Positions 1 through 64,000 of a stretch of 64,000 nt of DNA are shown here, piece after piece (the stretch's first letter is position 1; every line of letters begins with the position of its first letter). Origin of the DNA: an uncultured Saprospiraceae bacterium (lineage in GTDB: Bacteria; Bacteroidota; Bacteroidia; Chitinophagales; Saprospiraceae); assembly GCA_937929945.1 (NCBI GenBank), contig CALFUK010000026.1, forward strand, positions 1 to 64,000, read 5' to 3'. The notes below the pieces were generated by a model, which did no database searches, had not been told where the DNA came from, and saw nothing but the letters and a program-made list of their open reading frames with translations. The translations under genes and the position numbers were made by a program.

Positions 1-249
1 TTCCAGAACCAGCCAAACCCCTTCGAGAGTAGTACGACGATCGGCTTCCAGCTACCACAGGGTGGAGCAGCGACGCTGACAGTGTATGATCTGGCGGGTA
101 AAGAAGTGAAGCGCATCGAAGGCGAGTACGCAAAGGGCTACAATGAGCTGACGCTGACGAAGTCAGAGCTGCGAGTGAGTGGTGTGCTGTACTACCAGTT
201 AGAAAGCGGAGACTTCACAGCGACGAAGAAGATGATTGTGATCGAGTAG
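1..249 (+). CDS. C-terminal end of a T9SS-exported protein (partial)
   Basis: The window opens inside this gene; only the last 82 codons and the stop are visible. They form a type A T9SS sorting domain: a PNPF motif near the start, then LTVYDLAGKEV, a GYNEL turn, a GVLYYQLE strand and the basic end TKKMIVIE. In Bacteroidota such a domain directs a Sec-exported protein through the outer membrane and is usually removed there. The N-terminal part, and so the function, lies outside the window. Codons end mostly in G or C; I count about 56% GC over the first 180 bases, above the neighbouring genes. Confidence 0.93.
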   Translation, partial: FQNQPNPFESSTTIGFQLPQGGAATLTVYDLAGKEVKRIEGEYAKGYNELTLTKSELRVSGVLYYQLESGDFTATKKMIVIE

Positions 250-299
250 ATCATATATGAATAGAGAAACAGCCTAAATTGATAGGCTATGAAAATAAG

Positions 300-340
300 A
301 TTGGCAATTCTAGTAATAGAGTTGCCAATTTTTTATTTTT
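300..340 (+). terminator. Rho-independent terminator after the T9SS gene
   Basis: An 8-bp perfect stem (ATTGGCAA at 300-307 with TTGCCAAT at 322-329) encloses a 14-nt loop and is followed by a T-rich tract at 330-340. It lies 51 nt after the stop codon of the T9SS gene and fits an intrinsic terminator. Confidence 0.85.
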
Positions 341-354
341 GATCCATGTAAGAT

Positions 355-374
355 GCGTGATTATAGAATCACGC
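355..374. repeat. Perfect 8-bp inverted repeat between T9SS gene and tRNA
   Basis: GCGTGATT (355-362) and AATCACGC (367-374) are perfect inverted copies around a 4-nt ATAG loop. No T-run follows, so it is not a typical terminator. It could be an operator or an RNA hairpin. The rest of 375-525 shows nothing else I can name. Confidence 0.5.
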
Positions 375-525
375 TGTATCAGACGTATTATGTCTTAGAT
401 TTATAGAAGACTGGTGATTCTGCCAACTTCTATTATAGTGTTAAGAAAATAGTATGTAAAGGTCTTTAGTCCATAGATGCTCGATCTGATCAGATGAACA
501 ACTATCCTTAGACCAAACTCAAAAT

Positions 526-599
526 GGGGCCTTAGCTCAGTTGGCTAGAGCGTTTGACTGGCAGTCAAGAGGTCGGGGGTTCGACTCCCCCAGGCTCCA
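526..599 (+). tRNA. tRNA-Ala (anticodon GGC)
   Basis: A complete 74-nt cloverleaf. The acceptor GGGGCCT (526-532) pairs with AGGCTCC (592-598) and includes the G3:U70 wobble, the main identity element of alanine tRNA. The D-arm is GCTC/GAGC. The anticodon stem TTTGA/TCAAG carries the loop CTGGCAG with anticodon GGC at 560-562. The T-arm is GGGGG TTCGACT CCCCC. The discriminator is A599; CCA is not encoded, as is common in Bacteroidota. The stop codon of the opposing esterase gene begins only 3 nt beyond it. Confidence 0.97.
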
Positions 600-601
600 C
601 T

Positions 602-1489
602 TTAATAATCCATCAGCCATGGGTAAGCCAGCGCAAAGGACTTACGCCAAGTTACATGCCAGTGACCTTCACCTTTGATCAAAGTGAAGTGCAGCTGATC
701 CTCAGGTAGGCCTGCTACTTTGAATTTTTGATAGATCGCTTTTGCGTGTGGAATCATGATTCTACCTTCTCTATCGCCCACACTTATAAAGACTTTCTTG
801 TCAGATAATTGATTCTTGGTTAATTCCATGGCAAGCAATTTTTCGTAATCTACCCACATCGCAGGAGACTGTATGACTGCATTGCCAAATGTATTAGGAT
901 AGGCCATCATCATGTAGTAAGCCATCATTCCGCTTCTAGAAATACCACCAATCGTGGTCGACGAAGGGTCAGTCTTAGTGCGATAGTGAGTGTCGACCCA
1001 TGCCTTCAGATCAGTAGCGACCCATTCGGCAAATTTATCGCCATGTGCATCTGGATTGTCTTCATTGATGAAAGGCGTATACTCGGCATCTCTGTCTTTC
1101 GCTTGATTAATACCAATGACAATCGCTGTAGGCTGATTGGAGACTGAGGCAGCATTGATGACCTCATCAATTTGCCATTCGGGCCCCATATTTTCCAGGT
1201 CATTAAAAGACGCTTCTCCATCCATAAAGTACATCACTGGATATCTCGTTACTGTATCTTTCTCATACTGCGGAGGGACATAAATATGAATCGTCTTTTT
1301 CTCATTGCGATAATCGACATAGATAGAGTCCCTCAAGACAGTGACCGTAGGCGAAGCTGTGTCTACAAGATTTTCATAATAAGCTGCTCTCCTTTTATCT
1401 TCTTGGTAACGCTCATAATATCTATATGCGCCATAAAGACCAAACAGCATGAGGCCAATCAAAAATAATCGCAGTATCTTTTTTATCAT
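602..1489 (-). CDS. Alpha/beta-hydrolase esterase of the enterochelin-esterase/esterase D type
   Basis: 295 residues, with an N-terminal hydrophobic segment (about residues 5-22) that is a signal peptide or membrane anchor. The order of motifs fits Pfam Esterase (PF00756): a YPVMYFMDG strand, then the nucleophile elbow GGISRSG (GxSxxG with the catalytic Ser), VFISVGDREGR carrying the acid region, and GEGHWHVTWR with the probable catalytic His. Relatives hydrolyse ester bonds in siderophores, feruloyl-sugars or S-formylglutathione; the substrate cannot be read here. It is a single gene converging on tRNA-Ala. The ATG at 1489 is followed at once by a plausible export signal. Confidence 0.85.
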   Translation of the reverse strand: MIKKILRLFLIGLMLFGLYGAYRYYERYQEDKRRAAYYENLVDTASPTVTVLRDSIYVDYRNEKKTIHIYVPPQYEKDTVTRYPVMYFMDGEASFNDLENMGPEWQIDEVINAASVSNQPTAIVIGINQAKDRDAEYTPFINEDNPDAHGDKFAEWVATDLKAWVDTHYRTKTDPSSTTIGGISRSGMMAYYMMMAYPNTFGNAVIQSPAMWVDYEKLLAMELTKNQLSDKKVFISVGDREGRIMIPHAKAIYQKFKVAGLPEDQLHFTLIKGEGHWHVTWRKSFALAYPWLMDY

Positions 1490-1833
1490 AGATAATCAAT
1501 TTGAAGCTATTGGAAGTCAATGACTCAGATCGTGTGAATCAACTCTTTAAGCTAAGACATTTTCAGCTCATTCAGAAATCTGGATAACATGTAAGAAATC
1601 CAAGCGTAAGGTGGCGTAGCGCTCAATGGATAGTAGCGCTCAATGGAAAGCGCAAATAATGGCATTAGATCAAAATATCAAATGACCGCTTCAAGCTACA
1701 AGGTGACAAGAAGAGCTGTAAGCTGAAATTAAAACTGATTCCCTTTTTTAGAATTGATATCCTATCTATCCAATGAAGTGAATCTATTATTAACAGCAAG
1801 ATATGTATCTTCAGAAGTCAAATATAATAAGAG
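1490..1833. other. 344-bp divergent intergenic region with a short tandem repeat
   Basis: This stretch separates two divergent genes and holds no credible coding region. The only structure I see is a direct repeat of TAGCGCTCAATGGA at 1617-1630 and 1634-1647 (14 identical bases, 17-bp period). I found no clear TAnnTTTG promoter box upstream of either gene. Confidence 0.6.
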
Positions 1834-3510
1834 ATGAAATATAAAGTGATCATCACATACTGGCTGGTACTTAGTTTCGCTGTCTTTAGTGTAGCAGCTC
1901 AGACTAACGAAAATGTAAACAACAGTTCGGAAAATAGCAATCAATTACTTGAAGAGTTATTTAGAGAATGGCGCTCGTTCGAGAAGCCTCCTCTTAGAAA
2001 TGGAGCGCCTGATTACACCGAGCAAACATTCGAAGCGAGGTGGCCAGAGTTTCTTAATCTAAGCGACAGGCATCGATCAATAGATACAGTGGGCTGGTCC
2101 ATACAGGAAAAGATAGACTGGACGATCGTGTGGGCCGAAATGAACGGATATGACTTCAATCATCACGTACTTCGACCTTGGTCAAGAGATCCCGCATTTT
2201 ATAAGACCGTGTGGACATACCGATCTGATGTGCCAGCGCATGAGGGGCCGACACATCATATGACGACTGAACTATGGACGTATAATTTTCCCTTATCCAT
2301 GGAAGAAGCTAAGAGGCTGACGAGCGACCTGCAAGTCATCCCAGCTCTATCAGCACAAGCTAAGCTAAATCTAACAGGGCAAGCCAAAGACCTCTGGGTC
2401 ACGGGTATTCGTGATATCAGAAACCAGTCTAAAGTACTAAGAGAATTACTGGTGAGGGATAGCGTCAGCACAAATCTGATTTTAGTTAGCAGCATAAATG
2501 AAGCCATCAGAGCCACAGATGAATTGGCTCAATGGTTAGAAGCACAAGCACGTTTTAAGGATCAGCCGTCTGGTATAGGGAAAGATAATTACACTTGGTA
2601 CTTGCAAAATGTGCACTTAGTACCTCTCACATGGGAAGATGAAGTGATGATTCTTAAAAGAGAGTTGAGTCGAGCCTGGTCAGCACTTAAGTTAGAAGAA
2701 CATCGAAATAGAAAGCTACCAAAATTAGAAGCTGCTAACAGTGCAGAAGCTTACTACGCCCTTGCTGAGATGGCCGCAGAAAGCTTGATGACATTTCTCA
2801 AGGAAGAAGATATTTTGACTGTAGAAGATTATTTCGAACCTGCTCTACGAGAACATTTAGGTACTTATGTGCCAGAGGAGAAGCGTAATTTCTTCTGGAT
2901 CACGGCTCACTACGATCCTCGACCTCTTTACTCGCACTTCTATCATTGGTTTGAGTTAGCAAGAATGGATACCGAGCCACACTCCAGTGAGATCAGAAAG
3001 CTACCGTTACTATATAATATATTTGACTCGCGGAGTGAAGGTGTAGCTACGGCGGTAGAAGAAATGTTTATGCAAGCAGGGCTGTATGATGATCACCCGC
3101 GAGTGAAAGAAATCGTGTACATTATGATTGCTCAAAGAGCAGCTAGAGGATTGGGCTCACTCTATGCACATGCTAACCTTATGAGTATGGAAGAAGCAGG
3201 TGGAATACATTCAGAATACACTCCAAGAGGATGGATGAAGACAGAAAAAGAACTACTCATCTTCGAGCAGCATCTTTATCTTAGACAGCCAGGTTATGGC
3301 ACCAGTTACATCACAGGAAAATATTTAGTAGAGGAGGCAATGGCTGAGTATGCCCGTCTGAAAGAATTAAGTGGCGATAGCTTTAGCTTGAAGGATTTCT
3401 TTGATCGCCTGAATTCCATCGGTAATATTCCCATTGCCCTTGGCCAATGGGAATTGACAGGTCTGAGTGATCATCTCGATTATGTAGATAAGGACTTGAG
3501 TTATAAATAA
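1834..3510 (+). CDS. Secreted DUF885-like protein lacking the zinc motif
   Basis: 558 residues with a signal peptide ending near SVAAQ. The sequence reads as a member of a DUF885 subgroup: GKDNYTWYL and [12 protein letters not shown] around residues 245-270, then [49 protein letters not shown] and [12 protein letters not shown]. Classical DUF885 proteins are predicted metallohydrolases carrying HExxPGH; here the equivalent place holds [13 protein letters not shown] possible metal site at AHEGPTHH near residue 140 is far from it. The protein is probably periplasmic or outer-membrane associated. Whether it is catalytic is open. It stands alone, divergent from the esterase. Confidence 0.72.
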
Positions 3511-3648
3511 CTATTATTAATAATCTATTAAGGGATACGCTTATTAGCTGATGGATAGACATTGATGCATTAAAAGGTGGCCAATTCAATAGAGGAAAAC
3601 TTCACGATGCATTGGTCACTATAAAAGATGATCCTCAAAATGGAGAGA

Positions 3649-4662
3649 TCAAGCTTGATACATATCATTCATTTTTTGAATTCGTTTTGTGAGCCTTTTT
3701 AAAACAGATTTGGGACTTATGACTTTTATCGTTTCTCCAAAAGAGAGGAATGTACTCTCCAATTCATAATTAGGATAGACTTCAATCTGGAATACTGCAG
3801 TTTTCTTGCCTTCTTTAATCAGCTTTTGAGAATGATGAATGGCTTGTGTTTTGATGTAATTGATCGAGCCTGAACCGACTTCAAATTTAATTTTTACTTT
3901 TTTAGAGCCTGGATCCAGACTGACACCGATTAAGTCATTAAAGTAATCTGATGGATTAAAGAAGGTATTAGCTATGTAGTCAGCAAGCGAATCTTTAAGT
4001 TGATGGATGCGCTCTAAACCATAGGTCCTCATGCCTTTTTTTTCATGATTGTAGGCATACAGGTACCAGCGGTGATTGTACTCTTTGAGCAAATACGGGC
4101 TGATGATGGTCTCATAAGCGTCTTTTCCAAAGGCCTGATACTTGATGATGATAGTTTGCTCAGTATCTATGGCTTTGTATATTTGATCTAGCCAATTCTG
4201 TCCAGGAATATTTACAGGCTGATCCAGATGGACGAGCTGCTTCTCTTTCTTAAATGATTCAAATACCAGAAGCTCCATTTTTTGAATGATATTACCAATC
4301 CCTTGAAGGTAAGTGAATCCGGTGAACTGCCTCATGAGACTGATCATCTGATTCAGTTGCGTTCTATCCGACTTATTAATGGGGGATTCTGTGATGGAGT
4401 AGCCGCGCTTAGAGTAATAGTAACTTTTTTCTTTGCGATCATAATCTATGGGTGCGAAGTAGCCTAAGGCCTTATCATGTCGCATATTTTGTAGATCTCC
4501 CTTGATGGTGCGCTGCGATATGGTCACACGCTCATCCATGATGTCTTCGATCTCATCAGCGCAGGATTGCGCCAGAGCTTCCCAGTTCCACTGCTCGTCC
4601 ACATTGCGAAGACACCGGTCTATGACGCGATATCTGATAAGGGCATGTTTGTTAGTAGCCAT
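3649..4662 (-). CDS. WYL-domain transcriptional regulator
   Basis: 337 residues. The N-terminal 60 residues form a helix-turn-helix (VTISQRTIKGDLQNMR as recognition helix), followed after a linker by a WYL domain with the ligand-pocket motif HRWYLYAY near residue 197 and YGLERI, then a WCX-like C-terminus. WYL regulators bind nucleic acids or small ligands and control diverse genes, including DNA-damage and phage defence. I chose the ATG at 4662 over the in-frame TTG at 4683 because that TTG lies inside a -7 promoter box. It follows the Gfo/Idh/MocA gene on the same strand but has its own promoter, so control of that cluster is possible and unproven. Confidence 0.88.
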   Translation of the reverse strand: MATNKHALIRYRVIDRCLRNVDEQWNWEALAQSCADEIEDIMDERVTISQRTIKGDLQNMRHDKALGYFAPIDYDRKEKSYYYSKRGYSITESPINKSDRTQLNQMISLMRQFTGFTYLQGIGNIIQKMELLVFESFKKEKQLVHLDQPVNIPGQNWLDQIYKAIDTEQTIIIKYQAFGKDAYETIISPYLLKEYNHRWYLYAYNHEKKGMRTYGLERIHQLKDSLADYIANTFFNPSDYFNDLIGVSLDPGSKKVKIKFEVGSGSINYIKTQAIHHSQKLIKEGKKTAVFQIEVYPNYELESTFLSFGETIKVISPKSVLKRLTKRIQKMNDMYQA

Positions 4663-4680
4663 ATGATAGTATTTATCGTG

Positions 4681-4688
4681 CAAATATA
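4681..4688 (-). promoter_or_regulatory. -7 promoter element of the WYL gene
   Basis: Read on the minus strand this is TATATTTG followed by CACG, a perfect match to the Bacteroidota -7 consensus TAnnTTTG. It sits 18 nt upstream of the ATG at 4662, giving a very short leader. No TTG was found at the usual upstream distance. Confidence 0.6.
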
Positions 4689-4840
4689 CTGCACGAGGCT
4701 GAATAATATTGCATTATAAAATATTATAATATGTTATTAATTTATTTTGCCTCAGTCATCATTACCACTGCATCTTTGATTGTGATCTTTCATAAGATTG
4801 AAGCACTTCATGAAGATAAGCGAGATGAGGAGTCTATTCT

Positions 4841-5911
4841 TTACAGAGACACTGTCCGTCCAGTCTTAACGGATTCATCCGCCGCCAGTACTATCCGTAA
4901 GCTATTGATGGCATCATTTAAATGATCAGATAGATCGACGTCTTCTCGAATGGCACGAAGGAAGTACTGCTGCTCTAATTCACACAGTTGATCATGATCG
5001 GGCTCGTCGCTGGTATCAATGTAATGATCTGCTTTGGAGAATGATCCATCTGGATTCGTCAGACTGGAGTGGACGAGTAGGGCATTAGTGCCGATGTGTG
5101 CGTCCACTGTGTCTGAGGATACACCATCTTGTTGTGGATTCTTATCTACGATGCTGACGCAGCCCTTGGGGCCGATCACATCCTTGATGAAGTAGGCCGT
5201 CTCGCTCATCATCGGCCCCCACCCAGCTTCATACCAGCCCACGGAGCCATCATCAAATCTGACCTGGAGCTGTCCATAATTGTACATCTCCTGGTCGATG
5301 TCATCAGTGAGTCGAGCGCCAATAGCACTGACAGAAGTAGGCTTCGCGCCTGTCATACTGCACATGATGTCTACATAGTGGACGCCACAGTCTACGATGG
5401 GTGACATGCTCTGCATCAGATTTTTATGCACCTGCCATGTCTCACCGTGGCTTTGCTGGTTCAGATTCATACGCATCACGAGTGGCTTACCTAAGAGCTT
5501 AGCCTGATCAATGAAAGTAGTCCAGGTAGGGTGCACCCGTAGTATATAGCCGATCACCAGTTTTTTGCCAGATGCCTCTACTGCACGCTGTATCTCTAAG
5601 CATTCTTCCACGGTATTAGCTAAGGGCTTCTCTACGAATACATGTGCTCCTGCATCCAAGGCGCTCATCACGTAGGATGCATGAGTATCTGGATACGTAT
5701 TAATGGATACGGCGTCAGGTTTCGTTTCTGCCAGAGCGGTATGATAGTCACCGTAAGTAGGGTAGCCACCAAGGAGTTCTGAGAGCTGATTTCGGCTCTC
5801 CTCACCTCGGCTCACTAATCCGACGATCTCAAATTCTTCGAGCTTGTGGTAAGCTTTGGCGTGCGACTTACCCATATTACCACATCCCACTACTAATATT
5901 CTAATAGCCAT
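4841..5911 (-). CDS. Gfo/Idh/MocA-family oxidoreductase (cytoplasmic)
   Basis: 356 residues. The N-terminal Rossmann fold has GCGNMGKSHAKAYH for NAD(P) binding and the family motif VFVEKPLANT (EKP) near residue 97; the C-terminal part is the substrate-binding dimerisation domain (VDCGVHYVDIMC with the conserved His). These enzymes oxidise or reduce hydroxyls of sugars, inositols and related compounds. No signal peptide is present, unlike its paralogue at 6871-8172. It lies 39 nt behind the TIM-barrel isomerase gene and probably belongs to the same transcript. The substrate is unknown. Confidence 0.9.
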   Translation of the reverse strand: MAIRILVVGCGNMGKSHAKAYHKLEEFEIVGLVSRGEESRNQLSELLGGYPTYGDYHTALAETKPDAVSINTYPDTHASYVMSALDAGAHVFVEKPLANTVEECLEIQRAVEASGKKLVIGYILRVHPTWTTFIDQAKLLGKPLVMRMNLNQQSHGETWQVHKNLMQSMSPIVDCGVHYVDIMCSMTGAKPTSVSAIGARLTDDIDQEMYNYGQLQVRFDDGSVGWYEAGWGPMMSETAYFIKDVIGPKGCVSIVDKNPQQDGVSSDTVDAHIGTNALLVHSSLTNPDGSFSKADHYIDTSDEPDHDQLCELEQQYFLRAIREDVDLSDHLNDAINSLRIVLAADESVKTGRTVSL

Positions 5912-5950
5912 ACGTTTGATTTAATGATTGCTTTTTTAATTTAATATCAG

Positions 5951-6871
5951 TTACATGGAGTACAGGGTGTCCATTCGATTAGATATCTCTTGCAGTCGGG
6001 CGCGATCACCCCCTGAGACTTCAGCAGATCCCCAGCCAGACTTGTAGCCGACTTTGCTCAGCGCTCGATTCACCGCAGGCCAGTCGCTGTCACCTTCGCC
6101 CAGCTTCACTTTGAAGCCTTCCCAGATCCCTTCGTCCACTTGCTTTTTGCGGCTGTAGTCTTTGATGTCTATCTTAATGATCCGCTCTGCTAAGGCTTCT
6201 ATCCAGTGAGCAGGCCATCCATAGCGTACGATATTTCCAATGTCAAAATACCAGCCGATATGATCGCTGTCAAACTGATCAACAAACCTGGCAGCCTCCA
6301 GTGGGCTGATCAGGAAGTTATTCCATACATTTTCTATTGCGATCTTTACGCCCGTCTGATGTGCTGCAGGTAGTATCTTTTTGATTTCCGTAGTGCATCG
6401 ATCCCAAGCTTCCGCATAGCTGATCTCTGCATTGACCACTCCAGCGACGAGTAGTACCGTGTCTCCACCGTATAGCTTAGCTTTATGCAGCCCTTCTATG
6501 GTGGCGTCGACACAGGTTTGTCTGACGGCTGGGTCAGCATGAGAGAGTGGCTGCTTCCAATGGACAGAGTTGATCACGCCGGGTATCAGGATCCCTGTTT
6601 TGTCACGAGCTTCTAATATTTCATCTTCGTCAAGCTCATGGGGCCAATCTAATTCGATGCCATGAAAGCCTATGTCTTTAGCCAGTTGGAATTTTTCTAA
6701 GACGGTGACCCCATCTTCAATCATCCAATACTTTACACTTTTATACTTCAGAGGAGGCTCAGTAGCTCTACTAGTGTGAGTGATTAGATCAGCCATCTGT
6801 GCCACAGCAATGGATGATAAACCTAAACCTGATTGACTCAAAAAATATCGTCTATCCATCACTTCATGCAT
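5951..6871 (-). CDS. Sugar phosphate isomerase/epimerase-type TIM barrel with Tat-like signal
   Basis: 306 residues of the xylose-isomerase-like TIM-barrel family (AP endonuclease family 2 fold). GFHGIELDWPHE, VKIAIENVWNNF, GWYFDIGNIVRYG, IKIDIKDYSR and GWGSAEVSGGD supply the usual acidic and histidine metal ligands. The N-terminus carries a twin-arginine-like signal (DRRYFLSQ followed by a hydrophobic stretch), suggesting export in folded form. The start ATG overlaps the stop of the upstream oxidoreductase by one base (TAATG), implying translational coupling; an inner ATG at 6859 would also keep the signal. It probably isomerises or epimerises an oxidised sugar produced by its neighbours. 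Confidence 0.85.
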   Translation of the reverse strand: MHEVMDRRYFLSQSGLGLSSIAVAQMADLITHTSRATEPPLKYKSVKYWMIEDGVTVLEKFQLAKDIGFHGIELDWPHELDEDEILEARDKTGILIPGVINSVHWKQPLSHADPAVRQTCVDATIEGLHKAKLYGGDTVLLVAGVVNAEISYAEAWDRCTTEIKKILPAAHQTGVKIAIENVWNNFLISPLEAARFVDQFDSDHIGWYFDIGNIVRYGWPAHWIEALAERIIKIDIKDYSRKKQVDEGIWEGFKVKLGEGDSDWPAVNRALSKVGYKSGWGSAEVSGGDRARLQEISNRMDTLYSM

Positions 6872-8172
6872 TATATAAATGAGCTAATACCAGGCTTAGC
6901 GACAGGCGGAGTGGGCCAGGTCAGATCCCAGCTGTATTCCTCAATAGAAGGCCCTAATACTTCTTGAGAATTGAAGGCTTCATCCCAGGTTATCGTCTTA
7001 CCCGTATACGCGACCATTCTGGCCCAGATTGCCAGCATGGTGCTATTAGCCATACGGACACCATCAGAGAATGGATCGTTATCTCTGATTGATTTGAATA
7101 AAGTATCGTGCTCATTTTGGTACATGTTACTCCACTCGCCATCCCACTTCCAGTCACCAGACTTACCCGTGATGTAGTGCTTCTTAAACACATCCACTTC
7201 ACATCTACCCTGATTACCCATCATGTCTATGCTGTAGGCTCTGGAGCAATCTTCTTGCTGCCTACTGATATGGAATCCTCTTCGTCCATCACCGTATTCG
7301 AATATGGTAGAGAAATGGTCGTATATATTTCCATATTTTTCTTCTGTCCTACTCTGTCTGCCGCCTGTACCGGTGGCACTGATGGGCATGACATCACCCA
7401 TAGCCCAAGACATGAGGTCCAAGCTGTGTATGGCTTGCTCTACGATATGGTCGCCTGAGATCCAATTGTAATACATCCAGTTTCTTAGTGTATACTCGAG
7501 GTCTGACCATTCCGGCTTTCTATCTCGATACCAGGCCGCGCCTGTGTTATAGGTGTTATAGATGGTATGGATATCACCGATCTCACCACCCAGCAGTCTT
7601 TCATAGGTCGCTAGCTTTGGCTTATCATGACGCCAGCAAAAGCCTGACATCAGTGATAGTCCTTTTTGTTTTGCTTTTTGCGCTGTCTGTATGACGCTTC
7701 TGATGCCTGGCGCATCGACTGCGACTGGTTTCTCACAGAAGATGTGTTTACCAGCTTCTACTGCAGCTGCTAAGTGACCGGGTCTAAAACTTGGCGGTGT
7801 CGTCAGGAGCACCACATCGACATCACTTTCCAGCACCTTCTTGTATGAATCAAATCCAATGAACTTTTGGTCTTCTGCCACTTGGATTTTATCTGGATTT
7901 TCCAGCAGTAAATTTTTATGCGATGCTTCCAATTTATCTGGGAAGATATCTGCCATGGCTGTCAATAATACATTGTCTTCCGCCTTCGTCGCTTGGACAG
8001 CTGCGCCTGTACCTCTTCCACCACAACCGATCAGTCCCACTTTTAGGGTATCTGCATTGAGGTGTTTTTTCATCGGATTTGCTTTGACTATATTGAACGA
8101 AAGCGCAGATCCCAATAAGGTGGCACTTGACTTTTTGACAAATTCTCTTCTGGATTGACCAAGGGGCTTCAT
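6871..8172 (-). CDS. Tat-exported Gfo/Idh/MocA-family oxidoreductase
   Basis: 433 residues. It begins with a twin-arginine signal (SRREFVKKSSATLLGSAL), then a Rossmann fold with GLIGCGGRGTGAA and the motif IFCEKPVAVD near residue 145. The longer C-terminal domain with DHIVEQAIHSLDLMSWAMGD is typical of the exported Bacteroidota subgroup, which binds NAD(P) before export and acts in the periplasm, as in glucose-fructose oxidoreductase. It is first in a three-gene minus-strand unit with the TIM barrel (1-nt overlap) and the cytoplasmic paralogue. A role in sugar oxidation is inferred from family and context. Confidence 0.9.
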   Translation of the reverse strand: MKPLGQSRREFVKKSSATLLGSALSFNIVKANPMKKHLNADTLKVGLIGCGGRGTGAAVQATKAEDNVLLTAMADIFPDKLEASHKNLLLENPDKIQVAEDQKFIGFDSYKKVLESDVDVVLLTTPPSFRPGHLAAAVEAGKHIFCEKPVAVDAPGIRSVIQTAQKAKQKGLSLMSGFCWRHDKPKLATYERLLGGEIGDIHTIYNTYNTGAAWYRDRKPEWSDLEYTLRNWMYYNWISGDHIVEQAIHSLDLMSWAMGDVMPISATGTGGRQSRTEEKYGNIYDHFSTIFEYGDGRRGFHISRQQEDCSRAYSIDMMGNQGRCEVDVFKKHYITGKSGDWKWDGEWSNMYQNEHDTLFKSIRDNDPFSDGVRMANSTMLAIWARMVAYTGKTITWDEAFNSQEVLGPSIEEYSWDLTWPTPPVAKPGISSFI

Positions 8173-8452
8173 AAGCGATAATTTTGTTAAATGTAATTTA
8201 AGATATTTGTGACTTCTTTTAAGCTCTTTTGTTATATTATCTTGTTGATAATTCCAAGTGCTATTACGATATAGCGATTAAAGTGTTGGTAGATACATTT
8301 GCCGATCTGACACTTGGACTTGGTCATAAGCTGATCAGATATCAAGCAGGATAATTACTGTTATGAATAATCTTGGTAGAGTCGGTGATATGGAGGTGGA
8401 TGAATGTGGTTTTAAACTATCGATAAAGAATATGCCCTAAAATTTAGAATAA

Positions 8453-9034
8453 ATGAAATTGTGTTTAAGTCTCATCTTTTTACTGCACTGCTGGATAAGC
8501 CCTACATACGCTCAGGTCTTTCAGCTGGTAGAAGGTTCGCCTGTTATGTCTATTGTGGGGAGTTCTACACTTCATGACTGGACTGTGGAAGCTAAGCAAA
8601 TCGAAGACTATCCAGCTGAAGTTAAGCTGGCCGATCTCGATCTGACAATTGAAGAATTTTCATTTCGGGTAGCTGTGGAGTCGATGGACGGAGGCAGAGG
8701 TCCTGCAATGAATGGTAAAATAAAAAAAGCTCTTTTAGCCGAGCAACAACCCTATGTCAACTATCAGATGAAAGATCCAGTCTCTGTGACCCTCGTCGAA
8801 GGTGTTGAAGTTCCTTTCACTGCGGTCGGTGATCTCGGTATTGCTGGCGTGAGCCAGACTTTGGACATAGAGGGAGGGGCCTTATTAGAAGATGATAAGA
8901 TCACATTTTCCGGTTCAAAGCTTATGAAAATGACGGACTTTGGGATAGAGCCTCCATCGGCAATGTTTGGACAGATTAAGACAGGTGATGATATCACGGT
9001 CCACTTTAGCTTCACTTATTTAAAATCAGAATGA
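8453..9034 (+). CDS. YceI-like family protein
   Basis: 193 residues. A signal peptide ends near SPTYAQ, and the mature part has the YceI fold: GSSTLHDWTVEA at the start, LDLTIEEFSFRV, MNGKIKKALLAEQQPYVNYQ (the conserved block for YceI lipid binding), a GVSQTLDIEG strand and the end DDITVHFSFTY. YceI proteins are lipocalin-like periplasmic proteins that bind isoprenoid or amphiphilic ligands. The gene starts a three-gene operon: its stop overlaps the start of the SUMF1-like gene by 4 nt (ATGA), and ApbE follows. Confidence 0.9.
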   Translation: MKLCLSLIFLLHCWISPTYAQVFQLVEGSPVMSIVGSSTLHDWTVEAKQIEDYPAEVKLADLDLTIEEFSFRVAVESMDGGRGPAMNGKIKKALLAEQQPYVNYQMKDPVSVTLVEGVEVPFTAVGDLGIAGVSQTLDIEGGALLEDDKITFSGSKLMKMTDFGIEPPSAMFGQIKTGDDITVHFSFTYLKSE

Positions 9035-10059
9035 GACAAATACTACAATCTTCTGCTGCTATGGCCTTGCTGTTAGCCTTAGCAAGCTTCGTGAACTCTT
9101 GCAGCTCCTCTGCTACCCTAGCTAAGGATTCTGATGCGAAAATCAAAAAGGAGACAGTCGCAAAAATTATAAAGAAAGCCTACGCCATCCCTGGCACCGA
9201 TGTGAACTATACCATGGCATTACTACCAGCAGGGACTTTTTCCATTGGCACTCCCTCAGATGTACCCAATCGTTCTGCTGATGAAGGGCCACAAAAAAAC
9301 ATCAGGATCGAATCATTCTGGATAGGGGTACATGAAGTCAAATTTGACGAATATAAAATCTATCGTAAGAAGAACTTAGATAAAGCGCCTGCTGATCAAC
9401 CAGAATGGGACGTGGATGCTTACGCCAGACCGAGCCCACCTTATGAAGATCCTACATTTGGGATGGGCGAAAATGGCTATCCGGCTGTCAGCATGACCCA
9501 GCTGGCTGCACTCCAATATTGTAAATGGCTGAGTGAAAAAACAGGTGACTTCTATCGTCTACCCACAGAGGCTGAATGGGAATACGCATGTAAGGCGGGG
9601 ACTGGGCAAAGCCTATATTTTGAGAATAAGGATTCATTAGATCGCTATGCCTGGCACTATGATAACAGCATGGAGAAATACCATAAGGTGGGTAGCAAAG
9701 CAGCTAATCCATGGGGCCTGCATGATATGATAGGTAATGTGTCTGAGTGGACACTTGATGAGTATACGGAGGATGCTTATGCAAGCTTCGAAGATCAGGC
9801 CATTAATCCGTGGATCAAACCGACATCGCTTCATCCTCGGACAGTCCGTGGTGGCTCGTGGGATGACGGCGTTAAAAAGCATAGTTGCACCTGTCGTATC
9901 AAGTCAAGCTTTAAGTGGAAAGAAAGGGATCCTCAGATTCCCAAAAGTTTCTGGTGGAATACTGATTCTCCATTCGTAGGATTTAGAATTGTGAAGCCAG
10001 CCGTGCCACCTTCTCCTGAAGAGCAGCAAGCATTTTGGGATATGGTACTCGGCGGTTGA
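9031..10059 (+). CDS. SUMF1/FGE-fold lipoprotein
   Basis: 342 residues. A lipoprotein signal ends at Cys24 (FVNSC). The rest is the formylglycine-generating-enzyme fold: AGTFSIGTPSD, FWIGVHEVKFDEY, YPAVSMTQLAALQYCKWLSEKTG, YRLPTEAEWEYACKAG, WGLHDMIGNVSEWT, VRGGSWDD and FVGFRIV. True FGE enzymes carry a paired-cysteine copper site near the C-terminus; here that stretch reads SCTCRIKSS and lacks the SFLCxxxYCxRYR pattern. It may therefore be a structural or binding member, like GldJ/GldK, rather than a sulfatase activator. No sulfatase is visible in the window. Confidence 0.85.
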   Translation: MRQILQSSAAMALLLALASFVNSCSSSATLAKDSDAKIKKETVAKIIKKAYAIPGTDVNYTMALLPAGTFSIGTPSDVPNRSADEGPQKNIRIESFWIGVHEVKFDEYKIYRKKNLDKAPADQPEWDVDAYARPSPPYEDPTFGMGENGYPAVSMTQLAALQYCKWLSEKTGDFYRLPTEAEWEYACKAGTGQSLYFENKDSLDRYAWHYDNSMEKYHKVGSKAANPWGLHDMIGNVSEWTLDEYTEDAYASFEDQAINPWIKPTSLHPRTVRGGSWDDGVKKHSCTCRIKSSFKWKERDPQIPKSFWWNTDSPFVGFRIVKPAVPPSPEEQQAFWDMVLGG

Positions 10060-10060
10060 T

Positions 10061-10987
10061 ATGAAGTTGTTTCTTTCGATTTGCCTATTTCTATTAGGCT
10101 TCAGCATTCAGCTTGCTTCGCAAAGTCTTCTAACAGAATTTAAGTATGAGAAGCCCATGATGGGTACCTCATTCAGGATCATCGTCTACAGTGACTCGCG
10201 AGCCAAAGCAGATGGTGGTGCCCAGGCAGCCTTCCAAAGAGTAGAAGAACTCAATCAAATATTTAGTAATTATCATGAGACAAGTGAGATCAGCAGATTA
10301 GCGACTACGGCCATCGAGTCTCGCAGTGTCAAGGTCTCTGATGAACTGTGGACACTCCTACACATGGCTGAAGAGTTAAAGAGACACAGCAGCGGTGCCT
10401 TTGATGTGAGCATCGGTAGTTTGACTAAGCTCTGGCGTAGAGCCATACGACGACAAGAGCTGCCAGATGGACAGCTGATTGATCGTCTTCTATTAGCTAT
10501 AGCAGATCATAAGATGGTGCTGGACTCTACACAGCAGACTGTCATGCTATCTGGCACTCTTAGCCTCGATTTCGGAGGTATAGCCAAGGGCTATGCTGTT
10601 GATGAAGCCTATCAGGTTTTATTGGATCATGATTTGGCTACCGCTTTGGTAGATGGTGGAGGGGATATTTATGCTGGAGACGCGCCACCAGGAAGAGTCG
10701 GTTGGGAGATCGCTGCGGATGGTCTGGAACGAGTACTTTTTCTACAGCACGAGGCGGTAGCCAGCTCTGGTTCGGCTTATCAATATCTCCATGCTGATGG
10801 CCTAAAGTATTCGCACATTATAGATCCGCGATCTGGCTATGGTATCACTGATCCTGGCGTATCAGTCGTGAAAGCTTCGACATGTATGATGGCTGATGCT
10901 GCCGCTTCGGTTTTGTCTATTCTAAAAGATACAGATCAGCGCCAGCAATTCTTAGAGAAATATCCTGAGCTTATTGTGATTCGCTAA
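10061..10987 (+). CDS. apbE: FAD:protein FMN transferase (ApbE)
   Basis: 308 residues with a signal peptide (to about LASQS). ApbE motifs are complete: MMGTSFRI, SNYHETSEISRL, GAFDVSIGSLTKLWR, LDFGGIAKGYAVDEA, ALVDGGGDIY, HIIDPRSGYG and the metal-binding MADAAAS. The enzyme uses FAD to attach FMN covalently to a Thr or Ser of partner proteins in the periplasm, such as Nqr and Rnf subunits or FMN-binding extracellular proteins. It starts 1 nt after the SUMF1-like gene, so the YceI-SUMF1-ApbE order is an operon. No obvious flavinylation target is in the window. Its 3' end overlaps the opposing lipoprotein gene by 17 bp. Confidence 0.95.
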   Translation: MKLFLSICLFLLGFSIQLASQSLLTEFKYEKPMMGTSFRIIVYSDSRAKADGGAQAAFQRVEELNQIFSNYHETSEISRLATTAIESRSVKVSDELWTLLHMAEELKRHSSGAFDVSIGSLTKLWRRAIRRQELPDGQLIDRLLLAIADHKMVLDSTQQTVMLSGTLSLDFGGIAKGYAVDEAYQVLLDHDLATALVDGGGDIYAGDAPPGRVGWEIAADGLERVLFLQHEAVASSGSAYQYLHADGLKYSHIIDPRSGYGITDPGVSVVKASTCMMADAAASVLSILKDTDQRQQFLEKYPELIVIR

Positions 10988-11366
10988 GTTGTACTGTAGC
11001 GTCATTGAGCAGCACTACTGTTTGGGACAAGTGGATTTTTCCATCAGCATTCAGTATCTCTAGGGTCTGGCTTGCTAAGTCAAAGTTCCAGCTGCCTTCT
11101 TCTGTATAGTGAGCGTCTATAGGAGACAGGACCAAGTAAGTGGCTGTGCCATCGGATCTCAAATCTATGGTCTTTCTAAATCTGCTGATAGGTAAGTCAT
11201 TCGCATCACATACAATGTAGAGATCAATGTCGTCAGCTGGATCTTCTTCGTGTGCGTGGATCCAGCAATTGATCAGCAGGTCATCATTGATGCTAATTGC
11301 CTCTTGTATTTCTGTATCACATGATAGTAGCAAGAGTGTGGCTGCCAGGAGGCTCAATATTTTCAT
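10971..11366 (-). CDS. Small lipoprotein, function unknown
   Basis: 131 residues with a short signal and a clear lipobox (LLLLSC, Cys at residue 16). The mature part is rich in beta strands with an acidic centre (HEEDPADDIDLYIV). The run SDGTATYLV, then EGSWNFD and SQTLEIL, resembles lipocalin-like stress lipoproteins of Bacteroidota, in which a residual-formula strand pattern of this kind is common, but I do not recognise a specific family. It lies downstream of the GMC genes on the same strand (62 nt away) and converges on apbE with a 17-bp overlap. Confidence 0.7.
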   Translation of the reverse strand: MKILSLLAATLLLLSCDTEIQEAISINDDLLINCWIHAHEEDPADDIDLYIVCDANDLPISRFRKTIDLRSDGTATYLVLSPIDAHYTEEGSWNFDLASQTLEILNADGKIHLSQTVVLLNDATVQLSESQ

Positions 11367-11428
11367 AGGGTATGTGGTATAGAATGATGATGATTCGTAT
11401 GTTATATTCCCCTATGTTTTATGTTTGA

Positions 11429-13150
11429 CTATATTTCTCCTTTGTTTAGCTGCTTGTGCGCATAGTCTACAGCTCTTGCTGTAAGAGCCATGTAAGTGAT
11501 GGATGGATTCTGTGTGCCAGAACTGGTCATACACGCTCCGTCGGTGACAAATACATTATTGACCTCATGCATTTGATTCCACTGATTGAGCACACTGGTC
11601 TTGGGATCTCTGCCCATTCTCGCAGTGCCCATCTCGTGGATGCAGGCGCCTACGGCAGTCTCACTATTATATGAGCTGATATTCTTGCAGCCAGCCGCTT
11701 CCAGCATTTCTTCAGCACAGGTCACACCATCTTTTCTCATCTTTTGCTCATTGTCTCTTAGTTTCGTATCAAAGGTGATGATGGGCATCCCATTTTTATC
11801 TTTTTTATCATAATTAAGAAACATTTTATTATCGTGATAGGGGAGTAGTTCGCCAAAGCAGGTCATCCTGATTTGATACGGACCTGGCTTGAGTATATCG
11901 GCTTTTAGTGCTGCGCCCGGACCCAAGTCTGAATGACCTTTGCCTCTGGATGCACCTCCCTGGTAGCCATAACCTCGATTGAAGTCTTTCATTTTCGTAC
12001 TAGCATCGATATTTCGGAATCGCGGTATGTAGAAGCCTGTAGGTCTTCGGCCTTTATAATAAGTGTCTTCAAATCCCTCCAAGGTCCCAGAAGCTCCCAT
12101 GCCGTAGTGATGATCCATCATATTGTGGCCTAACTCTCCACTTTGATTGCCCAAACCATCAGGGAATGCATCAGATCTGCTATTCAATAAGATAGCGGTG
12201 GTGCCGACAGTACTGGCATTACAGAAGATAATCTTGGCCATGAATTCAAAGTCCTCTCCCGTTTCAGAATCTCTGACTCTGACACCTGTAGCCTGCCTGG
12301 TCTTTGGATCGAATACAATCTCATGTACGATACTGTTAGGTCTAAGCCAAAGATTACCCGTCTCTTCTGCCACGGGTAGTGTGGCTGACTGGCTGCTGAA
12401 ATATGCACCGTAGGGACAGCCTCTCCAGCAGCGACTCCTGGTCTGGCACTGTCCACGTGATCCTTTATGGACTTCCGGTTTATACACGCTTAGATTAGCG
12501 ACTCTGCCAGGGGTAACAAGCCTCTTAGGGTATTTTTTAGATACGGCCTCTCTCATGTGAGTTTCAGCGCAGTTCAGTGGAAATGGGGGCAGAAAGACAC
12601 CATCAGGTATTTGCTTCAGACCTTCTTTCTGACCTGATACACCGACAAAAGTCTCCACATAGTCGTACCAGGGTTTGATGTCTTGGTACCTGATCGGCCA
12701 GTCGACAGCGATGCCTTCTTTAGCATTCGCTTCGAAGTCTATATCACTCCATCTGTAGCACTGTCGGCCCCACATCAGGGATCTGCCACCGACGTGATGC
12801 CCCCGTATCCAGTCAAATCGTGTGCCTTCGACTTCCTCATACGGGTACTCATCATCTTTATTTAGGAAGTGCTTATTATCTTGATTGACCCACCAGGATA
12901 GCCGATTCTGTAAAAAGTAATGAGATGCTATTTCTTCTGCGGATACAGCATTATTATTTTCTAACTCCCAAGGATCCAATGAAGCGGTAGGATAATTACC
13001 ATGTTCGATCATCCGGCCTCTTTCGAGTACCAGGGTCTTATATCCTTTCTTACACAGCTCCATCGCTGCATAGCCTCCGCTGATACCTGATCCGATGACG
13101 ATAGCATCATAAGTATCTTCTTCGTTTTTATTGCTGTTGTAGTACATCAT
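11429..13150 (-). CDS. GMC-family FAD oxidoreductase
   Basis: 573 residues. The N-terminal FAD-binding fold is AIVIGSGISGGYAAMELC, followed by a GMC oxidoreductase core (GHHVGGRSLMWGRQ, SSQSATLPVAEETG) and the C-terminal signature with HEMGTARMG and NPSITYMALTARA. A cysteine-rich stretch SRCWRGCPYG resembles those of gluconate/fructose-dehydrogenase large subunits. I moved the start from a TTG at 13159 to the ATG at 13150, which overlaps the stop of the small-subunit gene by 4 nt (ATGA). With that Tat-exported subunit it probably forms a periplasmic sugar or polyol dehydrogenase passing electrons to a cytochrome or quinone. The acceptor cytochrome is not nearby. Confidence 0.92.
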   Translation of the reverse strand: MMYYNSNKNEEDTYDAIVIGSGISGGYAAMELCKKGYKTLVLERGRMIEHGNYPTASLDPWELENNNAVSAEEIASHYFLQNRLSWWVNQDNKHFLNKDDEYPYEEVEGTRFDWIRGHHVGGRSLMWGRQCYRWSDIDFEANAKEGIAVDWPIRYQDIKPWYDYVETFVGVSGQKEGLKQIPDGVFLPPFPLNCAETHMREAVSKKYPKRLVTPGRVANLSVYKPEVHKGSRGQCQTRSRCWRGCPYGAYFSSQSATLPVAEETGNLWLRPNSIVHEIVFDPKTRQATGVRVRDSETGEDFEFMAKIIFCNASTVGTTAILLNSRSDAFPDGLGNQSGELGHNMMDHHYGMGASGTLEGFEDTYYKGRRPTGFYIPRFRNIDASTKMKDFNRGYGYQGGASRGKGHSDLGPGAALKADILKPGPYQIRMTCFGELLPYHDNKMFLNYDKKDKNGMPIITFDTKLRDNEQKMRKDGVTCAEEMLEAAGCKNISSYNSETAVGACIHEMGTARMGRDPKTSVLNQWNQMHEVNNVFVTDGACMTSSGTQNPSITYMALTARAVDYAHKQLNKGEI

Positions 13151-13740
13151 AGTGTCCAAGCTTTGCCGCCCGCTTCTTCAAGTGTGATGCATGCTTGGTA
13201 TTCTCCAGGCACGGGCAGATAGTTAAGTAATGTCGTACCTACTTCTTCAGTAGCTAAGTAGGTGCTGATGATCCTTGATCTTAGGTCCTGATAGATCTGC
13301 CCCGTTTCATTGCCAGCCTCTGAGTCTCTCCAGATCGGATCCATCTTAGTCAAGTATGCGCTCTGAGCATCAGTATCTAAGCTGCTGTAAGTGCGATTTT
13401 CATTGTCCTTATTGATAGTATTCATCAAAGTTGAAATCTTATCGGTGTATTCTTTTTTTTGCTTTTCAGTGAATACCTGAGCTAATATGCCATCCATAAT
13501 CTGCGCTACCCCTACTGATTCTGCACCTACAGTATCCGTCTCTGGTAAGAGTGTATTTGCGATGGACTTAATGAACTCATATTGCTCTTGACTAAAATAC
13601 ACAGGAGAATTGTGGTCATCTAAGTTGACTTCCAGGGAGCCATCAGTCTTGCATCCAGAAATCAGAACAGCTGATAGTGGCGCTGCGAATAGTGCAGTAG
13701 CAGAATACGCACTGATCTTAATGAGTTTTCTTCTTTTCAT
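13147..13740 (-). CDS. Gluconate 2-dehydrogenase subunit 3-like protein
   Basis: 197 residues. The N-terminus is a twin-arginine-type signal with a lipobox-like cysteine (KRRKLIKISAYSAT, then VLISGC). The mature part contains FSQEQYEFIKSIANTLLPETDTVGA and VAQIMDGILAQVF, typical of gluconate 2-dehydrogenase subunit 3. This small subunit binds the GMC subunit and carries it through the Tat system. The pair is translationally coupled to the GMC gene by a 4-nt overlap. Confidence 0.9.
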   Translation of the reverse strand: MKRRKLIKISAYSATALFAAPLSAVLISGCKTDGSLEVNLDDHNSPVYFSQEQYEFIKSIANTLLPETDTVGAESVGVAQIMDGILAQVFTEKQKKEYTDKISTLMNTINKDNENRTYSSLDTDAQSAYLTKMDPIWRDSEAGNETGQIYQDLRSRIISTYLATEEVGTTLLNYLPVPGEYQACITLEEAGGKAWTL

Positions 13741-14034
13741 TGTGTAATTATGTTAACTGAGAGAATAAGGTAGTTAATAAATGACATTCTTTTGCACTAC
13801 ATTTTCTTATTTTAATAGCGAAGAACGAATTACATATCTCAATTAACTTTTATCTAAAGAAAAGCATATAACATGATCGTTATTGTAATGAATTATACGG
13901 CTGGGAATAAAATTTTGACTTCGATTAATTAATTGAATTAATATTTTATTATAGATTAAGTGGGTAGTTTATTATATTGCTGTTCATCTCTATTAGTTCG
14001 AATATATTTTTAACGTAGTAATTAAACCAAAACA

Positions 14035-14316
14035 ATGATCGGAACTTTAATTTCTTTAGCAAGTGGAGCTATTGGCGGCAATGTCGCTGGGGCTTTAATG
14101 AAAAATTCTTCTTTAGGGACGCTTGGTAATTCTATAGCAGGTATCGCTGGGGGAGGCTTAGGAGGAACTATACTAAGTACATTAGGTATGGGCGCCATGA
14201 CTGGTGACGGAGGCATGGATGCAGCCGGCATTCTCGGATCGTTGGCTAGTGGTGGTGTAGGAGGTGGTGCATTGATGGCCATCATCGGACTGGTGAGAAA
14301 GATGATATCAAAATAG
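14035..14316 (+). CDS. Small glycine-zipper membrane-type protein
   Basis: 93 residues, almost wholly Gly, Ala, Leu and Ile: three hydrophobic stretches with GxxxG spacing (SGAIGGNVAGALM, IAGIAGGGLGGTIL, LASGGVGGGALMAIIGLV) and a basic tail RKMISK. No signal peptide and no known catalytic motif is visible. I recall similar small Gly-rich proteins scattered through bacteria as uncharacterised proteins, but cannot name a function; pore-forming or membrane-inserting behaviour is a guess from composition. It stands alone with its own terminator at 14340-14370. Confidence 0.75.
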   Translation: MIGTLISLASGAIGGNVAGALMKNSSLGTLGNSIAGIAGGGLGGTILSTLGMGAMTGDGGMDAAGILGSLASGGVGGGALMAIIGLVRKMISK

Positions 14317-14339
14317 AAAGGTCCAAAGTGAATTTGTAG

Positions 14340-14370
14340 AAAGCTGCGCATTAACATGCGCAGCTTTTGT
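14340..14370 (+). terminator. Strong intrinsic terminator after the glycine-zipper gene
   Basis: An 11-bp perfect stem (14340-14350 with 14357-14367, core GCTGCGCA) around a 6-nt loop TTAACA, ending in TTTT. It begins 24 nt after the stop of the small gene. Confidence 0.88.
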
Positions 14371-14433
14371 CATGTTAGGCCCTTGCTTTACTCGTGCATT
14401 GCCAGAGTTGGAATGTCATATTATTACTGCGTT

Positions 14434-14952
14434 TCACTTCTTTGCTAAGAGCTTATTTTTTATTCCTTCGATCTGGTAGATGTGCCTTTCGGTGTGATAG
14501 ATGCAAAAGTATAGCCATTCTAGCCTCGTCATGGTGCCAGTGATCGGGTGGGAGAAGTTGGATAAAACTCCATTCCATCCTAAGGACTCACCCTGAGCCA
14601 AGGTCGCCTTTCTAATATCTTTCAGTTCTGTGATTAGCTCCTCCTTGGATTTATCATCATGCTTTGGCAGCACTGCATTAGGAGCAGGCAGCTGAAGCTC
14701 GTGATTCTGAAAGACTTTTTTCACCTTATTAATATTAATCATGGCATCGCGCTCAGTGGGAGAAGCTTCAGATTGGCCTAATCTGAGAATACTCTGATCA
14801 GTCACTCGCAGGTGATCCAGGATAGTTAAAATTGACCATTTGTCTGGAGCTGGATTATGCTTCATGATAGCGTCTGGTATGCTATCGAGGGTACTTTGCA
14901 AGAATTGCGTGTTGTGGTGTAAGTCTTTAGTGAGTATTTCTAATGTAAACAT
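14434..14952 (-). CDS. DinB-family protein
   Basis: 172 residues with the DinB/DinB_2 four-helix-bundle pattern. A first metal-ligand helix carries WSILTILDHLRVTDQSIL (His near residue 47) and a late helix YFCIYHTERHIYQIEGI brings two more histidines, giving the usual triple-His metal site. DinB-like proteins act as metal-dependent thiol transferases or have unknown roles. It is the first of three DinB-like genes within 12.4 kb and reads in the same direction as tag. Confidence 0.88.
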   Translation of the reverse strand: MFTLEILTKDLHHNTQFLQSTLDSIPDAIMKHNPAPDKWSILTILDHLRVTDQSILRLGQSEASPTERDAMININKVKKVFQNHELQLPAPNAVLPKHDDKSKEELITELKDIRKATLAQGESLGWNGVLSNFSHPITGTMTRLEWLYFCIYHTERHIYQIEGIKNKLLAKK

Positions 14953-15084
14953 ATATATACAAGTTACTATTTTGATTTAGATCATGTGTCTTATCGTAAG
15001 TCAAGGAAAAAGGAGAAGAATAGTCAAATGTCAATGAAGAGCTAAACTTCGACCTAATATAGCTTTGACTCCACACAGTAGTTT

Positions 15085-15651
15085 CTACGACGTAATCACT
15101 TCTTGGTGCCTAAAGCAGGTCGTCACATGATCATTGACCATGCCTGAGGCTTGCATGAAGGCGTAGAGGATGGTACTGCCTACAAAGCCAAAGCCCGCCT
15201 TCTTTAAGTCCTTACTCATGCGGTCACTGAGTTCTGTTTTAGCAGGTACATCTGACATCGACTTATGGTGATTTATGATGGGCTTTCCATCAGTGTATTT
15301 CCAAATGTAATCAGCGAAAGTCATCCCTGATTCTTTGATCGCGAGGTAGGCTTTTGCATTATTGACGAAGGCTTTAATTTTCAGCCTGTTGCGGATGATG
15401 CCAGCGTTGGTCATCAGTTTTGCTTTTCTTTTGTCAGTGTATCGAGCCATTTTTCTAGCGTCAAACTGATCAAAAGCAAGCCTGTAGTTTTCTCTTTTGT
15501 TCAATACCGTAATCCAACTAAGGCCCGCCTGAGCTCCCTCCAAACAGAGCATTTCGAAAAGTGCTTGGTCATCATATTCTGGTACGCCCCACTCGGTGTC
15601 ATGGTAGTCTATATACAGTTCAGAGGAGCTACACCATTCGCATCTATTCAT
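15085..15651 (-). CDS. tag: DNA-3-methyladenine glycosylase I
   Basis: 188 residues, normal for Tag. Zinc-binding CEWC near the N-terminus with the C-terminal HVTTCFRH, the base-pocket sequence YHDTEWGVPEYDDQALFEMLCLEGAQAGLSW in pieces (key Glu and Trp of EWGVP and the GLSW turn), and KKAGFGFVGSTILYAFMQASGMVNDH. The enzyme removes 3-methyladenine from alkylated DNA as the first step of base excision repair. It lies 67 nt downstream of ribA on the same strand. Confidence 0.96.
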   Translation of the reverse strand: MNRCEWCSSSELYIDYHDTEWGVPEYDDQALFEMLCLEGAQAGLSWITVLNKRENYRLAFDQFDARKMARYTDKRKAKLMTNAGIIRNRLKIKAFVNNAKAYLAIKESGMTFADYIWKYTDGKPIINHHKSMSDVPAKTELSDRMSKDLKKAGFGFVGSTILYAFMQASGMVNDHVTTCFRHQEVITS

Positions 15652-15718
15652 GTCTTTCAGTTATCAGATCAGGGGCTAATATAATCTGATTATTTCACTT
15701 GTGATATAGGCTGTCAGG

Positions 15719-16333
15719 TCAGACCAGATCCAAATGATGGCCGAAGGTATTTTTCTTCGTTTTGAGGTATTCTCGATTTTCTTTTTTAGGATCGATTTGG
15801 AGAGGTAGTCTTTCTATGATGCTTATTTCTGAACTGTCAAATGCTGCGAGCTTATCTGGATTGTTAGTCAGGAGGTTAATTTTCGTCACGCCTAAATCCA
15901 GAAGTATTTGGATAGCGGCGTCATATTTTCGAGAATCAATGGCGAAGCCCAGTACTTTATTAGCTTCAGCAGTATCATAACCTGCATCTTGCTTCTCATA
16001 GGCGTGTAGCTTATTGATGATGCCGATGCCTCTTCCTTCCTGTCTGAGGTAGATTAAAATACCTGTATGCTGGCCGATGTAGTGCAGTGATTGATCGAGC
16101 TGCTCTCCACACTCACAGCGGTTAGAGCCGAAGACCTCACCTGTGATGCACTCGGACTGAATCCTGACATTGACGACTTCATCAGTCCTGGTGGCGGGAT
16201 GAAAGAGGGCCATGTGGGGCATTCGATCCTCTGCATTATTAGAGTAGGCTATCATTCTGAATTCGCCATGATCTGTAGGGATCATAGCTTCACCCTGTAT
16301 GACTAATGTTTCTGATTTTTTGTCTCTGCTCAT
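15719..16333 (-). CDS. ribA: GTP cyclohydrolase II
   Basis: 204 residues with the complete zinc site GSNRCECGEQL (with Cys of SECITGEVFG), the catalytic LRQEGRGIGI segment and RKYDAAIQILLDLGV, TNNPDKL at the end. It converts GTP to 2,5-diamino-6-ribosylamino-4(3H)-pyrimidinone 5'-phosphate, opening riboflavin synthesis. The domain stands alone; there is no fused RibB (DHBP synthase) domain, which must be coded elsewhere. RibD is 5 kb away in another operon. A TAATTTTG promoter box lies 45 nt upstream. Confidence 0.96.
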   Translation of the reverse strand: MSRDKKSETLVIQGEAMIPTDHGEFRMIAYSNNAEDRMPHMALFHPATRTDEVVNVRIQSECITGEVFGSNRCECGEQLDQSLHYIGQHTGILIYLRQEGRGIGIINKLHAYEKQDAGYDTAEANKVLGFAIDSRKYDAAIQILLDLGVTKINLLTNNPDKLAAFDSSEISIIERLPLQIDPKKENREYLKTKKNTFGHHLDLV

Positions 16334-16377
16334 ACCTTAGATTATCCTCACTAATAGCTGATCATGCATGGATGCTG

Positions 16378-16385
16378 CAAAATTA
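16378..16385 (-). promoter_or_regulatory. Candidate -7 element of ribA
   Basis: On the minus strand this is TAATTTTG followed by CAGC. The same TAnnTTTGCAGC pattern precedes glmM (24610) and the ferredoxin gene (29716). No upstream TTG at the expected spacing was seen. Confidence 0.5.
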
Positions 16386-16473
16386 GGGCTATTTAGTTTT
16401 ATAAACCCCATCTGATGATTAATGTTGATCAATATCTATCCAATATTCTATTTTTGGAGTGATACATGGAGGC

Positions 16474-17760
16474 TTATAAAGCTTCTGCCACCACGAAGGT
16501 GCTGCCTCCAATAAAGATGAGGTCATTTGCTTCTGCTGCCTCCTGAGCTGCTCTAATGGCTGATTCCACTGATTGGTAGCTGCGCCCCAGACGACCTGAT
16601 GCTTTACCAAATGACTCCAGTGCTTTACGATCCAGTGCTCTTCTGATCTGAGGTGCGGCGTAGTAATAGTGGGCTTGTTTGGGAAAGAGTTTCAGTAAGC
16701 CTTGCCAGTCCTTATCTGACACAAATCCAAGGACCAGATGCAGCTGTGCGTAGTTCATCGTTCTGATTCTGGAGGTGATGAGACTGATTCCTTCCTTATT
16801 GTGTGCGCTATCCGTGATGGTCAGTGGAGATTCTGAGAGAATATGCCATCTGCCTTGGTAGTTGGTGGCTTTTTTGAGCTCAGCGAGCGTAGCCTTCAGT
16901 TTGTCCCATTTTACATCTTGTACTTCTATCTCTGCGCGATAGTAGAGGTAGGCAGCAAGCGCTGTCTGCAGGTTTTTACTTTGGTATGGGCCTACCACCT
17001 CCGCATTAAGGTGGATACGCTTTTGCAGGTACTTGAATGATGCATGTATATGGCTGTTGCTTTCTTTGCCAGCTTTGATTTTGATGATCTCCTGCGCTAA
17101 CTTGAGTTTGCTTTTTGTCTTTTTAGCTTTCTCTACGAAGACAGCATGGACTTCTTCGTCTTGCTCGCCGATGATGACAGGTACCTTAGTCTTGATGATG
17201 CCTGCTTTTTCTCCAGCAATTTCTAGCTTGGTGTCTCCCAGCATGTCTACGTGATCCAGACTGATGTTAGTGATCACGGAGAGTTCCGGCTTCAAGATAT
17301 TCGTGGAGTCTAATCTCCCGCCCAGGCCAGTCTCTATGATGGCGATGTCGACTTCTTTTTCTGCAAAATAATCGAAAGCCAAGGCAACAGTGATCTCAAA
17401 GAAGGAGGCTTTGATGTCTGATAGTTCAGCCTCCACCTGCTTGGTGAAATCTGTCACCTTTTTCTTGGTGATGTATTTACCGTTGATCTTGATGCGCTCT
17501 CGGAAGTCCTTGTAGTGGGGAGAAGTGTAGAGTCCCACCTTTAGACCTTCAGACTGAAATGCCGCAGCCAGGATATGAGCCGTAGAGCCTTTGCCATTGG
17601 TGCCAGCTATGTGTATGCTCTTGAATTTTTTCTGAGGATCACCTAAGGCTTTGCAGAGCTTCTTGATGTTCTTCAGGTCTTTTTTGACGGCCTCTTTACC
17701 CACATTCTGATACATGGGGAGCTGGCTGTATAAATATTCCAAAGTTTTCTCGTATGTCAT
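16474..17760 (-). CDS. folC: Folylpolyglutamate synthase / dihydrofolate synthase
   Basis: 428 residues. The Mur-ligase-type ATP loop HIAGTNGKGSTAHILAAAF is at about residue 48, followed by LYTSPHYKDFRERIKING, ETGLGGRLDSTNIL, ITNISLDHVDMLGDT and the C-terminal domain with SPLTITDSAHN. It adds glutamate to dihydropteroate and to reduced folates in the cytoplasm. The gene is transcribed on its own or with ribA (140 nt downstream). Confidence 0.95.
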   Translation of the reverse strand: MTYEKTLEYLYSQLPMYQNVGKEAVKKDLKNIKKLCKALGDPQKKFKSIHIAGTNGKGSTAHILAAAFQSEGLKVGLYTSPHYKDFRERIKINGKYITKKKVTDFTKQVEAELSDIKASFFEITVALAFDYFAEKEVDIAIIETGLGGRLDSTNILKPELSVITNISLDHVDMLGDTKLEIAGEKAGIIKTKVPVIIGEQDEEVHAVFVEKAKKTKSKLKLAQEIIKIKAGKESNSHIHASFKYLQKRIHLNAEVVGPYQSKNLQTALAAYLYYRAEIEVQDVKWDKLKATLAELKKATNYQGRWHILSESPLTITDSAHNKEGISLITSRIRTMNYAQLHLVLGFVSDKDWQGLLKLFPKQAHYYYAAPQIRRALDRKALESFGKASGRLGRSYQSVESAIRAAQEAAEANDLIFIGGSTFVVAEAL

Positions 17761-17841
17761 GCGGCGCTTGATCTGATTTGAGTGTAAATTAACTATCTTC
17801 TGATCTCAATTGTTAGATTATGAACCATTAAAATTAAAACC

Positions 17842-18819
17842 ATGAATGGATTAAATCTGATTGTCTCACTTATGTTAGTCTTCTTTCTTGTCGCTTGTGG
17901 AGATGGTAGTCCAGAAGATAAGATTCGTGTGTTTCCAGAGTTTGAGCCTTATATTAATAAGTTTGTCCAAGACGGAGCGGATAGGGGCGTTTCGATTGAT
18001 TTCGAAGAGTCTGGCCTTAGTATTTTGCTAGGACCCATCACCAATGCTGAGAATGCTGCTGGAGTCTGCAATGGTGACGGTACCATCGAAATTGCCAATA
18101 ATGTCTGGGATCGACTCAGTGATAATGGGAAGGAGTTTTTGATCTACCACGAGCTTGGACACTGCATATTGGACTATCGACATCGCAATGAGATGTTAGC
18201 TAATAATGAGTGGCACAGCATCATGAGAGGAGGCAGCGAACTCACGGGGATGTCCCAAGTGGTCAATTACTCTGGCACCAGAAAGGACTATTACATCAAT
18301 GAACTGTTCGACGTAAGCACAGCTGAGCCCGAGTGGACAGGCATCAGCAGAGACTATCACCAAGATATGCTGACCGATACGGTCTTACATATCGAGGCAG
18401 CAGACAGCGTTGACATCACTAAGTTTATCGATGGCAGTAGAGACTTTCAGATTGAATTTACCTTAGAGAATCCTGGCTTAGCCAGTGCGGGACTGCGCTG
18501 GGGTGGAACTGATTTTGGCAGTTCTATCTTTATCATCTGGAACCACTTGAAGGAGATGGAAATATTTACTGGCCCTAATTCGGTCGGATTCATCTACAGG
18601 GCGGTAGAGCAGCCTTCTCTCGTAGATGAGGTGAATCGCATCACCATTAGGAAGCATGATGATTTGTATTACTTTTTTGTCAATCAAGACTTTATCTATT
18701 GGACCGATTACGTCCCATTGATCGGTAGCGAACTACAGACCATTGGGGCATCGAGTATCAGGATTTTGAATGGTTACCCTCATGGGGTAGAAGACTTTGT
18801 CATCGGATACCTGGATTGA
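17842..18819 (+). CDS. Lipoprotein with a metalloprotease-like HExxH motif and a C-terminal beta domain
   Basis: 325 residues. Lipobox FLVACG with Cys at about residue 19. Residues 100-125 hold YHELGHCILDYRHRNE, an HExxH zinc motif with a further His seven residues on, and a later HSIMRGG resembles the Met-turn of metzincin-type proteases; spacing (HExxHx6H) differs by one residue from the classical HExxHxxGxxH. From residue 190 a beta-rich domain follows (FQIEFTLEN, GLRWGGTD, RITIRKHDDLYYFFVN) that looks like a jelly-roll or LamG fold, which often binds glycans or protein. The likely role is surface or periplasmic proteolysis; the substrate is unknown. Confidence 0.72.
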   Translation: MNGLNLIVSLMLVFFLVACGDGSPEDKIRVFPEFEPYINKFVQDGADRGVSIDFEESGLSILLGPITNAENAAGVCNGDGTIEIANNVWDRLSDNGKEFLIYHELGHCILDYRHRNEMLANNEWHSIMRGGSELTGMSQVVNYSGTRKDYYINELFDVSTAEPEWTGISRDYHQDMLTDTVLHIEAADSVDITKFIDGSRDFQIEFTLENPGLASAGLRWGGTDFGSSIFIIWNHLKEMEIFTGPNSVGFIYRAVEQPSLVDEVNRITIRKHDDLYYFFVNQDFIYWTDYVPLIGSELQTIGASSIRILNGYPHGVEDFVIGYLD

Positions 18820-18954
18820 ATCTTCGAGTCGGATGAGCTGCGTTTTGATGAATGAAATAATCGGAAGCCATCATCGGTTAAAATCCTGTTAAGTCTGGAT
18901 CTGAGACATAATGGAGTTTTAATTGTGTGCACATATGCTTATTTTTGATGGGTA

Positions 18955-18985
18955 TTGGTATTCAATGATTAATTGTATATTTTTG
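18955..18985 (+). promoter_or_regulatory. Bacteroidota-type promoter of the thioredoxin-like gene
   Basis: TTG at 18955-18957 and TATTTTTG at 18978-18985 are separated by 20 bp, matching the -33 TTG / -7 TAnnTTTG layout. A start of transcription near 18992 gives a leader of about 33 nt to the ATG at 19025 and makes in-frame starts upstream of that unusable. Confidence 0.7.
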
Positions 18986-19024
18986 TTTATCATACGTTTT
19001 TCATTGATTATCAACTTATTTACC

Positions 19025-19591
19025 ATGGTTTATAGATTATTGTTTCTTCTCGTTTCTCTTGGATTTGCGACGACTATTGCGGCTCAAGACAAAGCACTGC
19101 AAGCTCAGACAACTGCAAATACCATCATCAAGAGTTCTACTGATGGAGTACAATGGCTCAGCTGGGAAGAAGCGCAAGCTAAAATGAAGACCGAACCACG
19201 GAAAATTTTTATTGATATGTATACCTCCTGGTGTGGCTGGTGTAAGAAGATGGATGCTTCTACCTTCAAGGATCCAGCCGTCGTCAAGAATCTGAATGAG
19301 AACTTCTATGCTGTAAAATTCAATGCAGAACAAAAGGAAACCATCAACTATTCAGGACACGATTTTCAGTTTGTGAAGAACGGTAGGAGAGGCTATCATC
19401 AGTTAGCCCACTCGCTGCTGAATGGTAGAATGAGCTATCCATCATTCGTCTATTTAAATGAGAAGATGGAGCGCATTATGATCTCTCCTGGTTTTAAGCA
19501 GGTGAATCAGATTTTGATCGAGTTTGACTTTGCCAAGGAAGAGAAATATTCAGAGATGAACTTCAACGAATACAAGAAGTCTCGGGCATAA
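19025..19591 (+). CDS. Exported thioredoxin-like protein (CGWC), copy 1
   Basis: 188 residues from the ATG at 19025, where a clean signal peptide begins (YRLLFLLVSLGFATTIAAQ). An upstream in-frame extension to 18923 was rejected because the promoter lies within it. The domain is thioredoxin-like of the DUF255/thioredoxin_7 kind: ISWEEA-type lead-in, FIDMYTSWCGWCKKMDAST with redox pair CGWC, VKNLNENFYAVKFNAE and SYPSFVYLNEK with the cis-Pro. It probably reduces or repairs disulfides in the periplasm. A close relative is encoded in inverted orientation at 20357-20932. Confidence 0.9.
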   Translation: MVYRLLFLLVSLGFATTIAAQDKALQAQTTANTIIKSSTDGVQWLSWEEAQAKMKTEPRKIFIDMYTSWCGWCKKMDASTFKDPAVVKNLNENFYAVKFNAEQKETINYSGHDFQFVKNGRRGYHQLAHSLLNGRMSYPSFVYLNEKMERIMISPGFKQVNQILIEFDFAKEEKYSEMNFNEYKKSRA

Positions 19592-19650
19592 TCGAAGATT
19601 ATAGAATCTGACCTCTTTATTGACTCATTCCCACTCATCAATTACTTTAA

Positions 19651-20193
19651 TTGGTACATGCTAAAGATCTCTGCGATCTTATATTAGACATAGTGACTCG
19701 CTCTCGCCAGAGCTTAGAACTTATTGATGAAGATACCATCAGTCACAAACCCTCCGGTGATCGATGGTCAAACAAAGAAATGATCGGCCATCTCATAGAT
19801 TCCGCCATCAACAATCATCGCCGCTTCAAAGCCTATCTGCATCAATCTCACTTAGTATTCGATGGATATCATCAGGACGAAGAGGTCATTCTACACGATT
19901 ATCAAAATCGGGAGTGGTCTTCCATCACAGCCTTGTATTTTGGGATGAATGAACAGATTGCGGCTCTTCTATTGAGTCTGGGTGATGTTAAGATCAATGA
20001 ATGGCACAGTCAGCACAATTATGATCGCATTGGCTTCCAAAGAATAATATCGACAGACAGCACGACCTTAGCGTATCTTATATTGGACTACATCAGTCAT
20101 ATGGAGCATCACCTATCGCAGGTCCTCCCTGATTATCAGCGGATTATATCAGCGTATTCTAATGAGCCACTCCAGTATCATTTATCCAGCTAA
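19651..20193 (+). CDS. DinB-family protein, TTG start
   Basis: 180 residues of the DinB_2 fold: HKPSGDRWSNKEMIGHLIDSAINNHRRF with the first metal His, then RIISTDSTTLAYLILDYISHMEHHLSQVL with the C-terminal histidines. The reading frame opens with a TTG directly after an in-frame TAA (19648-19650), and no ATG precedes the conserved region, so TTG at 19651 is the only likely start. It lies between the two CGWC thioredoxin genes. Function is unknown. Confidence 0.85.
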   Translation: MVHAKDLCDLILDIVTRSRQSLELIDEDTISHKPSGDRWSNKEMIGHLIDSAINNHRRFKAYLHQSHLVFDGYHQDEEVILHDYQNREWSSITALYFGMNEQIAALLLSLGDVKINEWHSQHNYDRIGFQRIISTDSTTLAYLILDYISHMEHHLSQVLPDYQRIISAYSNEPLQYHLSS

Positions 20194-20356
20194 AATCCGA
20201 GGCAACTCTTGATGCGAATAGCTACACTCAATGTAAATTTGTGTGCGTGCTGACTATCCGAGATAGAATCAAGATGAGCTGCGAGAAAAGCAGTAGTACT
20301 AAGAAAAGATATAGATGTTGAAGAGAAGAGCTTATTCGAAATAGTAAAATAGAAGC

Positions 20357-20932
20357 TTAATTTTTAACGACTCGTGGCTTCTGTAAGGCGGAGCTAGGAT
20401 CGTACGACATGGAGTAGCGCTTCCAGGGGACTGACTTGAAATAGTCTCCTGCGAAGTAGGTCATCATCATTTTAAATTCACTAGGACCTCGGTAGCCTGG
20501 TATAGGTTGTAGCACATCCATATTCTCGTCGATAAAAACGATGGTCGGGTAGCTGAGCTTTCCTTTCATGATCTCTAAGGCAAGTTCGTGGTAGCCTCGT
20601 TTACCATTTTTGACATACTTATATAGCTTACCATTCATCATGATGTCCTTCTTAGACTCCGCGTCAAATTTCACTGAATAGTAGTTTTCATTTAGATATG
20701 AAGCAACATCATCTTGCTGAAAGGTGGCTTTGTCCATCTTCTTACACCAGCCGCACCACTGTGTGTAGACATCTACGAATACCTTACGTTTCTCCATCTG
20801 AGATTTAGCTTCTACCTCCTCCCAGGTCAACCAATTGACCTTATTCTGGGCACTTATAGAGGCTACCGCGAAAACGAGTAATACTACAAATGAAAATAAT
20901 CTACACATCGAAGTCGTATACAATTTCATCAT
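20357..20932 (-). CDS. Exported thioredoxin-like protein (CGWC), copy 2
   Basis: 191 residues from the ATG at 20932 (a TTG two codons further out is less likely). Signal peptide CRLFSFVVLLVFAVASISAQ, then NWLTWEEVEAK, FVDVYTQWCGWCKKMDKAT, YLNENYYSVKFDAE, KYVKNGKRGYHELA and LSYPTIVFIDE. The same blocks occur in the 19025-19591 protein, so the two genes are paralogues lying in inverted orientation around a DinB gene. This copy has a longer C-terminus (SVPWKRYSMSYD). Probably a periplasmic thiol reductase or oxidase. Confidence 0.9.
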   Translation of the reverse strand: MMKLYTTSMCRLFSFVVLLVFAVASISAQNKVNWLTWEEVEAKSQMEKRKVFVDVYTQWCGWCKKMDKATFQQDDVASYLNENYYSVKFDAESKKDIMMNGKLYKYVKNGKRGYHELALEIMKGKLSYPTIVFIDENMDVLQPIPGYRGPSEFKMMMTYFAGDYFKSVPWKRYSMSYDPSSALQKPRVVKN

Positions 20933-21047
20933 TGCCAATTTAATATAGTCTATCTAACATATAAAAAAACAATTATTTGCTGGCTGATGACTTATGTGTA
21001 GGGCCTTTTAATTCAACTTTAACTTTTTTAAGATATGTCTTATAAGC

Positions 21048-22100
21048 TCAAGGATGAGCGCGAGAGATGTAGTGTAAATGGTCGCTGTCTATGCGCTGCT
21101 CGTGAACTTTAGTCCCTATAATTGTGGGTGCTTTGATCCCACCTCCAAGTGTATGATGTGCTGTGAAAACCCGCGCTTCGTCCCATAGATTTTCAGCTAT
21201 GAAACTGTCTATGGTCTTGCGTCCACCTTCCACCATCAGGCGACAGACATCATGCTCCTGGAATAGATAGGATAAGATCTGAGCAATAGGTTGATCTGTG
21301 AAATCGATCTGAACGATATCCGCTCGCTCATGATCTGCTACGACGGCACTGAATATGAGCGGCCGCTGATCTGACTGGAATAAGTCTGATGACCAATCGC
21401 TTCGTAGTGAAGGGTCGATCACTACTGGAAGAGGATGTTCACCTCTGGCTAAGCGGGTTGTCAGTGCAGGATTATCTATCAGTAAGGTATTGACACCTAT
21501 AAGAATGGCGTCCATCTCAGCTCTCCACTGATGTGATAAGATCTTGGAGAATGGATTCGATATCCACACAGATTCATTAGCCTTAGCCATGTAGTGATCA
21601 TAGCTTTGCGCATATTTGATGGTCACGTGAGGCCTCGCTTCTTGTTGATTGACCACGAAGGGTCTGATCAATGCATCTCCTTCAGACTCTAAGATGCCTG
21701 TGATGACTTCCACGCCATGAGTTCTTAGAAAGTCGATGCTTTGTCCAGCGACTCTTGGGTCAGGATCTACAGCCGACATGATGACTCTCTTGATACCGTG
21801 GTCAATAATGGCCTGAGCACATGGGCCTGTCTTACCCGTATGATTACATGGCTCTAAGCTGACATAGATTGTGGCTGCTGGAAGGTACTGCCGATCCTCT
21901 GGCAGGACAGAACGTAAAGCGTTTGCTTCTGCATGAGCCTCTCCAAAGCGCTGATGCGCTCCTTCCCCAATAATCCTGTCGCGATAGACGATGACCGATC
22001 CCACTTGAGGATTTGATTTGACGTGCTTACCTGACTGGCGAGCTAGATCGAAGCATCTCTGGATATATGATTCATGTAGCCTCAGCTCGGATTGATCCAT
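21048..22100 (-). CDS. ribD: Riboflavin biosynthesis deaminase/reductase
   Basis: 350 residues in two domains. The N-terminal cytidine-deaminase-like domain has GEAHAEANAL and SLEPCNHTGKTGPCAQAI, the zinc ligands and catalytic Glu. The C-terminal DHFR-like reductase domain has RAEMDAILIGVNTLLIDNPALTTR and VEGGRKTIDSFI. It performs steps two and three of riboflavin synthesis. Its ATG overlaps the stop of the cysteine desulfurase gene by 1 nt (TGATG), making it the last gene of a glmM - desulfurase - ribD unit. Confidence 0.95.
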   Translation of the reverse strand: MDQSELRLHESYIQRCFDLARQSGKHVKSNPQVGSVIVYRDRIIGEGAHQRFGEAHAEANALRSVLPEDRQYLPAATIYVSLEPCNHTGKTGPCAQAIIDHGIKRVIMSAVDPDPRVAGQSIDFLRTHGVEVITGILESEGDALIRPFVVNQQEARPHVTIKYAQSYDHYMAKANESVWISNPFSKILSHQWRAEMDAILIGVNTLLIDNPALTTRLARGEHPLPVVIDPSLRSDWSSDLFQSDQRPLIFSAVVADHERADIVQIDFTDQPIAQILSYLFQEHDVCRLMVEGGRKTIDSFIAENLWDEARVFTAHHTLGGGIKAPTIIGTKVHEQRIDSDHLHYISRAHP

Positions 22101-23218
22101 CAGAACATGTCCTTTAGCTTCTCGACGAGGAAGTCAATTTCTTCAGTGGTATTATGATGAGACAGGGAGAATCTGACCGCATTCACATCAGAGGGTAGTG
22201 ATATAGCATCCAATACATGAGAGCGACTCTCTATACCTGAGCTGCAGGCACTTCCCGCTGAAGCACTGATACCTGCAATGTCCAGATTAAACATGATCAG
22301 GTCAGTCTTTGGGTTTTTTGGGAATGACATATTAGCGATGCAGTAATGACCGTCTGGCGTACCATTGAGTTTGATCTTGTCAGAGAGACTACAGACACCA
22401 TCAATCAGATAACTCCTGAGATCACTTGTCTTTTGATTTCGCTCTTTCATTTCAGCAAGGCCTAACTCGAATGCTTTGCCCAGGCCTGCTATCCCGTAGG
22501 TGTTTTCTGTGCCAGCCCGCATATTACGTTCTTGAGCACCCCCATGGATCATGGGCTTGATTTTGTTGTCACCATTGATGTAGATGAAGCCGACACCTTT
22601 AGGTCCATAAAACTTATGCGCAGATCCACTAAGGAAAGAAAATTTGACCTGGTCTACATCGATTGGATACTTCGCTAATGTCTGCACGGCATCGCAGTGA
22701 TAGAGGGCTTCATGTTCGGTGCAGATGCCTGATATGACTGCAGTGTCACTTAGACTGCCGATTTCGTTATTTGCATGCATCAGTGAGACGATGGTCTTTT
22801 GCGTGGAGCCTTTCAGCTCTGATCGCAGCTGATCATAGTCAATGATCCCGTATTGATCCACAGTCAGCATTGTACATTCTACGCCATGATTTTCTTTCAG
22901 ATAGTCAATGGTGTGCAATATGCAGTGATGCTCGGTAGGGGAGCTGATGATACGCTGTACACCGTGATCTCTGACAGCTGACATCAGGACCATATTATTA
23001 GCTTCAGTAGCGCTGGAAGTGAAGAATATCTCACCTATGCTCGCCTTGATGCCATTAGCAATGGTCTTGCGGGCTTCTTCGATCAGAGCCTTGGTCTGGC
23101 GGCCATGGTAATGTATAGAAGAAGGATTGCCAAAGGTGTCGAGCATCATTGGTTTGATGTGTTCAAAGACACGGATGTCCATTGGAGTAGTAGAGGCATT
23201 GTCTAAGTAGATTCTCAT
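22100..23218 (-). CDS. Cysteine desulfurase of the NifS/IscS type
   Basis: 372 residues. YLDNASTTPMD at the N-terminus, the His-rich SSPTEHHCILHT, the PLP lysine in SGSAHKFYGPKGVGF, and the active-site loop SAGSACSSG with the persulfide-forming Cys. These identify a class I (IscS/NifS-like) aminotransferase-fold enzyme that takes sulfur from cysteine for Fe-S clusters or tRNA thiolation. Its start overlaps glmM by 4 nt and its stop overlaps ribD by 1 nt. It is not beside iscU; the only other ISC-type genes in view are fdx and iscX at 29.1-29.7 kb. Confidence 0.93.
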   Translation of the reverse strand: MRIYLDNASTTPMDIRVFEHIKPMMLDTFGNPSSIHYHGRQTKALIEEARKTIANGIKASIGEIFFTSSATEANNMVLMSAVRDHGVQRIISSPTEHHCILHTIDYLKENHGVECTMLTVDQYGIIDYDQLRSELKGSTQKTIVSLMHANNEIGSLSDTAVISGICTEHEALYHCDAVQTLAKYPIDVDQVKFSFLSGSAHKFYGPKGVGFIYINGDNKIKPMIHGGAQERNMRAGTENTYGIAGLGKAFELGLAEMKERNQKTSDLRSYLIDGVCSLSDKIKLNGTPDGHYCIANMSFPKNPKTDLIMFNLDIAGISASAGSACSSGIESRSHVLDAISLPSDVNAVRFSLSHHNTTEEIDFLVEKLKDMF

Positions 23219-24591
23219 ATATGTTGTTTGACTATGTCCATGACACGATTGACTAATATATCTGCGGCAGCTTTATCTTGGCTCTCAGCATATACTCTAA
23301 TGATCGGTTCAGTATTAGATTTTCGAAGATGTACCCATCCATTATCAAAGTCTATTTTTAAGCCATCTACTGTGTTTTGCTTTTCTTCTGAGAGCGCTTC
23401 TGATACCTTAGTGAGCAGGCCATCAATATCTATTTCTGGTGTTAGATCGATTTTATTTTTGATGATCACGTATTCTGGATAGCTCTTCTTTAGTTCTGAT
23501 AGTGTCACTTTTTTCTCTGCTAAAAGATTGAGCATGATGGCGATTCCGACAGCGGCATCTCGGCCGTAGTGTAGAGCTGGCAGAATGACTCCACCATTAC
23601 CTTCACCTCCGATCACTGCATCCACAGACTTCATCAGATTGACTACATTCACTTCTCCTACAGCAGAGGCATGATACTGATGCCCATGTCGTGCAGTCAC
23701 GTCTGATAAGGCTCTGGTGGACGATAGATTAGAGACGGTATCTCCACCAGTCTTAGCTAAGACAAAGTCAGCTGCTGATACCAGCGTGTACTCCTCTCCA
23801 AAGGCCCCACCGTCTTCACATACGAAAGCGAGTCGATCCACATCTGGGTCCACACAGATGCCCAAGTCAGCTTTTTGAGCGCGGACAGCCTCTGACAGCT
23901 GTACCATATGCTTTGGTAGAGGCTCTGGATTATGTGCGAATTCTCCTGTGATCTCTCCATTGATGAGTGTGTATTTCACTTGGAGTCTATCCAGCAGCGG
24001 TGGTATAAGTACAGCTCCTGTCGAATTGATGCAGTCTACGACGACGTGGAATGGTTCATTCTGGATCAGCACTGCATCGATGATGTCTAAGTCTAATATC
24101 TGATCAATATGGATCGAGGTGTATTGATCAGCGGTCGCATACTTGCCAAGCTTGTCTACTTCTGCGTAATCGATCTCTGCTTCCGCTATGTAGCTCAGTA
24201 TTTGGTCACCTATTTCTTTTGAGATGAATTCTCCTGTCTCTGTAAGGAACTTTAGCGCGTTCCACTGCTTCGGATTGTGGCTGGCTGTCAGAATGATACC
24301 ACCACCTGCTTCTTCTAAGGGAACAGCTATCTCTACTGTAGGGGTAGTGGAGAGCCCCAGATCCACGACATCGATACCCATCATCAGTAAGGTATTAACG
24401 ACTAGCGCTGATACCTGGCTACCCGTGATGCGACCATCTCTTCCGATCACGACTTTATTAGAGCCATTTTTATTCAAGATATACTGACCGTATCCAGAAG
24501 CACACTCTACGATGTCGATGGGGGTTAGGTTTTCGCCCTTAGTACCGCCGATGGTGCCTCGGATGCCAGATATAGATTTAATTAAAGTCAT
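23215..24591 (-). CDS. glmM: Phosphoglucosamine mutase-type phosphohexomutase
   Basis: 458 residues. The alpha-D-phosphohexomutase motifs are in order: SGIRGTIGG at the N-terminus, the phosphoserine loop TASHNPKQWNALKF (residues 99-112), the Mg loop CVDPDVDRLAF, GEGNGGVI and the phosphate-binding RKSNTEPIIRVY near the end. It most likely converts glucosamine-6-phosphate to glucosamine-1-phosphate for cell-wall precursors; a phosphomannomutase role is an alternative. First gene of the unit with the cysteine desulfurase and ribD. Confidence 0.9.
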   Translation of the reverse strand: MTLIKSISGIRGTIGGTKGENLTPIDIVECASGYGQYILNKNGSNKVVIGRDGRITGSQVSALVVNTLLMMGIDVVDLGLSTTPTVEIAVPLEEAGGGIILTASHNPKQWNALKFLTETGEFISKEIGDQILSYIAEAEIDYAEVDKLGKYATADQYTSIHIDQILDLDIIDAVLIQNEPFHVVVDCINSTGAVLIPPLLDRLQVKYTLINGEITGEFAHNPEPLPKHMVQLSEAVRAQKADLGICVDPDVDRLAFVCEDGGAFGEEYTLVSAADFVLAKTGGDTVSNLSSTRALSDVTARHGHQYHASAVGEVNVVNLMKSVDAVIGGEGNGGVILPALHYGRDAAVGIAIMLNLLAEKKVTLSELKKSYPEYVIIKNKIDLTPEIDIDGLLTKVSEALSEEKQNTVDGLKIDFDNGWVHLRKSNTEPIIRVYAESQDKAAADILVNRVMDIVKQHI

Positions 24592-24609
24592 AGGCTACAT
24601 AAAATGCTG

Positions 24610-24617
24610 CAAAAGTA
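24610..24617 (-). promoter_or_regulatory. Candidate -7 element of glmM
   Basis: Minus-strand TACTTTTG followed by CAGC, 19 nt upstream of the glmM ATG. It matches the TAnnTTTGCAGC form seen before ribA and fdx. No TTG at -33 was found. Confidence 0.5.
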
Positions 24618-24756
24618 GTGATTAATCTCGATGTGGAAATAAATAATTAGTTAACAAGGTTAATTAATTTCAAATCTTGTTTCACGGACATTTTTAGAGC
24701 TTCTCATCGTTTCACTTTGTTATCTTGAGCTACTTACCAGATCAGCATATGCACTG

Positions 24757-25347
24757 ATGATAGATAGTTTACTGAGCTTAGACCTGTATCTTTTTCATTT
24801 GATTAATGATGGTGCGAATGACTCTATCCTGCATAGCGTGATGCCACTGCTGAGGGAGAAGTGGTTTTGGCTTCCAGTCTATGCTTTTATCTTGAGTTTC
24901 ATCTTAAGAAATTTCAAGCTTTATTCGGGCTTAGTTTTCATTGGGTTCTTATTCATCACAGTCGGCTTTACCGATATTCTGACCAGTCAAGTCATCAAAA
25001 AAGAAATCCAACGTCCGCGGCCTTGTGCACAAGAAGTAGTGAATGTAGACCTGCTGGTGTCCTGTGGTGCGGGTTACAGTATGCCATCATCTCATGCTGC
25101 GAATCACTTTGCCCTGTCTTTCTTTCTCATTCTGGGTTTTTCCAGATTCACTAGTTTGATACGCTTGCCTTTATTCGGGTGGGCAGGGCTGATATCCGTG
25201 GCGCAAGTATTTGTCGGCGTCCACTATCCCAGTGATGTTTTGATCGGTGCGGTTATAGGTGTGGCTATGGCGAGTGCGTTCTATCTGATCTATACCAGAC
25301 TGTTTGAGCCCTACTACCCACTGGTTCACAAATTATCTACCAGCTAA
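24757..25347 (+). CDS. PAP2-family membrane phosphatase
   Basis: 196 residues with about five or six membrane segments. Motif 1 is KKEIQRPRP (KxxxxxxRP) and motif 2 is YSMPSSHAANHF (PSxH, catalytic His). Motif 3 is AQVFVGVHYPSDV, where the Arg of SRxxxxxHxxxD is replaced by Gln (CAA codon); His and Asp are kept. The family dephosphorylates lipid phosphates, commonly undecaprenyl diphosphate, at the outer face of the cytoplasmic membrane. The gene is monocistronic or leads into folD (59 nt). Confidence 0.9.
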   Translation: MIDSLLSLDLYLFHLINDGANDSILHSVMPLLREKWFWLPVYAFILSFILRNFKLYSGLVFIGFLFITVGFTDILTSQVIKKEIQRPRPCAQEVVNVDLLVSCGAGYSMPSSHAANHFALSFFLILGFSRFTSLIRLPLFGWAGLISVAQVFVGVHYPSDVLIGAVIGVAMASAFYLIYTRLFEPYYPLVHKLSTS

Positions 25348-25406
25348 GGAGCCATTGCTATCACTCTTTGGTATATTAGAGTTTTTTATATACATAATCA
25401 ATCTAT

Positions 25407-26288
25407 ATGTCGATCATAGATGGTAAAGCGCTCTCAGAGATCATTAAGCTGGAGATCAGAGAAGAGGTCCTGTCCCTGAAAGAACAACGAAAAAACATCC
25501 CTCATCTGGCGGCGGTACTTGTAGGTAATAACCCTGCCAGTGAGTCATACGTCAAAAGTAAGGTCAGATCATGCGAGCAGGTCGGATTCGAGTCTACACT
25601 GATCAGGAAGGACGATTCCATCACGGAGGAGGAGCTATTGGATATCATCAAAGACCTGAACGAAGAGGATGATGTCGATGGCTTTATCGTACAGCTGCCA
25701 CTACCGAAGCACATAGACGAGACTAAGGTGACTCTCGCGATTGATCCGAAGAAAGATGTCGATGGATTTCATCCAGTGAACTTTGGGCGCATGGCACAGG
25801 GACTACCGTGCTATCTGCCAGCGACGCCCTTTGGGATCATGACCATGCTGGAGCGATATGAGATTGAGACAGAAGGAAAACATTGTGTCGTATTAGGCCG
25901 AAGCAATATAGTCGGATCCCCTATGAGTATCTTACTCAGTCGAAAAGGGACGCCAGGTAACTGCACAGTGACCTTAGCACATAGTCGGACTAAAGACTTG
26001 GCAGCAGAGACACTCCGAGCAGATATTCTGATTGCTGCTATTGGCATTCCCAATTTTATCAGCGCAGATATGGTGAAAGATGGTGTCGTGATCATAGATG
26101 TAGGGATCAATCGCATAGATGATCCGAGTCGAAAGCGGGGTTACCGCCTAGTGGGCGATGTGGACTATGAATCAGTCAGCCCCAAAGCCTCCTTTATCAC
26201 ACCTGTACCTGGTGGAGTCGGGCCGATGACTGTGACGTCACTACTCGCCAATACGCTGAAGGCATCAAAGAAAGAAGTCTATCTTTAA
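25407..26288 (+). CDS. folD: Methylenetetrahydrofolate dehydrogenase/cyclohydrolase
   Basis: 293 residues. SESYVKSKVRSCEQVGFES, the folate-site motif FIVQLPLPKHID, PKKDVDGFHP, and the NADP-binding GRSNIVGSPMSILL, ending in TPVPGGVGPMTVTSLLANT. All signature residues, including the catalytic Lys of YVKSK, are present. It interconverts 5,10-methylene- and 10-formyl-tetrahydrofolate in the cytoplasm. The methylene-THF it draws on is the cofactor used by ThyA at 58 kb. Confidence 0.97.
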   Translation: MSIIDGKALSEIIKLEIREEVLSLKEQRKNIPHLAAVLVGNNPASESYVKSKVRSCEQVGFESTLIRKDDSITEEELLDIIKDLNEEDDVDGFIVQLPLPKHIDETKVTLAIDPKKDVDGFHPVNFGRMAQGLPCYLPATPFGIMTMLERYEIETEGKHCVVLGRSNIVGSPMSILLSRKGTPGNCTVTLAHSRTKDLAAETLRADILIAAIGIPNFISADMVKDGVVIIDVGINRIDDPSRKRGYRLVGDVDYESVSPKASFITPVPGGVGPMTVTSLLANTLKASKKEVYL

Positions 26289-26304
26289 ATAGAATCATAC
26301 GAAT

Positions 26305-26814
26305 ATGCCTTGTTCAAGTAGTTCTACTTATATATTTACTCAGATCAATCATATCCTGAATCGGCTGGAAGAAGCTGACTATGTCCAGCCGTTAGATGTC
26401 TTTAACGGATCTACGCTGGGACAGCACTTCAGGCATATCTTAGACTTCTACAGCTGCGTAGTGAAAGGGGCTTCTCATGGTGAGGTGAACTATGGTTGCA
26501 GGGATAGAAGTGTGTCTATAGAGACTAATATAAAACTTGCTCAGGATCAGTTTGCGCAGCTGCAAGGCCAGATAGATGGTTTATCTGATGATCAGGTGCT
26601 GGGTGTCGTCACCGACTTCCACAAAGAAGCTGGGGATGGACACGAAGTCGTACAGTCTTCCGTCGGAAGAGAATTAATGTTTGCTTACGACCATGCCATT
26701 CACCATATGGCGATGATTCGGATTGGGATCAGAGATCAGTTCAGTTATGTAGATATAGATGGCGCCGTTGGCATGGCCTCTTCTACGATTAATCACAGCG
26801 TATCAATACATTAA
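26305..26814 (+). CDS. DinB-like protein
   Basis: 169 residues. The pattern is a DinB-like helical bundle: STLGQHFRHILDFYSCVV with the first His pair, then SVGRELMFAYDHAIHHMAMIRIGI with the closing histidines. The core is short and diverged compared with the other two DinB genes in the window. It starts 16 nt after folD, and its stop overlaps the prmA start by 1 nt (TAATG), so all three are co-transcribed. Function unknown. Confidence 0.82.
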   Translation: MPCSSSSTYIFTQINHILNRLEEADYVQPLDVFNGSTLGQHFRHILDFYSCVVKGASHGEVNYGCRDRSVSIETNIKLAQDQFAQLQGQIDGLSDDQVLGVVTDFHKEAGDGHEVVQSSVGRELMFAYDHAIHHMAMIRIGIRDQFSYVDIDGAVGMASSTINHSVSIH

Positions 26815-27650
26815 TGGAAAGCAAACACCTTATTTTCAATTTTACATTTACTGAAGGAGACGCGGATGTCTTGACAGCCTTCCTGCTTGATGCAGACTTT
26901 GAAGGTGTGGAAGAAGTCAGTCCTCAGGAGCTGAATGCCTATGTTCTGCGAAGTAACTATTCGGATGAGCTATTGGCGCAGCTAAAGGAAAGATTGTATT
27001 TTGATATTGACTACAGCTATGAGGACCTGCCGGATAAAAACTGGAATGAGGTATGGGAATCTAATTTCTCTCCAGTGATCATCGACGATTTTTGTATAGT
27101 CAAGGCTGATTTTCATCAGGACCTGCCTTCAGCTGAACATGTCATTACGATCAATCCCAAATTAGCATTTGGTACGGGGCATCACATGACGACCTACATG
27201 ATGATTCAGGCCATGCGCAAGATAGATTTCCAGGATAAACACATCATAGACTTAGGTACGGGCACAGCTATTTTAGCTATTCTGGCAGAGAAGTTGGGGG
27301 CCAGTACTGTATTAGCTACTGACAATGACGAGAAAGCGATTGAAAATTCCATAGAGAATATCGAAGCTAATGATTGCCACAAGATCATCATCAAAGATCA
27401 TCTGCATCCGATAGCTTCAAAATCTGGAGATGTCGTCTTTGCGAATATCAATATGAATGTGCTTAAAGAATATCAGCCTATGATTGAAGCCATAGTGAAG
27501 CCTGGAGGCTTAGTCTTACTCTCGGGCATCCTTTATGACCAGGCCTTGGAGATGATAGAACTGTATACAGCTTCGGCTCAGCTCAGACTGCTCGCTCATG
27601 ATCAGGGCGATGAGTGGAATATCTTGACGCTGCAGCGATCAGAATCGTAA
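26814..27650 (+). CDS. prmA: Ribosomal protein L11 methyltransferase
   Basis: 278 residues. The N-terminal substrate-recognition domain is followed by INPKLAFGTGHHMTT and the SAM-binding DLGTGTAILAILAEKLGA, then VFANINMNVLKEY (the NxN-type catalytic region) and GGLVLLSGIL. It trimethylates ribosomal protein L11. The start shares an A with the upstream DinB-like stop, and its 3' end overlaps the opposing maf gene by 12 bp. Confidence 0.94.
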   Translation: MESKHLIFNFTFTEGDADVLTAFLLDADFEGVEEVSPQELNAYVLRSNYSDELLAQLKERLYFDIDYSYEDLPDKNWNEVWESNFSPVIIDDFCIVKADFHQDLPSAEHVITINPKLAFGTGHHMTTYMMIQAMRKIDFQDKHIIDLGTGTAILAILAEKLGASTVLATDNDEKAIENSIENIEANDCHKIIIKDHLHPIASKSGDVVFANINMNVLKEYQPMIEAIVKPGGLVLLSGILYDQALEMIELYTASAQLRLLAHDQGDEWNILTLQRSES

Positions 27651-28205
27651 GAGAGCTTGGTAGAGCTCTCGCATCGGCAATCCCAAGATATTAGAGTATG
27701 ATCCGGTAATGGATTTGATTTTTACCCAGCCGATCCAGTCTTGGATCCCGTAGGATCCTGCTTTGTCATAAGGGCGATAATTATCTACATAGTAGTCCAG
27801 CTCCGCTTCCGAGATCTCATCTAATAACACTTCTGATTTTACTGAGAAGCTGTGGGTTTTTTCTTGCGTTAGGAGTGCTACTCCGGTGATGACGCTGTGT
27901 GTCTCAGCACTAAGCTTACGAAGCATCTCTATGGCCTCTGTTCTGTCATCTGGTTTGTTTAGGATCTCATCCCGCCAAAAGACTGAGGTGTCGGCAGCGA
28001 GGATGATACGCTGGGTATCCAGTAGGTCAAGGGCATAGCGTCCTTTTTTGAGAGCCAAGTATTCTGGGGACTCCTCTAGCGCTATGTGATCTGGGACATT
28101 CTCTTCGACGTCATAGCCGACGACTTCGTGCTGGATGTCTGCTTGGTCCAATAGAAATTTTCTTCGGGGCGACTTGGATGCTAAGATGATGGATTGTTTG
28201 ATCAT
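27639..28205 (-). CDS. maf: Maf-family nucleotide pyrophosphatase
   Basis: 188 residues. ILASKSPRRKFLLDQ at the N-terminus is the Maf substrate loop (SxSPRR), followed by LAADTSVFWRDEILNKP and SVITGVALLT, and the late KAGSYGIQDWIG. Maf proteins hydrolyse dTTP, UTP or modified nucleotides and have been linked to septum inhibition. It is the last gene of a four-gene unit with fdx, iscX and ubiA; its ATG overlaps the ubiA stop by 4 nt. Confidence 0.94.
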   Translation of the reverse strand: MIKQSIILASKSPRRKFLLDQADIQHEVVGYDVEENVPDHIALEESPEYLALKKGRYALDLLDTQRIILAADTSVFWRDEILNKPDDRTEAIEMLRKLSAETHSVITGVALLTQEKTHSFSVKSEVLLDEISEAELDYYVDNYRPYDKAGSYGIQDWIGWVKIKSITGSYSNILGLPMRELYQALLRF

Positions 28206-29086
28206 GGATAAAGTAGAAAAGTGATACCTGCCAGCATCAAGACCTTCAAGGCGATGCTGACAAATGAATAATCTTTGGGCTGTGAAGATCGAAAGGTATT
28301 GAAAATGATGAAACTAAGAGGAATAAGGATCAACAGGATGAGATGTACCTGACTGAACATGCTATGAAACTGATGAAAAATAGCAAATGAAATGACTAAA
28401 GCCAATCCAATCATACCCAAAAAAGCTGCGACAAGTTTGGCCTTTTCTAAACCGATCTGTATCGGCAGGGTCTGTAGCCCAAAGGCCTGGTCAGCCTCAT
28501 GGTCCTCCATGTCTTTGATGACTTCCCGATACAAATTAATCAAGAAAGCAAATAACATAAAGGCATAAAGTACTTCTAACGTGGTGCTGTGAATCAGAAG
28601 GCCACTGCGGTATTCTGATATCATGACGATGCCGACGACAGCTGCTGTAAAAGCTGACACGAGTATATTCGCAGGAAGCCCTGTAGATTTCAGATGTGAC
28701 GAGTAGAGATATAGCAGTATTGTCGCTGTAGGGTAAAACCAATATAGATCAATCAAATCAAGTCGAATAGCTAAGAACATCGATAGGGCAGCACCTGAGA
28801 GGACTAATCCTAGATAGATCCACATCAGTTTTCTTTTTGAAAAATCTGATTTGGTCTTTGCTGCTCTGATGTCAAGATCGTAGTCATAGTAGTCATTGAT
28901 CACATAGCCTGCTGCTGCTATGATGAGCGTACAGATGACCAATAATGAGAAATAGTACAGACTAAGACCTGTAGCGAAAATGCCAGTATGGACGGTATGA
29001 TGAGCAGAGATGTAGTATTTGACGATGCTCTGCGTCAGGATAATGATGAGTAGATTATTCGCCCTAAACAGCCGGAGCAGTGCCAT
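28202..29086 (-). CDS. UbiA-family prenyltransferase
   Basis: 294 residues with about eight or nine membrane helices. The first Asp-rich motif is NDYYDYDLD (NDxxDxxxD) and the second DMEDHEAD, both needed for Mg-prenyl-diphosphate binding. In Bacteroidota, relatives are often annotated as geranylgeranylglycerol-phosphate geranylgeranyltransferase or as quinone/heme-type prenyltransferases; the acceptor cannot be told from sequence alone. The position between iscX and maf in one transcript gives no further hint. Confidence 0.9.
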   Translation of the reverse strand: MALLRLFRANNLLIIILTQSIVKYYISAHHTVHTGIFATGLSLYYFSLLVICTLIIAAAGYVINDYYDYDLDIRAAKTKSDFSKRKLMWIYLGLVLSGAALSMFLAIRLDLIDLYWFYPTATILLYLYSSHLKSTGLPANILVSAFTAAVVGIVMISEYRSGLLIHSTTLEVLYAFMLFAFLINLYREVIKDMEDHEADQAFGLQTLPIQIGLEKAKLVAAFLGMIGLALVISFAIFHQFHSMFSQVHLILLILIPLSFIIFNTFRSSQPKDYSFVSIALKVLMLAGITFLLYP

Positions 29087-29095
29087 GACTATAGG

Positions 29096-29341
29096 CTATT
29101 GGTTATCTCGCCATTCGTAGACCCATTTTGCTTGGATCTGCTCGAGGTGTCCCTCAGTGCTATTCTCTTTGGTACCTTCAAAAGTGGGTATTTCGAGAAT
29201 CCACTCTAAGAGCTCTGTGAATCTGATTCGATAGATTTTACTCTCAGTAAAATCATCACCAAATCTCTCGTATAGCTTCATGGCTATATCCTCGTGGTCG
29301 GGCCAGTTGATGGGTAAATCATCGAAATCTTCGAATGCCAT
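29096..29341 (-). CDS. iscX: IscX-like Fe-S assembly protein
   Basis: 81 residues, about the usual size of IscX with a short N-terminal extension. Acidic surface and family pattern: WPDHEDIAMKLYERFGDD, IRFTELLEWILEIPTFEG and the end LEQIQAKWVYEWRDN. IscX binds the cysteine desulfurase IscS and iron and adjusts the rate of cluster assembly. The gene lies 9 nt after the ferredoxin gene, the same fdx-iscX order as in proteobacterial isc operons, but without iscU, hscA or hscB beside it. Confidence 0.88.
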   Translation of the reverse strand: MAFEDFDDLPINWPDHEDIAMKLYERFGDDFTESKIYRIRFTELLEWILEIPTFEGTKENSTEGHLEQIQAKWVYEWRDNQ

Positions 29342-29350
29342 ATCTTAAAA

Positions 29351-29692
29351 TTAATGTTCGTGTCCTATGATGCCAGATTGGTCAGGAATGGTGACCTCTA
29401 TCTCAGCGTCCTGATTGAGTATGATGCATTGACAAGCTAATCTTGACTCTATCCGAGGGTTGCTGGCGCGATCAATGAAATCTTCTTCTTTATCAGATAT
29501 TTCTTCCAAGCTATCTCCACCTTTCTCTACGTATACGTGGCAGGTACTGCAAGCGCACACGCATCCACAGTTATGATTTAGGTGAATATCATTATCCTCT
29601 GTGACTTCTTGGATGGTGAATCCTGCTTCCACATTTTCTATGACCTTAGTCTCAAGGCCATTTTCTTCAAATAAAAACTTAATTGTCGCCAT
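29351..29692 (-). CDS. fdx: [2Fe-2S] ferredoxin, adrenodoxin/ISC type
   Basis: 113 residues of beta-grasp ferredoxin. The cluster loop is HNCGCVCACSTCH, with the last ligand in ACQCIIL 37 residues later; two cysteines in the loop beyond the four ligands are notable. The acidic helix DSLEEISDKEEDF matches adrenodoxin-type partners. It supplies electrons for Fe-S assembly. First gene of the fdx-iscX-ubiA-maf unit. Confidence 0.93.
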   Translation of the reverse strand: MATIKFLFEENGLETKVIENVEAGFTIQEVTEDNDIHLNHNCGCVCACSTCHVYVEKGGDSLEEISDKEEDFIDRASNPRIESRLACQCIILNQDAEIEVTIPDQSGIIGHEH

Positions 29693-29715
29693 ATAAATAT
29701 CTCTCGAAAGAGCTG

Positions 29716-29745
29716 CAAATGTAATGTATTAAGCCTATAAAACAA
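29716..29745 (-). promoter_or_regulatory. Promoter of the fdx-iscX-ubiA-maf operon
   Basis: On the minus strand TTG (29743-29745) is followed after 19 bp by TACATTTG (29716-29723) and then CAGC. Spacing and boxes fit the Bacteroidota housekeeping consensus. The leader to the ATG at 29692 is about 17 nt. Confidence 0.7.
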
Positions 29746-29869
29746 CCTGTCTTAGCTTATTGTTCCCCCATTGTTGATTTGTTAAGATTTTAGCTGGAAT
29801 AATAGCATTTCATGTCAAAATATTTTAGATTACAAGATAATATCGACGTACTTAAAAAGTTTAAAGTCA

Positions 29870-32500
29870 ATGTCTCAAGCTAACGAACAATTAGAAATCA
29901 AAAAATATAAGTTTAAAGAGCTCAAAGTATACTCCTCTACAGAATGGCTTGCTGATAATAAAAAGAAATACAGGCAAGTTTTTGATCGCTTTGAAGTCAC
30001 CTACATATACGCAGAATTATCATTTTACAATAAGTTTTTTGATAATGAGAACTGGGAGGTAGACATTGATCTGCGCTGCTATGAGCTGAAGAAGAGTCGT
30101 AAGAAGCTGTGCTCTCTATCCATCAAGAAGCAGGTTAGCAAGTTTGACAATGTGGTCTATGTCAGAGAGGGGTGGGGCAACAAGAAAGAGGGCGCTTTCT
30201 GGAAGAGTGGTACTTATTATTGGGAGGCCTGGATCGATGGTGAGAAAGTCGCCACTAAGTATTTCTACATAGAGGATGCTGGGATCAATTATGAAAGTAA
30301 TCTGGACAGTCCCTATGTGGATATCTATTCGCTTAAGCTCTATGAAGGTCAATACGATGATGTCATAGAAGCAGAGAGAGTCTACCACACCGTATTCAGC
30401 TGTGAGGAGACGAGGTACATCTATGTAGAGATGGCACTGAAGAATCTGATATCTACCTCTAATTGGCACTGCGAGCTTTTTATCAAATTCTATAATCAGG
30501 CCAGGGAGCTGAAAGGACAGGTCGTCAAGCTGCAGAATGTCAAATCAGATGATGAATTCATCAAAGTCACTGCAGGGTGGGGTACGAATGTCAAAGGTAG
30601 CTGGAGATACGGATCTTACACCGTGGAGATTATATTCATGGACAAACTATTAGCTGTCATCCCATTCGAAGTCAGCGATGAATTTATCGAAGGGATCGTG
30701 CCAGTGCAGCTACCTAATAGCCAAGTGCCTTTGGTCCTAGTACAAGACGAGGGCGTCAATCAGAGTTTTGAGGAGGTGATGCTTAATTTGGATTCGCTGA
30801 TTGGTCTGCAAGCCATCAAGCGGCAAGTACTGGATCATGCCAAATACATTCAGTTTCTACAGCTTAGGAAAGATAAGGGATTTGCAGAAAGAGAAGAGAT
30901 TAACATCCACTCGGTATTCACTGGTAATCCAGGTACAGGTAAGACGACTGTCGCTAATATGATGGGCTTACTCTATAAGAAAATGGGGCTGCTCTCTAAA
31001 GGACACGTGCATGAGGTGGATCGGGTAGACCTGGTCGGAGAATACATTGGACAGACCGCGCCTAAGGTGAAAGAGGCCATTGAGAAAGCACGTGGTGGAG
31101 TCCTCTTCATAGATGAAGCATACTCACTGGCCCGCACGAATGATGATAGTAAAGATTTCGGTCGCGAAGTCATAGAGATATTGGTAAAAGAGATGTCTAA
31201 TACGGAGCGCGATTTCGCAGTGATCGTAGCGGGATACCCCAAGGAAATGAAGCACTTCATTGATTCTAATCCGGGGTTGAAATCTAGGTTTAAGCTATTC
31301 TACCATTTCACTGACTACCTACCGCAGGAGCTATCCGAAATAGCCAGCTATGCCGCACAAGAAATGGAAGTAAGCTTCATGCCTGATGCCAAGGAAAGAA
31401 TCGACGAGATCATCACCGAGGCATTCCGTAATCGAGATAAATCCTTTGGAAATGCCAGATTCGTGTATGATTTAGTGGAAAAAGCTAAAATCAATCTGGG
31501 ACTCAGGTCCATGGATCAGTCAAGTCCGAAGTCCTTAGAGTATGACTATCTGAAGCAAATCCTACTCGCGGACGTCAATAAAATTAAAATCAAGCAGCAA
31601 AAAATCATCCCGCGCATCCCGATTGACTATGAGCTATTGGATAACGCACTCGCTGACTTAGATAATCTCATTGGTATAGCGGAGGTCAAAAAGCAAATAT
31701 TAGAACTGGTCGATATCGTCAAATACTATCGAGAGACGGGTAAGGAGGTGCTCAATAAATTCTTTTTACACACGGTATTTGTCGGTAATCCTGGTACGGG
31801 TAAAACCACTGTAGCCAGAATACTCACCCAAGTATACAAGGCATTAGGCATCTTAGAAAGGGGCCACATGGTCGAGACTGACCGACAGGGGCTGGTCGCT
31901 GGCTACGTCGGCCAGACAGCCATCAAGACGGCCGAGATCATCGATGAGGCTATGGGGGGCGTCCTATTTATAGATGAGGCCTATGCACTCACCAGTAGAT
32001 CGTCCTCTTATGGAGACTTTGGTAATGAGGCAGTGCAGACGATACTAAAGCGAATGGAGGATCATCGAGGCGAATTCTTCGTATTTGCTGCGGGATACCC
32101 AGACAACATGGAGCAATTCTTGAAAGCCAATCCAGGGCTAAACTCCAGATTTGACAAAATTCTTAAGTTCGATGATTACGAGCCAGAGGAGCTGGGCCAG
32201 ATCGCCGAGAAGATGCTGACAGAAGATGAATTCGTCCTGTCTGCTAAAGCCAAAGACCTGCTCATCAGTGAGCTCATTAATCTCCATCTAAGAAAAGACA
32301 AGTATTTTGGTAATGCACGTACCGTACGCACTATCGTATCAGATATCATCCGATACCAAAACCTGCGACTGGCATCTCAGCATGTAGAAGGTAAGCCACG
32401 CATACTCTCTAACAAGATTGCTGAGAGTGATGTGATCATGGCGGTGAAGGTTAAAACTGATGAAGCCTTTAAAAAGAGTTCCATTGGTTTTGGTAATTGA
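29870..32500 (+). CDS. Tandem CbbX/SpoVK-type AAA+ ATPase with duplicated N-terminal domain
   Basis: 876 residues. Two similar beta-rich domains form residues 11-145 and 150-275: each has a YIY-E-L/M strand, a SNW or ENWEV strand and a GWG...K-G-W/FW...SGTYYWE or YGSYTVE hairpin. Two AAA+ modules follow. Walker A is GNPGTGKTT at 352-360 and again at 639-647; Walker B is GGVLFIDEAY at about 409-418 and 696-705; each has the VGEYIGQTA or VAGYVGQTA pore-type segment and a GNPGLxSRF arginine-finger region. Both sites look intact. The family (CfxQ/CbxX, SpoVK, EccA) remodels protein assemblies. No signal peptide, so cytoplasmic. The partner is unknown. Confidence 0.9.
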   Translation: MSQANEQLEIKKYKFKELKVYSSTEWLADNKKKYRQVFDRFEVTYIYAELSFYNKFFDNENWEVDIDLRCYELKKSRKKLCSLSIKKQVSKFDNVVYVREGWGNKKEGAFWKSGTYYWEAWIDGEKVATKYFYIEDAGINYESNLDSPYVDIYSLKLYEGQYDDVIEAERVYHTVFSCEETRYIYVEMALKNLISTSNWHCELFIKFYNQARELKGQVVKLQNVKSDDEFIKVTAGWGTNVKGSWRYGSYTVEIIFMDKLLAVIPFEVSDEFIEGIVPVQLPNSQVPLVLVQDEGVNQSFEEVMLNLDSLIGLQAIKRQVLDHAKYIQFLQLRKDKGFAEREEINIHSVFTGNPGTGKTTVANMMGLLYKKMGLLSKGHVHEVDRVDLVGEYIGQTAPKVKEAIEKARGGVLFIDEAYSLARTNDDSKDFGREVIEILVKEMSNTERDFAVIVAGYPKEMKHFIDSNPGLKSRFKLFYHFTDYLPQELSEIASYAAQEMEVSFMPDAKERIDEIITEAFRNRDKSFGNARFVYDLVEKAKINLGLRSMDQSSPKSLEYDYLKQILLADVNKIKIKQQKIIPRIPIDYELLDNALADLDNLIGIAEVKKQILELVDIVKYYRETGKEVLNKFFLHTVFVGNPGTGKTTVARILTQVYKALGILERGHMVETDRQGLVAGYVGQTAIKTAEIIDEAMGGVLFIDEAYALTSRSSSYGDFGNEAVQTILKRMEDHRGEFFVFAAGYPDNMEQFLKANPGLNSRFDKILKFDDYEPEELGQIAEKMLTEDEFVLSAKAKDLLISELINLHLRKDKYFGNARTVRTIVSDIIRYQNLRLASQHVEGKPRILSNKIAESDVIMAVKVKTDEAFKKSSIGFGN

Positions 32501-32513
32501 ACCGTTGAAAATC

Positions 32514-34169
32514 TTATAGTTTGATGATCAATCCACCATTTAGATGGAGGCCAAAATTAGCATAGCCATTCCATCGCTGATATTCAGAATTCAATAGGTT
32601 CATCGCTTGAAAATTGAACATGACTCTCTCCATGAGCTTCGCTTTGATGTCTATGCTCAGGTCGTACTGATAGCCTGTGATCTGATTGGTGCCAAAGAGG
32701 TCTATGTAAGGAACTCCCTCTTGCACGTGAAATTGGATTTCTGAAAATAGTCTTTGCTTAAATAGACCAGCCTTAGCTCCAAGTGATGCTTGAAAGCTGC
32801 TGGTATGCCATGCTTCTTGGATCTGATCCACGCTGATGAAGTGCTTCTGGGCCTCCACTAATAACTCGACTGCCGGGTGGACGGGATAACTGGCTTCAAT
32901 TCTCATGTAGAGATCTGTGGCATCATCTACGATTTTTGTATACTGCAATGGACGGTCGCCAGAACTCACCTCTATATCATTGAATACATAAGAAGTGAAA
33001 TAATCATTGAGGAAGAAATAGTGATCTTTCATCATCGTGTAGCCCGCCTGAGCCTTGATGGACAGCTTCCCAGGTGTATGATAGCTCGCTGTAAGGCTAA
33101 AGTCTTGTTCCCTTGCATTTATGGAAGTGCCAAAAGCTTGATTATACCATGGATTGATGTTCAGCATATTCTCCAAGGAATGCTTAATCAAAGTAGACTC
33201 AGTTGCAAAGCTTAGATCTATCTGGTCACTTACTGCGACCTTGATTCTCCCGTCAGGTAAGATGAAGGTTTGTTCTGTATTATTAAGAAAAGCGGCTGAT
33301 GCACTAATGCTGTATTTTTTCTTGGTTAATGATACAGCGGGCTCAATGTAAAGATGATTGTATAAGCTATTGTCTATGCCTTGATTGATAAAGGTATAAT
33401 CTACTCCGGCCTTTAGGCGACTCGTTAAAGCTGAGGTCAGTTGGTATTCTACTTGTCCAAATGCTTCGACATGATTTTCGCTGATATCGGTATCTGCACT
33501 ACTGATCAATCCATAATTAAACCCTGCTTCTGCACTGAATCGATCTGACAGTTTGTGTTCGGCTCGACTCTCTAATTGAAACTGAGATATGTCTCTCTGA
33601 CCTCTTATCGCCTCAGATAGCTCAGCATATATAGAATCTTGCAAACCGAAAAAGAAGACCGACTCCCGGTCATAAGACAGCTTAGCTTGGATCAGTGTGT
33701 TCTCCGTCAAGAAGTAATTCGCTCTGAGCTGACCAGATGCATGCCGATAGTTTTTGTCAGAGACCTCGCTGTCCTCGAAGGATTCATAGTGCAGTGCTAC
33801 TCCCATATTAAAGTAGTCTTTTGTATGTACATCATAAGCAGCATGGACCATAGGATTACTCAGCGTACCATACAGACCATGGATGTAACCATGGTAGTAT
33901 TCAGAATTCTTCTCTGGTCTCATGCCGATAGGTCTGATGTACGGCGGGGGATAGTCTATGCTGATCTCATCTGTGTTAATATCATATTCACCATTAATCG
34001 GTATTGATGGCGTGTCAATCAATTTAGGAGCTGTCAGGATGGCCTTAGACTCTTTCAGACTCGCTTCATATTCTCTGATCACTTCTATGTCGTCGATGGG
34101 CAGGGTGTCTTGACTTATTGCCATAGAGCCTGTGCATATTAGAATTGCTATTAGTAATCGATTTTTCAT
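32514..34169 (-). CDS. TonB-receptor-like outer-membrane beta-barrel protein
   Basis: 551 residues with a signal peptide ending near SMAISQD. After a Pro-rich linker (IDYPPPYIRPIG), the rest is a repeating strand-turn pattern of alternating hydrophobic residues (AAYDVHTKDYFNMGVALHY, FQAMNLLNSEYQRWNGYANFG), ending in the barrel closure GLHLNGGLIIKL. This fits a TonB-dependent-receptor-like barrel, but no plug domain or TonB box is visible. It follows 95 nt behind the TPR gene, and the two appear to form a unit. Possibly a channel or anchor for the TPR protein; a transport substrate cannot be named. Confidence 0.78.
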   Translation of the reverse strand: MKNRLLIAILICTGSMAISQDTLPIDDIEVIREYEASLKESKAILTAPKLIDTPSIPINGEYDINTDEISIDYPPPYIRPIGMRPEKNSEYYHGYIHGLYGTLSNPMVHAAYDVHTKDYFNMGVALHYESFEDSEVSDKNYRHASGQLRANYFLTENTLIQAKLSYDRESVFFFGLQDSIYAELSEAIRGQRDISQFQLESRAEHKLSDRFSAEAGFNYGLISSADTDISENHVEAFGQVEYQLTSALTSRLKAGVDYTFINQGIDNSLYNHLYIEPAVSLTKKKYSISASAAFLNNTEQTFILPDGRIKVAVSDQIDLSFATESTLIKHSLENMLNINPWYNQAFGTSINAREQDFSLTASYHTPGKLSIKAQAGYTMMKDHYFFLNDYFTSYVFNDIEVSSGDRPLQYTKIVDDATDLYMRIEASYPVHPAVELLVEAQKHFISVDQIQEAWHTSSFQASLGAKAGLFKQRLFSEIQFHVQEGVPYIDLFGTNQITGYQYDLSIDIKAKLMERVMFNFQAMNLLNSEYQRWNGYANFGLHLNGGLIIKL

Positions 34170-34264
34170 TTACTCTACATTTTATGGATCAAAGGCTTTC
34201 TATCAATGTGCAAAATTTGTTGATCATCAGGAGGCTTAATTTTCTAAGCATCATTAGACTCGTG

Positions 34265-37200
34265 TCATTGATTGTTATTGTATTCCAGAATCAGAGTATC
34301 CGAATTTTCGGTATTAATCAGCTGATTCTGTTGCAGTATGGTCTCAGTTAAGCTTTGTTTTTTGCTGGCAGCAAGTGAGATGATGCCGTCCCCTTGATCT
34401 GTATAATTTTGTAAGATAGAATCCAGAGCAGCCTTGGCTCTAATGTATTCTTCGTTCTTGAGATATACATCACTCAGGAGGATTACGCCTCTGGCCACCC
34501 AGTAGTGGTAGCTGCTGTACTCCGTCGTCAACTGACTCAAGAGCTCATTCGCTTGGGGTAAATCATTTCTCTTAAAGTTGATCTCTGCCATTTGATACAG
34601 AGACTCTGCTGATCGAATGTTTTTCTCACCTGCGGTGACCTGCCGGTAATAATCCAAAGCCTCTATGATTCGGCCATCTTTGTAGGCTGAGGTAGCTAGA
34701 CAGTATTGGGCAAAGCGTTTTTGCTTTTCACTGGCGAGAGCTGACTGTATGACTCTCAGTGCATAAGGTCCATACTCGTCCACTTTTTTGAGTTGATAGA
34801 GTGACTCCAGAACACTATAGTTAGCTATTTCGGAGGTCTCTGGGTCATTTGCACTGATGATTTTTTTATGGTAGCTGGCTGCCTTTTCATAGTCCGAGAG
34901 CTTGTAGGCTATGGCGCCCGCCTTGAGTAAGGCTTTCTCTTTCAGTCTACTGTCTCCTTGCGTGAGCAGCTTCTCATAACTGGCTAGTGCAGCGGTATAC
35001 TGGTCTAACTTAGCTTGGATGTCTGCCTGATAATACAGTGCATCAGCTGTGTAGAATCCTTGCTGATAGCGGGACAGATACATGCTGAACTGTGCTAATG
35101 CCTCAGGTCCTGCATCAGTGTCATATTTCTCTTTAGCGATGGCGTAGCTGAGCGAGTCTTTCTCATAGTCTGTCACCTGATCGAGTGAGGGATGTGATTC
35201 TATCAGCTTAAAATAGCCTTCTGAATCTGATTTTTCATTGATGTATATTTCTTTGATGGCTTCATTAGCTTGTACTAGTTCTGCAGGTGCAGGGTCAGCG
35301 TTCAGGATCTGCTCATATTGGCTGAGGGATTCGTCGTAGGCTCCCGCATTATAATTGATCAGGCCAAGTTTTAGTCTCGCTTTATTGCTGAAAGGAGAAT
35401 TAGGGTATTCGCTGAGAAGCTTGGTGAATTCTTGTTTTGCTTTGGCTTCATTACCCATAGACAGATATGCATCTGCTGCATGATAGATTGCATTATCGAT
35501 GTATTCCGATGTGGGGTAGTCATTGATCACGCTCTCCAGTAAGACTATCTTCTGCACATCAGTGCCAAGAAATCCCTGAATCAGAGCGGTTTGATAGCGG
35601 GAGTAATCGGGATGTTTTGCTTCTGGGATTTGATTGGCTTTAAAGTATCGCTCTAAACTCTTGGTATAGTTCTTCTGCTGGAGACTCAGGTCTCCAGAGC
35701 GCAGTAAGGCGTCCTCATAGATCAGAGTATACTCACTGTTAGCATCGTCTACGCGATAGCTCTGGACGCTGAGGTCAAAGTACTGAGCAGCATCCTCCAG
35801 CTTATTTTGGTCCATCCAGTTGTACCCTTGATTGTAGTAGGCGATCCACTTTCGGCTTTCTTCTGATGTCGTCTGTCGAGACTCGCTTTTTACGAAATAT
35901 TGATTGTAGATAGCTGTGCTCTTTTTCAGCTTTTGGTCCTGACGATAGATCGAGCCTAGCCAAAATAGTGCATCCAGTGTGACCTGCGGATCCTGATCAT
36001 TCTCGATGGCTGAGCTGAAGTAGCTGACGGATTCCTTCAGTAGATCATCTTGATAGAATTTGACTCCTTGGTTATACTGGAGGATTTGAGCTTTAGCTTT
36101 GATGTCGGTGCTTGGATTCTCCAGTTTGTCTATGAAGGTGAGCGCTCCTATATAGTCATCTGTATTCAGATAGATGGTGGTCATAAGGTCCCTTGCTTCA
36201 TTATATTTCGCAGAGCTTTTAGAGATTTTCCCCAGTGCATTAAGGGCGTCTTGGTATTGATGGTCCTGACTGGTTAGTTTGGCGTAGTTGATGATCAGTT
36301 GGTCCCGGATGGGTTTTTTTATTTCTTTGGCATTTATGGCAGTGTAGAGTGCGCTTTGGGCTTCTTGAGGCCGATTCGTTTTGAGATAGCTGTCAGCTAA
36401 AAGAATCGTGCTATTCAGCTGATGAGCTGATGATTCTGGCTGTAGTGACAATGCTGCAAAGTAGGGGATCGATTCCTCCACTTGACCTAACTGGTAGAGC
36501 ACATAGGCGATTTGAAATGTTTCACTGGAGGTCAAAGCTTCCTGATCAGATTCGTCGATGACTAGCAGCGGCTTAGCCTCTTCATATCTACCTCGTTGAA
36601 AATAGGCTTGTCCCAAGATTTTTTTGATTTTATCCTTGTGGTCTATTTTTGGTTTTTGTAGCTCTAGTTCGGCGTAGCTGATTAGCTTGTCATACTCTTG
36701 CTCAGCAAAATATATTTGACTCAGGTAGTAGGGGATGGAGGGGCTGTATTTATCAGAAGCACGCACCCGCTCGAAGCCGCTGATAGCTGCCTTCATATCT
36801 CCTTCGAAGTAAGATGACATCGCATGATAGTAGTTAGTGGGGAAGTAGTAGATGTCTCTTGTGTTCTTTGTTTTGCTGAACTGCCTCCTGGCTGCCTGAA
36901 ACTGCTTGGTGACGAAGAGACAATAGCCCTTCTTGAAGTGATAGGCAGATGCTGTAGCCTCTGATAAGGTTTCATCATCTTCGATCAAATCATAGCTGAT
37001 GATGGCTTGGTGATAGTCCTGCTGATTGTAGTAGTAGCCGCCTAAGGCGATGGCCAGTTGGTTTCTCTCTGCTGTCCCTTCTATCTCATAAAGTTTGTCT
37101 TGGATCAGTTGTGCTGCATAGTTCGGATGCAGGTGAAAAAGCCCAATCAATTGATTGAAGTGATGTTCAGCATCGACAGCCATTGGCTCTGGAAAAAGTA

Positions 37201-37387
37201 CTTCCAACTCACTTCGCTCATCATGCTCATTTTCATAATACAGTGCAGCTGGAATCAATTCTGACAACAACAGATCTGACTGATGAAAGAACATCAGATC
37301 GTCATATCCCGCTGTCTTCTGCGATAGACCTAAGAGTGCGGCTGAGAGAATAAGCGTTATACTGGATAGAATTTTAAACATAATCAT
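34265..37387 (-). CDS. Large periplasmic TPR protein
   Basis: 1040 residues. Signal peptide (FKILSSITLILSAALLGLSQ), then some twenty tetratricopeptide-like helix pairs from about residue 60 to 1010, for example AYHFKKGYCLFVTKQFQAA, SNKARLKLGLINYNAGAYDESL and ADALYYQADIQAKLDQY. An inner ATG at 37381 is equally good as a start. TPR arrays make elongated protein-binding scaffolds. The gene lies just upstream of the outer-membrane barrel gene on the same strand, suggesting a shared envelope complex. Function not known. Confidence 0.88.
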   Translation of the reverse strand: MIMFKILSSITLILSAALLGLSQKTAGYDDLMFFHQSDLLLSELIPAALYYENEHDERSELEVLFPEPMAVDAEHHFNQLIGLFHLHPNYAAQLIQDKLYEIEGTAERNQLAIALGGYYYNQQDYHQAIISYDLIEDDETLSEATASAYHFKKGYCLFVTKQFQAARRQFSKTKNTRDIYYFPTNYYHAMSSYFEGDMKAAISGFERVRASDKYSPSIPYYLSQIYFAEQEYDKLISYAELELQKPKIDHKDKIKKILGQAYFQRGRYEEAKPLLVIDESDQEALTSSETFQIAYVLYQLGQVEESIPYFAALSLQPESSAHQLNSTILLADSYLKTNRPQEAQSALYTAINAKEIKKPIRDQLIINYAKLTSQDHQYQDALNALGKISKSSAKYNEARDLMTTIYLNTDDYIGALTFIDKLENPSTDIKAKAQILQYNQGVKFYQDDLLKESVSYFSSAIENDQDPQVTLDALFWLGSIYRQDQKLKKSTAIYNQYFVKSESRQTTSEESRKWIAYYNQGYNWMDQNKLEDAAQYFDLSVQSYRVDDANSEYTLIYEDALLRSGDLSLQQKNYTKSLERYFKANQIPEAKHPDYSRYQTALIQGFLGTDVQKIVLLESVINDYPTSEYIDNAIYHAADAYLSMGNEAKAKQEFTKLLSEYPNSPFSNKARLKLGLINYNAGAYDESLSQYEQILNADPAPAELVQANEAIKEIYINEKSDSEGYFKLIESHPSLDQVTDYEKDSLSYAIAKEKYDTDAGPEALAQFSMYLSRYQQGFYTADALYYQADIQAKLDQYTAALASYEKLLTQGDSRLKEKALLKAGAIAYKLSDYEKAASYHKKIISANDPETSEIANYSVLESLYQLKKVDEYGPYALRVIQSALASEKQKRFAQYCLATSAYKDGRIIEALDYYRQVTAGEKNIRSAESLYQMAEINFKRNDLPQANELLSQLTTEYSSYHYWVARGVILLSDVYLKNEEYIRAKAALDSILQNYTDQGDGIISLAASKKQSLTETILQQNQLINTENSDTLILEYNNNQ

Positions 37388-37611
37388 TCAGTTTAGGAGC
37401 TGATCACAGCGAATCAGTTCAATATAGGATGTCACCTATACATTAAACAAAATTATAATATTTAAAATTGTCTGGGTAGAATTTATTGGGATAGGCTGTC
37501 TGATAAGATTAAAAGCCCTGACTTAAGCTCAATGATCAATGTAGCAGGAATAGCTGTAACTCAATGAGGACAATTAGAATGCAGTGCTACCCAACTCATC
37601 GAAGAGATCAC

Positions 37612-38190
37612 CTAATGAGAGGATGCGAGCGTCGGCAGATAAAACCGCTTAGTAGCCACGGCAGCTATCCCAAATAAGACCAATGTGAAGACCAAATCTC
37701 CGAATAACGTAAAGGGGAAGAATGGAATCCCAGCTATGTAACATTCTACTAACCCAACAAGATTCTTAGGATACATCGGCAGTTCTATCCATGAGGAGAA
37801 GTTAGTGATGATGAAAAATACCATGGAAGAGCCAATGGATGCCGTTACAAGTTGGAAGAACTTAGACCGTTTGATCAGACTGCCGATCATCACGATGACA
37901 GCTATGCTGATGAAGCTGGCAATCATGTATGGCTTGAAAAAAATAAATCCTGACTCTGCGTAAAAGCCCCGATACAAGGTGTTATTTAAGACCAGGTCAG
38001 ATGCGAATAGAGCAACTAAGGGTATGATGACGGCTAAATATTTATGGGATTTGAGGTATGACCCAGATAGGAGGGCCATAGCTGTAATCGGAGCAAAATT
38101 AAGCGGATGGGGTATGATCCGGTACAGGATACATGAGACGATTAACGCCAAAACCAACGAAACATTCCATTTTTTACTTGAATCAACCAT
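37612..38190 (-). CDS. DUF6580-like membrane protein
   Basis: 192 residues with about six membrane helices. The sequence resembles the DUF6580 putative transport family: RIIPHPLNFAPITAMALLSGSYLK near the start and FTLFGDLVFTLVLFG near the end. Such proteins look like the substrate-binding S component of ECF transporters, but no ATPase or T component is coded nearby and no riboswitch is evident upstream. The substrate is unknown. It is divergent from the 38284 gene. Confidence 0.8.
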   Translation of the reverse strand: MVDSSKKWNVSLVLALIVSCILYRIIPHPLNFAPITAMALLSGSYLKSHKYLAVIIPLVALFASDLVLNNTLYRGFYAESGFIFFKPYMIASFISIAVIVMIGSLIKRSKFFQLVTASIGSSMVFFIITNFSSWIELPMYPKNLVGLVECYIAGIPFFPFTLFGDLVFTLVLFGIAAVATKRFYLPTLASSH

Positions 38191-38206
38191 TACTTCCGAT
38201 TTATCA

Positions 38207-38214
38207 CAAATTTA
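38207..38214 (-). promoter_or_regulatory. Candidate -7 element of the DUF6580 gene
   Basis: Minus-strand TAAATTTG, a match to TAnnTTTG, 17 nt upstream of the ATG at 38190. No TTG was found at the expected -33 spacing. Confidence 0.45.
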
Positions 38215-38283
38215 ATACAATTTAATGCTTACGAAGCTTTATATTAATCTTTTAGATTAGAATTTTAGATCAATTTCGGGAGA

Positions 38284-39078
38284 ATGAATTTAGAGGAAAA
38301 AATAGTTGACCTATTTGAATTACGCAAAATACCAGAATTATTAGCCTCAGCCACTGATGATCAGAGCCTGAGGAAGCGCTTTTTAGTCAGACTGAAGCGG
38401 CTGCAGCAGGTGATCTATGAGTTAGATAAGTATCTCGAATCTTCTTGGCAGATTGAAGAATCAGAACTGGATTACTATTGGGATAACATCTATCGTGCGC
38501 TCAAGGGATTTCATGTGCGAAGGTCTCAGATCGAGGCTCAGCTGGCTCACATTAAGAAATACCAAACTCACGAATTGCAACTTCGAGAAAACAAATTGCC
38601 GAATCGGCTCTCGATGGATTATTTTTACTTCTACAAATCTTGTGATATCAAGTTGATGCGCAGCCTGATATACCATTCGTTTCCGAGGCTTAAGGCCCTG
38701 TCATCTTTGATGGACTGGCGATCATTTGATCTACTTACAGAGATGCACGACGACATTGAGGATCTTTTTGAGGATAGAGCTGCCATCAATTGTAACCGGT
38801 TTATGATTCAGCTCGTGGTAGAGGGCGAGGAAAAGACGCAGCAAGACTACGGTGACTTCATAGAGGAGGTAAAGCTCAAAAGCCTTCACGGATTTCAAGA
38901 AGAAGGGGACCACGCACTGAGATCCAACATACAGCGCTGGACGGAAGGCGCTGTGGTGGATTTGGAAGATTTACTCAGGGATCAAATGCAGAAGTACAGC
39001 AAGCAAAGATTTGATTCCTTGCTACTGGCAGAATACATACCAGAGCTGGACAAAAAGCTGGCACGAGTCCATGCCTGA
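38284..39078 (+). CDS. Conserved-looking soluble protein of unknown function
   Basis: 264 residues, highly charged and mainly helical by appearance (LVRLKRLQQVIYELDKYLES, DDIEDLFEDRAAINCNRF). No signal peptide, membrane segment or catalytic motif is recognised. It heads a four-gene operon: the ATG of the asparaginase gene lies 8 nt inside its end. Its co-transcription with amino-acid deamination enzymes suggests a linked role, but that is only context. Confidence 0.72.
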   Translation: MNLEEKIVDLFELRKIPELLASATDDQSLRKRFLVRLKRLQQVIYELDKYLESSWQIEESELDYYWDNIYRALKGFHVRRSQIEAQLAHIKKYQTHELQLRENKLPNRLSMDYFYFYKSCDIKLMRSLIYHSFPRLKALSSLMDWRSFDLLTEMHDDIEDLFEDRAAINCNRFMIQLVVEGEEKTQQDYGDFIEEVKLKSLHGFQEEGDHALRSNIQRWTEGAVVDLEDLLRDQMQKYSKQRFDSLLLAEYIPELDKKLARVHA

Positions 39079-39565
39079 GTGTATATTAGTCATACAGACT
39101 GGTGGAACAATTGACAAAGACTATCCACACCAGCAAGACGGTTACGCCTTCACCATTGGAGATTCAGCCACCGAAAAACTACTGCGACAGATGGATTTAT
39201 CTGTGGCCTTCGAGTATGTCAGCTGCGCTCAGAAAGACAGTCTGGATCTGACAGATGATGACCGTCAAGAGATTGTGCAAGCCATTACAGCATATAAAGA
39301 CCATCAAAAGATCATCATCACTCACGGCACAGATACACTGCAACAGACTGGTCTTTATATAAAGAAAAGGGTGGAAGGTAAAGTGATCATTCTTACTGGA
39401 GCTATGCGTCCGGCAGCATTCATTGACTCTGATGCCCGCTTTAATGTCGGGATGGCAGTTGGAGCTACTCAAACATTGGATGCAGGAGTATATATTTGCC
39501 TACACGGCATCACTAAAGAAGTCTCTGCCATCCAGCGAGATGCGCAAAGCGGGAAATACTATTGA
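39071..39565 (+). CDS. One-domain asparaginase-like protein
   Basis: 164 residues, only the N-terminal half of a normal L-asparaginase (about 330). Both Thr-containing active motifs of that half are present: VIQTGGTIDK and ITHGTDTLQQTG, followed by LTGAMRP. The C-terminal dimer domain, which completes the active site in classical enzymes, is missing; the stop at 39563 is followed at once by the dehydratase gene, so this is not a frameshift. Stand-alone versions of this domain exist in several bacteria. ATG at 39071 overlaps the previous gene; an upstream in-frame ATG at 39011 is less likely. Confidence 0.85.
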   Translation: MPECILVIQTGGTIDKDYPHQQDGYAFTIGDSATEKLLRQMDLSVAFEYVSCAQKDSLDLTDDDRQEIVQAITAYKDHQKIIITHGTDTLQQTGLYIKKRVEGKVIILTGAMRPAAFIDSDARFNVGMAVGATQTLDAGVYICLHGITKEVSAIQRDAQSGKYY

Positions 39566-39566
39566 T

Positions 39567-40511
39567 ATGATGATGCCCACGAAGAATGATTTATTGATTG
39601 CTTACGGTCGAATTAAAGATCACATCCATCGGACTCCGGTGATGACCAGTCGGTTTATCAATCAATTGTGCGGCTGTGAGGTCTACTTTAAATGTGAAAA
39701 CTTTCAGAAAGGTGGATCCTATAAAATCAGAGGTGCGCTCAATGCGACGTTAAGTCTAACAGATGAGCAACGAGAAAAAGGTATTGCCACACACTCTTCA
39801 GGTAATTTTGCTCAAGCTGTAGCCGTAGCTGCGACCATCGTACGGACTAAGGCCTACGTCGTGATGCCAGAAAATGCACCAGACATAAAAAGGCAAGCCA
39901 CTCTCGGATATGGGGCGGAGCTCACTCTTTGTGAGCCGACACTGCAAGCCAGAGAAAAGACATTGGCGAAGATCGTCGCATCACATGGTGCCAGTCCTCT
40001 GCATCCGTCTAATGATATACCCGTGATCATAGGACAGGGTACCTGTGCTTATGAGCTGCTCGAAGATATACCAGATATGGACTATATCATTGCCCCTGTG
40101 GGAGGTGGAGGCGTCTCTGCTGGGTCCATTATAGCAGCGCAGCACTTTTCTGATGGGGCTAAAGTCATCGGAGCTGAGCCAGCTAATGCCGATGATGCTT
40201 ATCGCTCTTTGATAGCGGGTAGAATAGTACCATCAGAATCTCCTGATACCATCGCTGATGGCCTGCGTACTCAGCTCGGCAGTAATAACTTTCCGATCAT
40301 CTCTGCCCATATAGATCAAATCATATTAGTAGAAGAAGATGAGATTGTCAGTGCCATGCTCTTAGTCTGGCAGCGCATGAAGATTATCATAGAGCCATCC
40401 AGTGCTACGACTCTGGCAGCTGTCATCAAACAAAAATCATTATTCACCGATAAGAAAACAGGGCTGATCATAACGGGCGGGAATGTCGATCTGCTCCATC
40501 TTCCGTTTTAA
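39567..40511 (+). CDS. Threonine dehydratase / serine racemase-type PLP enzyme
   Basis: 314 residues of fold type II. The PLP lysine is in FQKGGSYKIRGAL, the substrate loop in THSSGNFAQAVAVAA, the phosphate-binding glycine loop in APVGGGGVSAG and the closing Ser in IITGGN. There is no regulatory ACT domain, so it looks catabolic. It deaminates threonine or serine to the 2-oxo acid through an enamine. Three ATGs at 39567, 39570 and 39573 follow directly after the asparaginase stop; I list the first. RidA follows 16 nt later. Confidence 0.9.
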   Translation: MMMPTKNDLLIAYGRIKDHIHRTPVMTSRFINQLCGCEVYFKCENFQKGGSYKIRGALNATLSLTDEQREKGIATHSSGNFAQAVAVAATIVRTKAYVVMPENAPDIKRQATLGYGAELTLCEPTLQAREKTLAKIVASHGASPLHPSNDIPVIIGQGTCAYELLEDIPDMDYIIAPVGGGGVSAGSIIAAQHFSDGAKVIGAEPANADDAYRSLIAGRIVPSESPDTIADGLRTQLGSNNFPIISAHIDQIILVEEDEIVSAMLLVWQRMKIIIEPSSATTLAAVIKQKSLFTDKKTGLIITGGNVDLLHLPF

Positions 40512-40527
40512 AATAAAATGCAATCAT

Positions 40528-40887
40528 ATGAGCCAAGAAGCACCAGGACATTATTCTAAATTCGTTATTGCTAACGGACTGATTTTCACATCTGGCGTAT
40601 TACCTCTTCTGGATAGAGCCACGAAGTCAGTGCCTGAGACCATCGAAGAGCAGGCTCTTCTGGCACTAGAAGGCATCGAAAAAATCATTCAGGAGTCAGG
40701 CTCAGATAGGTCAGATATCATCAAGACTACCGCATACATCTGTCGTGTCGATGACTGGTCTAAAGTCAATGGTGTCTACCAATCTTTCTTTGCAGATCAT
40801 AAGCCAGCGCGATCCATCATACCCGTATCTGGCCTACACTTTGGTTGCTTGATAGAAATCGAAGCAGTAGCCAAGCTCAGAAAATGA
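40528..40887 (+). CDS. ridA: RidA-family enamine/imine deaminase
   Basis: 119 residues from the ATG at 40528. YSKFVIANGLIFTSGVLPL at the start, SRSDIIKTTAYICRVDD-like centre and the signature ARSIIPVSGLHFGCLIEIEAVA, with the catalytic Arg and Glu. RidA hydrolyses reactive enamine and imine intermediates such as 2-aminoacrylate, which PLP dehydratases release. The gene is directly downstream of just such a dehydratase, a clear functional pairing. It closes the operon. Confidence 0.93.
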   Translation: MSQEAPGHYSKFVIANGLIFTSGVLPLLDRATKSVPETIEEQALLALEGIEKIIQESGSDRSDIIKTTAYICRVDDWSKVNGVYQSFFADHKPARSIIPVSGLHFGCLIEIEAVAKLRK

Positions 40888-40955
40888 TCCTAAAATATTG
40901 TAAATCAATCCAGTAGATAAGTTGGGAAAGGCTTTATAATTAGCTAAAAGGGTAT

Positions 40956-40963
40956 TATTTTTG
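40956..40963 (+). promoter_or_regulatory. Candidate -7 element upstream of the DUF4956 gene
   Basis: TATTTTTG followed by CA matches TAnnTTTG and lies 142 nt upstream of the ATG at 41106. The nearest TTG (40922-40924) is too far for the usual spacing, so this is tentative. If used, it gives a long untranslated leader. Confidence 0.4.
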
Positions 40964-41105
40964 CAATTCGTTAGATAAAAATGCATACTAATGGCCTATT
41001 TGTGCGTCTAATTGGATGTACTCGTACCTGCACCTTTCCTTTGTGACTGTTTTATATAGCCTTTTAGCTTGCTAAGAGAATAATAATTATTGATCGTACA
41101 TATAT

Positions 41106-41846
41106 ATGATAGACTTAAGCATATTACAGGAAAATCCAAATAACCCAACGTTTTACACGTTGTTGTTTGCGGTGCTATTTGCGTTTTTTCTATCCAGTAT
41201 AGTCGCTATCACATACGACCTGACGACGAAGACGACTTATCGCAGAGCTCATTTTTTGCAATCTCTCTCATTGATATCAATGGTCGCTGCTATGGTCATG
41301 CAGGCGATCGGAGATAGCATCGGTAGAGGATTGGGTATGCTGGGTGCATTGGCGATTATCCGATTCAGAACGAATCTGAATGATCCTCGTAATATGACCT
41401 TCATGTTTTCTTCGCTGGCGATCGGGATCTCTTGTGGTGTATTGGGATTTACCATCGCTTTGACAGGGACACTTGTCTTTTGCTTAGCTGCATTTGTATT
41501 GAAATATTCCCCGCTGAGCGGATCTAATGAGTTAATCGGTGTCTTGAGATTACAATACCCTATTACTCACGACTTAAGAAAGGAGATTGAGAATAACATC
41601 AGACGCTATTGCAAAGACTTTGATCTGAAAGAAATGAGATTTCTACCACAAAAGACAAATGAGCTGATGAGTGATGTTGGTGATTTGATCTCAGTTAATG
41701 TTATAAGAGATGAGCTGTACGAATTGAATTACCTGATTAGAATGAAGAAGGAGACAGGTATAGCTGATTTCTCTACGTCTATGAGAGACATAGAAGGGAT
41801 GCACGATATTCGATTGAAATTTGAGAAAGAACCTAAATCCTTATAA
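41106..41846 (+). CDS. DUF4956-family membrane protein
   Basis: 246 residues. The first half has about four membrane segments (LLFAVLFAFFLSSIVAI, SLISMVAAMVMQAIGD, FSSLAIGISCGVLGFTIAL) with the family core RGLGMLGALAIIRFRTNLNDPRN; the C-terminal half is a cytoplasmic mixed domain. DUF4956 proteins usually sit next to VTC-type polyphosphate polymerase or CotH genes, and their activity is unknown. Here the stop abuts the start of a HlyD-like gene, followed by an outer-membrane factor, so it may act as the inner-membrane part of an exporter. Confidence 0.88.
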   Translation: MIDLSILQENPNNPTFYTLLFAVLFAFFLSSIVAITYDLTTKTTYRRAHFLQSLSLISMVAAMVMQAIGDSIGRGLGMLGALAIIRFRTNLNDPRNMTFMFSSLAIGISCGVLGFTIALTGTLVFCLAAFVLKYSPLSGSNELIGVLRLQYPITHDLRKEIENNIRRYCKDFDLKEMRFLPQKTNELMSDVGDLISVNVIRDELYELNYLIRMKKETGIADFSTSMRDIEGMHDIRLKFEKEPKSL

Positions 41847-42893
41847 ATGCGGAGTATCAATATATTTTATTTTGTGGTATTTCTTGTAGGCATGATTCTC
41901 TGGCATATGAGTATGAAGTTTAGTGCTGAGGTGCAAGCCTTTTTTGGTGTCGCTGAAAGTCCTGAATTTGTCTTTAAGAGAGGATATGATTTGGTCATCG
42001 ACGAGATACACGTCATACCAGGTCAGCTAGTGAAGAAAGGTGATCTCATATTGGAATATTCAAGAGTCAGCACAGCACCAAAACTGGACAACAAGCAGGA
42101 CTACGACATCCGTGACCTGAAAGCAAAAGAAGAGATCATGATACAGACGAAGCTCAATGAGCTGCAGAGTCTGAAAGATCAGAAACAATTAGAAATAGGC
42201 AACTTAGATGATGAGATAGCGAAGAAGCGAGAATACATCAAAAACAAAAAAGAGGTTCTCGGCGGTTTTGCTACGCCATCGGTATTTGTACCATTAGAAA
42301 ATGAGGTCGCTGCTCTGGTCCAACAAAAAGCAAGACAGACTACTTACTTTGACAATCGGATAGCAGCCATCCAGAATGATGTGAACTCGAATAAAAGCCC
42401 CTACAAGGATCAAATATCCAGACTAAAAGCAGAGAAAAAATTTGAAAAAGATACAGAAGTCATCAGCGAAAGCATGTATGCACCCTATGACGGTCTGATC
42501 GGAGATATAAGAATCGTAGAGAACAGTAAGGTCTCATCCTACGAGCCTCTCCTTACCATGTATCAGAATGAACCCTCTCGTGTGAAAGGATACGTGCATG
42601 AGGACCTGAGATTGCAAGTCGCCGTGAATGATACATTCTTGGTCAGTTCTAATAAAGACAGAACGAATAAAATCAAAGGTGTCGTTACCGGAATGGGGAA
42701 GCGTATAGTAGGCATCCCGATGAGGTTAAGCCGCGTACCGGATCGGCAGCTCTATGGTGTGGAGATCATGATCTCACTGCCACCTAACAATGAGTTTATC
42801 TTAGCTGAGAAAGTGATCTTAGAACTACATAAGAATTTAGGTGTCCATGAGGCATCAATGGATAAAGAAAAATATACAAATCTTGCTAAGTAG
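41847..42893 (+). CDS. HlyD-like membrane fusion protein
   Basis: 348 residues. One N-terminal membrane helix (IFYFVVFLVGMILWHMSM), then a split lipoyl-type domain (IDEIHVIPGQLVKKGDLILEY at about residues 50-70 and MYAPYDGLIGDIRIVENSKV near 210-230) around a long coiled coil (residues 85-205), and a beta-barrel domain at the end. This is the periplasmic adaptor layout of tripartite exporters. It begins directly after DUF4956 and overlaps the TolC-like gene by 47 nt. No ABC or RND pump gene is adjacent. Confidence 0.87.
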   Translation: MRSINIFYFVVFLVGMILWHMSMKFSAEVQAFFGVAESPEFVFKRGYDLVIDEIHVIPGQLVKKGDLILEYSRVSTAPKLDNKQDYDIRDLKAKEEIMIQTKLNELQSLKDQKQLEIGNLDDEIAKKREYIKNKKEVLGGFATPSVFVPLENEVAALVQQKARQTTYFDNRIAAIQNDVNSNKSPYKDQISRLKAEKKFEKDTEVISESMYAPYDGLIGDIRIVENSKVSSYEPLLTMYQNEPSRVKGYVHEDLRLQVAVNDTFLVSSNKDRTNKIKGVVTGMGKRIVGIPMRLSRVPDRQLYGVEIMISLPPNNEFILAEKVILELHKNLGVHEASMDKEKYTNLAK

Positions 42894-44106
42894 GACCGTC
42901 GCACTATTCGTTATTCTCCATGTATTTGTTTCTGTAAGTCATTCTCAGGAGCTTTCTATCAGTACGCAGTCATTCTTTGATGCGTCGACTAAGGAGCTGA
43001 TCAGCATGCTTCAGTCGTCGCAGAAGGCGATGTCAGGCCAAGAATTCAAAGCGCCACACATCGAGGGCTTAGAGTTCAGGACTGAGACCAATGATTTCGA
43101 CTTGTCGGAACAGGACTATACATTCAGAATCAGCCCTACCTCCAAAAAAATAAGAAAGGCACAACGAGAGCTGTATGAGCTGTACACTAATAATCCCGAA
43201 AATCCATTGCTCTCTACCTTCGAAGGAGAATTAGATGCAGTATACCAGGCATGGGTAAGTCTCTACATCATAGATCAAAAACAAGATGTATCAGAAGAGC
43301 TGTCAGCACTCATGAAAGAGAAGAAATCTGTACTGGAGAAAATGATCTTGCTTCCTGAATTTAAGCTGAAGGACTTTGTCGATCTGCAAAAGAGAGAGGC
43401 CGAGCTGGAGGTAGACATGACGCTTCTCACGGAAGAGCAGAGTGCCATCGCTGCTACATACGATTCTCAATATTCTACCTTTAGTTTTTATGATCTTATT
43501 GGCGTAGACGCTATAGAGACGATCATTAACTCGATTGATACAGATAAGCTAAGCCGTGATGATATGATCATCACTGCGGCATACGAGAAGGAATTGTTGC
43601 AAAAAGAGCTCAACTTAGAACTGGCGGAGAATAAAAAAATATTTGAATGGGGACAGCTCGCTTATCGAGGGATCAATAGCAATCCATTCAAAGAAGTAGT
43701 CTCTATCGGGGCGGCCTTCCGATGGCCCCATGATGGCAATAATCGTCTGAAAATAGAAGAACTGAAAATAAAACTCAACGAAGTCGATTCAGAGCAGTAC
43801 ATCGAAAATGAAAAATTGCATCTGAGTACTGAAAGTGCCAAAAATGCTGCATTAGCCAAGATAAAAACCTATCGTCGAATCTTCGAGCTGAGAAAAAAGC
43901 AGCAAGCAGAAACGGAAAAGATAGTAGAACTACTGCTGAGAGATCAGAATGTGAACCCCCTGGATCTGCTCGATATCAGAGAGGATGAAATAAAAGAAAG
44001 ACTGGCCATCATTAAGCTCTTGGAAGATGTATACATTGCTTACCTGGATACCCTCAAAAGCAGCCGATTAATGTATAAATTGCCCTTGACCAACTTTTTG
44101 AGATAA
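42847..44106 (+). CDS. TolC-like outer-membrane factor
   Basis: 419 residues from the ATG at 42847 (a GTG two codons upstream is possible). Signal peptide (LLSRTVALFVILHVFVSVSHSQ), then long amphipathic helices of high Lys/Glu content with a strand region VVSIGAAFRWPH in the middle, and a final helix LDLLDIREDEIKERLAIIKLL. The layout of paired long helices with short strands is that of the outer-membrane efflux protein family. The gene overlaps the adaptor gene by 47 nt, so the three are made together. Confidence 0.8.
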   Translation: MRHQWIKKNIQILLSRTVALFVILHVFVSVSHSQELSISTQSFFDASTKELISMLQSSQKAMSGQEFKAPHIEGLEFRTETNDFDLSEQDYTFRISPTSKKIRKAQRELYELYTNNPENPLLSTFEGELDAVYQAWVSLYIIDQKQDVSEELSALMKEKKSVLEKMILLPEFKLKDFVDLQKREAELEVDMTLLTEEQSAIAATYDSQYSTFSFYDLIGVDAIETIINSIDTDKLSRDDMIITAAYEKELLQKELNLELAENKKIFEWGQLAYRGINSNPFKEVVSIGAAFRWPHDGNNRLKIEELKIKLNEVDSEQYIENEKLHLSTESAKNAALAKIKTYRRIFELRKKQQAETEKIVELLLRDQNVNPLDLLDIREDEIKERLAIIKLLEDVYIAYLDTLKSSRLMYKLPLTNFLR

Positions 44107-44332
44107 GTCGAACTCCCTCATTATCAGGCTATAACAAATAGTCCATTTCAATATAATATGTCTTCTAATACATAAGTAAGTGTCTTTATGAGACTTATGG
44201 CTAAATAAATCTTCAGCTGCGTAGGGGAGGTATTGGTATAGGTACGTCGTAAGCAAAACTACAGATAACTCAGTGTACTCAGCTGACTATCAGATGTAGA
44301 TGTACGAATATTACTTAATAACCAAATCTCAT

Positions 44333-47300
44333 ATGAACATTGTAAATTTTTACACTCGTTTACTCATTCTCTCCATCCTATCTCTTAGCTACACTTTCAT
44401 GGCTGATGTCCAGGCACAGAACTGTGGTGCTATGGTCTGTAATGATCGAATACAGCTAAGTCTGGGAGTAGAATGCGAATTGGTGATCGAGCCTGATATG
44501 GTGCTCGAAGCCCCAAATTTTAACGAAACCTACGAGATTCTCCTTTACGATGAAGCCGGAGAATACATAGGTAATGCAGTCAGTGCCGAGCAGATTAATA
44601 CCACACTTCAGTACAAGGTGCTGAATAACTGTGGTAATAGCTGTTGGGGTTCCATTGGATTAGAATTCAATATTCTACCAGTATTAGAAAGCCCATGTCA
44701 ATTTGTGGCAGGTGATGAAGATGCTGTGACAGCTAAGCTGTCATCAGCCAAGCCGAAAGAAAAGATCAGTATCGTCGCCTCAGATGACTGTCAGAAGGTC
44801 ATCAATATCATGGGAAAGAGCGCACTTATGTATAACGCAGGCAGCGCTGGTAATCCCATCTGGGAGAACTCTGATGTACTGATCGAAGTACTCAGTGTGA
44901 CGGGTACTTCGGTATTCAGTCAGACCTATCCCTCTGGCGCCTTTAGCGAGATAGTCACCATACCTAATACAGGTAGCTATACCATAGAGATCTCATCTGT
45001 CGTGTCTCAGGCTGTTGGAGACATTACACTGATGGGAGGTGTGCCCAATTGTAATGTCGGATGCATCAGCTGGTGTGGTGGAGGATATCCAGAAATCTTT
45101 CTGACTCCCGAGATGGCGCAAAAAGAAATTGATGATGGATGTGCATCTACATTAGTAGGTGAGATCACTGTGCAAGAATCCACCGTCGGTGACCTCTGTG
45201 ATGATGAAGGTGTCCTGCATGTACTTACGTACACGGCTGTGGTGAACATGCATGGTAAGACTCAGAAGGTGATTCTGCTGACTCAGGCCTTCCGAGAGGA
45301 GAAAGTAGATATCGGTCCCAATGGATTAGCAGAAATACTTTTTCCTGAAGAGACACTATTAGATTGTGATGCAGAAGATATAGATCCCAGCTTAGAGCCA
45401 GGCTCACCAGAATACATTGCCGCTGCTACAGGCGACTATAGCTTAGCTTATCCGAGCTATGTGGATAAACACACGTTTATCCAAGACACTACCATTGTAG
45501 ACAGTATTGTACACTACACAGAGGTAGCTGGTACGAGAGATACTATGGTTATTCAGTCCTTAGATTTAGACGGTGATGGTATATTTCAAGACGAGTGGAT
45601 ATTAATCACTGTCGTAGATAAGATTCTCAAAGACTCGATCATCCCAGATACGATCATCGGTCCAGGATTCTCTAATCCGCTTATTCCGATTAAGCCTGAC
45701 CAAGCTTTCTGTAATTTACTGACGTCATACTCTGATATCGAATTCAGTGCTTGTGCAGGGGGGAGTAAAATCATCAGGAGCTGGACGATTATAGATTGGT
45801 GCTCTGCGGGCTTGCAGCTGACAGGCAGACAGGTGATTGAAATAACTGACCAGAAGGCTCCAGAAGTAGAGGCCCTCGGTGACGAGATCGTCAGCATAGA
45901 CCCTTGGACATGTAGCGCTACACTAAGTCTGCCTGAAATAAAATACACAGATAACTGTGCATCCGAAGTGACTGTGAAATGGAGAACGACAGAAGGAGAT
46001 GTGGATGGCGACTATATTTATAATCTGTGGGAAAATCAAAGCCCCATCACCGTGACGGCGATCGTCGCTGATGAATGTGGGAATGAGACCGAAACGAGCT
46101 TCCATGTAGCCGTCGTAGACGAAGTGGCACCAGTGATGATCTGTAAAGGGAATATCAATGTTACACTAACATTTAGCCAAAATGATCCAAGCAGTGGATC
46201 GGCTAAGGTATTTGCCGAGAGTTTTGACTCTGGAAGCCATGATGCTGGATGTGGAGATGTGACACTATCCGTAGCCAGGATGACCGGCTGCTGTGGTGAT
46301 GAGTGTGGTGATGGAGAAGTGATCTGCTTGAAAAGAGATAAGTGGGGTGACTGCATCGAAGAAGGCGTAAAGCCTGCAGTGGATGAATACGGGGATTTTG
46401 TCAAGTTCTGCTGCGAGGATGCTGGTCAGGTGATACCGGTGATCCTGGTCGCAACTGATGATGCAGGGAATAAGAATCTCTGTATGGTGAATGTCACAGT
46501 CGTCAATAAAGCTACGCCGATCCTCGTCTGTGACGACGTAGAAGTCGATTGTTCAGAAGAATCTGCTGAGGCCATCAGACCAGAGGTGATCGGAGTCGCC
46601 TGTGATGCTAACTATGAGATCCTCTTAGCTGACGAATCTACCGTAGGAGGTAACTGCGGCGATGGTAAAATCATTAAAGAATGGTACATCGATCTTGATG
46701 ACAGTGGAGACCTTACAGCTGGTGACTCATATTGTAAGCAGACGCTGAATATTGGTGATGCTGCAGGGTTCGATCCGCTGACGATCAAGTGGCCTAAACA
46801 CTATAATGGTCAGACTGAAGTAGGTGTAAATTTAGAATGCCACCCCACGACTGACGTATCTACTCTGTTTATTAATCATGATGTGATCATGGGAGAGGTG
46901 GTAGACTGTGTGCCTGATTTTGATATCGATGAGAATAAGCCAGTCTGGTGCGGATCCGACTGTGGACTCGTAGGTTACAGCGTAGAGACGGATACCATTC
47001 GCTCTTCTGATGCCTGCCTTACATTGATCCATCGATGGTCAGTCGTCGACTGGTGTACCTTCAATGCGAATCGTGAGGAAGATGACGCTGATGAACAGGA
47101 TAGATATGTAGCAGTAGAAGACTGGGCGCAGGGCGTCTGTGCAGAATGTCCTGAGAATGCTATCTACAATGATCCGGTATATTTCAAGTACGAAGAGGTG
47201 CAGCGAGATGGTCATTATACCTTTAACCAAATTATTAAAATCAGTGATAAGACTGCTCCAGAGCTGGATGCTCCAGCTACAGCTGAAGTGAATACTTCTG

Positions 47301-49306
47301 GCGGTGCTATATCCAAAGATGATGATACACCATGCGTCGGTTCAGGCTTTATCACTGCAAGCGCGATAGACTACTGTGGTAGCAATCTGACCAGTAGTGA
47401 AGACCTGAGCTGGATCGCATCAATCTATAAAGATGGCGTCTTAGTATCCAGACAAATTGCTACTGGCCCCGAGGCTAAAATCAATAGTGAAGAAGGCAGC
47501 CCTGGTGACATTCACGAAGTAAGATGGATCGTCAAAGACGGATGTGGTAATGAAAGTCGGGCGACGACATTAGTCAGCTTCGCTGATGAGAAAGCACCAT
47601 CCCCTCTGTGTATAGCTGGCCTTACGACTGCATTCATGCAAAGCACAGGGAGCGTAGATATCTGGGCTAAAGACTTCAATTTTGGAAGTTTCGATAATTG
47701 TACAGCAGCTGATGACTTAGTATACACTGTCGTTAGAGAAGGTCAGGAGCCGATACCGTTTGGTGCAGCAGGCTTTGATGACCAGGCTAATATTGGTTTT
47801 AATTGTGCTAACCTAGAGTCATTCGTTTCTCTTGATGTGTACGTATGGGATGCCAGTGGCAATAGAGATTACTGTACTGTCGGATTACTACTAGCAGACA
47901 CGAATAATGCTTGTGACGAATCAGGAAATGGTCCTTGCAGAGATGAAAGCTTGGTCGATTCTAATGGCAACTGTCCAGCAGAATTCGATCCTGTATGTGG
48001 ATGTGATGATGTGACCTATGACAATGCTTGCCTTGCCATGACGAATGGCATCATCAAGTTCACGGCTGGGCCATGTCAGTCTGGCTCTTCCTTCGTAGAT
48101 GTAGGCGGACAGATCCAGACAGCTGCCGGACAGAGTATCGATGAGACTGAGGTGACAATTAAAGCAAACTTGCCAGAATACCCTACAAAGCAAATGAATA
48201 ACAGCAGAGGCGAGTATATGTTTGAAAATGTGCAGACGGGTAATAACTATAGACTTTCAGCTGAGAGAGAGGACGTTTACATCAATGGATTGAGTACCCT
48301 CGACTTAGTCTTAATACAGAAGCACATCCTGAATATAGCTCCTCTCGATGATCCTTATAAGATCATTGCTGCAGATGCCAATCAAAGTCAGAGCGTTAGT
48401 GCTAGCGATTTAGTGAGAATTACTAATATGATCTTGGGTGTCTACGACTTAGATAAGCAGGTGGGTGATGCATGGAAATTCATCGATGCTGATCAAGCCT
48501 TTGCTGATGAGCGATACCCATGGCCGATATCAGAAGAGATAGAACTGCTCGATGTCTACAGTGATAAGATGGCGGAAGACTTCATCGGTATCAAAATAGG
48601 TGATGTCAGTGGCGATGTGGAAGTCAATGGCATTAGTAGGGTAGAGACGCGCTCATCCAAAGCGCTGAAGCTATCCGTTACAGACCAATTAGTGAATCAA
48701 GGAGAGACAATCAAAATACCTGTAAGTTCGAGCAATTTTGAGCATGTATTTGGACTGCAGATGTCACTTGATCATCCAGGGCTACGATTACTTACTGTAG
48801 AGTCTGATGGCATCATGATCGATGAGGCTAACTATTTGGCAGCTGATGATCAGTTCTCTATGGTGTGGTATGATGCCATCGCTACCAGTCACGATGATGT
48901 ACTTTTCACTTTAGTGATGGAGGCAGAAGAGGAGCTGGTCCTATCAGATGCAATCAGTCTCAACTCAGCAGTGAGACCAGAAGCCTACTCAGGTGACGAC
49001 TTAGAGAAAATGTCTATCAGCCTTGACATCAGGGATGGGTCAGAGTCTTACATACTGCATGAGTCTGTGCCTAATCCGATGACTGATCGGGCGACTATTG
49101 CTATTCAGATCGGTACTTCAGGTGATTATTCATTTAGTGTCACGGATGTATCTGGAAAAGTGGTCCATCAGAACGAATCTTATTATGATGTTGGACAGCA
49201 TCAGAAAGTCCTTGATAGAGATATCATCCGAGATGCAGGGATATATTACTATCAGCTGACAAACGGCGTCGACGTGCAAATACAAAAACTGATCGTTATG
49301 GAATAG
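44333..49306 (+). CDS. Giant multidomain T9SS-exported protein (Kazal, dockerin-like, cohesin-like)
   Basis: 1657 residues from the ATG at 44333 (signal peptide to about DVQAQ). Residues 30-1180 contain repeated Cys-rich, beta-sandwich, HYR-like segments with motifs such as VVDEVAPVMICKG and FSDEKAPSPLCIAG and acidic DNC turns. Residues 1211-1250 form a Kazal-type segment (CPAEFDPVCGCDDVTYDNAC). A carboxypeptidase-regulatory-like strand unit is followed by a dockerin-like region at 1317-1430 (STLDLVLIQKHIL, then DANQSQSVSASDLVRITNMIL). A cohesin-like beta domain spans about 1450-1565, and the T9SS sorting domain is 1571-1657 (VPNPMTDRAT to QKLIVME). It is likely a cell-surface or secreted adhesin or matrix protein. 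Confidence 0.9.
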   Translation: MNIVNFYTRLLILSILSLSYTFMADVQAQNCGAMVCNDRIQLSLGVECELVIEPDMVLEAPNFNETYEILLYDEAGEYIGNAVSAEQINTTLQYKVLNNCGNSCWGSIGLEFNILPVLESPCQFVAGDEDAVTAKLSSAKPKEKISIVASDDCQKVINIMGKSALMYNAGSAGNPIWENSDVLIEVLSVTGTSVFSQTYPSGAFSEIVTIPNTGSYTIEISSVVSQAVGDITLMGGVPNCNVGCISWCGGGYPEIFLTPEMAQKEIDDGCASTLVGEITVQESTVGDLCDDEGVLHVLTYTAVVNMHGKTQKVILLTQAFREEKVDIGPNGLAEILFPEETLLDCDAEDIDPSLEPGSPEYIAAATGDYSLAYPSYVDKHTFIQDTTIVDSIVHYTEVAGTRDTMVIQSLDLDGDGIFQDEWILITVVDKILKDSIIPDTIIGPGFSNPLIPIKPDQAFCNLLTSYSDIEFSACAGGSKIIRSWTIIDWCSAGLQLTGRQVIEITDQKAPEVEALGDEIVSIDPWTCSATLSLPEIKYTDNCASEVTVKWRTTEGDVDGDYIYNLWENQSPITVTAIVADECGNETETSFHVAVVDEVAPVMICKGNINVTLTFSQNDPSSGSAKVFAESFDSGSHDAGCGDVTLSVARMTGCCGDECGDGEVICLKRDKWGDCIEEGVKPAVDEYGDFVKFCCEDAGQVIPVILVATDDAGNKNLCMVNVTVVNKATPILVCDDVEVDCSEESAEAIRPEVIGVACDANYEILLADESTVGGNCGDGKIIKEWYIDLDDSGDLTAGDSYCKQTLNIGDAAGFDPLTIKWPKHYNGQTEVGVNLECHPTTDVSTLFINHDVIMGEVVDCVPDFDIDENKPVWCGSDCGLVGYSVETDTIRSSDACLTLIHRWSVVDWCTFNANREEDDADEQDRYVAVEDWAQGVCAECPENAIYNDPVYFKYEEVQRDGHYTFNQIIKISDKTAPELDAPATAEVNTSGGAISKDDDTPCVGSGFITASAIDYCGSNLTSSEDLSWIASIYKDGVLVSRQIATGPEAKINSEEGSPGDIHEVRWIVKDGCGNESRATTLVSFADEKAPSPLCIAGLTTAFMQSTGSVDIWAKDFNFGSFDNCTAADDLVYTVVREGQEPIPFGAAGFDDQANIGFNCANLESFVSLDVYVWDASGNRDYCTVGLLLADTNNACDESGNGPCRDESLVDSNGNCPAEFDPVCGCDDVTYDNACLAMTNGIIKFTAGPCQSGSSFVDVGGQIQTAAGQSIDETEVTIKANLPEYPTKQMNNSRGEYMFENVQTGNNYRLSAEREDVYINGLSTLDLVLIQKHILNIAPLDDPYKIIAADANQSQSVSASDLVRITNMILGVYDLDKQVGDAWKFIDADQAFADERYPWPISEEIELLDVYSDKMAEDFIGIKIGDVSGDVEVNGISRVETRSSKALKLSVTDQLVNQGETIKIPVSSSNFEHVFGLQMSLDHPGLRLLTVESDGIMIDEANYLAADDQFSMVWYDAIATSHDDVLFTLVMEAEEELVLSDAISLNSAVRPEAYSGDDLEKMSISLDIRDGSESYILHESVPNPMTDRATIAIQIGTSGDYSFSVTDVSGKVVHQNESYYDVGQHQKVLDRDIIRDAGIYYYQLTNGVDVQIQKLIVME

Positions 49307-49386
49307 AGTCAAACGAGAACTACTGAATTGTCTCGACTAAGGTCGCACGCACTGCGTTATATTAGGGAATCTCGTTGAGAGATGTG

Positions 49387-49418
49387 AGGGATGTACTACG
49401 GTGCGTCCCTTTTTTTTG
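49387..49418 (+). terminator. Intrinsic terminator after the giant T9SS gene
   Basis: GGGATG (49388-49393) pairs with CGTCCC (49404-49409), with one G:U pair and a 10-nt loop, flanked by A49387:T49410 and followed by eight T (49410-49417). It lies about 80 nt after the stop at 49306. Confidence 0.85.
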
Positions 49419-49430
49419 TCAATAAGTCTC

Positions 49431-50219
49431 TTAATTTATGAATTCACTCAGCGCTTTCAGGTCATCAGAACCAATCAAATCTACCTTTAATTTTTTCAGC
49501 TGAGCCCATATCTGAGCATTGTCTGATGTATTCCAGAATCTGAATTGTTTACCCTGACTGTGAGTCTGAGAGATCATCTTTACGACCTCAGCATATCGAG
49601 TAGAGTCAGGTTTCTCTTGTGGATTTAGATTTAGGTGCTTGGATAGGTTAGTGCTGATTAAAGGCATGACCTGCGAATCAAAACCCTGATCTAAGTGAGC
49701 TGGCCTGCCATCGATGAAAAAATATTCGTACTCAGAATTATCTGCAATCTCTCTTCTGGGCATAGCACCACTAAGGATGATTTTAAGCGGTTTTTGCTGA
49801 TCAGTCTCAGCTCTGGTCGAGAAAAATTGATGGTTAGATTCAGCAACTTTATGCAATAATTGCAGAGTCCAATCATCATATTTTTTTAGGTCAATCAGGA
49901 GCCACACGCGGAGCTTATGGTCCTGGCAGTAGTCTTTCAAGGGTTTGATGTAGAGATCTACGATGTTGGGTTTAGTCTCTAAGTCGTGTCCATCATGACT
50001 CACGATGAGGCTGCTGTCCTTCCTGATGATGTCAATTTCGATTGATTCATATCCATATGTAAGTGCTTCGAGGAGAGGGCGCTCATGCAGGTAATCATTG
50101 TGAGCATGCATTCTGATAGGCTGATCAATATGCCGGAATTTATTTAAGACTTTACATCCTGGAAGACTGCTCAGAAGAAGCCACCCGATTATTAGTTTGA
50201 ATAGATTTCTGCTGCGCAT
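49431..50219 (-). CDS. PLC-like phosphodiesterase lipoprotein
   Basis: 262 residues. Lipobox SSLPGC with Cys at about residue 22. The TIM-barrel PLC-like phosphodiesterase pattern includes MHAHNDYLHERPLLEAL (first His and Asn of the active site), YGYESIEIDIIRKD with Glu and Asp metal ligands, VSHDGHD with the second His, and VWLLIDLK. Relatives cleave glycerophosphodiesters or phosphoinositides; bacterial secreted forms act on external lipids. The gene converges on the T9SS gene with a terminator between. Confidence 0.85.
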   Translation of the reverse strand: MRSRNLFKLIIGWLLLSSLPGCKVLNKFRHIDQPIRMHAHNDYLHERPLLEALTYGYESIEIDIIRKDSSLIVSHDGHDLETKPNIVDLYIKPLKDYCQDHKLRVWLLIDLKKYDDWTLQLLHKVAESNHQFFSTRAETDQQKPLKIILSGAMPRREIADNSEYEYFFIDGRPAHLDQGFDSQVMPLISTNLSKHLNLNPQEKPDSTRYAEVVKMISQTHSQGKQFRFWNTSDNAQIWAQLKKLKVDLIGSDDLKALSEFIN

Positions 50220-50339
50220 TTAGCTTGATGATTTGGTGTCTTTCGTACTATTTACACTTAAAGATAGCGAAGTCAGTGCTGCTGATCTTTGCCTTGGCTT
50301 TATTTTTGTTTCGCTTATGCTGTATATCAATCCTTAGCC

Positions 50340-50687
50340 ATGGCAAAAAAGAATCACAGCATATATGTCGTAGAGCTTGATAAAAAGGTGTGGACTGAAC
50401 GAGCTAAGTTTCGACAAGCTAACCCGCAATACAGAGGAATCATGTGCTGCCTCTACGTGGGCATGACCAGCCATACACCAAAGGAAAGATATGCCAAGCA
50501 TAAAGCGGGGGCCAGATCAAAAAAAGGCCATAAAATATCCTCTAGTTATGTGGAGAAGTACGGGATCTACCTCAGGCCTAGTATGTATAACCAATATAAT
50601 CCTCTGACAAAAGCAGACGCCATCCGATTAGAGCGAGACCTCGCGAATAGCCTTAAAAAAAGAGGTTATGCTGTGTGGTGGAATTAG
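50340..50687 (+). CDS. GIY-YIG-like small protein
   Basis: 115 residues from the ATG at 50340 (an upstream in-frame start at 50289 adds a stretch that does not fit). Family pattern: SIYVVELDKKVW, CLYVGMTSHTPKERYAKHKAG and a conserved acidic helix AIRLERDLANSL, equivalent to the GIY, YVG-T, Arg and Glu elements of GIY-YIG nucleases. Relatives are common in bacteria and often mislabelled. Whether it cuts DNA is not shown. Its 3' end overlaps the nitrilase gene by 4 nt. Confidence 0.8.
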   Translation: MAKKNHSIYVVELDKKVWTERAKFRQANPQYRGIMCCLYVGMTSHTPKERYAKHKAGARSKKGHKISSSYVEKYGIYLRPSMYNQYNPLTKADAIRLERDLANSLKKRGYAVWWN

Positions 50688-51616
50688 TCTGACTCGTCCT
50701 CTTTGCTTATAGCTGGCTGTCCTTTCACCTCAAGTTGAAATATATCGGGCCTGCCATAGTGCCCATTGACATCAAAGTCCAGTTTGCTCTTGATGATGTC
50801 GTCTAAGTCAATGTGGGCACGCACCACACCTGCTTGGTGATATAAAGGGCCCGCCATGATTTGGCCCAATGGTGATATGATGACTGACCCGCCGCGACAC
50901 ATCTCTTCTGGTTCTTCCCGTAGTAATGGCTGGTATTTTTTAGGGTACATCGATTTAGTCATGTACTGATTGCAGCCGAGGACAAAGCAGCGACCTTCTA
51001 ATGCGATGTGCTGCAGAGTGGCTATCCATTCATCTCTGGCATCTGCTGTCGGTGCGACATAGATCTCTACCCCTTGCTGATACATTGACATGCGTGCGAG
51101 TGGCATGTAGTTCTCCCAGCAGATGAGTCCGCCCATTCTGCCGATGGTCGTATCGTAGCTGACTAGTGATGTACCATCAGCCTCTGCCCAGATGAGTCTT
51201 TCTGTTCCTGTCGGCTTGATTTTGCGGTGCACACCCAGCAATCCATGTGTGGGAGAGATGTAGATCATGGAGCAGTAGAGGCTTCCCGTAAGTGGTGCTT
51301 GCTCTGTAGCCCCTATGATCAGGTATACTTGATGCTCACGGGAGATGCGTTCTAACCGCTGGCGATCTTCGCCTTGCAGATTTAGGCTGCTATGATAGTA
51401 TGTGGCATACAGGTCTCTGCCTTCGGAGCTGCGGCTGCCAATGGTGGCGCCGAAGCTGAAGCCTCTGGGGTATCCTGGGATGAATGATTCTGGAAAGACA
51501 ATGAGCTTGCACTCTGACGATGCATGCTGAGCCACCAATGCTTCAAGCTTGACCATTGACTTTTCTTTGTCAAAGAATACTGGAGCATCTTGAATTATGC
51601 AAACCTGACTTATCAT
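50684..51616 (-). CDS. Nitrilase
   Basis: 310 residues of the nitrilase superfamily with the full Glu-Lys-Cys triad: FPESFIPGYP (Glu), HRKIKPTGTERLIW (Lys) and GGLICWENYMPLAR (Cys). The surrounding sequences fit true nitrilase or cyanide-degrading branches more than amidases. These enzymes convert nitriles to acids and ammonia in the cytoplasm. The gene stands alone, convergent with the GIY-YIG-like gene. Confidence 0.9.
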   Translation of the reverse strand: MISQVCIIQDAPVFFDKEKSMVKLEALVAQHASSECKLIVFPESFIPGYPRGFSFGATIGSRSSEGRDLYATYYHSSLNLQGEDRQRLERISREHQVYLIIGATEQAPLTGSLYCSMIYISPTHGLLGVHRKIKPTGTERLIWAEADGTSLVSYDTTIGRMGGLICWENYMPLARMSMYQQGVEIYVAPTADARDEWIATLQHIALEGRCFVLGCNQYMTKSMYPKKYQPLLREEPEEMCRGGSVIISPLGQIMAGPLYHQAGVVRAHIDLDDIIKSKLDFDVNGHYGRPDIFQLEVKGQPAISKEDESD

Positions 51617-51773
51617 AGTAATTAATTCTTAGAGCTTTAAAGATAGGTAATCATGAACTGTCAGTCAGCTTTGTGGGTGAATCAAATTGAGGTGGTTTAT
51701 AAACAATGGTAAAGTGATTCTATGCTAATTCTATTCATCTTACGGCAGCTAAACACTTATGATGCAGAAATTC

Positions 51774-51841
51774 AAGACATTGAAGATGTTCATTAAACTT
51801 AGTTATTTGCTGACGGGCATTCAGTTCCAAAATTTAAACAT
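51774..51841 (+). promoter_or_regulatory. Upstream element shared with sorA (copy A)
   Basis: The 68 bases before the DUF3604 start align without a gap to the 68 bases before sorA (56159-56226), with 47 identical positions; the last 50 have 36. Shared blocks include AAGACA, ATTAAACT, AGTTATTT, GGCATT and AAATTTA. The AGTTATTT and GGCATT blocks sit at the same distance from both ATGs, so a common regulator, sigma factor or RNA leader is likely. Confidence 0.7.
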
Positions 51842-53773
51842 ATGAAATGGATTAAAAGGATCATCATCTTCGTGTTGATCATTGTGTTAGTCGCTAGTTT
51901 AGCTTATCGATTTCTGATGCCAGACTACATCAAGAGAGAGTATATAAGTGAATTTAAAAAGCTACAAAAAGATGATTCTCATGTCAGTAAGAATACCAAT
52001 AAAAACTTGTACTGGGGCGACACTCACCTCCATACTAATAATTCTCCTGATGCTTTTGCCAATGGTGTCAGGATTGGTCCAGATGCCGCTTACCGTTTTG
52101 CCAAAGGGCAGACTATTCAGGCGACTTCAGGAATCACAGCTACATTAAATCGGCCGCTTGATTTTTTGGTGGTCTCAGATCACGCAGAAGGTTTTGGATT
52201 GGCTCAAGCTATACTTGATGGGAATGAGGTCTTGATGAAGGACAAAATGATGCGAAGATGGAAACGCTTATTCGAATCAGGTATTGACTCCAGTATGCTC
52301 GCTGGCGCCGAGATGCCAGTCTCGATGGCTAAGGGGACGATAGATCGAGAATTGATCAACCGAAAGACGACACTACCGATTTATTATGACACTTGGATAG
52401 AGAACATTCGTGATGCCGAGCGTCATTATGAGCCAGGGACCTTTACCACATTGTTAGGCTATGAGTGGTCTTCTATGCCAGATGGCAATAACCTGCATCG
52501 AGTCGTCATCTACCGTGATGGAGGCGATAAGGCCAGCCAGATGCTACCACTACCAGCGACGGTCAGTAATGATCCTGAAACCTTGTGGGACTATATGGGA
52601 CTGTACGAGAAGATCACAGGTGGAAGGGTATTAGCGATCCCTCATAATGGTAATTTATCGAATGGTAGAATGTTTAGTCTGAGTGATTTAAGAGAGAATC
52701 CGCTAACCAGAAAATATGCTGAGACAAGAGCCAAGTATGAGCCTGTGGTAGAAACCACACAATATAAAGGGGATGGCGAGACACACCCTGTCATTTCGCC
52801 CAATGATGAATTTGCTGCCTTTGGCATCAATGGCTGGGATTATGGGAATATGACCATGATGGAGAAGAAGACGGATGATATGATCGAGTTCGAATATTCC
52901 AGAGGCGCTCTCAAGAATGGGCTACTCCTGGAAGAAAAACTGGGCGTCAATCCTTTCAAATTCGGTATGATCGGTTCTACAGATTCTCATACAGGTATGT
53001 CTGCAGCTGATGAGAATGAGTGGTTTGGCAAATTTACTCATCAAGAAAACAATCCCAATCGGATGTTTAGAATTGGTCGGATATTTTCCAGTGGTAAGTT
53101 GGTGAGGACTGACTGGCAATATCTATCATCTGGATATGCGGGTGTCTGGGCCGAAAGTAATACGAGACAAGATATCTGGGATGCCATCTATCGCAAAGAA
53201 GTGTATGGGACGACAGGATCTCGTATGCAGCTGAGATTTTTTGGCGGCTGGGCTTTTAGTGAGGCAGATATAGATGCGCCAGACTATGTAGCTGCTGCTT
53301 ATGATCGAGGCGTACCAATGGGAGGTGATCTCAGTGAGGCTCCCGATAATTCTTCACCCTCGTTTATCATTGCGGCGACAAAGGATCCCATGGGAGCTAA
53401 TCTTGATCGAGCTCAGGTCATCAAAGGGTGGATATCAAATGGGAAAACGCATGAGCGAGTGTATGATGTCGTATGGTCGGGAGATCGGCTGATCAATTCG
53501 GACGGTAAACTACCATCGGTAGGGAATACGGTAGATGTAAATACAGCTAGCTGGACGAATGATATCGGCACAGAGGAACTGATAACGGTATGGACAGATC
53601 CAGACTTTGATCCTGACATCAGATCATTCTACTATGTCCGATTATTAGAGATACCGACACCGCGATGGACGACACATGATCAAGTGAAACACGATATAAA
53701 GCTTCCAGCCGATATACCGTTGACTGTGCAGGAAAGAGCCTACTCTTCTCCAATCTGGTATACACCTAAATAG
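51842..53773 (+). CDS. DUF3604-family PHP-like protein
   Basis: 643 residues. One N-terminal membrane segment (IKRIIIFVLIIVLVASLAYRFL), then DUF3604 with PHP-like metal motifs: YWGDTHLHTNNSPDAF, FLVVSDHAEGFG, AIPHNGNLSNG and IGSTDSHTGMSAAD. These are arranged as in polymerase/histidinol-phosphatase metal hydrolases. Members are large secreted or anchored proteins, and none has a clear role that I know. It is probably anchored facing the periplasm. It shares its upstream element with sorA at 56227. Confidence 0.9.
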   Translation: MKWIKRIIIFVLIIVLVASLAYRFLMPDYIKREYISEFKKLQKDDSHVSKNTNKNLYWGDTHLHTNNSPDAFANGVRIGPDAAYRFAKGQTIQATSGITATLNRPLDFLVVSDHAEGFGLAQAILDGNEVLMKDKMMRRWKRLFESGIDSSMLAGAEMPVSMAKGTIDRELINRKTTLPIYYDTWIENIRDAERHYEPGTFTTLLGYEWSSMPDGNNLHRVVIYRDGGDKASQMLPLPATVSNDPETLWDYMGLYEKITGGRVLAIPHNGNLSNGRMFSLSDLRENPLTRKYAETRAKYEPVVETTQYKGDGETHPVISPNDEFAAFGINGWDYGNMTMMEKKTDDMIEFEYSRGALKNGLLLEEKLGVNPFKFGMIGSTDSHTGMSAADENEWFGKFTHQENNPNRMFRIGRIFSSGKLVRTDWQYLSSGYAGVWAESNTRQDIWDAIYRKEVYGTTGSRMQLRFFGGWAFSEADIDAPDYVAAAYDRGVPMGGDLSEAPDNSSPSFIIAATKDPMGANLDRAQVIKGWISNGKTHERVYDVVWSGDRLINSDGKLPSVGNTVDVNTASWTNDIGTEELITVWTDPDFDPDIRSFYYVRLLEIPTPRWTTHDQVKHDIKLPADIPLTVQERAYSSPIWYTPK

Positions 53774-53895
53774 CCTAGTCATCATGAGATGAATGCGCTT
53801 TAGTGAGCACGTACGAGTTGAAGATATATCTATCATTGACAACCTTTGAGATGCTATCACGTTATTTCTCTTTCTAACCTCAAAGTAAGTCATAT

Positions 53896-54489
53896 ATGCA
53901 CAGAATGTCCACTGGTGATCATGTACCCAAGCTAACAGGCCTCAGTTTATCTGGTAGAGAAGTAAAACTTTCAGACTATACTGGAAGTCCACTAATTCTT
54001 TCCTTTTATCGATATGCGGGCTGCCAACTGTGTAATCTTAGAATGCATGATTTTATTAAACGCTTCAAGTCAATCTATGAGCCTGCTGGGATAAATGCGC
54101 TTGCTGTATTCCAGTCGCCTATAGAAAAAATGGAAAAATACACTTCAGAACATCAAGCACCTTTTGAGATTATCTCGGATCCAGAATATGTCTGGTATGA
54201 AGCTTTTGGATTAGAAAATTCTTGGACAGGGCTTTTTAAGGCCATGCTTAAGCCTAAGCCTTTTCTGAGATCGGTAGCCAAAGGCTATTCTCGAGTAGAT
54301 CCAGATGGCTCAATGAATCGGATGCCTGCAGATTTTCTCATCAATGAAAAGGGGGTAATTGATGTCTCATTCTATAGTGAAGATGTGAGCGAGCACATTC
54401 CCTTTAAACAGATCAATCAGTGGATGGAAACTTTGAACCAAACGTCATTGACTAAATCAACTAAAAAGAGAAAAGGGGTCAAAGTGTAA
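53896..54489 (+). CDS. Peroxiredoxin-like (AhpC/TSA) protein
   Basis: 197 residues, thioredoxin-fold. SGREVKLSDYTGSPLILSFYRYAGCQLCNLRM places a CxxC (CQLC) at the position of the peroxidatic Cys, followed by GINALAVFQSPIEKMEKY, ISDPEYVWYEAFG and MPADFLINEKGVI. This fits the PRX-like AhpC/TSA branch seen in Bacteroidota. It lacks a signal peptide, so cytoplasmic. A second ATG at 53905 is possible. It lies 122 nt after the DUF3604 gene on the same strand. Confidence 0.85.
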   Translation: MHRMSTGDHVPKLTGLSLSGREVKLSDYTGSPLILSFYRYAGCQLCNLRMHDFIKRFKSIYEPAGINALAVFQSPIEKMEKYTSEHQAPFEIISDPEYVWYEAFGLENSWTGLFKAMLKPKPFLRSVAKGYSRVDPDGSMNRMPADFLINEKGVIDVSFYSEDVSEHIPFKQINQWMETLNQTSLTKSTKKRKGVKV

Positions 54490-54530
54490 TTAATTTTTCA
54501 ATGGCTCTATAATTGCTAAGATTCTCGAGC

Positions 54531-54968
54531 TTACTTCTTTTGTTTCCGATTTGGCTTCCAGTCATTACCAATTTTTGGAGAATTGGCTTTTAGTTGTTTT
54601 TGTTTATTCTCTTCGGCTGGATCATGTCTGACATTGAAATGGAGCCACAGTGATCGGGAGTACCTTAGCAGGGGCAGATATGTGATGACCGCCAAAAAGA
54701 CTAAGAGCACCATAGCCTGATTAACGCTCCACTTAAAGTAAAAGACTAATACTAATACCAAACCAAGATAGAGCCACGCTGAAATGCCGTAAGACACCAT
54801 CATGGCTCCGTAGTAAAAGCCAATTTCAGGTTCAGTCCGTTGGCCGCAATAGGCGCATCGCTCTGGCATATTAAGAGGATTCTTAAGATCCATAGGCTTG
54901 ATGAATACATCACCTTGGCGGCACTTAGGGCACTTATAATTCCATGAAGCTGCTAAAGAAAATCCCAT
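54531..54968 (-). CDS. DUF983-family zinc-ribbon membrane protein
   Basis: 145 residues from the ATG at 54968 (a TTG at 54980 is possible). Zinc ribbon pairs CPKC and CAYCGQ, family motif IGFYYGAMMVSYG, and two membrane helices at the C-terminal half (YLGLVLVLVFYF, MVLLVFLAVITYLPLL). DUF983 proteins are of unknown function. In some organisms the gene lies near cytochrome oxidase genes; here it stands alone, convergent with the peroxiredoxin-like gene. Confidence 0.9.
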   Translation of the reverse strand: MGFSLAASWNYKCPKCRQGDVFIKPMDLKNPLNMPERCAYCGQRTEPEIGFYYGAMMVSYGISAWLYLGLVLVLVFYFKWSVNQAMVLLVFLAVITYLPLLRYSRSLWLHFNVRHDPAEENKQKQLKANSPKIGNDWKPNRKQKK

Positions 54969-55043
54969 ATCTAAGAGCAAATTTAAGAGAAAAAACCAGC
55001 AACTTCTGGATGTATAAAAAAAGTAAAAGAATGGGGGAAGGCA

Positions 55044-55081
55044 TTGTCAATAACGACAAAAAGTAATATATTTGTGACAAA
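55044..55081 (+). promoter_or_regulatory. Promoter and putative operator of the Xre/RES toxin-antitoxin pair
   Basis: TTG (55044-55046 inside ATTGTC) and TATATTTG (55067-55074) are spaced by 20 bp, a good Bacteroidota promoter. The inverted repeat TTGTC-AATAAC-GACAA (55044-55048 / 55055-55059) covers the -33 box and a second, TTTGT-G-ACAAA (55071-55081), covers the -7 box. Both share TTGTC/GACAA-like half-sites, which is what autoregulation by the antitoxin would need. Confidence 0.6.
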
Positions 55082-55090
55082 TGACGCGAT

Positions 55091-55594
55091 ATGGCCAAAT
55101 ATAGTAATAAGAATAATCCTCCTACCATTGTTCAAGAAGCTGCCGTCAGCTATGGTGACAGACCTACCAGATACAATCACTTGCGGGCGATTTTAGGCGG
55201 TAGTACCACCATAAAAAGTGACATGGATAATGATATGGACCTTATACACCTTACGCGGCTTGGTCTTCCTAAAAAGTCACTGGATAGTGTCGCTGCTATG
55301 CTAGGCATTAGTATGGAGAGGCTTAGTGGGTTACTGCACATCTCCCATAGGACTTTACAGCGCAAGGGGGCTACAGATACGCTGAGTGTACACGTATCAG
55401 AGCAGGTGCTCAGTATCGCTGAGGTGGTCAGACGAGGGGTGGAGGTATTAGGTAGCGAGTCAGCCTTGCAGCAATGGTTACACAGTAATCTTAGCTCTTT
55501 GAATCATGCCCAGCCTATACATTTTCTTGATACTAGTTTGGGCACTTCTATCTTGCTGAAAATCTTAGGCAGAATAGAGCATGGTGTATATTGA
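55091..55594 (+). CDS. Xre/ParS-type antitoxin (MbcA/ParS/Xre family)
   Basis: 167 residues. The middle part has a helix-turn-helix of the Xre type (LTRLGLPKKSLDSVAAMLGISMERLSGLL, in pieces), followed by SHRTLQRKG and a DUF2384-like C-terminal domain with GSESALQQWLHSNLSSLNHAQPIHFLDT and the end RIEHGVY. Such antitoxins cap the NAD-degrading RES toxin and repress their own promoter. The downstream gene starts 48 nt later with a GTG. Confidence 0.92.
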   Translation: MAKYSNKNNPPTIVQEAAVSYGDRPTRYNHLRAILGGSTTIKSDMDNDMDLIHLTRLGLPKKSLDSVAAMLGISMERLSGLLHISHRTLQRKGATDTLSVHVSEQVLSIAEVVRRGVEVLGSESALQQWLHSNLSSLNHAQPIHFLDTSLGTSILLKILGRIEHGVY

Positions 55595-55642
55595 TTCTTG
55601 TATGCTTGGACTTAACTTATTCGCAGCTATAATAAAATTGAT

Positions 55643-56107
55643 GTGAAGGTATACAGGATTGGTAAGTGGAAGTATCTCGATGATCTTAGTGGTATGGGTG
55701 CTAAGCTCTGGGGAGGTCGCTGGAATAAGGAAGGTATCCCTGTAGTCTATACATCTGAACACTTATCATTAGCAGTCTTAGAGTTATTGGCTAATCAAAT
55801 CAGAAATTTGGTAGATGAGACATACGGCTACATTGAGATCGAGATCCCTGATCAAGTCAGTCATTACAGCATAAGTATCAAAGATTTAAAAACCAATTGG
55901 CGAGATGGATTCTATGATCCATCCACCATTGATATCGGCTCCGACTGGCTGAAGGATAGGTCGAGTCTGCTGCTGTCAGTCCCGTCGGCCGTACTGATGC
56001 AAGAGAAGAATATATTGATCAATCCACAACACCCTGACTTCCAATCAGTGCGCATCACCGAGAAATCTGCCTTGGCCTTAGATGGTAGAGTAACAGAAGA
56101 GAATTGA
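55643..56107 (+). CDS. RES-domain toxin
   Basis: 154 residues with the residues that name the family: Arg in YRIGKWKY and GGRWNKEGIPVVYTSEHLSLAVLELL (Arg and Glu), and Ser in VPSAVLMQEKN. RES toxins degrade NAD+ and arrest growth. No ATG precedes the conserved YRIG motif in frame, so the GTG at 55643 is the start. The antitoxin gene lies directly upstream. The pair is complete, so the module is probably functional. Confidence 0.92.
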   Translation: MKVYRIGKWKYLDDLSGMGAKLWGGRWNKEGIPVVYTSEHLSLAVLELLANQIRNLVDETYGYIEIEIPDQVSHYSISIKDLKTNWRDGFYDPSTIDIGSDWLKDRSSLLLSVPSAVLMQEKNILINPQHPDFQSVRITEKSALALDGRVTEEN

Positions 56108-56158
56108 TTACATTTGGATAGGATAATGATGGATGAGACGTCTTTGATATAGATAATT

Positions 56159-56226
56159 AAGACACTCAAATAGATGATTAAACTAAGTTATTTACAGATT
56201 GGCATTTCGCCCTGAAATTTATATAC
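56159..56226 (+). promoter_or_regulatory. Upstream element shared with DUF3604 gene (copy B)
   Basis: The partner of 51774-51841: 47 of 68 bases identical without gaps, ending exactly at the sorA ATG. Conserved blocks AAGACA, ATTAAACT, AGTTATTT, GGCATT and AAATTTA lie at identical distances from the start codon in both copies. A nearby TAnnTTTG box is not obvious in either. Confidence 0.7.
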
Positions 56227-57438
56227 ATGAAACATCAAGATCGACGTAGCTTTCTTAAACTAAGTTTGGGAGGCTTACCAGTCATCTATGCACACAGCAT
56301 ACCGGTTGGTATCAATTTATTGATAGAAGATGATCCTGCACTATTCTCAGGTATGAAGGGGAAACATCCCGATATGGTGATGCTCAATGATCGCCCTCTT
56401 AATGCGGAAGCTCCTGCCCATCTATTAAATGAGTCGGTGACTTCTGCAGAAAGAATGTTCGTTAGAAACAATGGATTGCCACCATCTGATATTGATCTTG
56501 ATAAGTGGACATTAGTCATAGAGGGAGAGTCTGCAGAACAACGGATCGAACTCAGCCTGCAAGAACTTAAGTCCAATTTTAAAACACAGACATTACAGCT
56601 GACATTAGAATGCGGAGGTAATGGTAGAAGCGAGTTTGATCCGCCAGCTAAAGGCAACCAGTGGAGCATTGGCGCAGTGGCCTGCCCAGAGTGGACTGGC
56701 GTGAGTCTCCGAGACGTGCTCGAACGCGCTGGGATCAAGCCAAGCGCTCGCTACATCGGGTACTATGGAAAAGATCTTCACCTAAGTGGTGACAAGGATA
56801 AAGTCGTCATATCTCGTGGTGTACCGATCAAGAAGGCCTTAGAAGAGGAGTCGCTGATCGCATGGGCAATGAATGGAGAAGACTTACCGCTACAGCATGG
56901 CTATCCCCTTAGACTGGTTTTTGGTGGATGGCCAGCGTCATGTTCTGGGAAGTGGCTGCACAAAATCGTCATCAGAGATCAGGTGCATGATGGGCCTAAG
57001 ATGGGAGGTCAATCTTATAGAGTCCCCTGTGATCCAGTAGCGCCAGGTAGTAAAGTGGAAGACGAAGACATGTGCATCATAGAGTCTATGCCCGTCAAAT
57101 CACTGATCACTTCACCGATGACAGGGGCTGTCGTGACTCAGCCGAGACTCTCGATTAGCGGTAAAGCATGGGCTGGAGACTTTTCAGTGAAAGAGTTAAT
57201 GTACTCCATCGATTTTGGTCAAAGCTGGATACCGTGTAAGCTGAGTCCAGCAGCCAATCGATTAGCCTGGCAGAGATGGGAAGCGGAGGTCGAGCTGCCA
57301 TCCAAGGGCTACTACGAGATATGGGCGAAAGCTACGGATGAAAACGGCAAGTCGCAACCAATGCTTATCCCAGGTTGGAATCCAAAAGGATATTTAAATA
57401 ACGCATGCCATCGCATCGCCGTAAAATATGTGTCATGA
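56227..57438 (+). CDS. sorA: Sulfite dehydrogenase/oxidase molybdenum subunit (SorA-like)
   Basis: 403 residues. Twin-arginine signal (DRRSFLKLSLGG). Sulfite-oxidase fold: ERMFVRNNGLPP, the molybdenum-ligating Cys129 in LECGGNGRSEF, VACPEWTGVSLRDVLERAG, GYPLRLVFGGWPASCSGKWLHKIVI and the C-terminal dimer domain with YEIWAKATDENGKSQP. It oxidises sulfite to sulfate in the periplasm. A c-type cytochrome gene overlaps its end by 4 nt, matching SorAB-type sulfite dehydrogenase. The gene shares a 68-bp upstream element with the DUF3604 gene. Confidence 0.92.
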   Translation: MKHQDRRSFLKLSLGGLPVIYAHSIPVGINLLIEDDPALFSGMKGKHPDMVMLNDRPLNAEAPAHLLNESVTSAERMFVRNNGLPPSDIDLDKWTLVIEGESAEQRIELSLQELKSNFKTQTLQLTLECGGNGRSEFDPPAKGNQWSIGAVACPEWTGVSLRDVLERAGIKPSARYIGYYGKDLHLSGDKDKVVISRGVPIKKALEEESLIAWAMNGEDLPLQHGYPLRLVFGGWPASCSGKWLHKIVIRDQVHDGPKMGGQSYRVPCDPVAPGSKVEDEDMCIIESMPVKSLITSPMTGAVVTQPRLSISGKAWAGDFSVKELMYSIDFGQSWIPCKLSPAANRLAWQRWEAEVELPSKGYYEIWAKATDENGKSQPMLIPGWNPKGYLNNACHRIAVKYVS

Positions 57439-57854
57439 GAGACAAGCGACGCATCATATCTGCTCTGATTATAATAGTCTACATATTAGCTGGATGCCAG
57501 GAAGAGTCTCACACGACCATTGGAAAAGAAGACTATGGTATCAAGAATCAGCAGGTACTGTCCAAGGTAGTGGATGGCCTTCATGAGCCTACAGGTCTAA
57601 AGGCAGGAATAGGGCTTACAGAAGTGCTGCGTCACTGCGTATCCTGTCACTCTGCAAAGCTGATTACACAAAATAGAGCAACCAAAGAAGGTTGGAAGAC
57701 AATGATACACTGGATGTATGAGACACAAAATTTGCCCAAGCTCGGAGAGTCAGAGCAGATCATCATAGCTTACTTAGCTGAGCACTACCCACCTGGCTCT
57801 TCGGGCAGAAGGAAGGGTCTGACAGAAATAGATTGGTATGACTTGCCTGAATAA
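57435..57854 (+). CDS. sorB: Lipoprotein c-type cytochrome (SorB-like)
   Basis: 139 residues from the ATG at 57435 (overlap ATGA with sorA; an upstream start at 57405 is unlikely). Lipobox ILAGC with Cys21, a single heme site CVSCH (Cys68, Cys71, His72), and a following helix with Met residues (TMIHWMYET) that could supply the axial ligand. It would take electrons from SorA and pass them to the respiratory chain while tethered to the membrane. The symbol is by context. Confidence 0.88.
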   Translation: MRDKRRIISALIIIVYILAGCQEESHTTIGKEDYGIKNQQVLSKVVDGLHEPTGLKAGIGLTEVLRHCVSCHSAKLITQNRATKEGWKTMIHWMYETQNLPKLGESEQIIIAYLAEHYPPGSSGRRKGLTEIDWYDLPE

Positions 57855-58007
57855 TAGGATTGACCTATAGATGATACGCCATTTTTAGTAAAGATTATCT
57901 TCTTGAATCTCAGCTACAGTAAGAAGCAAATTGATAAATGACAATATCTTGAATCTTCTTTCGATCATATGATAAAAATTTATAATCTTTGAGCACCAAT
58001 TGGAGAT

Positions 58008-58802
58008 ATGAAGATTTACCTTAATTTACTACAGCATATTCTGGATAATGGTAGCGCTAAGTCTGATCGCACAGGCACGGGTACGCTCAGCTGTTTCGGA
58101 TATCAGATGAGGATGAATCTTCAGGATGGATTCCCCATGCTCACCACTAAAAAATTACACCTTAAGTCTATCGTACATGAGCTTCTTTGGTTTCTAAAAG
58201 GAGACACGAATGTGAAGTACCTTCAGGATAACGGAGTGCGAATTTGGAATGAGTGGGCGGATGAGCATGGCGATCTCGGACCAGTCTATGGTAAGCAGTG
58301 GAGATCATGGGAAAAATCAGATGGCACGACAGTGGACCAAATCAAGAATGCCATTCATCTGATAAAGCATGACCCTGATAGTCGAAGAATCATCGTCAAT
58401 GCATGGAATGTGGGTGACTTAGATGAAATGGCGCTAACACCTTGTCATTGCTTATTCCAGTTTTACGTAGTCGATGGTAAGCTCTCATGTCAATTATACC
58501 AGAGATCAGCAGATGTATTCTTAGGTGTGCCATTCAATATAGGATCATATGCACTGCTGACTATGATGATGGCTCAGGCATGTGACTTGCTACCAGGAGA
58601 ATTTATCCATAGCTTTGGTGACGTCCATCTGTATAATAACCATATAGAGCAAGCCAAGCAGCAGCTGCAGCGTCGGCCTAAAGCTCTTCCAACAATAGAA
58701 ATGAATCAGGAAATCAAAGACATATTTGAGTTTAAATTTGAGGATTTCACACTGCGTGATTACGTGCCTGATCCTCACATTAGAGCTGCTGTATCTGTTT
58801 GA
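58008..58802 (+). CDS. thyA: Thymidylate synthase
   Basis: 264 residues, the typical length. [41 protein letters not shown], the nucleophile region [12 protein letters not shown] with Cys146-equivalent, the [19 protein letters not shown] dUMP site in pieces and DYVPDPHI. It methylates dUMP with methylene-THF in the cytoplasm. No folA follows. It stands alone between sorB and the act operon. Confidence 0.97.
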
Positions 58803-58824
58803 TTTTCAACACATTTATCGATTT

Positions 58825-58845
58825 TATTTAGATGTGATCTAAATA
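58825..58845. repeat. Perfect inverted repeat upstream of the act operon
   Basis: TATTTAGAT (58825-58833) and ATCTAAATA (58837-58845) are exact inverted copies of 9 bases around GTG. It lies 23 nt after the thyA stop and 20 nt upstream of the act promoter. It has no T-run, so an operator is more likely than a terminator. Confidence 0.55.
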
Positions 58846-58865
58846 GTAAATAACGCATTTGAATA

Positions 58866-58897
58866 TTGAAATATAATGTGTTTGAGTAATATTTTTG
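58866..58897 (+). promoter_or_regulatory. Promoter of the act operon
   Basis: TTG at 58866-58868 and TATTTTTG at 58890-58897, spaced by 21 bp. Transcription near 58904 gives a leader of about 45 nt to the ATG at 58949. Confidence 0.65.
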
Positions 58898-58948
58898 TGG
58901 TCAGTTTGAAACACGGGTTCCTTGATAATAAATAAAAGTCACATAATA

Positions 58949-60364
58949 ATGATGTATAAATCATTGACTTACAAAGGATTGGCTTCTGTCATTCTTCTTT
59001 TTGTTTGTTCCTTAGCTTTTTCACAGCCTTCGGCTGATTTAGGTAAGACGCTTTTTAAGACTAATTGTGCCACATGTCACTCCAAAAACATGAAGACCGC
59101 CTCTACAGGTCCTGCACTTGGCGGGGTAGAAGAGCGATGGTCTGACTATCCACAATCAGACCTTTATGCTTGGATCAGGAACTCCCAAGCACTGATTGCT
59201 ACAGGACACCCCAGAGCTACTGCCGTCTGGAATGAATATAAGTCCGTTATGAATGCATTTCCCGGATTGACTGACGATGATATTGCTTCGTTGTTACTCT
59301 ACATTGACGGGATGTATGCAGGTACATATGGCGCATCTGCCGCTGCTGCAGTAGGCGCTGTAGCTACAGAAGTCCAAGACAAAGGTATACCTAACTGGAT
59401 TTACTGGGCTCTTTTCGGAGGTCTGGTATTATTCTCATTGCTACTATCGCGAATTATCGGCAACCTGAATGTGCTCAACGCTGAAAAAGAGGGGACAGCC
59501 TATCGTAAGAAAACACTATTCGAGACTCTCACGAGCAAAGGGGTGGTGTCCTTCATTTTATTTGGTCTCGTAGTATTAGGTGCATACACTGCAGCCTCTA
59601 ATTCTATTTCATTAGGCAGGCAGCAAGGCTATGCCCCAGAGCAACCGATTAAATTCTCCCATGCTACTCATGCTGGAGTAAATAAAATCGAGTGTCAGTA
59701 TTGCCACGATGGAGCCAGAAGATCAAAGCATGCGGTTATTCCTGCGACCAATACCTGCATAAACTGCCACGCCGCCATAAAATATGGGTCTGAGCATGGT
59801 AACGCTGAATTAACAAAAATATACGCCTCTACGGGTTACTTACCGAAAGGCAGTGGAGAATATATTGAGGACTATGAGAACATGTCATTAGAAGAAAAGA
59901 AAGAAATCTATACAGGCTGGATGCTCGAGAATGCTATCGAAAATGACGAGAAATTCGAAAAAGTGACAGATGATTTATTGGAACAGATTGATGCAGAGTG
60001 GGATGCAGTCGTAGCCTCTATGACGAATGAGCAAAAAACAGAAGTACAGGGCCCAATAGAATGGATCCGAGTGCACAATCTTCCTGATCACGTCTACTTC
60101 AATCATGCACAGCACGTCACCGTAGGTGGCCTCGAATGTCAGACATGCCACGGAAAGGTAGAGGAAATGGAAGTTGTAGCACAGCACTCGCCACTCTCTA
60201 TGGGCTGGTGTATCAACTGTCACAGACAGACAGAAGTGAAGTTTGAGGACAATGAATATTACAAAAGCTACCAAAAATACCACGATGAATTAGCCAAAGG
60301 AGACAGAGAATCAGTGACAGTTGAGGATATAGGTGGATTGGAATGTCAGAAATGCCACTACTAA
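58949..60364 (+). CDS. actA: Alternative complex III multiheme cytochrome (ActA)
   Basis: 471 residues from the ATG at 58949 (58952 also possible). Signal peptide to about LAFSQ. A monoheme cytochrome c domain comes first (CATCH, residues 20-110), then two membrane helices (YWALFGGLVLFSLLLS and GVVSFILFGLVVLGAYTAA), then a domain with five more sites: CQYCH, CINCH, CQTCH, CINCH, CQKCH. In all there are six CxxCH motifs. Alternative complex III oxidises quinol and hands electrons to cytochrome c or the terminal oxidase; ActA carries the heme wire. It starts the act operon. Confidence 0.92.
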   Translation: MMYKSLTYKGLASVILLFVCSLAFSQPSADLGKTLFKTNCATCHSKNMKTASTGPALGGVEERWSDYPQSDLYAWIRNSQALIATGHPRATAVWNEYKSVMNAFPGLTDDDIASLLLYIDGMYAGTYGASAAAAVGAVATEVQDKGIPNWIYWALFGGLVLFSLLLSRIIGNLNVLNAEKEGTAYRKKTLFETLTSKGVVSFILFGLVVLGAYTAASNSISLGRQQGYAPEQPIKFSHATHAGVNKIECQYCHDGARRSKHAVIPATNTCINCHAAIKYGSEHGNAELTKIYASTGYLPKGSGEYIEDYENMSLEEKKEIYTGWMLENAIENDEKFEKVTDDLLEQIDAEWDAVVASMTNEQKTEVQGPIEWIRVHNLPDHVYFNHAQHVTVGGLECQTCHGKVEEMEVVAQHSPLSMGWCINCHRQTEVKFEDNEYYKSYQKYHDELAKGDRESVTVEDIGGLECQKCHY

Positions 60365-60408
60365 TAAATCAGATTAAGCAAGAGACCACTACTTATAAAG
60401 TAATATAA

Positions 60409-63400
60409 ATGGAGAATAATCAAAATGGAATATGGATTGGGCAGAAAGACCTTAACCATGATCCTGAGTTTATCAAGGCGGCCCAGCAAGAAGACCAGAC
60501 CTCTCTACTCACCACTATGGGAGATGAGCAACTGGCTACTGAAGCTGATGGTTCAAGAAGAGACTTTCTAAAATATCTTGGTTTTGGACTGGGTGCTGCT
60601 ACTGTAGCTGCCAGTTGTGAGATACCAGTCAAGCGCGCTATACCATATGTGGTGAAGCCAGAGGAGATTGTACCTGGTGTGGCTACATACTATGCTTCCA
60701 GTTATGTCAAGGGAGGAGAGTTTAGCTCCATATTGGTTAAAACCAGAGAAGGTCGACCAATCAAAATAGAAGGTAACTCGCTATGCCAAGTAAGTAAGGG
60801 GGGGACAACAGCCAGAGTCCAGGCCAGCGTGCTTGATTTATACGATGTGAATCGGCTAAAAGGGCCACAAGTGGCTGAAGGCGAAGGTTTTACTAATTCT
60901 AATTGGGCTGATGTGGACAAGGCTATGGGTACGGCACTACGCTCCAATGCCACCATTAGAATCGTCAGTAACACCATCCTGAGCCCTTCATTCAAGAAGC
61001 TGATCTCAGAATTTACGGCGAAATATCCAAACGCCAAGCTCGTCCAATATGATCCAGTATCTGCCTCTGCTTTGCTGGATGCGAATCAAGAATCATTTGG
61101 AAAGCGAGTGGTGCCCAATTACCAGTTTGACAAAGCCGACTATGTAGTTAGCTTCAATGCTGACTTCTTGGGTACTTGGATTTCTCCACAAGAGTATGCT
61201 GCAGGTTACGTCTCCAAGAGAAAAATTAACTCTGCTAAAGGCGCTACCATGTCAAGGCACGTGCAGGTAGAGAGCCATATGTCAATGACTGGCTCTAATG
61301 CAGATCATAGAATACTGGTCAAGCCATCAGAGCAAAGCTCAGCTGTCGCCTTCTTATACAACGAAGTGACGGGTGGAAAAGTGGGTGTATCTGGACTGAC
61401 TGAGAAAGCAAAGAAAGCACTAAGAAAAACCGCAAGACAACTTTCATCAAATAGAGGCCATTCCATAGTCATCAGTGGGAACAACAACATAGGCGAGCAA
61501 TTATTAGTCAATGCGATAAATCATCACTTAGGAAACTACGGTGCTACGATATCCTTTGATCATGCATCCATGCAGAGGCAGGGTAGTGATAGCGATATGG
61601 CTACACTGGTACAAGAGATGTCAGCTGGCAGAGTCGACGTTTTAATTGTGAATGATGCAAATCCGGTGTATGATTACCATGATGGGGCAGCATTCGCAGC
61701 GGGCATGGCTAAAGTAGGGACTAAAATAGGCCTTAGCTACCGTCATAATGAGACATCCTCTTTATGTAGCATACTAGCCCCGATCCATCATGGACTCGAG
61801 AGCTGGGGAGATGCTGAGCCAAAGAAAGGGCACTTCAGTCTGGTTCAACCGACAATTCATCCCTTGTTTGATACCAGACAAGCAGAAGAAAACTTCATGA
61901 TGTGGTCAGGTGCGGATATGACTAAGTCTGATCAGCCGTACTATGATTATCTGAAAGCTAACTGGACAACTAATGTTGCTTCAGGTGCAGGATTTGCCTC
62001 AGCGGATTCATTCTGGGATGGCATCTTACACGATGGAGTCTATGCTTCAGGAGGCACTGGCGAAGGAGCAGGATCATTCAATATGAATCTTTCTGCAGCA
62101 ACGAAAGCGCTAATCAAGCCAAGCAGCAGTGACTTAGAGATTAGTTTCTATGAGCCACTCAGTATTGGTAACGGTGTCCATGCGAACAATCCATGGCTAC
62201 AAGAAATGTCTGATCCCGTGAATCGGACCACCTGGGGTAACTACTTGGCTGTGCCAGTAAGCTTTAATGGTGTGAATCAGTTTATAGGATTCGAAGGATT
62301 AGAAGACGGATCACTTGTGAAGTTGACATTAGGAGATAAGACAATACAAGTACCTGTGATACAGCAGTTTGGTCAGATGCCAGGTACTGTAGCTCTCGCT
62401 TTAGGTTATGGTAGGTCAGTAGGAGGATTTGCGACTAAAGGTATCGGAGCCAATGTGAATGACTGCTTGACTAAGTCAGGAGGCTCACCCCAATACTTCT
62501 CCAGTAATGTATCTCTGGGTAAGACGGGGCGCAAAGAAGACAGCTTCTCCTGTGTGCAGTACCACCACACTATGGGGGTCACGGATCAAAATAAAGCTGG
62601 AGAAACAATTAATGCTGATGAAGCGACACTGGCTCCTGGATACGGTAATATCTTTTCAGGATTCCAAGGTGCATTGGTCGAACGATCAATCATCAGAAAA
62701 AGTAACCTAAATCATTTGACTGAGTCAGTCGATGACTTAGTACACGAGAGAGAGCATCATGATGGGCTGAATCAACAGACACTATATCCGTATGATAAGT
62801 ATGTAGAAGAGAAGTATGCGGAGGGTCACCATTGGGGACTTCACGTAGATCTTAGCTCATGCATTGGCTGTAGTGCATGTACGATAGCCTGTATGGCGGA
62901 GAACAATGTGCCAGTCGTAGGCAAAGATAAAGTAAGCCGTCATCAAGAAATGGCTTGGCTAAGAATAGATAGATACTACTACGGTGACGTAGAGAATCCT
63001 AATACGGTGTATCAACCGATGATGTGCCAGCACTGTGATAATGCTCCATGCGAGAATGTGTGTCCCGTAAATGCGACAAACCACAGTAGTGAAGGTCTGA
63101 ATCAAATGATTTATAATAGATGCATTGGCACGAGATACTGTGCGAATAACTGTCCTTATAAAGTCAGACGATTCAATTGGAATGATTACACCACTGCGGA
63201 TATATTTCCAGCGAATCAGGTAAAAGTAAACGGGGAGGATGTACCATATGGTGCCGATAACCTTACGAGAATGGTCTTGAATCCTGACGTGACAGTCAGA
63301 ACAAGAGGTGTCATGGAGAAGTGTAGTTTCTGCGTACAGCGAATCCAAGAGGGTAAGCTCACTGCTAAGGTAGAAGGCAGAAGGCTGACGGATTCTGATG

Positions 63401-63591
63401 TAAAGACTGCGTGTCAGACTGCATGTCCGACTGGAGCCATCACCTTTGGAGATACAAATAATAAGCGATCAGAGGTATATAAGAAGATGATCTCTCCTTT
63501 GACCTATGAAGTGTTAGAAGAAGTGAATGTGCGACCATCGGTCCAGTATTCAATGAAAGTGATTAATAAAGACGAGAATTTCGAAGCGTAG
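60409..63591 (+). CDS. actB: Alternative complex III iron-sulfur protein (ActB)
   Basis: 1060 residues. A twin-arginine motif (SRRDFLKYLGFGLGAA) at about residue 49, a molybdopterin-oxidoreductase-like domain without evident cofactor cysteines up to about residue 780, then a ferredoxin-like domain with CIGCSACTIAC, CQHCDNAPCENVCP, CIGTRYCANNCPYK and CSFCVQRIQ...CQTACPTGA (one 3Fe-4S and three 4Fe-4S type sites expected). This matches the fused B1/B2 form known from Flavobacterium-type complex III. It follows actA by 44 nt. Confidence 0.95.
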   Translation: MENNQNGIWIGQKDLNHDPEFIKAAQQEDQTSLLTTMGDEQLATEADGSRRDFLKYLGFGLGAATVAASCEIPVKRAIPYVVKPEEIVPGVATYYASSYVKGGEFSSILVKTREGRPIKIEGNSLCQVSKGGTTARVQASVLDLYDVNRLKGPQVAEGEGFTNSNWADVDKAMGTALRSNATIRIVSNTILSPSFKKLISEFTAKYPNAKLVQYDPVSASALLDANQESFGKRVVPNYQFDKADYVVSFNADFLGTWISPQEYAAGYVSKRKINSAKGATMSRHVQVESHMSMTGSNADHRILVKPSEQSSAVAFLYNEVTGGKVGVSGLTEKAKKALRKTARQLSSNRGHSIVISGNNNIGEQLLVNAINHHLGNYGATISFDHASMQRQGSDSDMATLVQEMSAGRVDVLIVNDANPVYDYHDGAAFAAGMAKVGTKIGLSYRHNETSSLCSILAPIHHGLESWGDAEPKKGHFSLVQPTIHPLFDTRQAEENFMMWSGADMTKSDQPYYDYLKANWTTNVASGAGFASADSFWDGILHDGVYASGGTGEGAGSFNMNLSAATKALIKPSSSDLEISFYEPLSIGNGVHANNPWLQEMSDPVNRTTWGNYLAVPVSFNGVNQFIGFEGLEDGSLVKLTLGDKTIQVPVIQQFGQMPGTVALALGYGRSVGGFATKGIGANVNDCLTKSGGSPQYFSSNVSLGKTGRKEDSFSCVQYHHTMGVTDQNKAGETINADEATLAPGYGNIFSGFQGALVERSIIRKSNLNHLTESVDDLVHEREHHDGLNQQTLYPYDKYVEEKYAEGHHWGLHVDLSSCIGCSACTIACMAENNVPVVGKDKVSRHQEMAWLRIDRYYYGDVENPNTVYQPMMCQHCDNAPCENVCPVNATNHSSEGLNQMIYNRCIGTRYCANNCPYKVRRFNWNDYTTADIFPANQVKVNGEDVPYGADNLTRMVLNPDVTVRTRGVMEKCSFCVQRIQEGKLTAKVEGRRLTDSDVKTACQTACPTGAITFGDTNNKRSEVYKKMISPLTYEVLEEVNVRPSVQYSMKVINKDENFEA

Positions 63592-63616
63592 TTTCGCTAA
63601 TCATAAATTATAATAA

Positions 63617-64000
63617 ATGAGTGCACCTGTTAGTCCCATTAGGCCACCTCTTATTGAAGGGCATAAAAGCTATCATGATATCACGAATGATCTAGTCAGT
63701 CCGACGGAGAGAGCCCCAGATAAGTCTTGGTTCATTGCCTTCTTGCTTTCGGTGACTGTACTTGGTTTTGGTATATTCTGTATTCTATGGACGATCTGGC
63801 ATGGTATCGGTACCTGGAACCTGAATCGAACCATTGGATGGGGTTGGGATATCACCAATTTTGTTTGGTGGATTGGTATCGGACACGCGGGTACCTTGAT
63901 CTCAGCGATCCTTTTACTCTTTAGACAAAAATGGAGAACAGGGGTAAACCGTGCCGCCGAAGCGATGACCATTTTTGCAGTGATGTGTGCTGGATTATTT
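63617..64000 (+). CDS. actC: Alternative complex III membrane subunit ActC, NrfD-like (partial)
   Basis: The window ends inside this gene after 128 codons. The visible part starts MSAPVSPIRPPLIEGHKSYHDITND, in pieces, and then shows membrane helices (FIAFLLSVTVLGFGIFCIL and WWIGIGHAGTLISAILLL) with the NrfD/PsrC-type GHAGTLISAI segment. ActC binds the quinol in complex III. It lies 25 nt after actB, so in the same operon; actD to actF are presumably beyond the window. Confidence 0.93.
   Translation, partial: MSAPVSPIRPPLIEGHKSYHDITNDLVSPTERAPDKSWFIAFLLSVTVLGFGIFCILWTIWHGIGTWNLNRTIGWGWDITNFVWWIGIGHAGTLISAILLLFRQKWRTGVNRAAEAMTIFAVMCAGLF

Follow-up and report, generated by a model that had tools for sequence, protein, structure and literature searches.

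The closest described relatives of the protein analysed here belong to the SpoVK-CbbX-EccA clade of classical AAA+ ATPases, in which SpoVK (with MurG as client), CbbX (with Rubisco) and EccA are the named precedents for action without a peptidase. The accessible part of the clade study offers no evidence for an association of these proteins with a peptidase, describes their N-terminal regions as widely variable, some CbbX-like proteins carrying a beta-prism, and points to "as yet unstudied contexts" (PMC10659427). The clade is marked by a two-helix hairpin located directly before Walker A, which is shared with FtsH, and by an AAA_lid_6 lid. The unfoldases that dock on ClpP use the consensus (L/I/V)-G-(F/L), which reads IGL in ClpA, as stated in the available text of PMC8745299.

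The window, i.e. the whole 64,000-nucleotide stretch analysed, comprises positions 1-64,000 of the forward strand of contig CALFUK010000026.1 from an uncultured Saprospiraceae bacterium (GCA_937929945.1). An 876-aa protein is encoded at 29870..32500 on the + strand from an ATG start, with the order tandem beta domain, AAA module 1, AAA module 2 and IGF tail. The first-pass annotation had described this frame as a double CbbX/SpoVK AAA+ protein with Walker A and B retained in both modules. Its coordinates proved exact, and Pfam AAA and AAA_lid_6 (PF17866) each match twice above the cut-off, once per module. The conservation counts given below refer to the 58 full-length members aligned in A2, from which 12 of the 69 non-redundant relatives were left out (fragments, other architectures, and the complete L043 and L073). 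Module 1 (residues about 300-570; 30767..31579, +) is taken as the N-terminal ring. Its Walker A motif GNPGTGKT (352-359; 30923..30946, +), Walker B motif VLFIDE (411-416; 31100..31117, +) and pore-loop aromatic Y392 in GEYIGQT (31043..31045, +) are conserved throughout: K358, D415 and E416 are kept in 58/58 members, and the pore-loop position is Y or F in all of them. Module 2 (residues about 587-867; 31628..32470, +), taken as the C-terminal ring, has the same Walker A sequence GNPGTGKT (639-646; 31784..31807, +) and Walker B sequence VLFIDE (698-703; 31961..31978, +), with K645, D702 and E703 kept in 58/58, and the pore-loop aromatic Y679 in AGYVGQT (31904..31906, +) is Y or F in 57/58. The Walker B motif reads FIDEAY in each module, and the arginine finger is invariant in both (58/58). 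An invariant Asn (N467/N754) lies six residues before the SR arginine (R473/R760).

The sensor-1 GY pairs G455-Y456 and G742-Y743 and the sensor-2 arginines R530 and R817 were found in all 58 members, as is characteristic of the clade according to the accessible part of PMC10659427. The predicted structure shows helices 300-308 and 314-335 before the first Walker A and helices 587-599 and 604-622 before the second, which we read as candidate two-helix hairpins of the clade type. The sequence thus supports the placement of the protein as a two-module member of the SpoVK-CbbX-EccA clade, although the protein does not fit SpoVK, CbbX or EccA themselves. The best solved sequence match of module 1 is CbbX (3zuh/3syk, E about 1e-53; 1.4e-53 for 3zuh), with which it shares the GY sensor 1 and the sensor-2 Arg; unlike CbbX, the protein has two modules, an Ig-like pair and an IGF tail, and the CbbX model TIGR02880 reaches 411.5 bits over two stretches, below its cut-off of 459.25. 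Module 2 has EccA1 (9lur, E 5.6e-47) as its best solved sequence match. The EccA model TIGR03922 scores 412.2 bits against a cut-off of 466.65, and the N-terminus consists of beta sandwiches, with no TPR among the best 25 of 36 Pfam matches; N-terminal TPR-like regions are instead a feature that EccA shares with the triple-AAA relatives considered below. Only when its two matching stretches are added together does the SpoVK model TIGR02881 pass its cut-off of 422.95, with a whole-protein score of 508.7. SpoVK itself has one AAA module and a short N-terminal domain and belongs to sporulating Firmicutes, in contrast to the two modules and Ig-like pair of the Saprospiraceae protein.

The p97/Cdc48, Drg1 and Rix7 machines also contain two tandem classical AAA modules, and they have an N-terminal recruitment region. 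Foldseek placed the modules nearest to CbbX (37-39% identity) and then to the two-ring machines Drg1/AFG2, Rix7 and Cdc48/p97. The N-terminal part of our protein showed no sequence relation to these two-ring machines, and the TM-scores of 0.21-0.25 by query length are low because the domain arrangement of the full-length single-chain AlphaFold2 model (pTM 0.46) is unreliable.

An internal duplication in the N-terminal region, claimed previously, was borne out. Residues 18-136 align with residues 155-270 at a score of 105, whereas 2000 shuffles gave a mean of 31.6 (sd 5.6) and a maximum of 67. A profile of unit 1 recovered unit 2 in 62/62 members at E<1e-3, as did the reverse search, and the unit-1 profile matched none of 992 shuffled units. 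AlphaFold2 models of the two homologous units (residues about 13-135 at 29906..30274 and about 150-269 at 30317..30676, both +) show two all-beta sandwiches with a pLDDT of 94.5. The structural matches included residues 253-365 of AlkC 5vhv (Z 10.8, rmsd 3.2, 109 aligned), Wzt 8dne (Z 10.6, rmsd 2.5, 105 aligned) and PA1606 (3n6y; Z 9.8, rmsd 3.9, 114 aligned). As the units match solved Ig-like domains over the whole domain, they are predicted to have an Ig/FnIII-like fold, which is of a common kind.

The sequence family is new. Pfam gave nothing at E<=10 for residues 1-277, and the sole match for residues 9-287, an effector family (E 0.025, 14.6 bits against a cut-off of 27), was treated as chance. 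Over all 63 members of alignment A1, Pfam returned 26 families, each of the 25 listed being found in at most four members. NCBIfam had no match at E<=0.01 for residues 1-287, and PDB sequences gave nothing significant (best E 0.73 with the pair, 0.23 with the unit profile). PapC_N (E 4.7e-5), DUF3859 (E 0.0024) and DUF6941 (E 0.012) appeared in one AAA-less relative and were set aside, all scoring below their cut-offs. The domain that the first-pass annotation did not recognise is thus new in sequence but ordinary in fold; the structure prediction and fold search that it proposed gave the Ig/FnIII-like sandwiches, and its refuting case, in which the domain would prove to be an already known module whose client is assigned, did not arise. 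In four proteins the sandwich pair occurs without AAA modules, behind N-termini that by eye resemble signal peptides. Such an occurrence apart from the AAA modules is as expected of a binding module.

The C-terminal tail KKSSIGFGN (868-876; 32471..32497, +), with I-G-F at 872-874, lies behind a variable, low-confidence linker. Its tripeptide is common to the members of the family. A hydrophobic-[GS]-[FY] tripeptide with 0-15 residues behind it was found in each of the 79 members whose C-terminus is complete: 63 IGF, 5 LGF, 4 IGY, 3 VGF, 2 MGF, 1 AGF and 1 ISY. The count draws on 79 of 85 proteins; three longer than 1000 residues and three truncated at the C-end were omitted, and three truncated at the N-end were retained. 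It does not stand for 79 independent events because the members share descent and were unweighted. [ILVM]GF within the last 30 residues was found in 73/79 members, compared with a mean of 2.9 and a maximum of 10 in 1000 shuffles of the tails and with a background of 23/573 among other ORFs from the same loci. Outside the tail, 58 of these proteins contain only eight [IVLM]GF in 48,731 residues; in this survey, which covered the G-F form, the motif is thus almost confined to the C-terminus. The third position is L in 0/79, although ClpA uses IGL, and Y in 5/79. The tripeptide is kept in the paralogues, which are 35-42% identical across the N-terminal region, and is also present in the single-AAA form of another family (e.g. 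L109). None of the 18 triple-AAA relatives examined has the tail, which, like the residues at the third position, counts against the docking on ClpP proposed below. As judged from the sequences, the tripeptide is near-invariant and matches the docking tripeptide of the Clp ATPases. The earlier description of the protein did not mention it.

ClpA has two AAA modules, as does the window protein. Like it, ClpX and ClpA bear a tripeptide of the (L/I/V)-G-(F/L) type on a flexible element, but they belong to another AAA+ clade and have the tripeptide in an AAA+ large-domain loop, whereas docking by a tail is predicted here. We propose that the protein would function as a cytosolic hexameric two-ring unfoldase or remodeller of the SpoVK-CbbX-EccA clade. 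By analogy with the family, a hexamer may form in which module 1 would serve as the entry ring and module 2 as the exit ring, the pore-loop aromatics threading the client. The two Ig-like sandwiches would form a flexible crown capturing the client directly or via an adaptor, as the pattern of the clade suggests. Six flexible C-terminal tails would hang off the exit ring, their I-G-F plugging hydrophobic pockets of a partner ring. This partner would most likely be the ClpP peptidase, to which unfolded clients could be passed on for degradation; for this step we rely on the published docking consensus and on the ClpX of the same genome, which carries IGF at residue 270 in NTQVIGFRK. The model as a whole, in which a double-ring unfoldase would receive clients through its Ig-like domains and dock by its tail, most likely on ClpP, is our tentative preference, held at somewhat under even chances. 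Its narrower form appears rather unlikely to us, namely that the protein is an undescribed component of an ATP-dependent protease, in which a two-ring machine of the CbbX clade places free C-terminal IGF tails on ClpP, selects substrates by an Ig-like receptor and acts as an additional ClpP unfoldase of Saprospiraceae. In such a machine the tails would be arranged as in the ATPases of the proteasome but would bear the Clp-type tripeptide.

The genome encodes one ClpP, and clpX adjoins its gene (NCBIfam ClpX 599.6 bits, cut-off 359). Since ClpP is so widespread (12/14 control genomes), its co-occurrence with the AAA protein says little. A clpP homologue was detected by the NCBIfam Clp protease subunit models in 2/127 fetched loci (L129 and L132), both from genus g62, 3.1 and 4.4 kb downstream of the AAA gene on the same strand and several genes away; in a third g62 genome clpP was not found within 5.3 kb downstream. 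The proximity in the two genomes hints faintly at a ClpP link, while the rarity of clpP among the loci counts against one. If the model is true, this would be, to our knowledge, the first peptidase partner in the clade. Going by the accessible part of PMC10659427, members of the clade are regarded as remodelling single clients with no protease involved, and the tail makes this view testable. ClpP docking would define a new class of unfoldase for the ClpP system and provide a handle on the clients of a large, little-studied environmental family.

A serious competitor, which we consider possible though not probable, is a dedicated assembly or remodelling chaperone acting without a peptidase: the crown would recognise one housekeeping client, the double ring would pull on it and release it, and the tail would attach to a different partner, to a site on the membrane or to the machine that carries it. 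Clade members act on narrow targets and have variable N-terminal domains, as far as the available text of PMC10659427 goes, which is a precedent for such a role. The gene is single-copy in its genome, its product being the sole AAA_lid_6 (PF17866) protein there, and it is present in most relatives sampled without a widely recurring neighbour in Saprospiraceae, which fits a client encoded elsewhere. What this explanation does not predict, however, is why the tails converge on [ILVM]-G-[FY], a pattern that agrees with an established docking tripeptide.

The gene had been described as standing alone with no client evident from its surroundings, and both statements hold. Upstream lie iscX and a 2Fe-2S ferredoxin gene (29096..29692, -; assigned by family matches), divergently oriented, and downstream is a convergent outer-membrane-barrel gene. 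The ferredoxin gene is at position -1 in 24/64 relatives' loci having an upstream gene, only divergent cases being counted. We read this adjacency as synteny because the other loci have different neighbours, and a functional link to Fe-S metabolism was rejected on the same grounds. The gene of CbbX, the activase of red-type Rubisco, is found beside the Rubisco genes, but no Rubisco was found here among the eight neighbour genes scanned, one of which (26305-26814) had no match at all. The neighbourhood survey of homologues, also proposed at first pass, found no neighbour recurring widely enough in the Saprospiraceae loci to reveal the client. Promoter-like sites were near chance (9 seen, 6.9 expected, sd 2.4).

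It is improbable, in our estimation, that the IGF tail is a self-element, i.e. a pore plug, an autoinhibitory element or a turnover signal, rather than a docking motif. The position of the tail directly behind module 2 with pLDDT < 50 (residues 867-876) was counted for this explanation, and in Listeria ClpP2 the protein's own C-terminus occupies the H site (PMC9035409, accessible part). Two indications point the other way: the tail is of low confidence in the single-chain model, which offers no hint of a site within the molecule, and its spacing from the end, which varies between 0 and 15 residues, fits a short intermolecular motif better.

The protein occurs widely among Saprospiraceae and related bacteria, and a sister form with TPR, one beta domain and three AAA modules (families f36, f54 and f65) exists in another class of the phylum. 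These triple-AAA proteins, mostly of about 1260-1370 aa and with N-terminal TPR-like regions, have a homologous beta unit and orthologous modules 1 and 2 but differ in the single beta unit, the extra TPRs, the third module, the lack of an IGF tail and their groESL or ABC-transporter neighbours. Trees of a hand-picked subset of modules showed modules 1 and 2 each to be orthologous across both architectures (support 99/98 and 100/97). Two very long rows (L101_M2 and L101_M3) were present in the first tree; the repeat without them agrees (99/98 and 100/98), with bootstrap not fully settled. The two forms thus constitute one family, and both modules have been long kept. The third module has both Walker patterns in 21/37 cases.

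The groEL neighbours raise the prospect of a general proteostasis helper handling chaperonin clients or rejects, which we regard as quite unlikely. In f54, 4/11 loci have groEL as the immediate upstream gene, in the same orientation and 110-133 bp away, preceded by a groES-like gene; in a fifth locus groEL is at -2. Against this, the linkage comprises 4/40 loci overall from three genera (two genomes share a genus) and may therefore have arisen just once or twice. Of the four linked proteins, two are without Walker motifs in later modules, and no groEL-like gene recurs in the Saprospiraceae neighbour clusters, the groEL search itself having covered 40 loci. Least probable is a membrane-transporter chaperone, whose client would be the ABC transporter encoded downstream in triple-AAA lineages (an ABC ATPase gene and an ABC_tran_2, PF16949, membrane gene at +1 and +2 on the same strand in 20/40 loci, with 10 of 12 measured gaps to the ATPase gene <60 bp) and an equivalent one in Saprospiraceae; PF16949 has a match in 0/40 genomes of the window's own relatives, its own genome included, so that this transporter cannot be the client in the lineage and was rejected as such.

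The assumption that CbbX-like remodelers normally have just one module and act on an established client was not sustained, since double and triple clade proteins exist and the accessible part of the clade study (PMC10659427) itself notes unstudied contexts. Double-module examples are a 925-aa protein on a Ligilactobacillus plasmid, annotated only as an AAA family ATPase, and a 1124-aa beta-helix protein in Streptomyces. Origin from a mobile element or phage was rejected, as tblastn of the N-terminal region against plasmids and phages (E<=0.01) and a pattern-based scan of viral contigs yielded no homologue. A role in defence was likewise dismissed, the PADLOC matches (IetA, TRIP13 and others) being of a generic AAA kind. 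The literature searched, mostly titles together with parts of PMC10659427, PMC8745299, PMC9035409 and PMC11448347, contained no description of the protein, its N-terminal domain or an IGF tail in the clade. Rfam and tRNA searches of the window gave a single match, a tRNA at about 526-600.

The 876-residue protein encoded at 29870-32500 on the plus strand is the product of a single-copy gene in a 5.07-Mb genome (99.8% complete) whose nearest named relatives are Saprospiraceae, and it is the only protein of that genome in which an AAA_lid_6 domain was found. As the first-pass annotation had placed it, the gene stands between ferredoxin genes and a barrel gene: the 2Fe-2S ferredoxin and iscX genes upstream are divergent, and the outer-membrane-barrel gene downstream is convergent. 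Its description there as a double AAA+ protein with a duplicated N-terminal beta domain was borne out as well. The catalytic residues examined are kept in both modules in 58/58 aligned full-length relatives, and the pore-loop aromatic in 58/58 (module 1) and 57/58 (module 2). The closest solved structure by sequence is CbbX for module 1 and EccA1 for module 2. By analogy with the family, the protein would form a hexamer and act by threading.

The stretch following the last lid helix is variable and was modelled with low confidence (residues 867-876 below 50), and it contains the tripeptide I-G-F. A hydrophobic-[GS]-[FY] tripeptide is present in the tail of all 79 members with a complete C-terminus, counted unweighted as sequences related by descent (63 IGF, 5 LGF, 4 IGY, 3 VGF, 2 MGF, 1 AGF and 1 ISY), and is followed by 0-15 residues. 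Lys or Arg occupies position −3 in 65/79 and −2 in 43/79, position −1 is usually Gly, Ser, Thr or Arg, and Lys or Arg directly follows the tripeptide in 42/79. The pattern [ILVM]GF occurs in 73 of the 79 tails, compared with 2.9 on average and 10 at most in 1000 shuffles of the last 30 residues; it was found in 23 of 573 other ORFs of the same loci and eight times in 48,731 residues elsewhere in 58 of the tailed proteins. The paralogues and a single-AAA form retain the motif, and none of 18 examined triple relatives (TPR, one beta unit and three AAA modules) carries it. Judged from the sequences, the tail motif survives where the linker around it does not. In our judgement, it is reasonably likely that the IGF tail docks on some partner. 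The conserved tail is the finding worth following, since it turns the client question into a concrete two-protein experiment.

That this partner is ClpP is possible but doubtful. The tail I-G-F fits the (L/I/V)-G-(F/L) consensus of the flexible loop with which Clp ATPases enter hydrophobic pockets on ClpP (PMC8745299, PMC9035409), and the genome encodes one ClpP, its gene adjoined by that of a ClpX with IGF at residue 270 (context NTQVIGFRK). However, the tripeptide lies in a tail, not in a loop, and its third position is at times Y and never L. A clpP-like gene is near the AAA gene in only 2/127 loci (L129:6230-12506 and L132:397-7978), at distances of 3.1 and 4.4 kb; the two genomes share a genus, and this linkage was not observed in a third member genome. 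Moreover, the study of the SpoVK-CbbX-EccA clade reports, in its available sections, no peptidase association (PMC10659427). The clpP-like genes of these two loci, which lie on the downstream side within a co-directional run that includes the AAA gene, score lower against ClpP models than the ClpP of the window genome.

The survey of homologue neighbourhoods, which the annotation had proposed, found no widely recurring neighbour of the AAA gene in Saprospiraceae. A divergent ferredoxin gene is at −1 in 24/64 loci; in 13/65 the AAA gene is followed on the same strand, within 60 bp, by another gene, and no family of these followers is common to more than a few loci. In a second sample, 40 loci of the families f36, f54, f65 and f66 (37 of the triple type), groEL lies directly upstream in four loci (4/11 in f54), and at −2 in one more. 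In these four f54 loci (L101:4260-10177, L105:5201-9591, L107:4054-10184 and L248), a groES-like gene and groEL are followed on the same strand, 110-133 bp on, by the beta-AAA gene; the L101 and L105 proteins have later AAA modules without Walker motifs. A role in proteostasis is compatible with the groEL link, behind which there are few independent events. The ABC transporter encoded in this sample is ruled out as the common client: genes for an ABC ATPase and an ABC_tran_2 (PF16949) membrane protein do directly follow the triple-AAA gene on the same strand in 20/40 loci (L184:6681-13014 and 19 further loci), with a gap of less than 60 bp to the ATPase gene in 10 of 12 measured, but this membrane family is present in 0/40 genomes of the window's relatives. 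A second triple-AAA copy (L188:3893-8871) closely follows genes that encode a SiaC-family regulator and a DUF6272 protein, which suggests a signalling context for that copy.

The internal duplication of the N-terminus is significant (pairwise score 105, where the highest of 2000 shuffles reached 67); profiles of each unit matched the other in 62/62 members in both directions, and 0/992 shuffled units matched the unit profile. The domain had not been recognised in the first reading, and it gave no significant match to Pfam or NCBIfam. The AlphaFold2 model (63-sequence alignment) consists of two eight-stranded sandwiches with an Ig-like fold (mean pLDDT 94.5, pTM 0.88). The top solved Foldseek match of the pair was the two-domain protein RbmA (E 4e-9, TM ~0.3), with an rmsd of 13.8 probably because the two domains differ in orientation. 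With single domains, VIA-align gave AlkC (Z 10.8, rmsd 3.2, 109 aligned), GH2 enzymes (Z 10.7) and the Wzt carbohydrate-binding domain (Z 10.6). Since many unrelated Ig-like proteins tie, the fold can be named and the function cannot. The earlier interpretation stands as to the unusual architecture, the unnamed domain and the lack of a visible client, but the protein is neither a lone oddity nor the bearer of a new fold.

By protein search, the window-type N-terminus occurs in 73/100 genomes including its own (in one, G012, only in a different protein), with a second match at 35-42% identity in 11/100. A 57-row unit profile matched in 45/395 genomes of a phylum-wide sample, mostly from f36 and f54, which belong to another class. 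Our guess is that this class is Ignavibacteria. One form found there is the triple one, mostly about 1260-1370 aa, with three shorter proteins (764, 1005 and 1100 aa); by pattern match, Walker A and B are kept in module 1 in 37/37 loci, in module 2 in 34/37 and in module 3 in 21/37. Four proteins carry the tandem beta pair without an AAA module (L099:6526-7362, L189:5418-6338, L104:5113-7098 and L122:1845-4178; 278, 306, 661 and 777 aa); by eye, their N-termini resemble signal peptides, so they are apparently secreted, and Pfam recognised none at its cut-off. A 598-aa protein (L109:6862-8658) keeps both beta units, the IGF tail and one AAA module, which groups with module 2. Open frames of 1386-1712 aa in three genomes (G162:C139, G166:C15 and G212:C40) contain five or six tandem AAA_lid_6 stretches, two of them below the cut-off.

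Two unrooted trees, which give splits and not dated events, were built from 72 selected AAA modules and from 71 (two long rows dropped, one phage SpoVK-like protein added). Modules 1 and 2 of the window protein each group with the like-numbered module of the triple proteins: module 1 at 99/98 in both trees, module 2 at 100/97 in the tree of 72 and at 100/98 in the tree of 71, whose bootstrap had not fully settled. Module 3 of the triple proteins stands apart (100/99). These groupings across both architectures make it probable that the order beta, module 1, module 2 was already in place before the double and triple lineages split. The double proteins encoded on a Ligilactobacillus plasmid and by a Streptomyces form separate within-protein duplications (100/99 and 100/97), and two-module proteins of the SpoVK-CbbX-EccA clade probably arose more than once.
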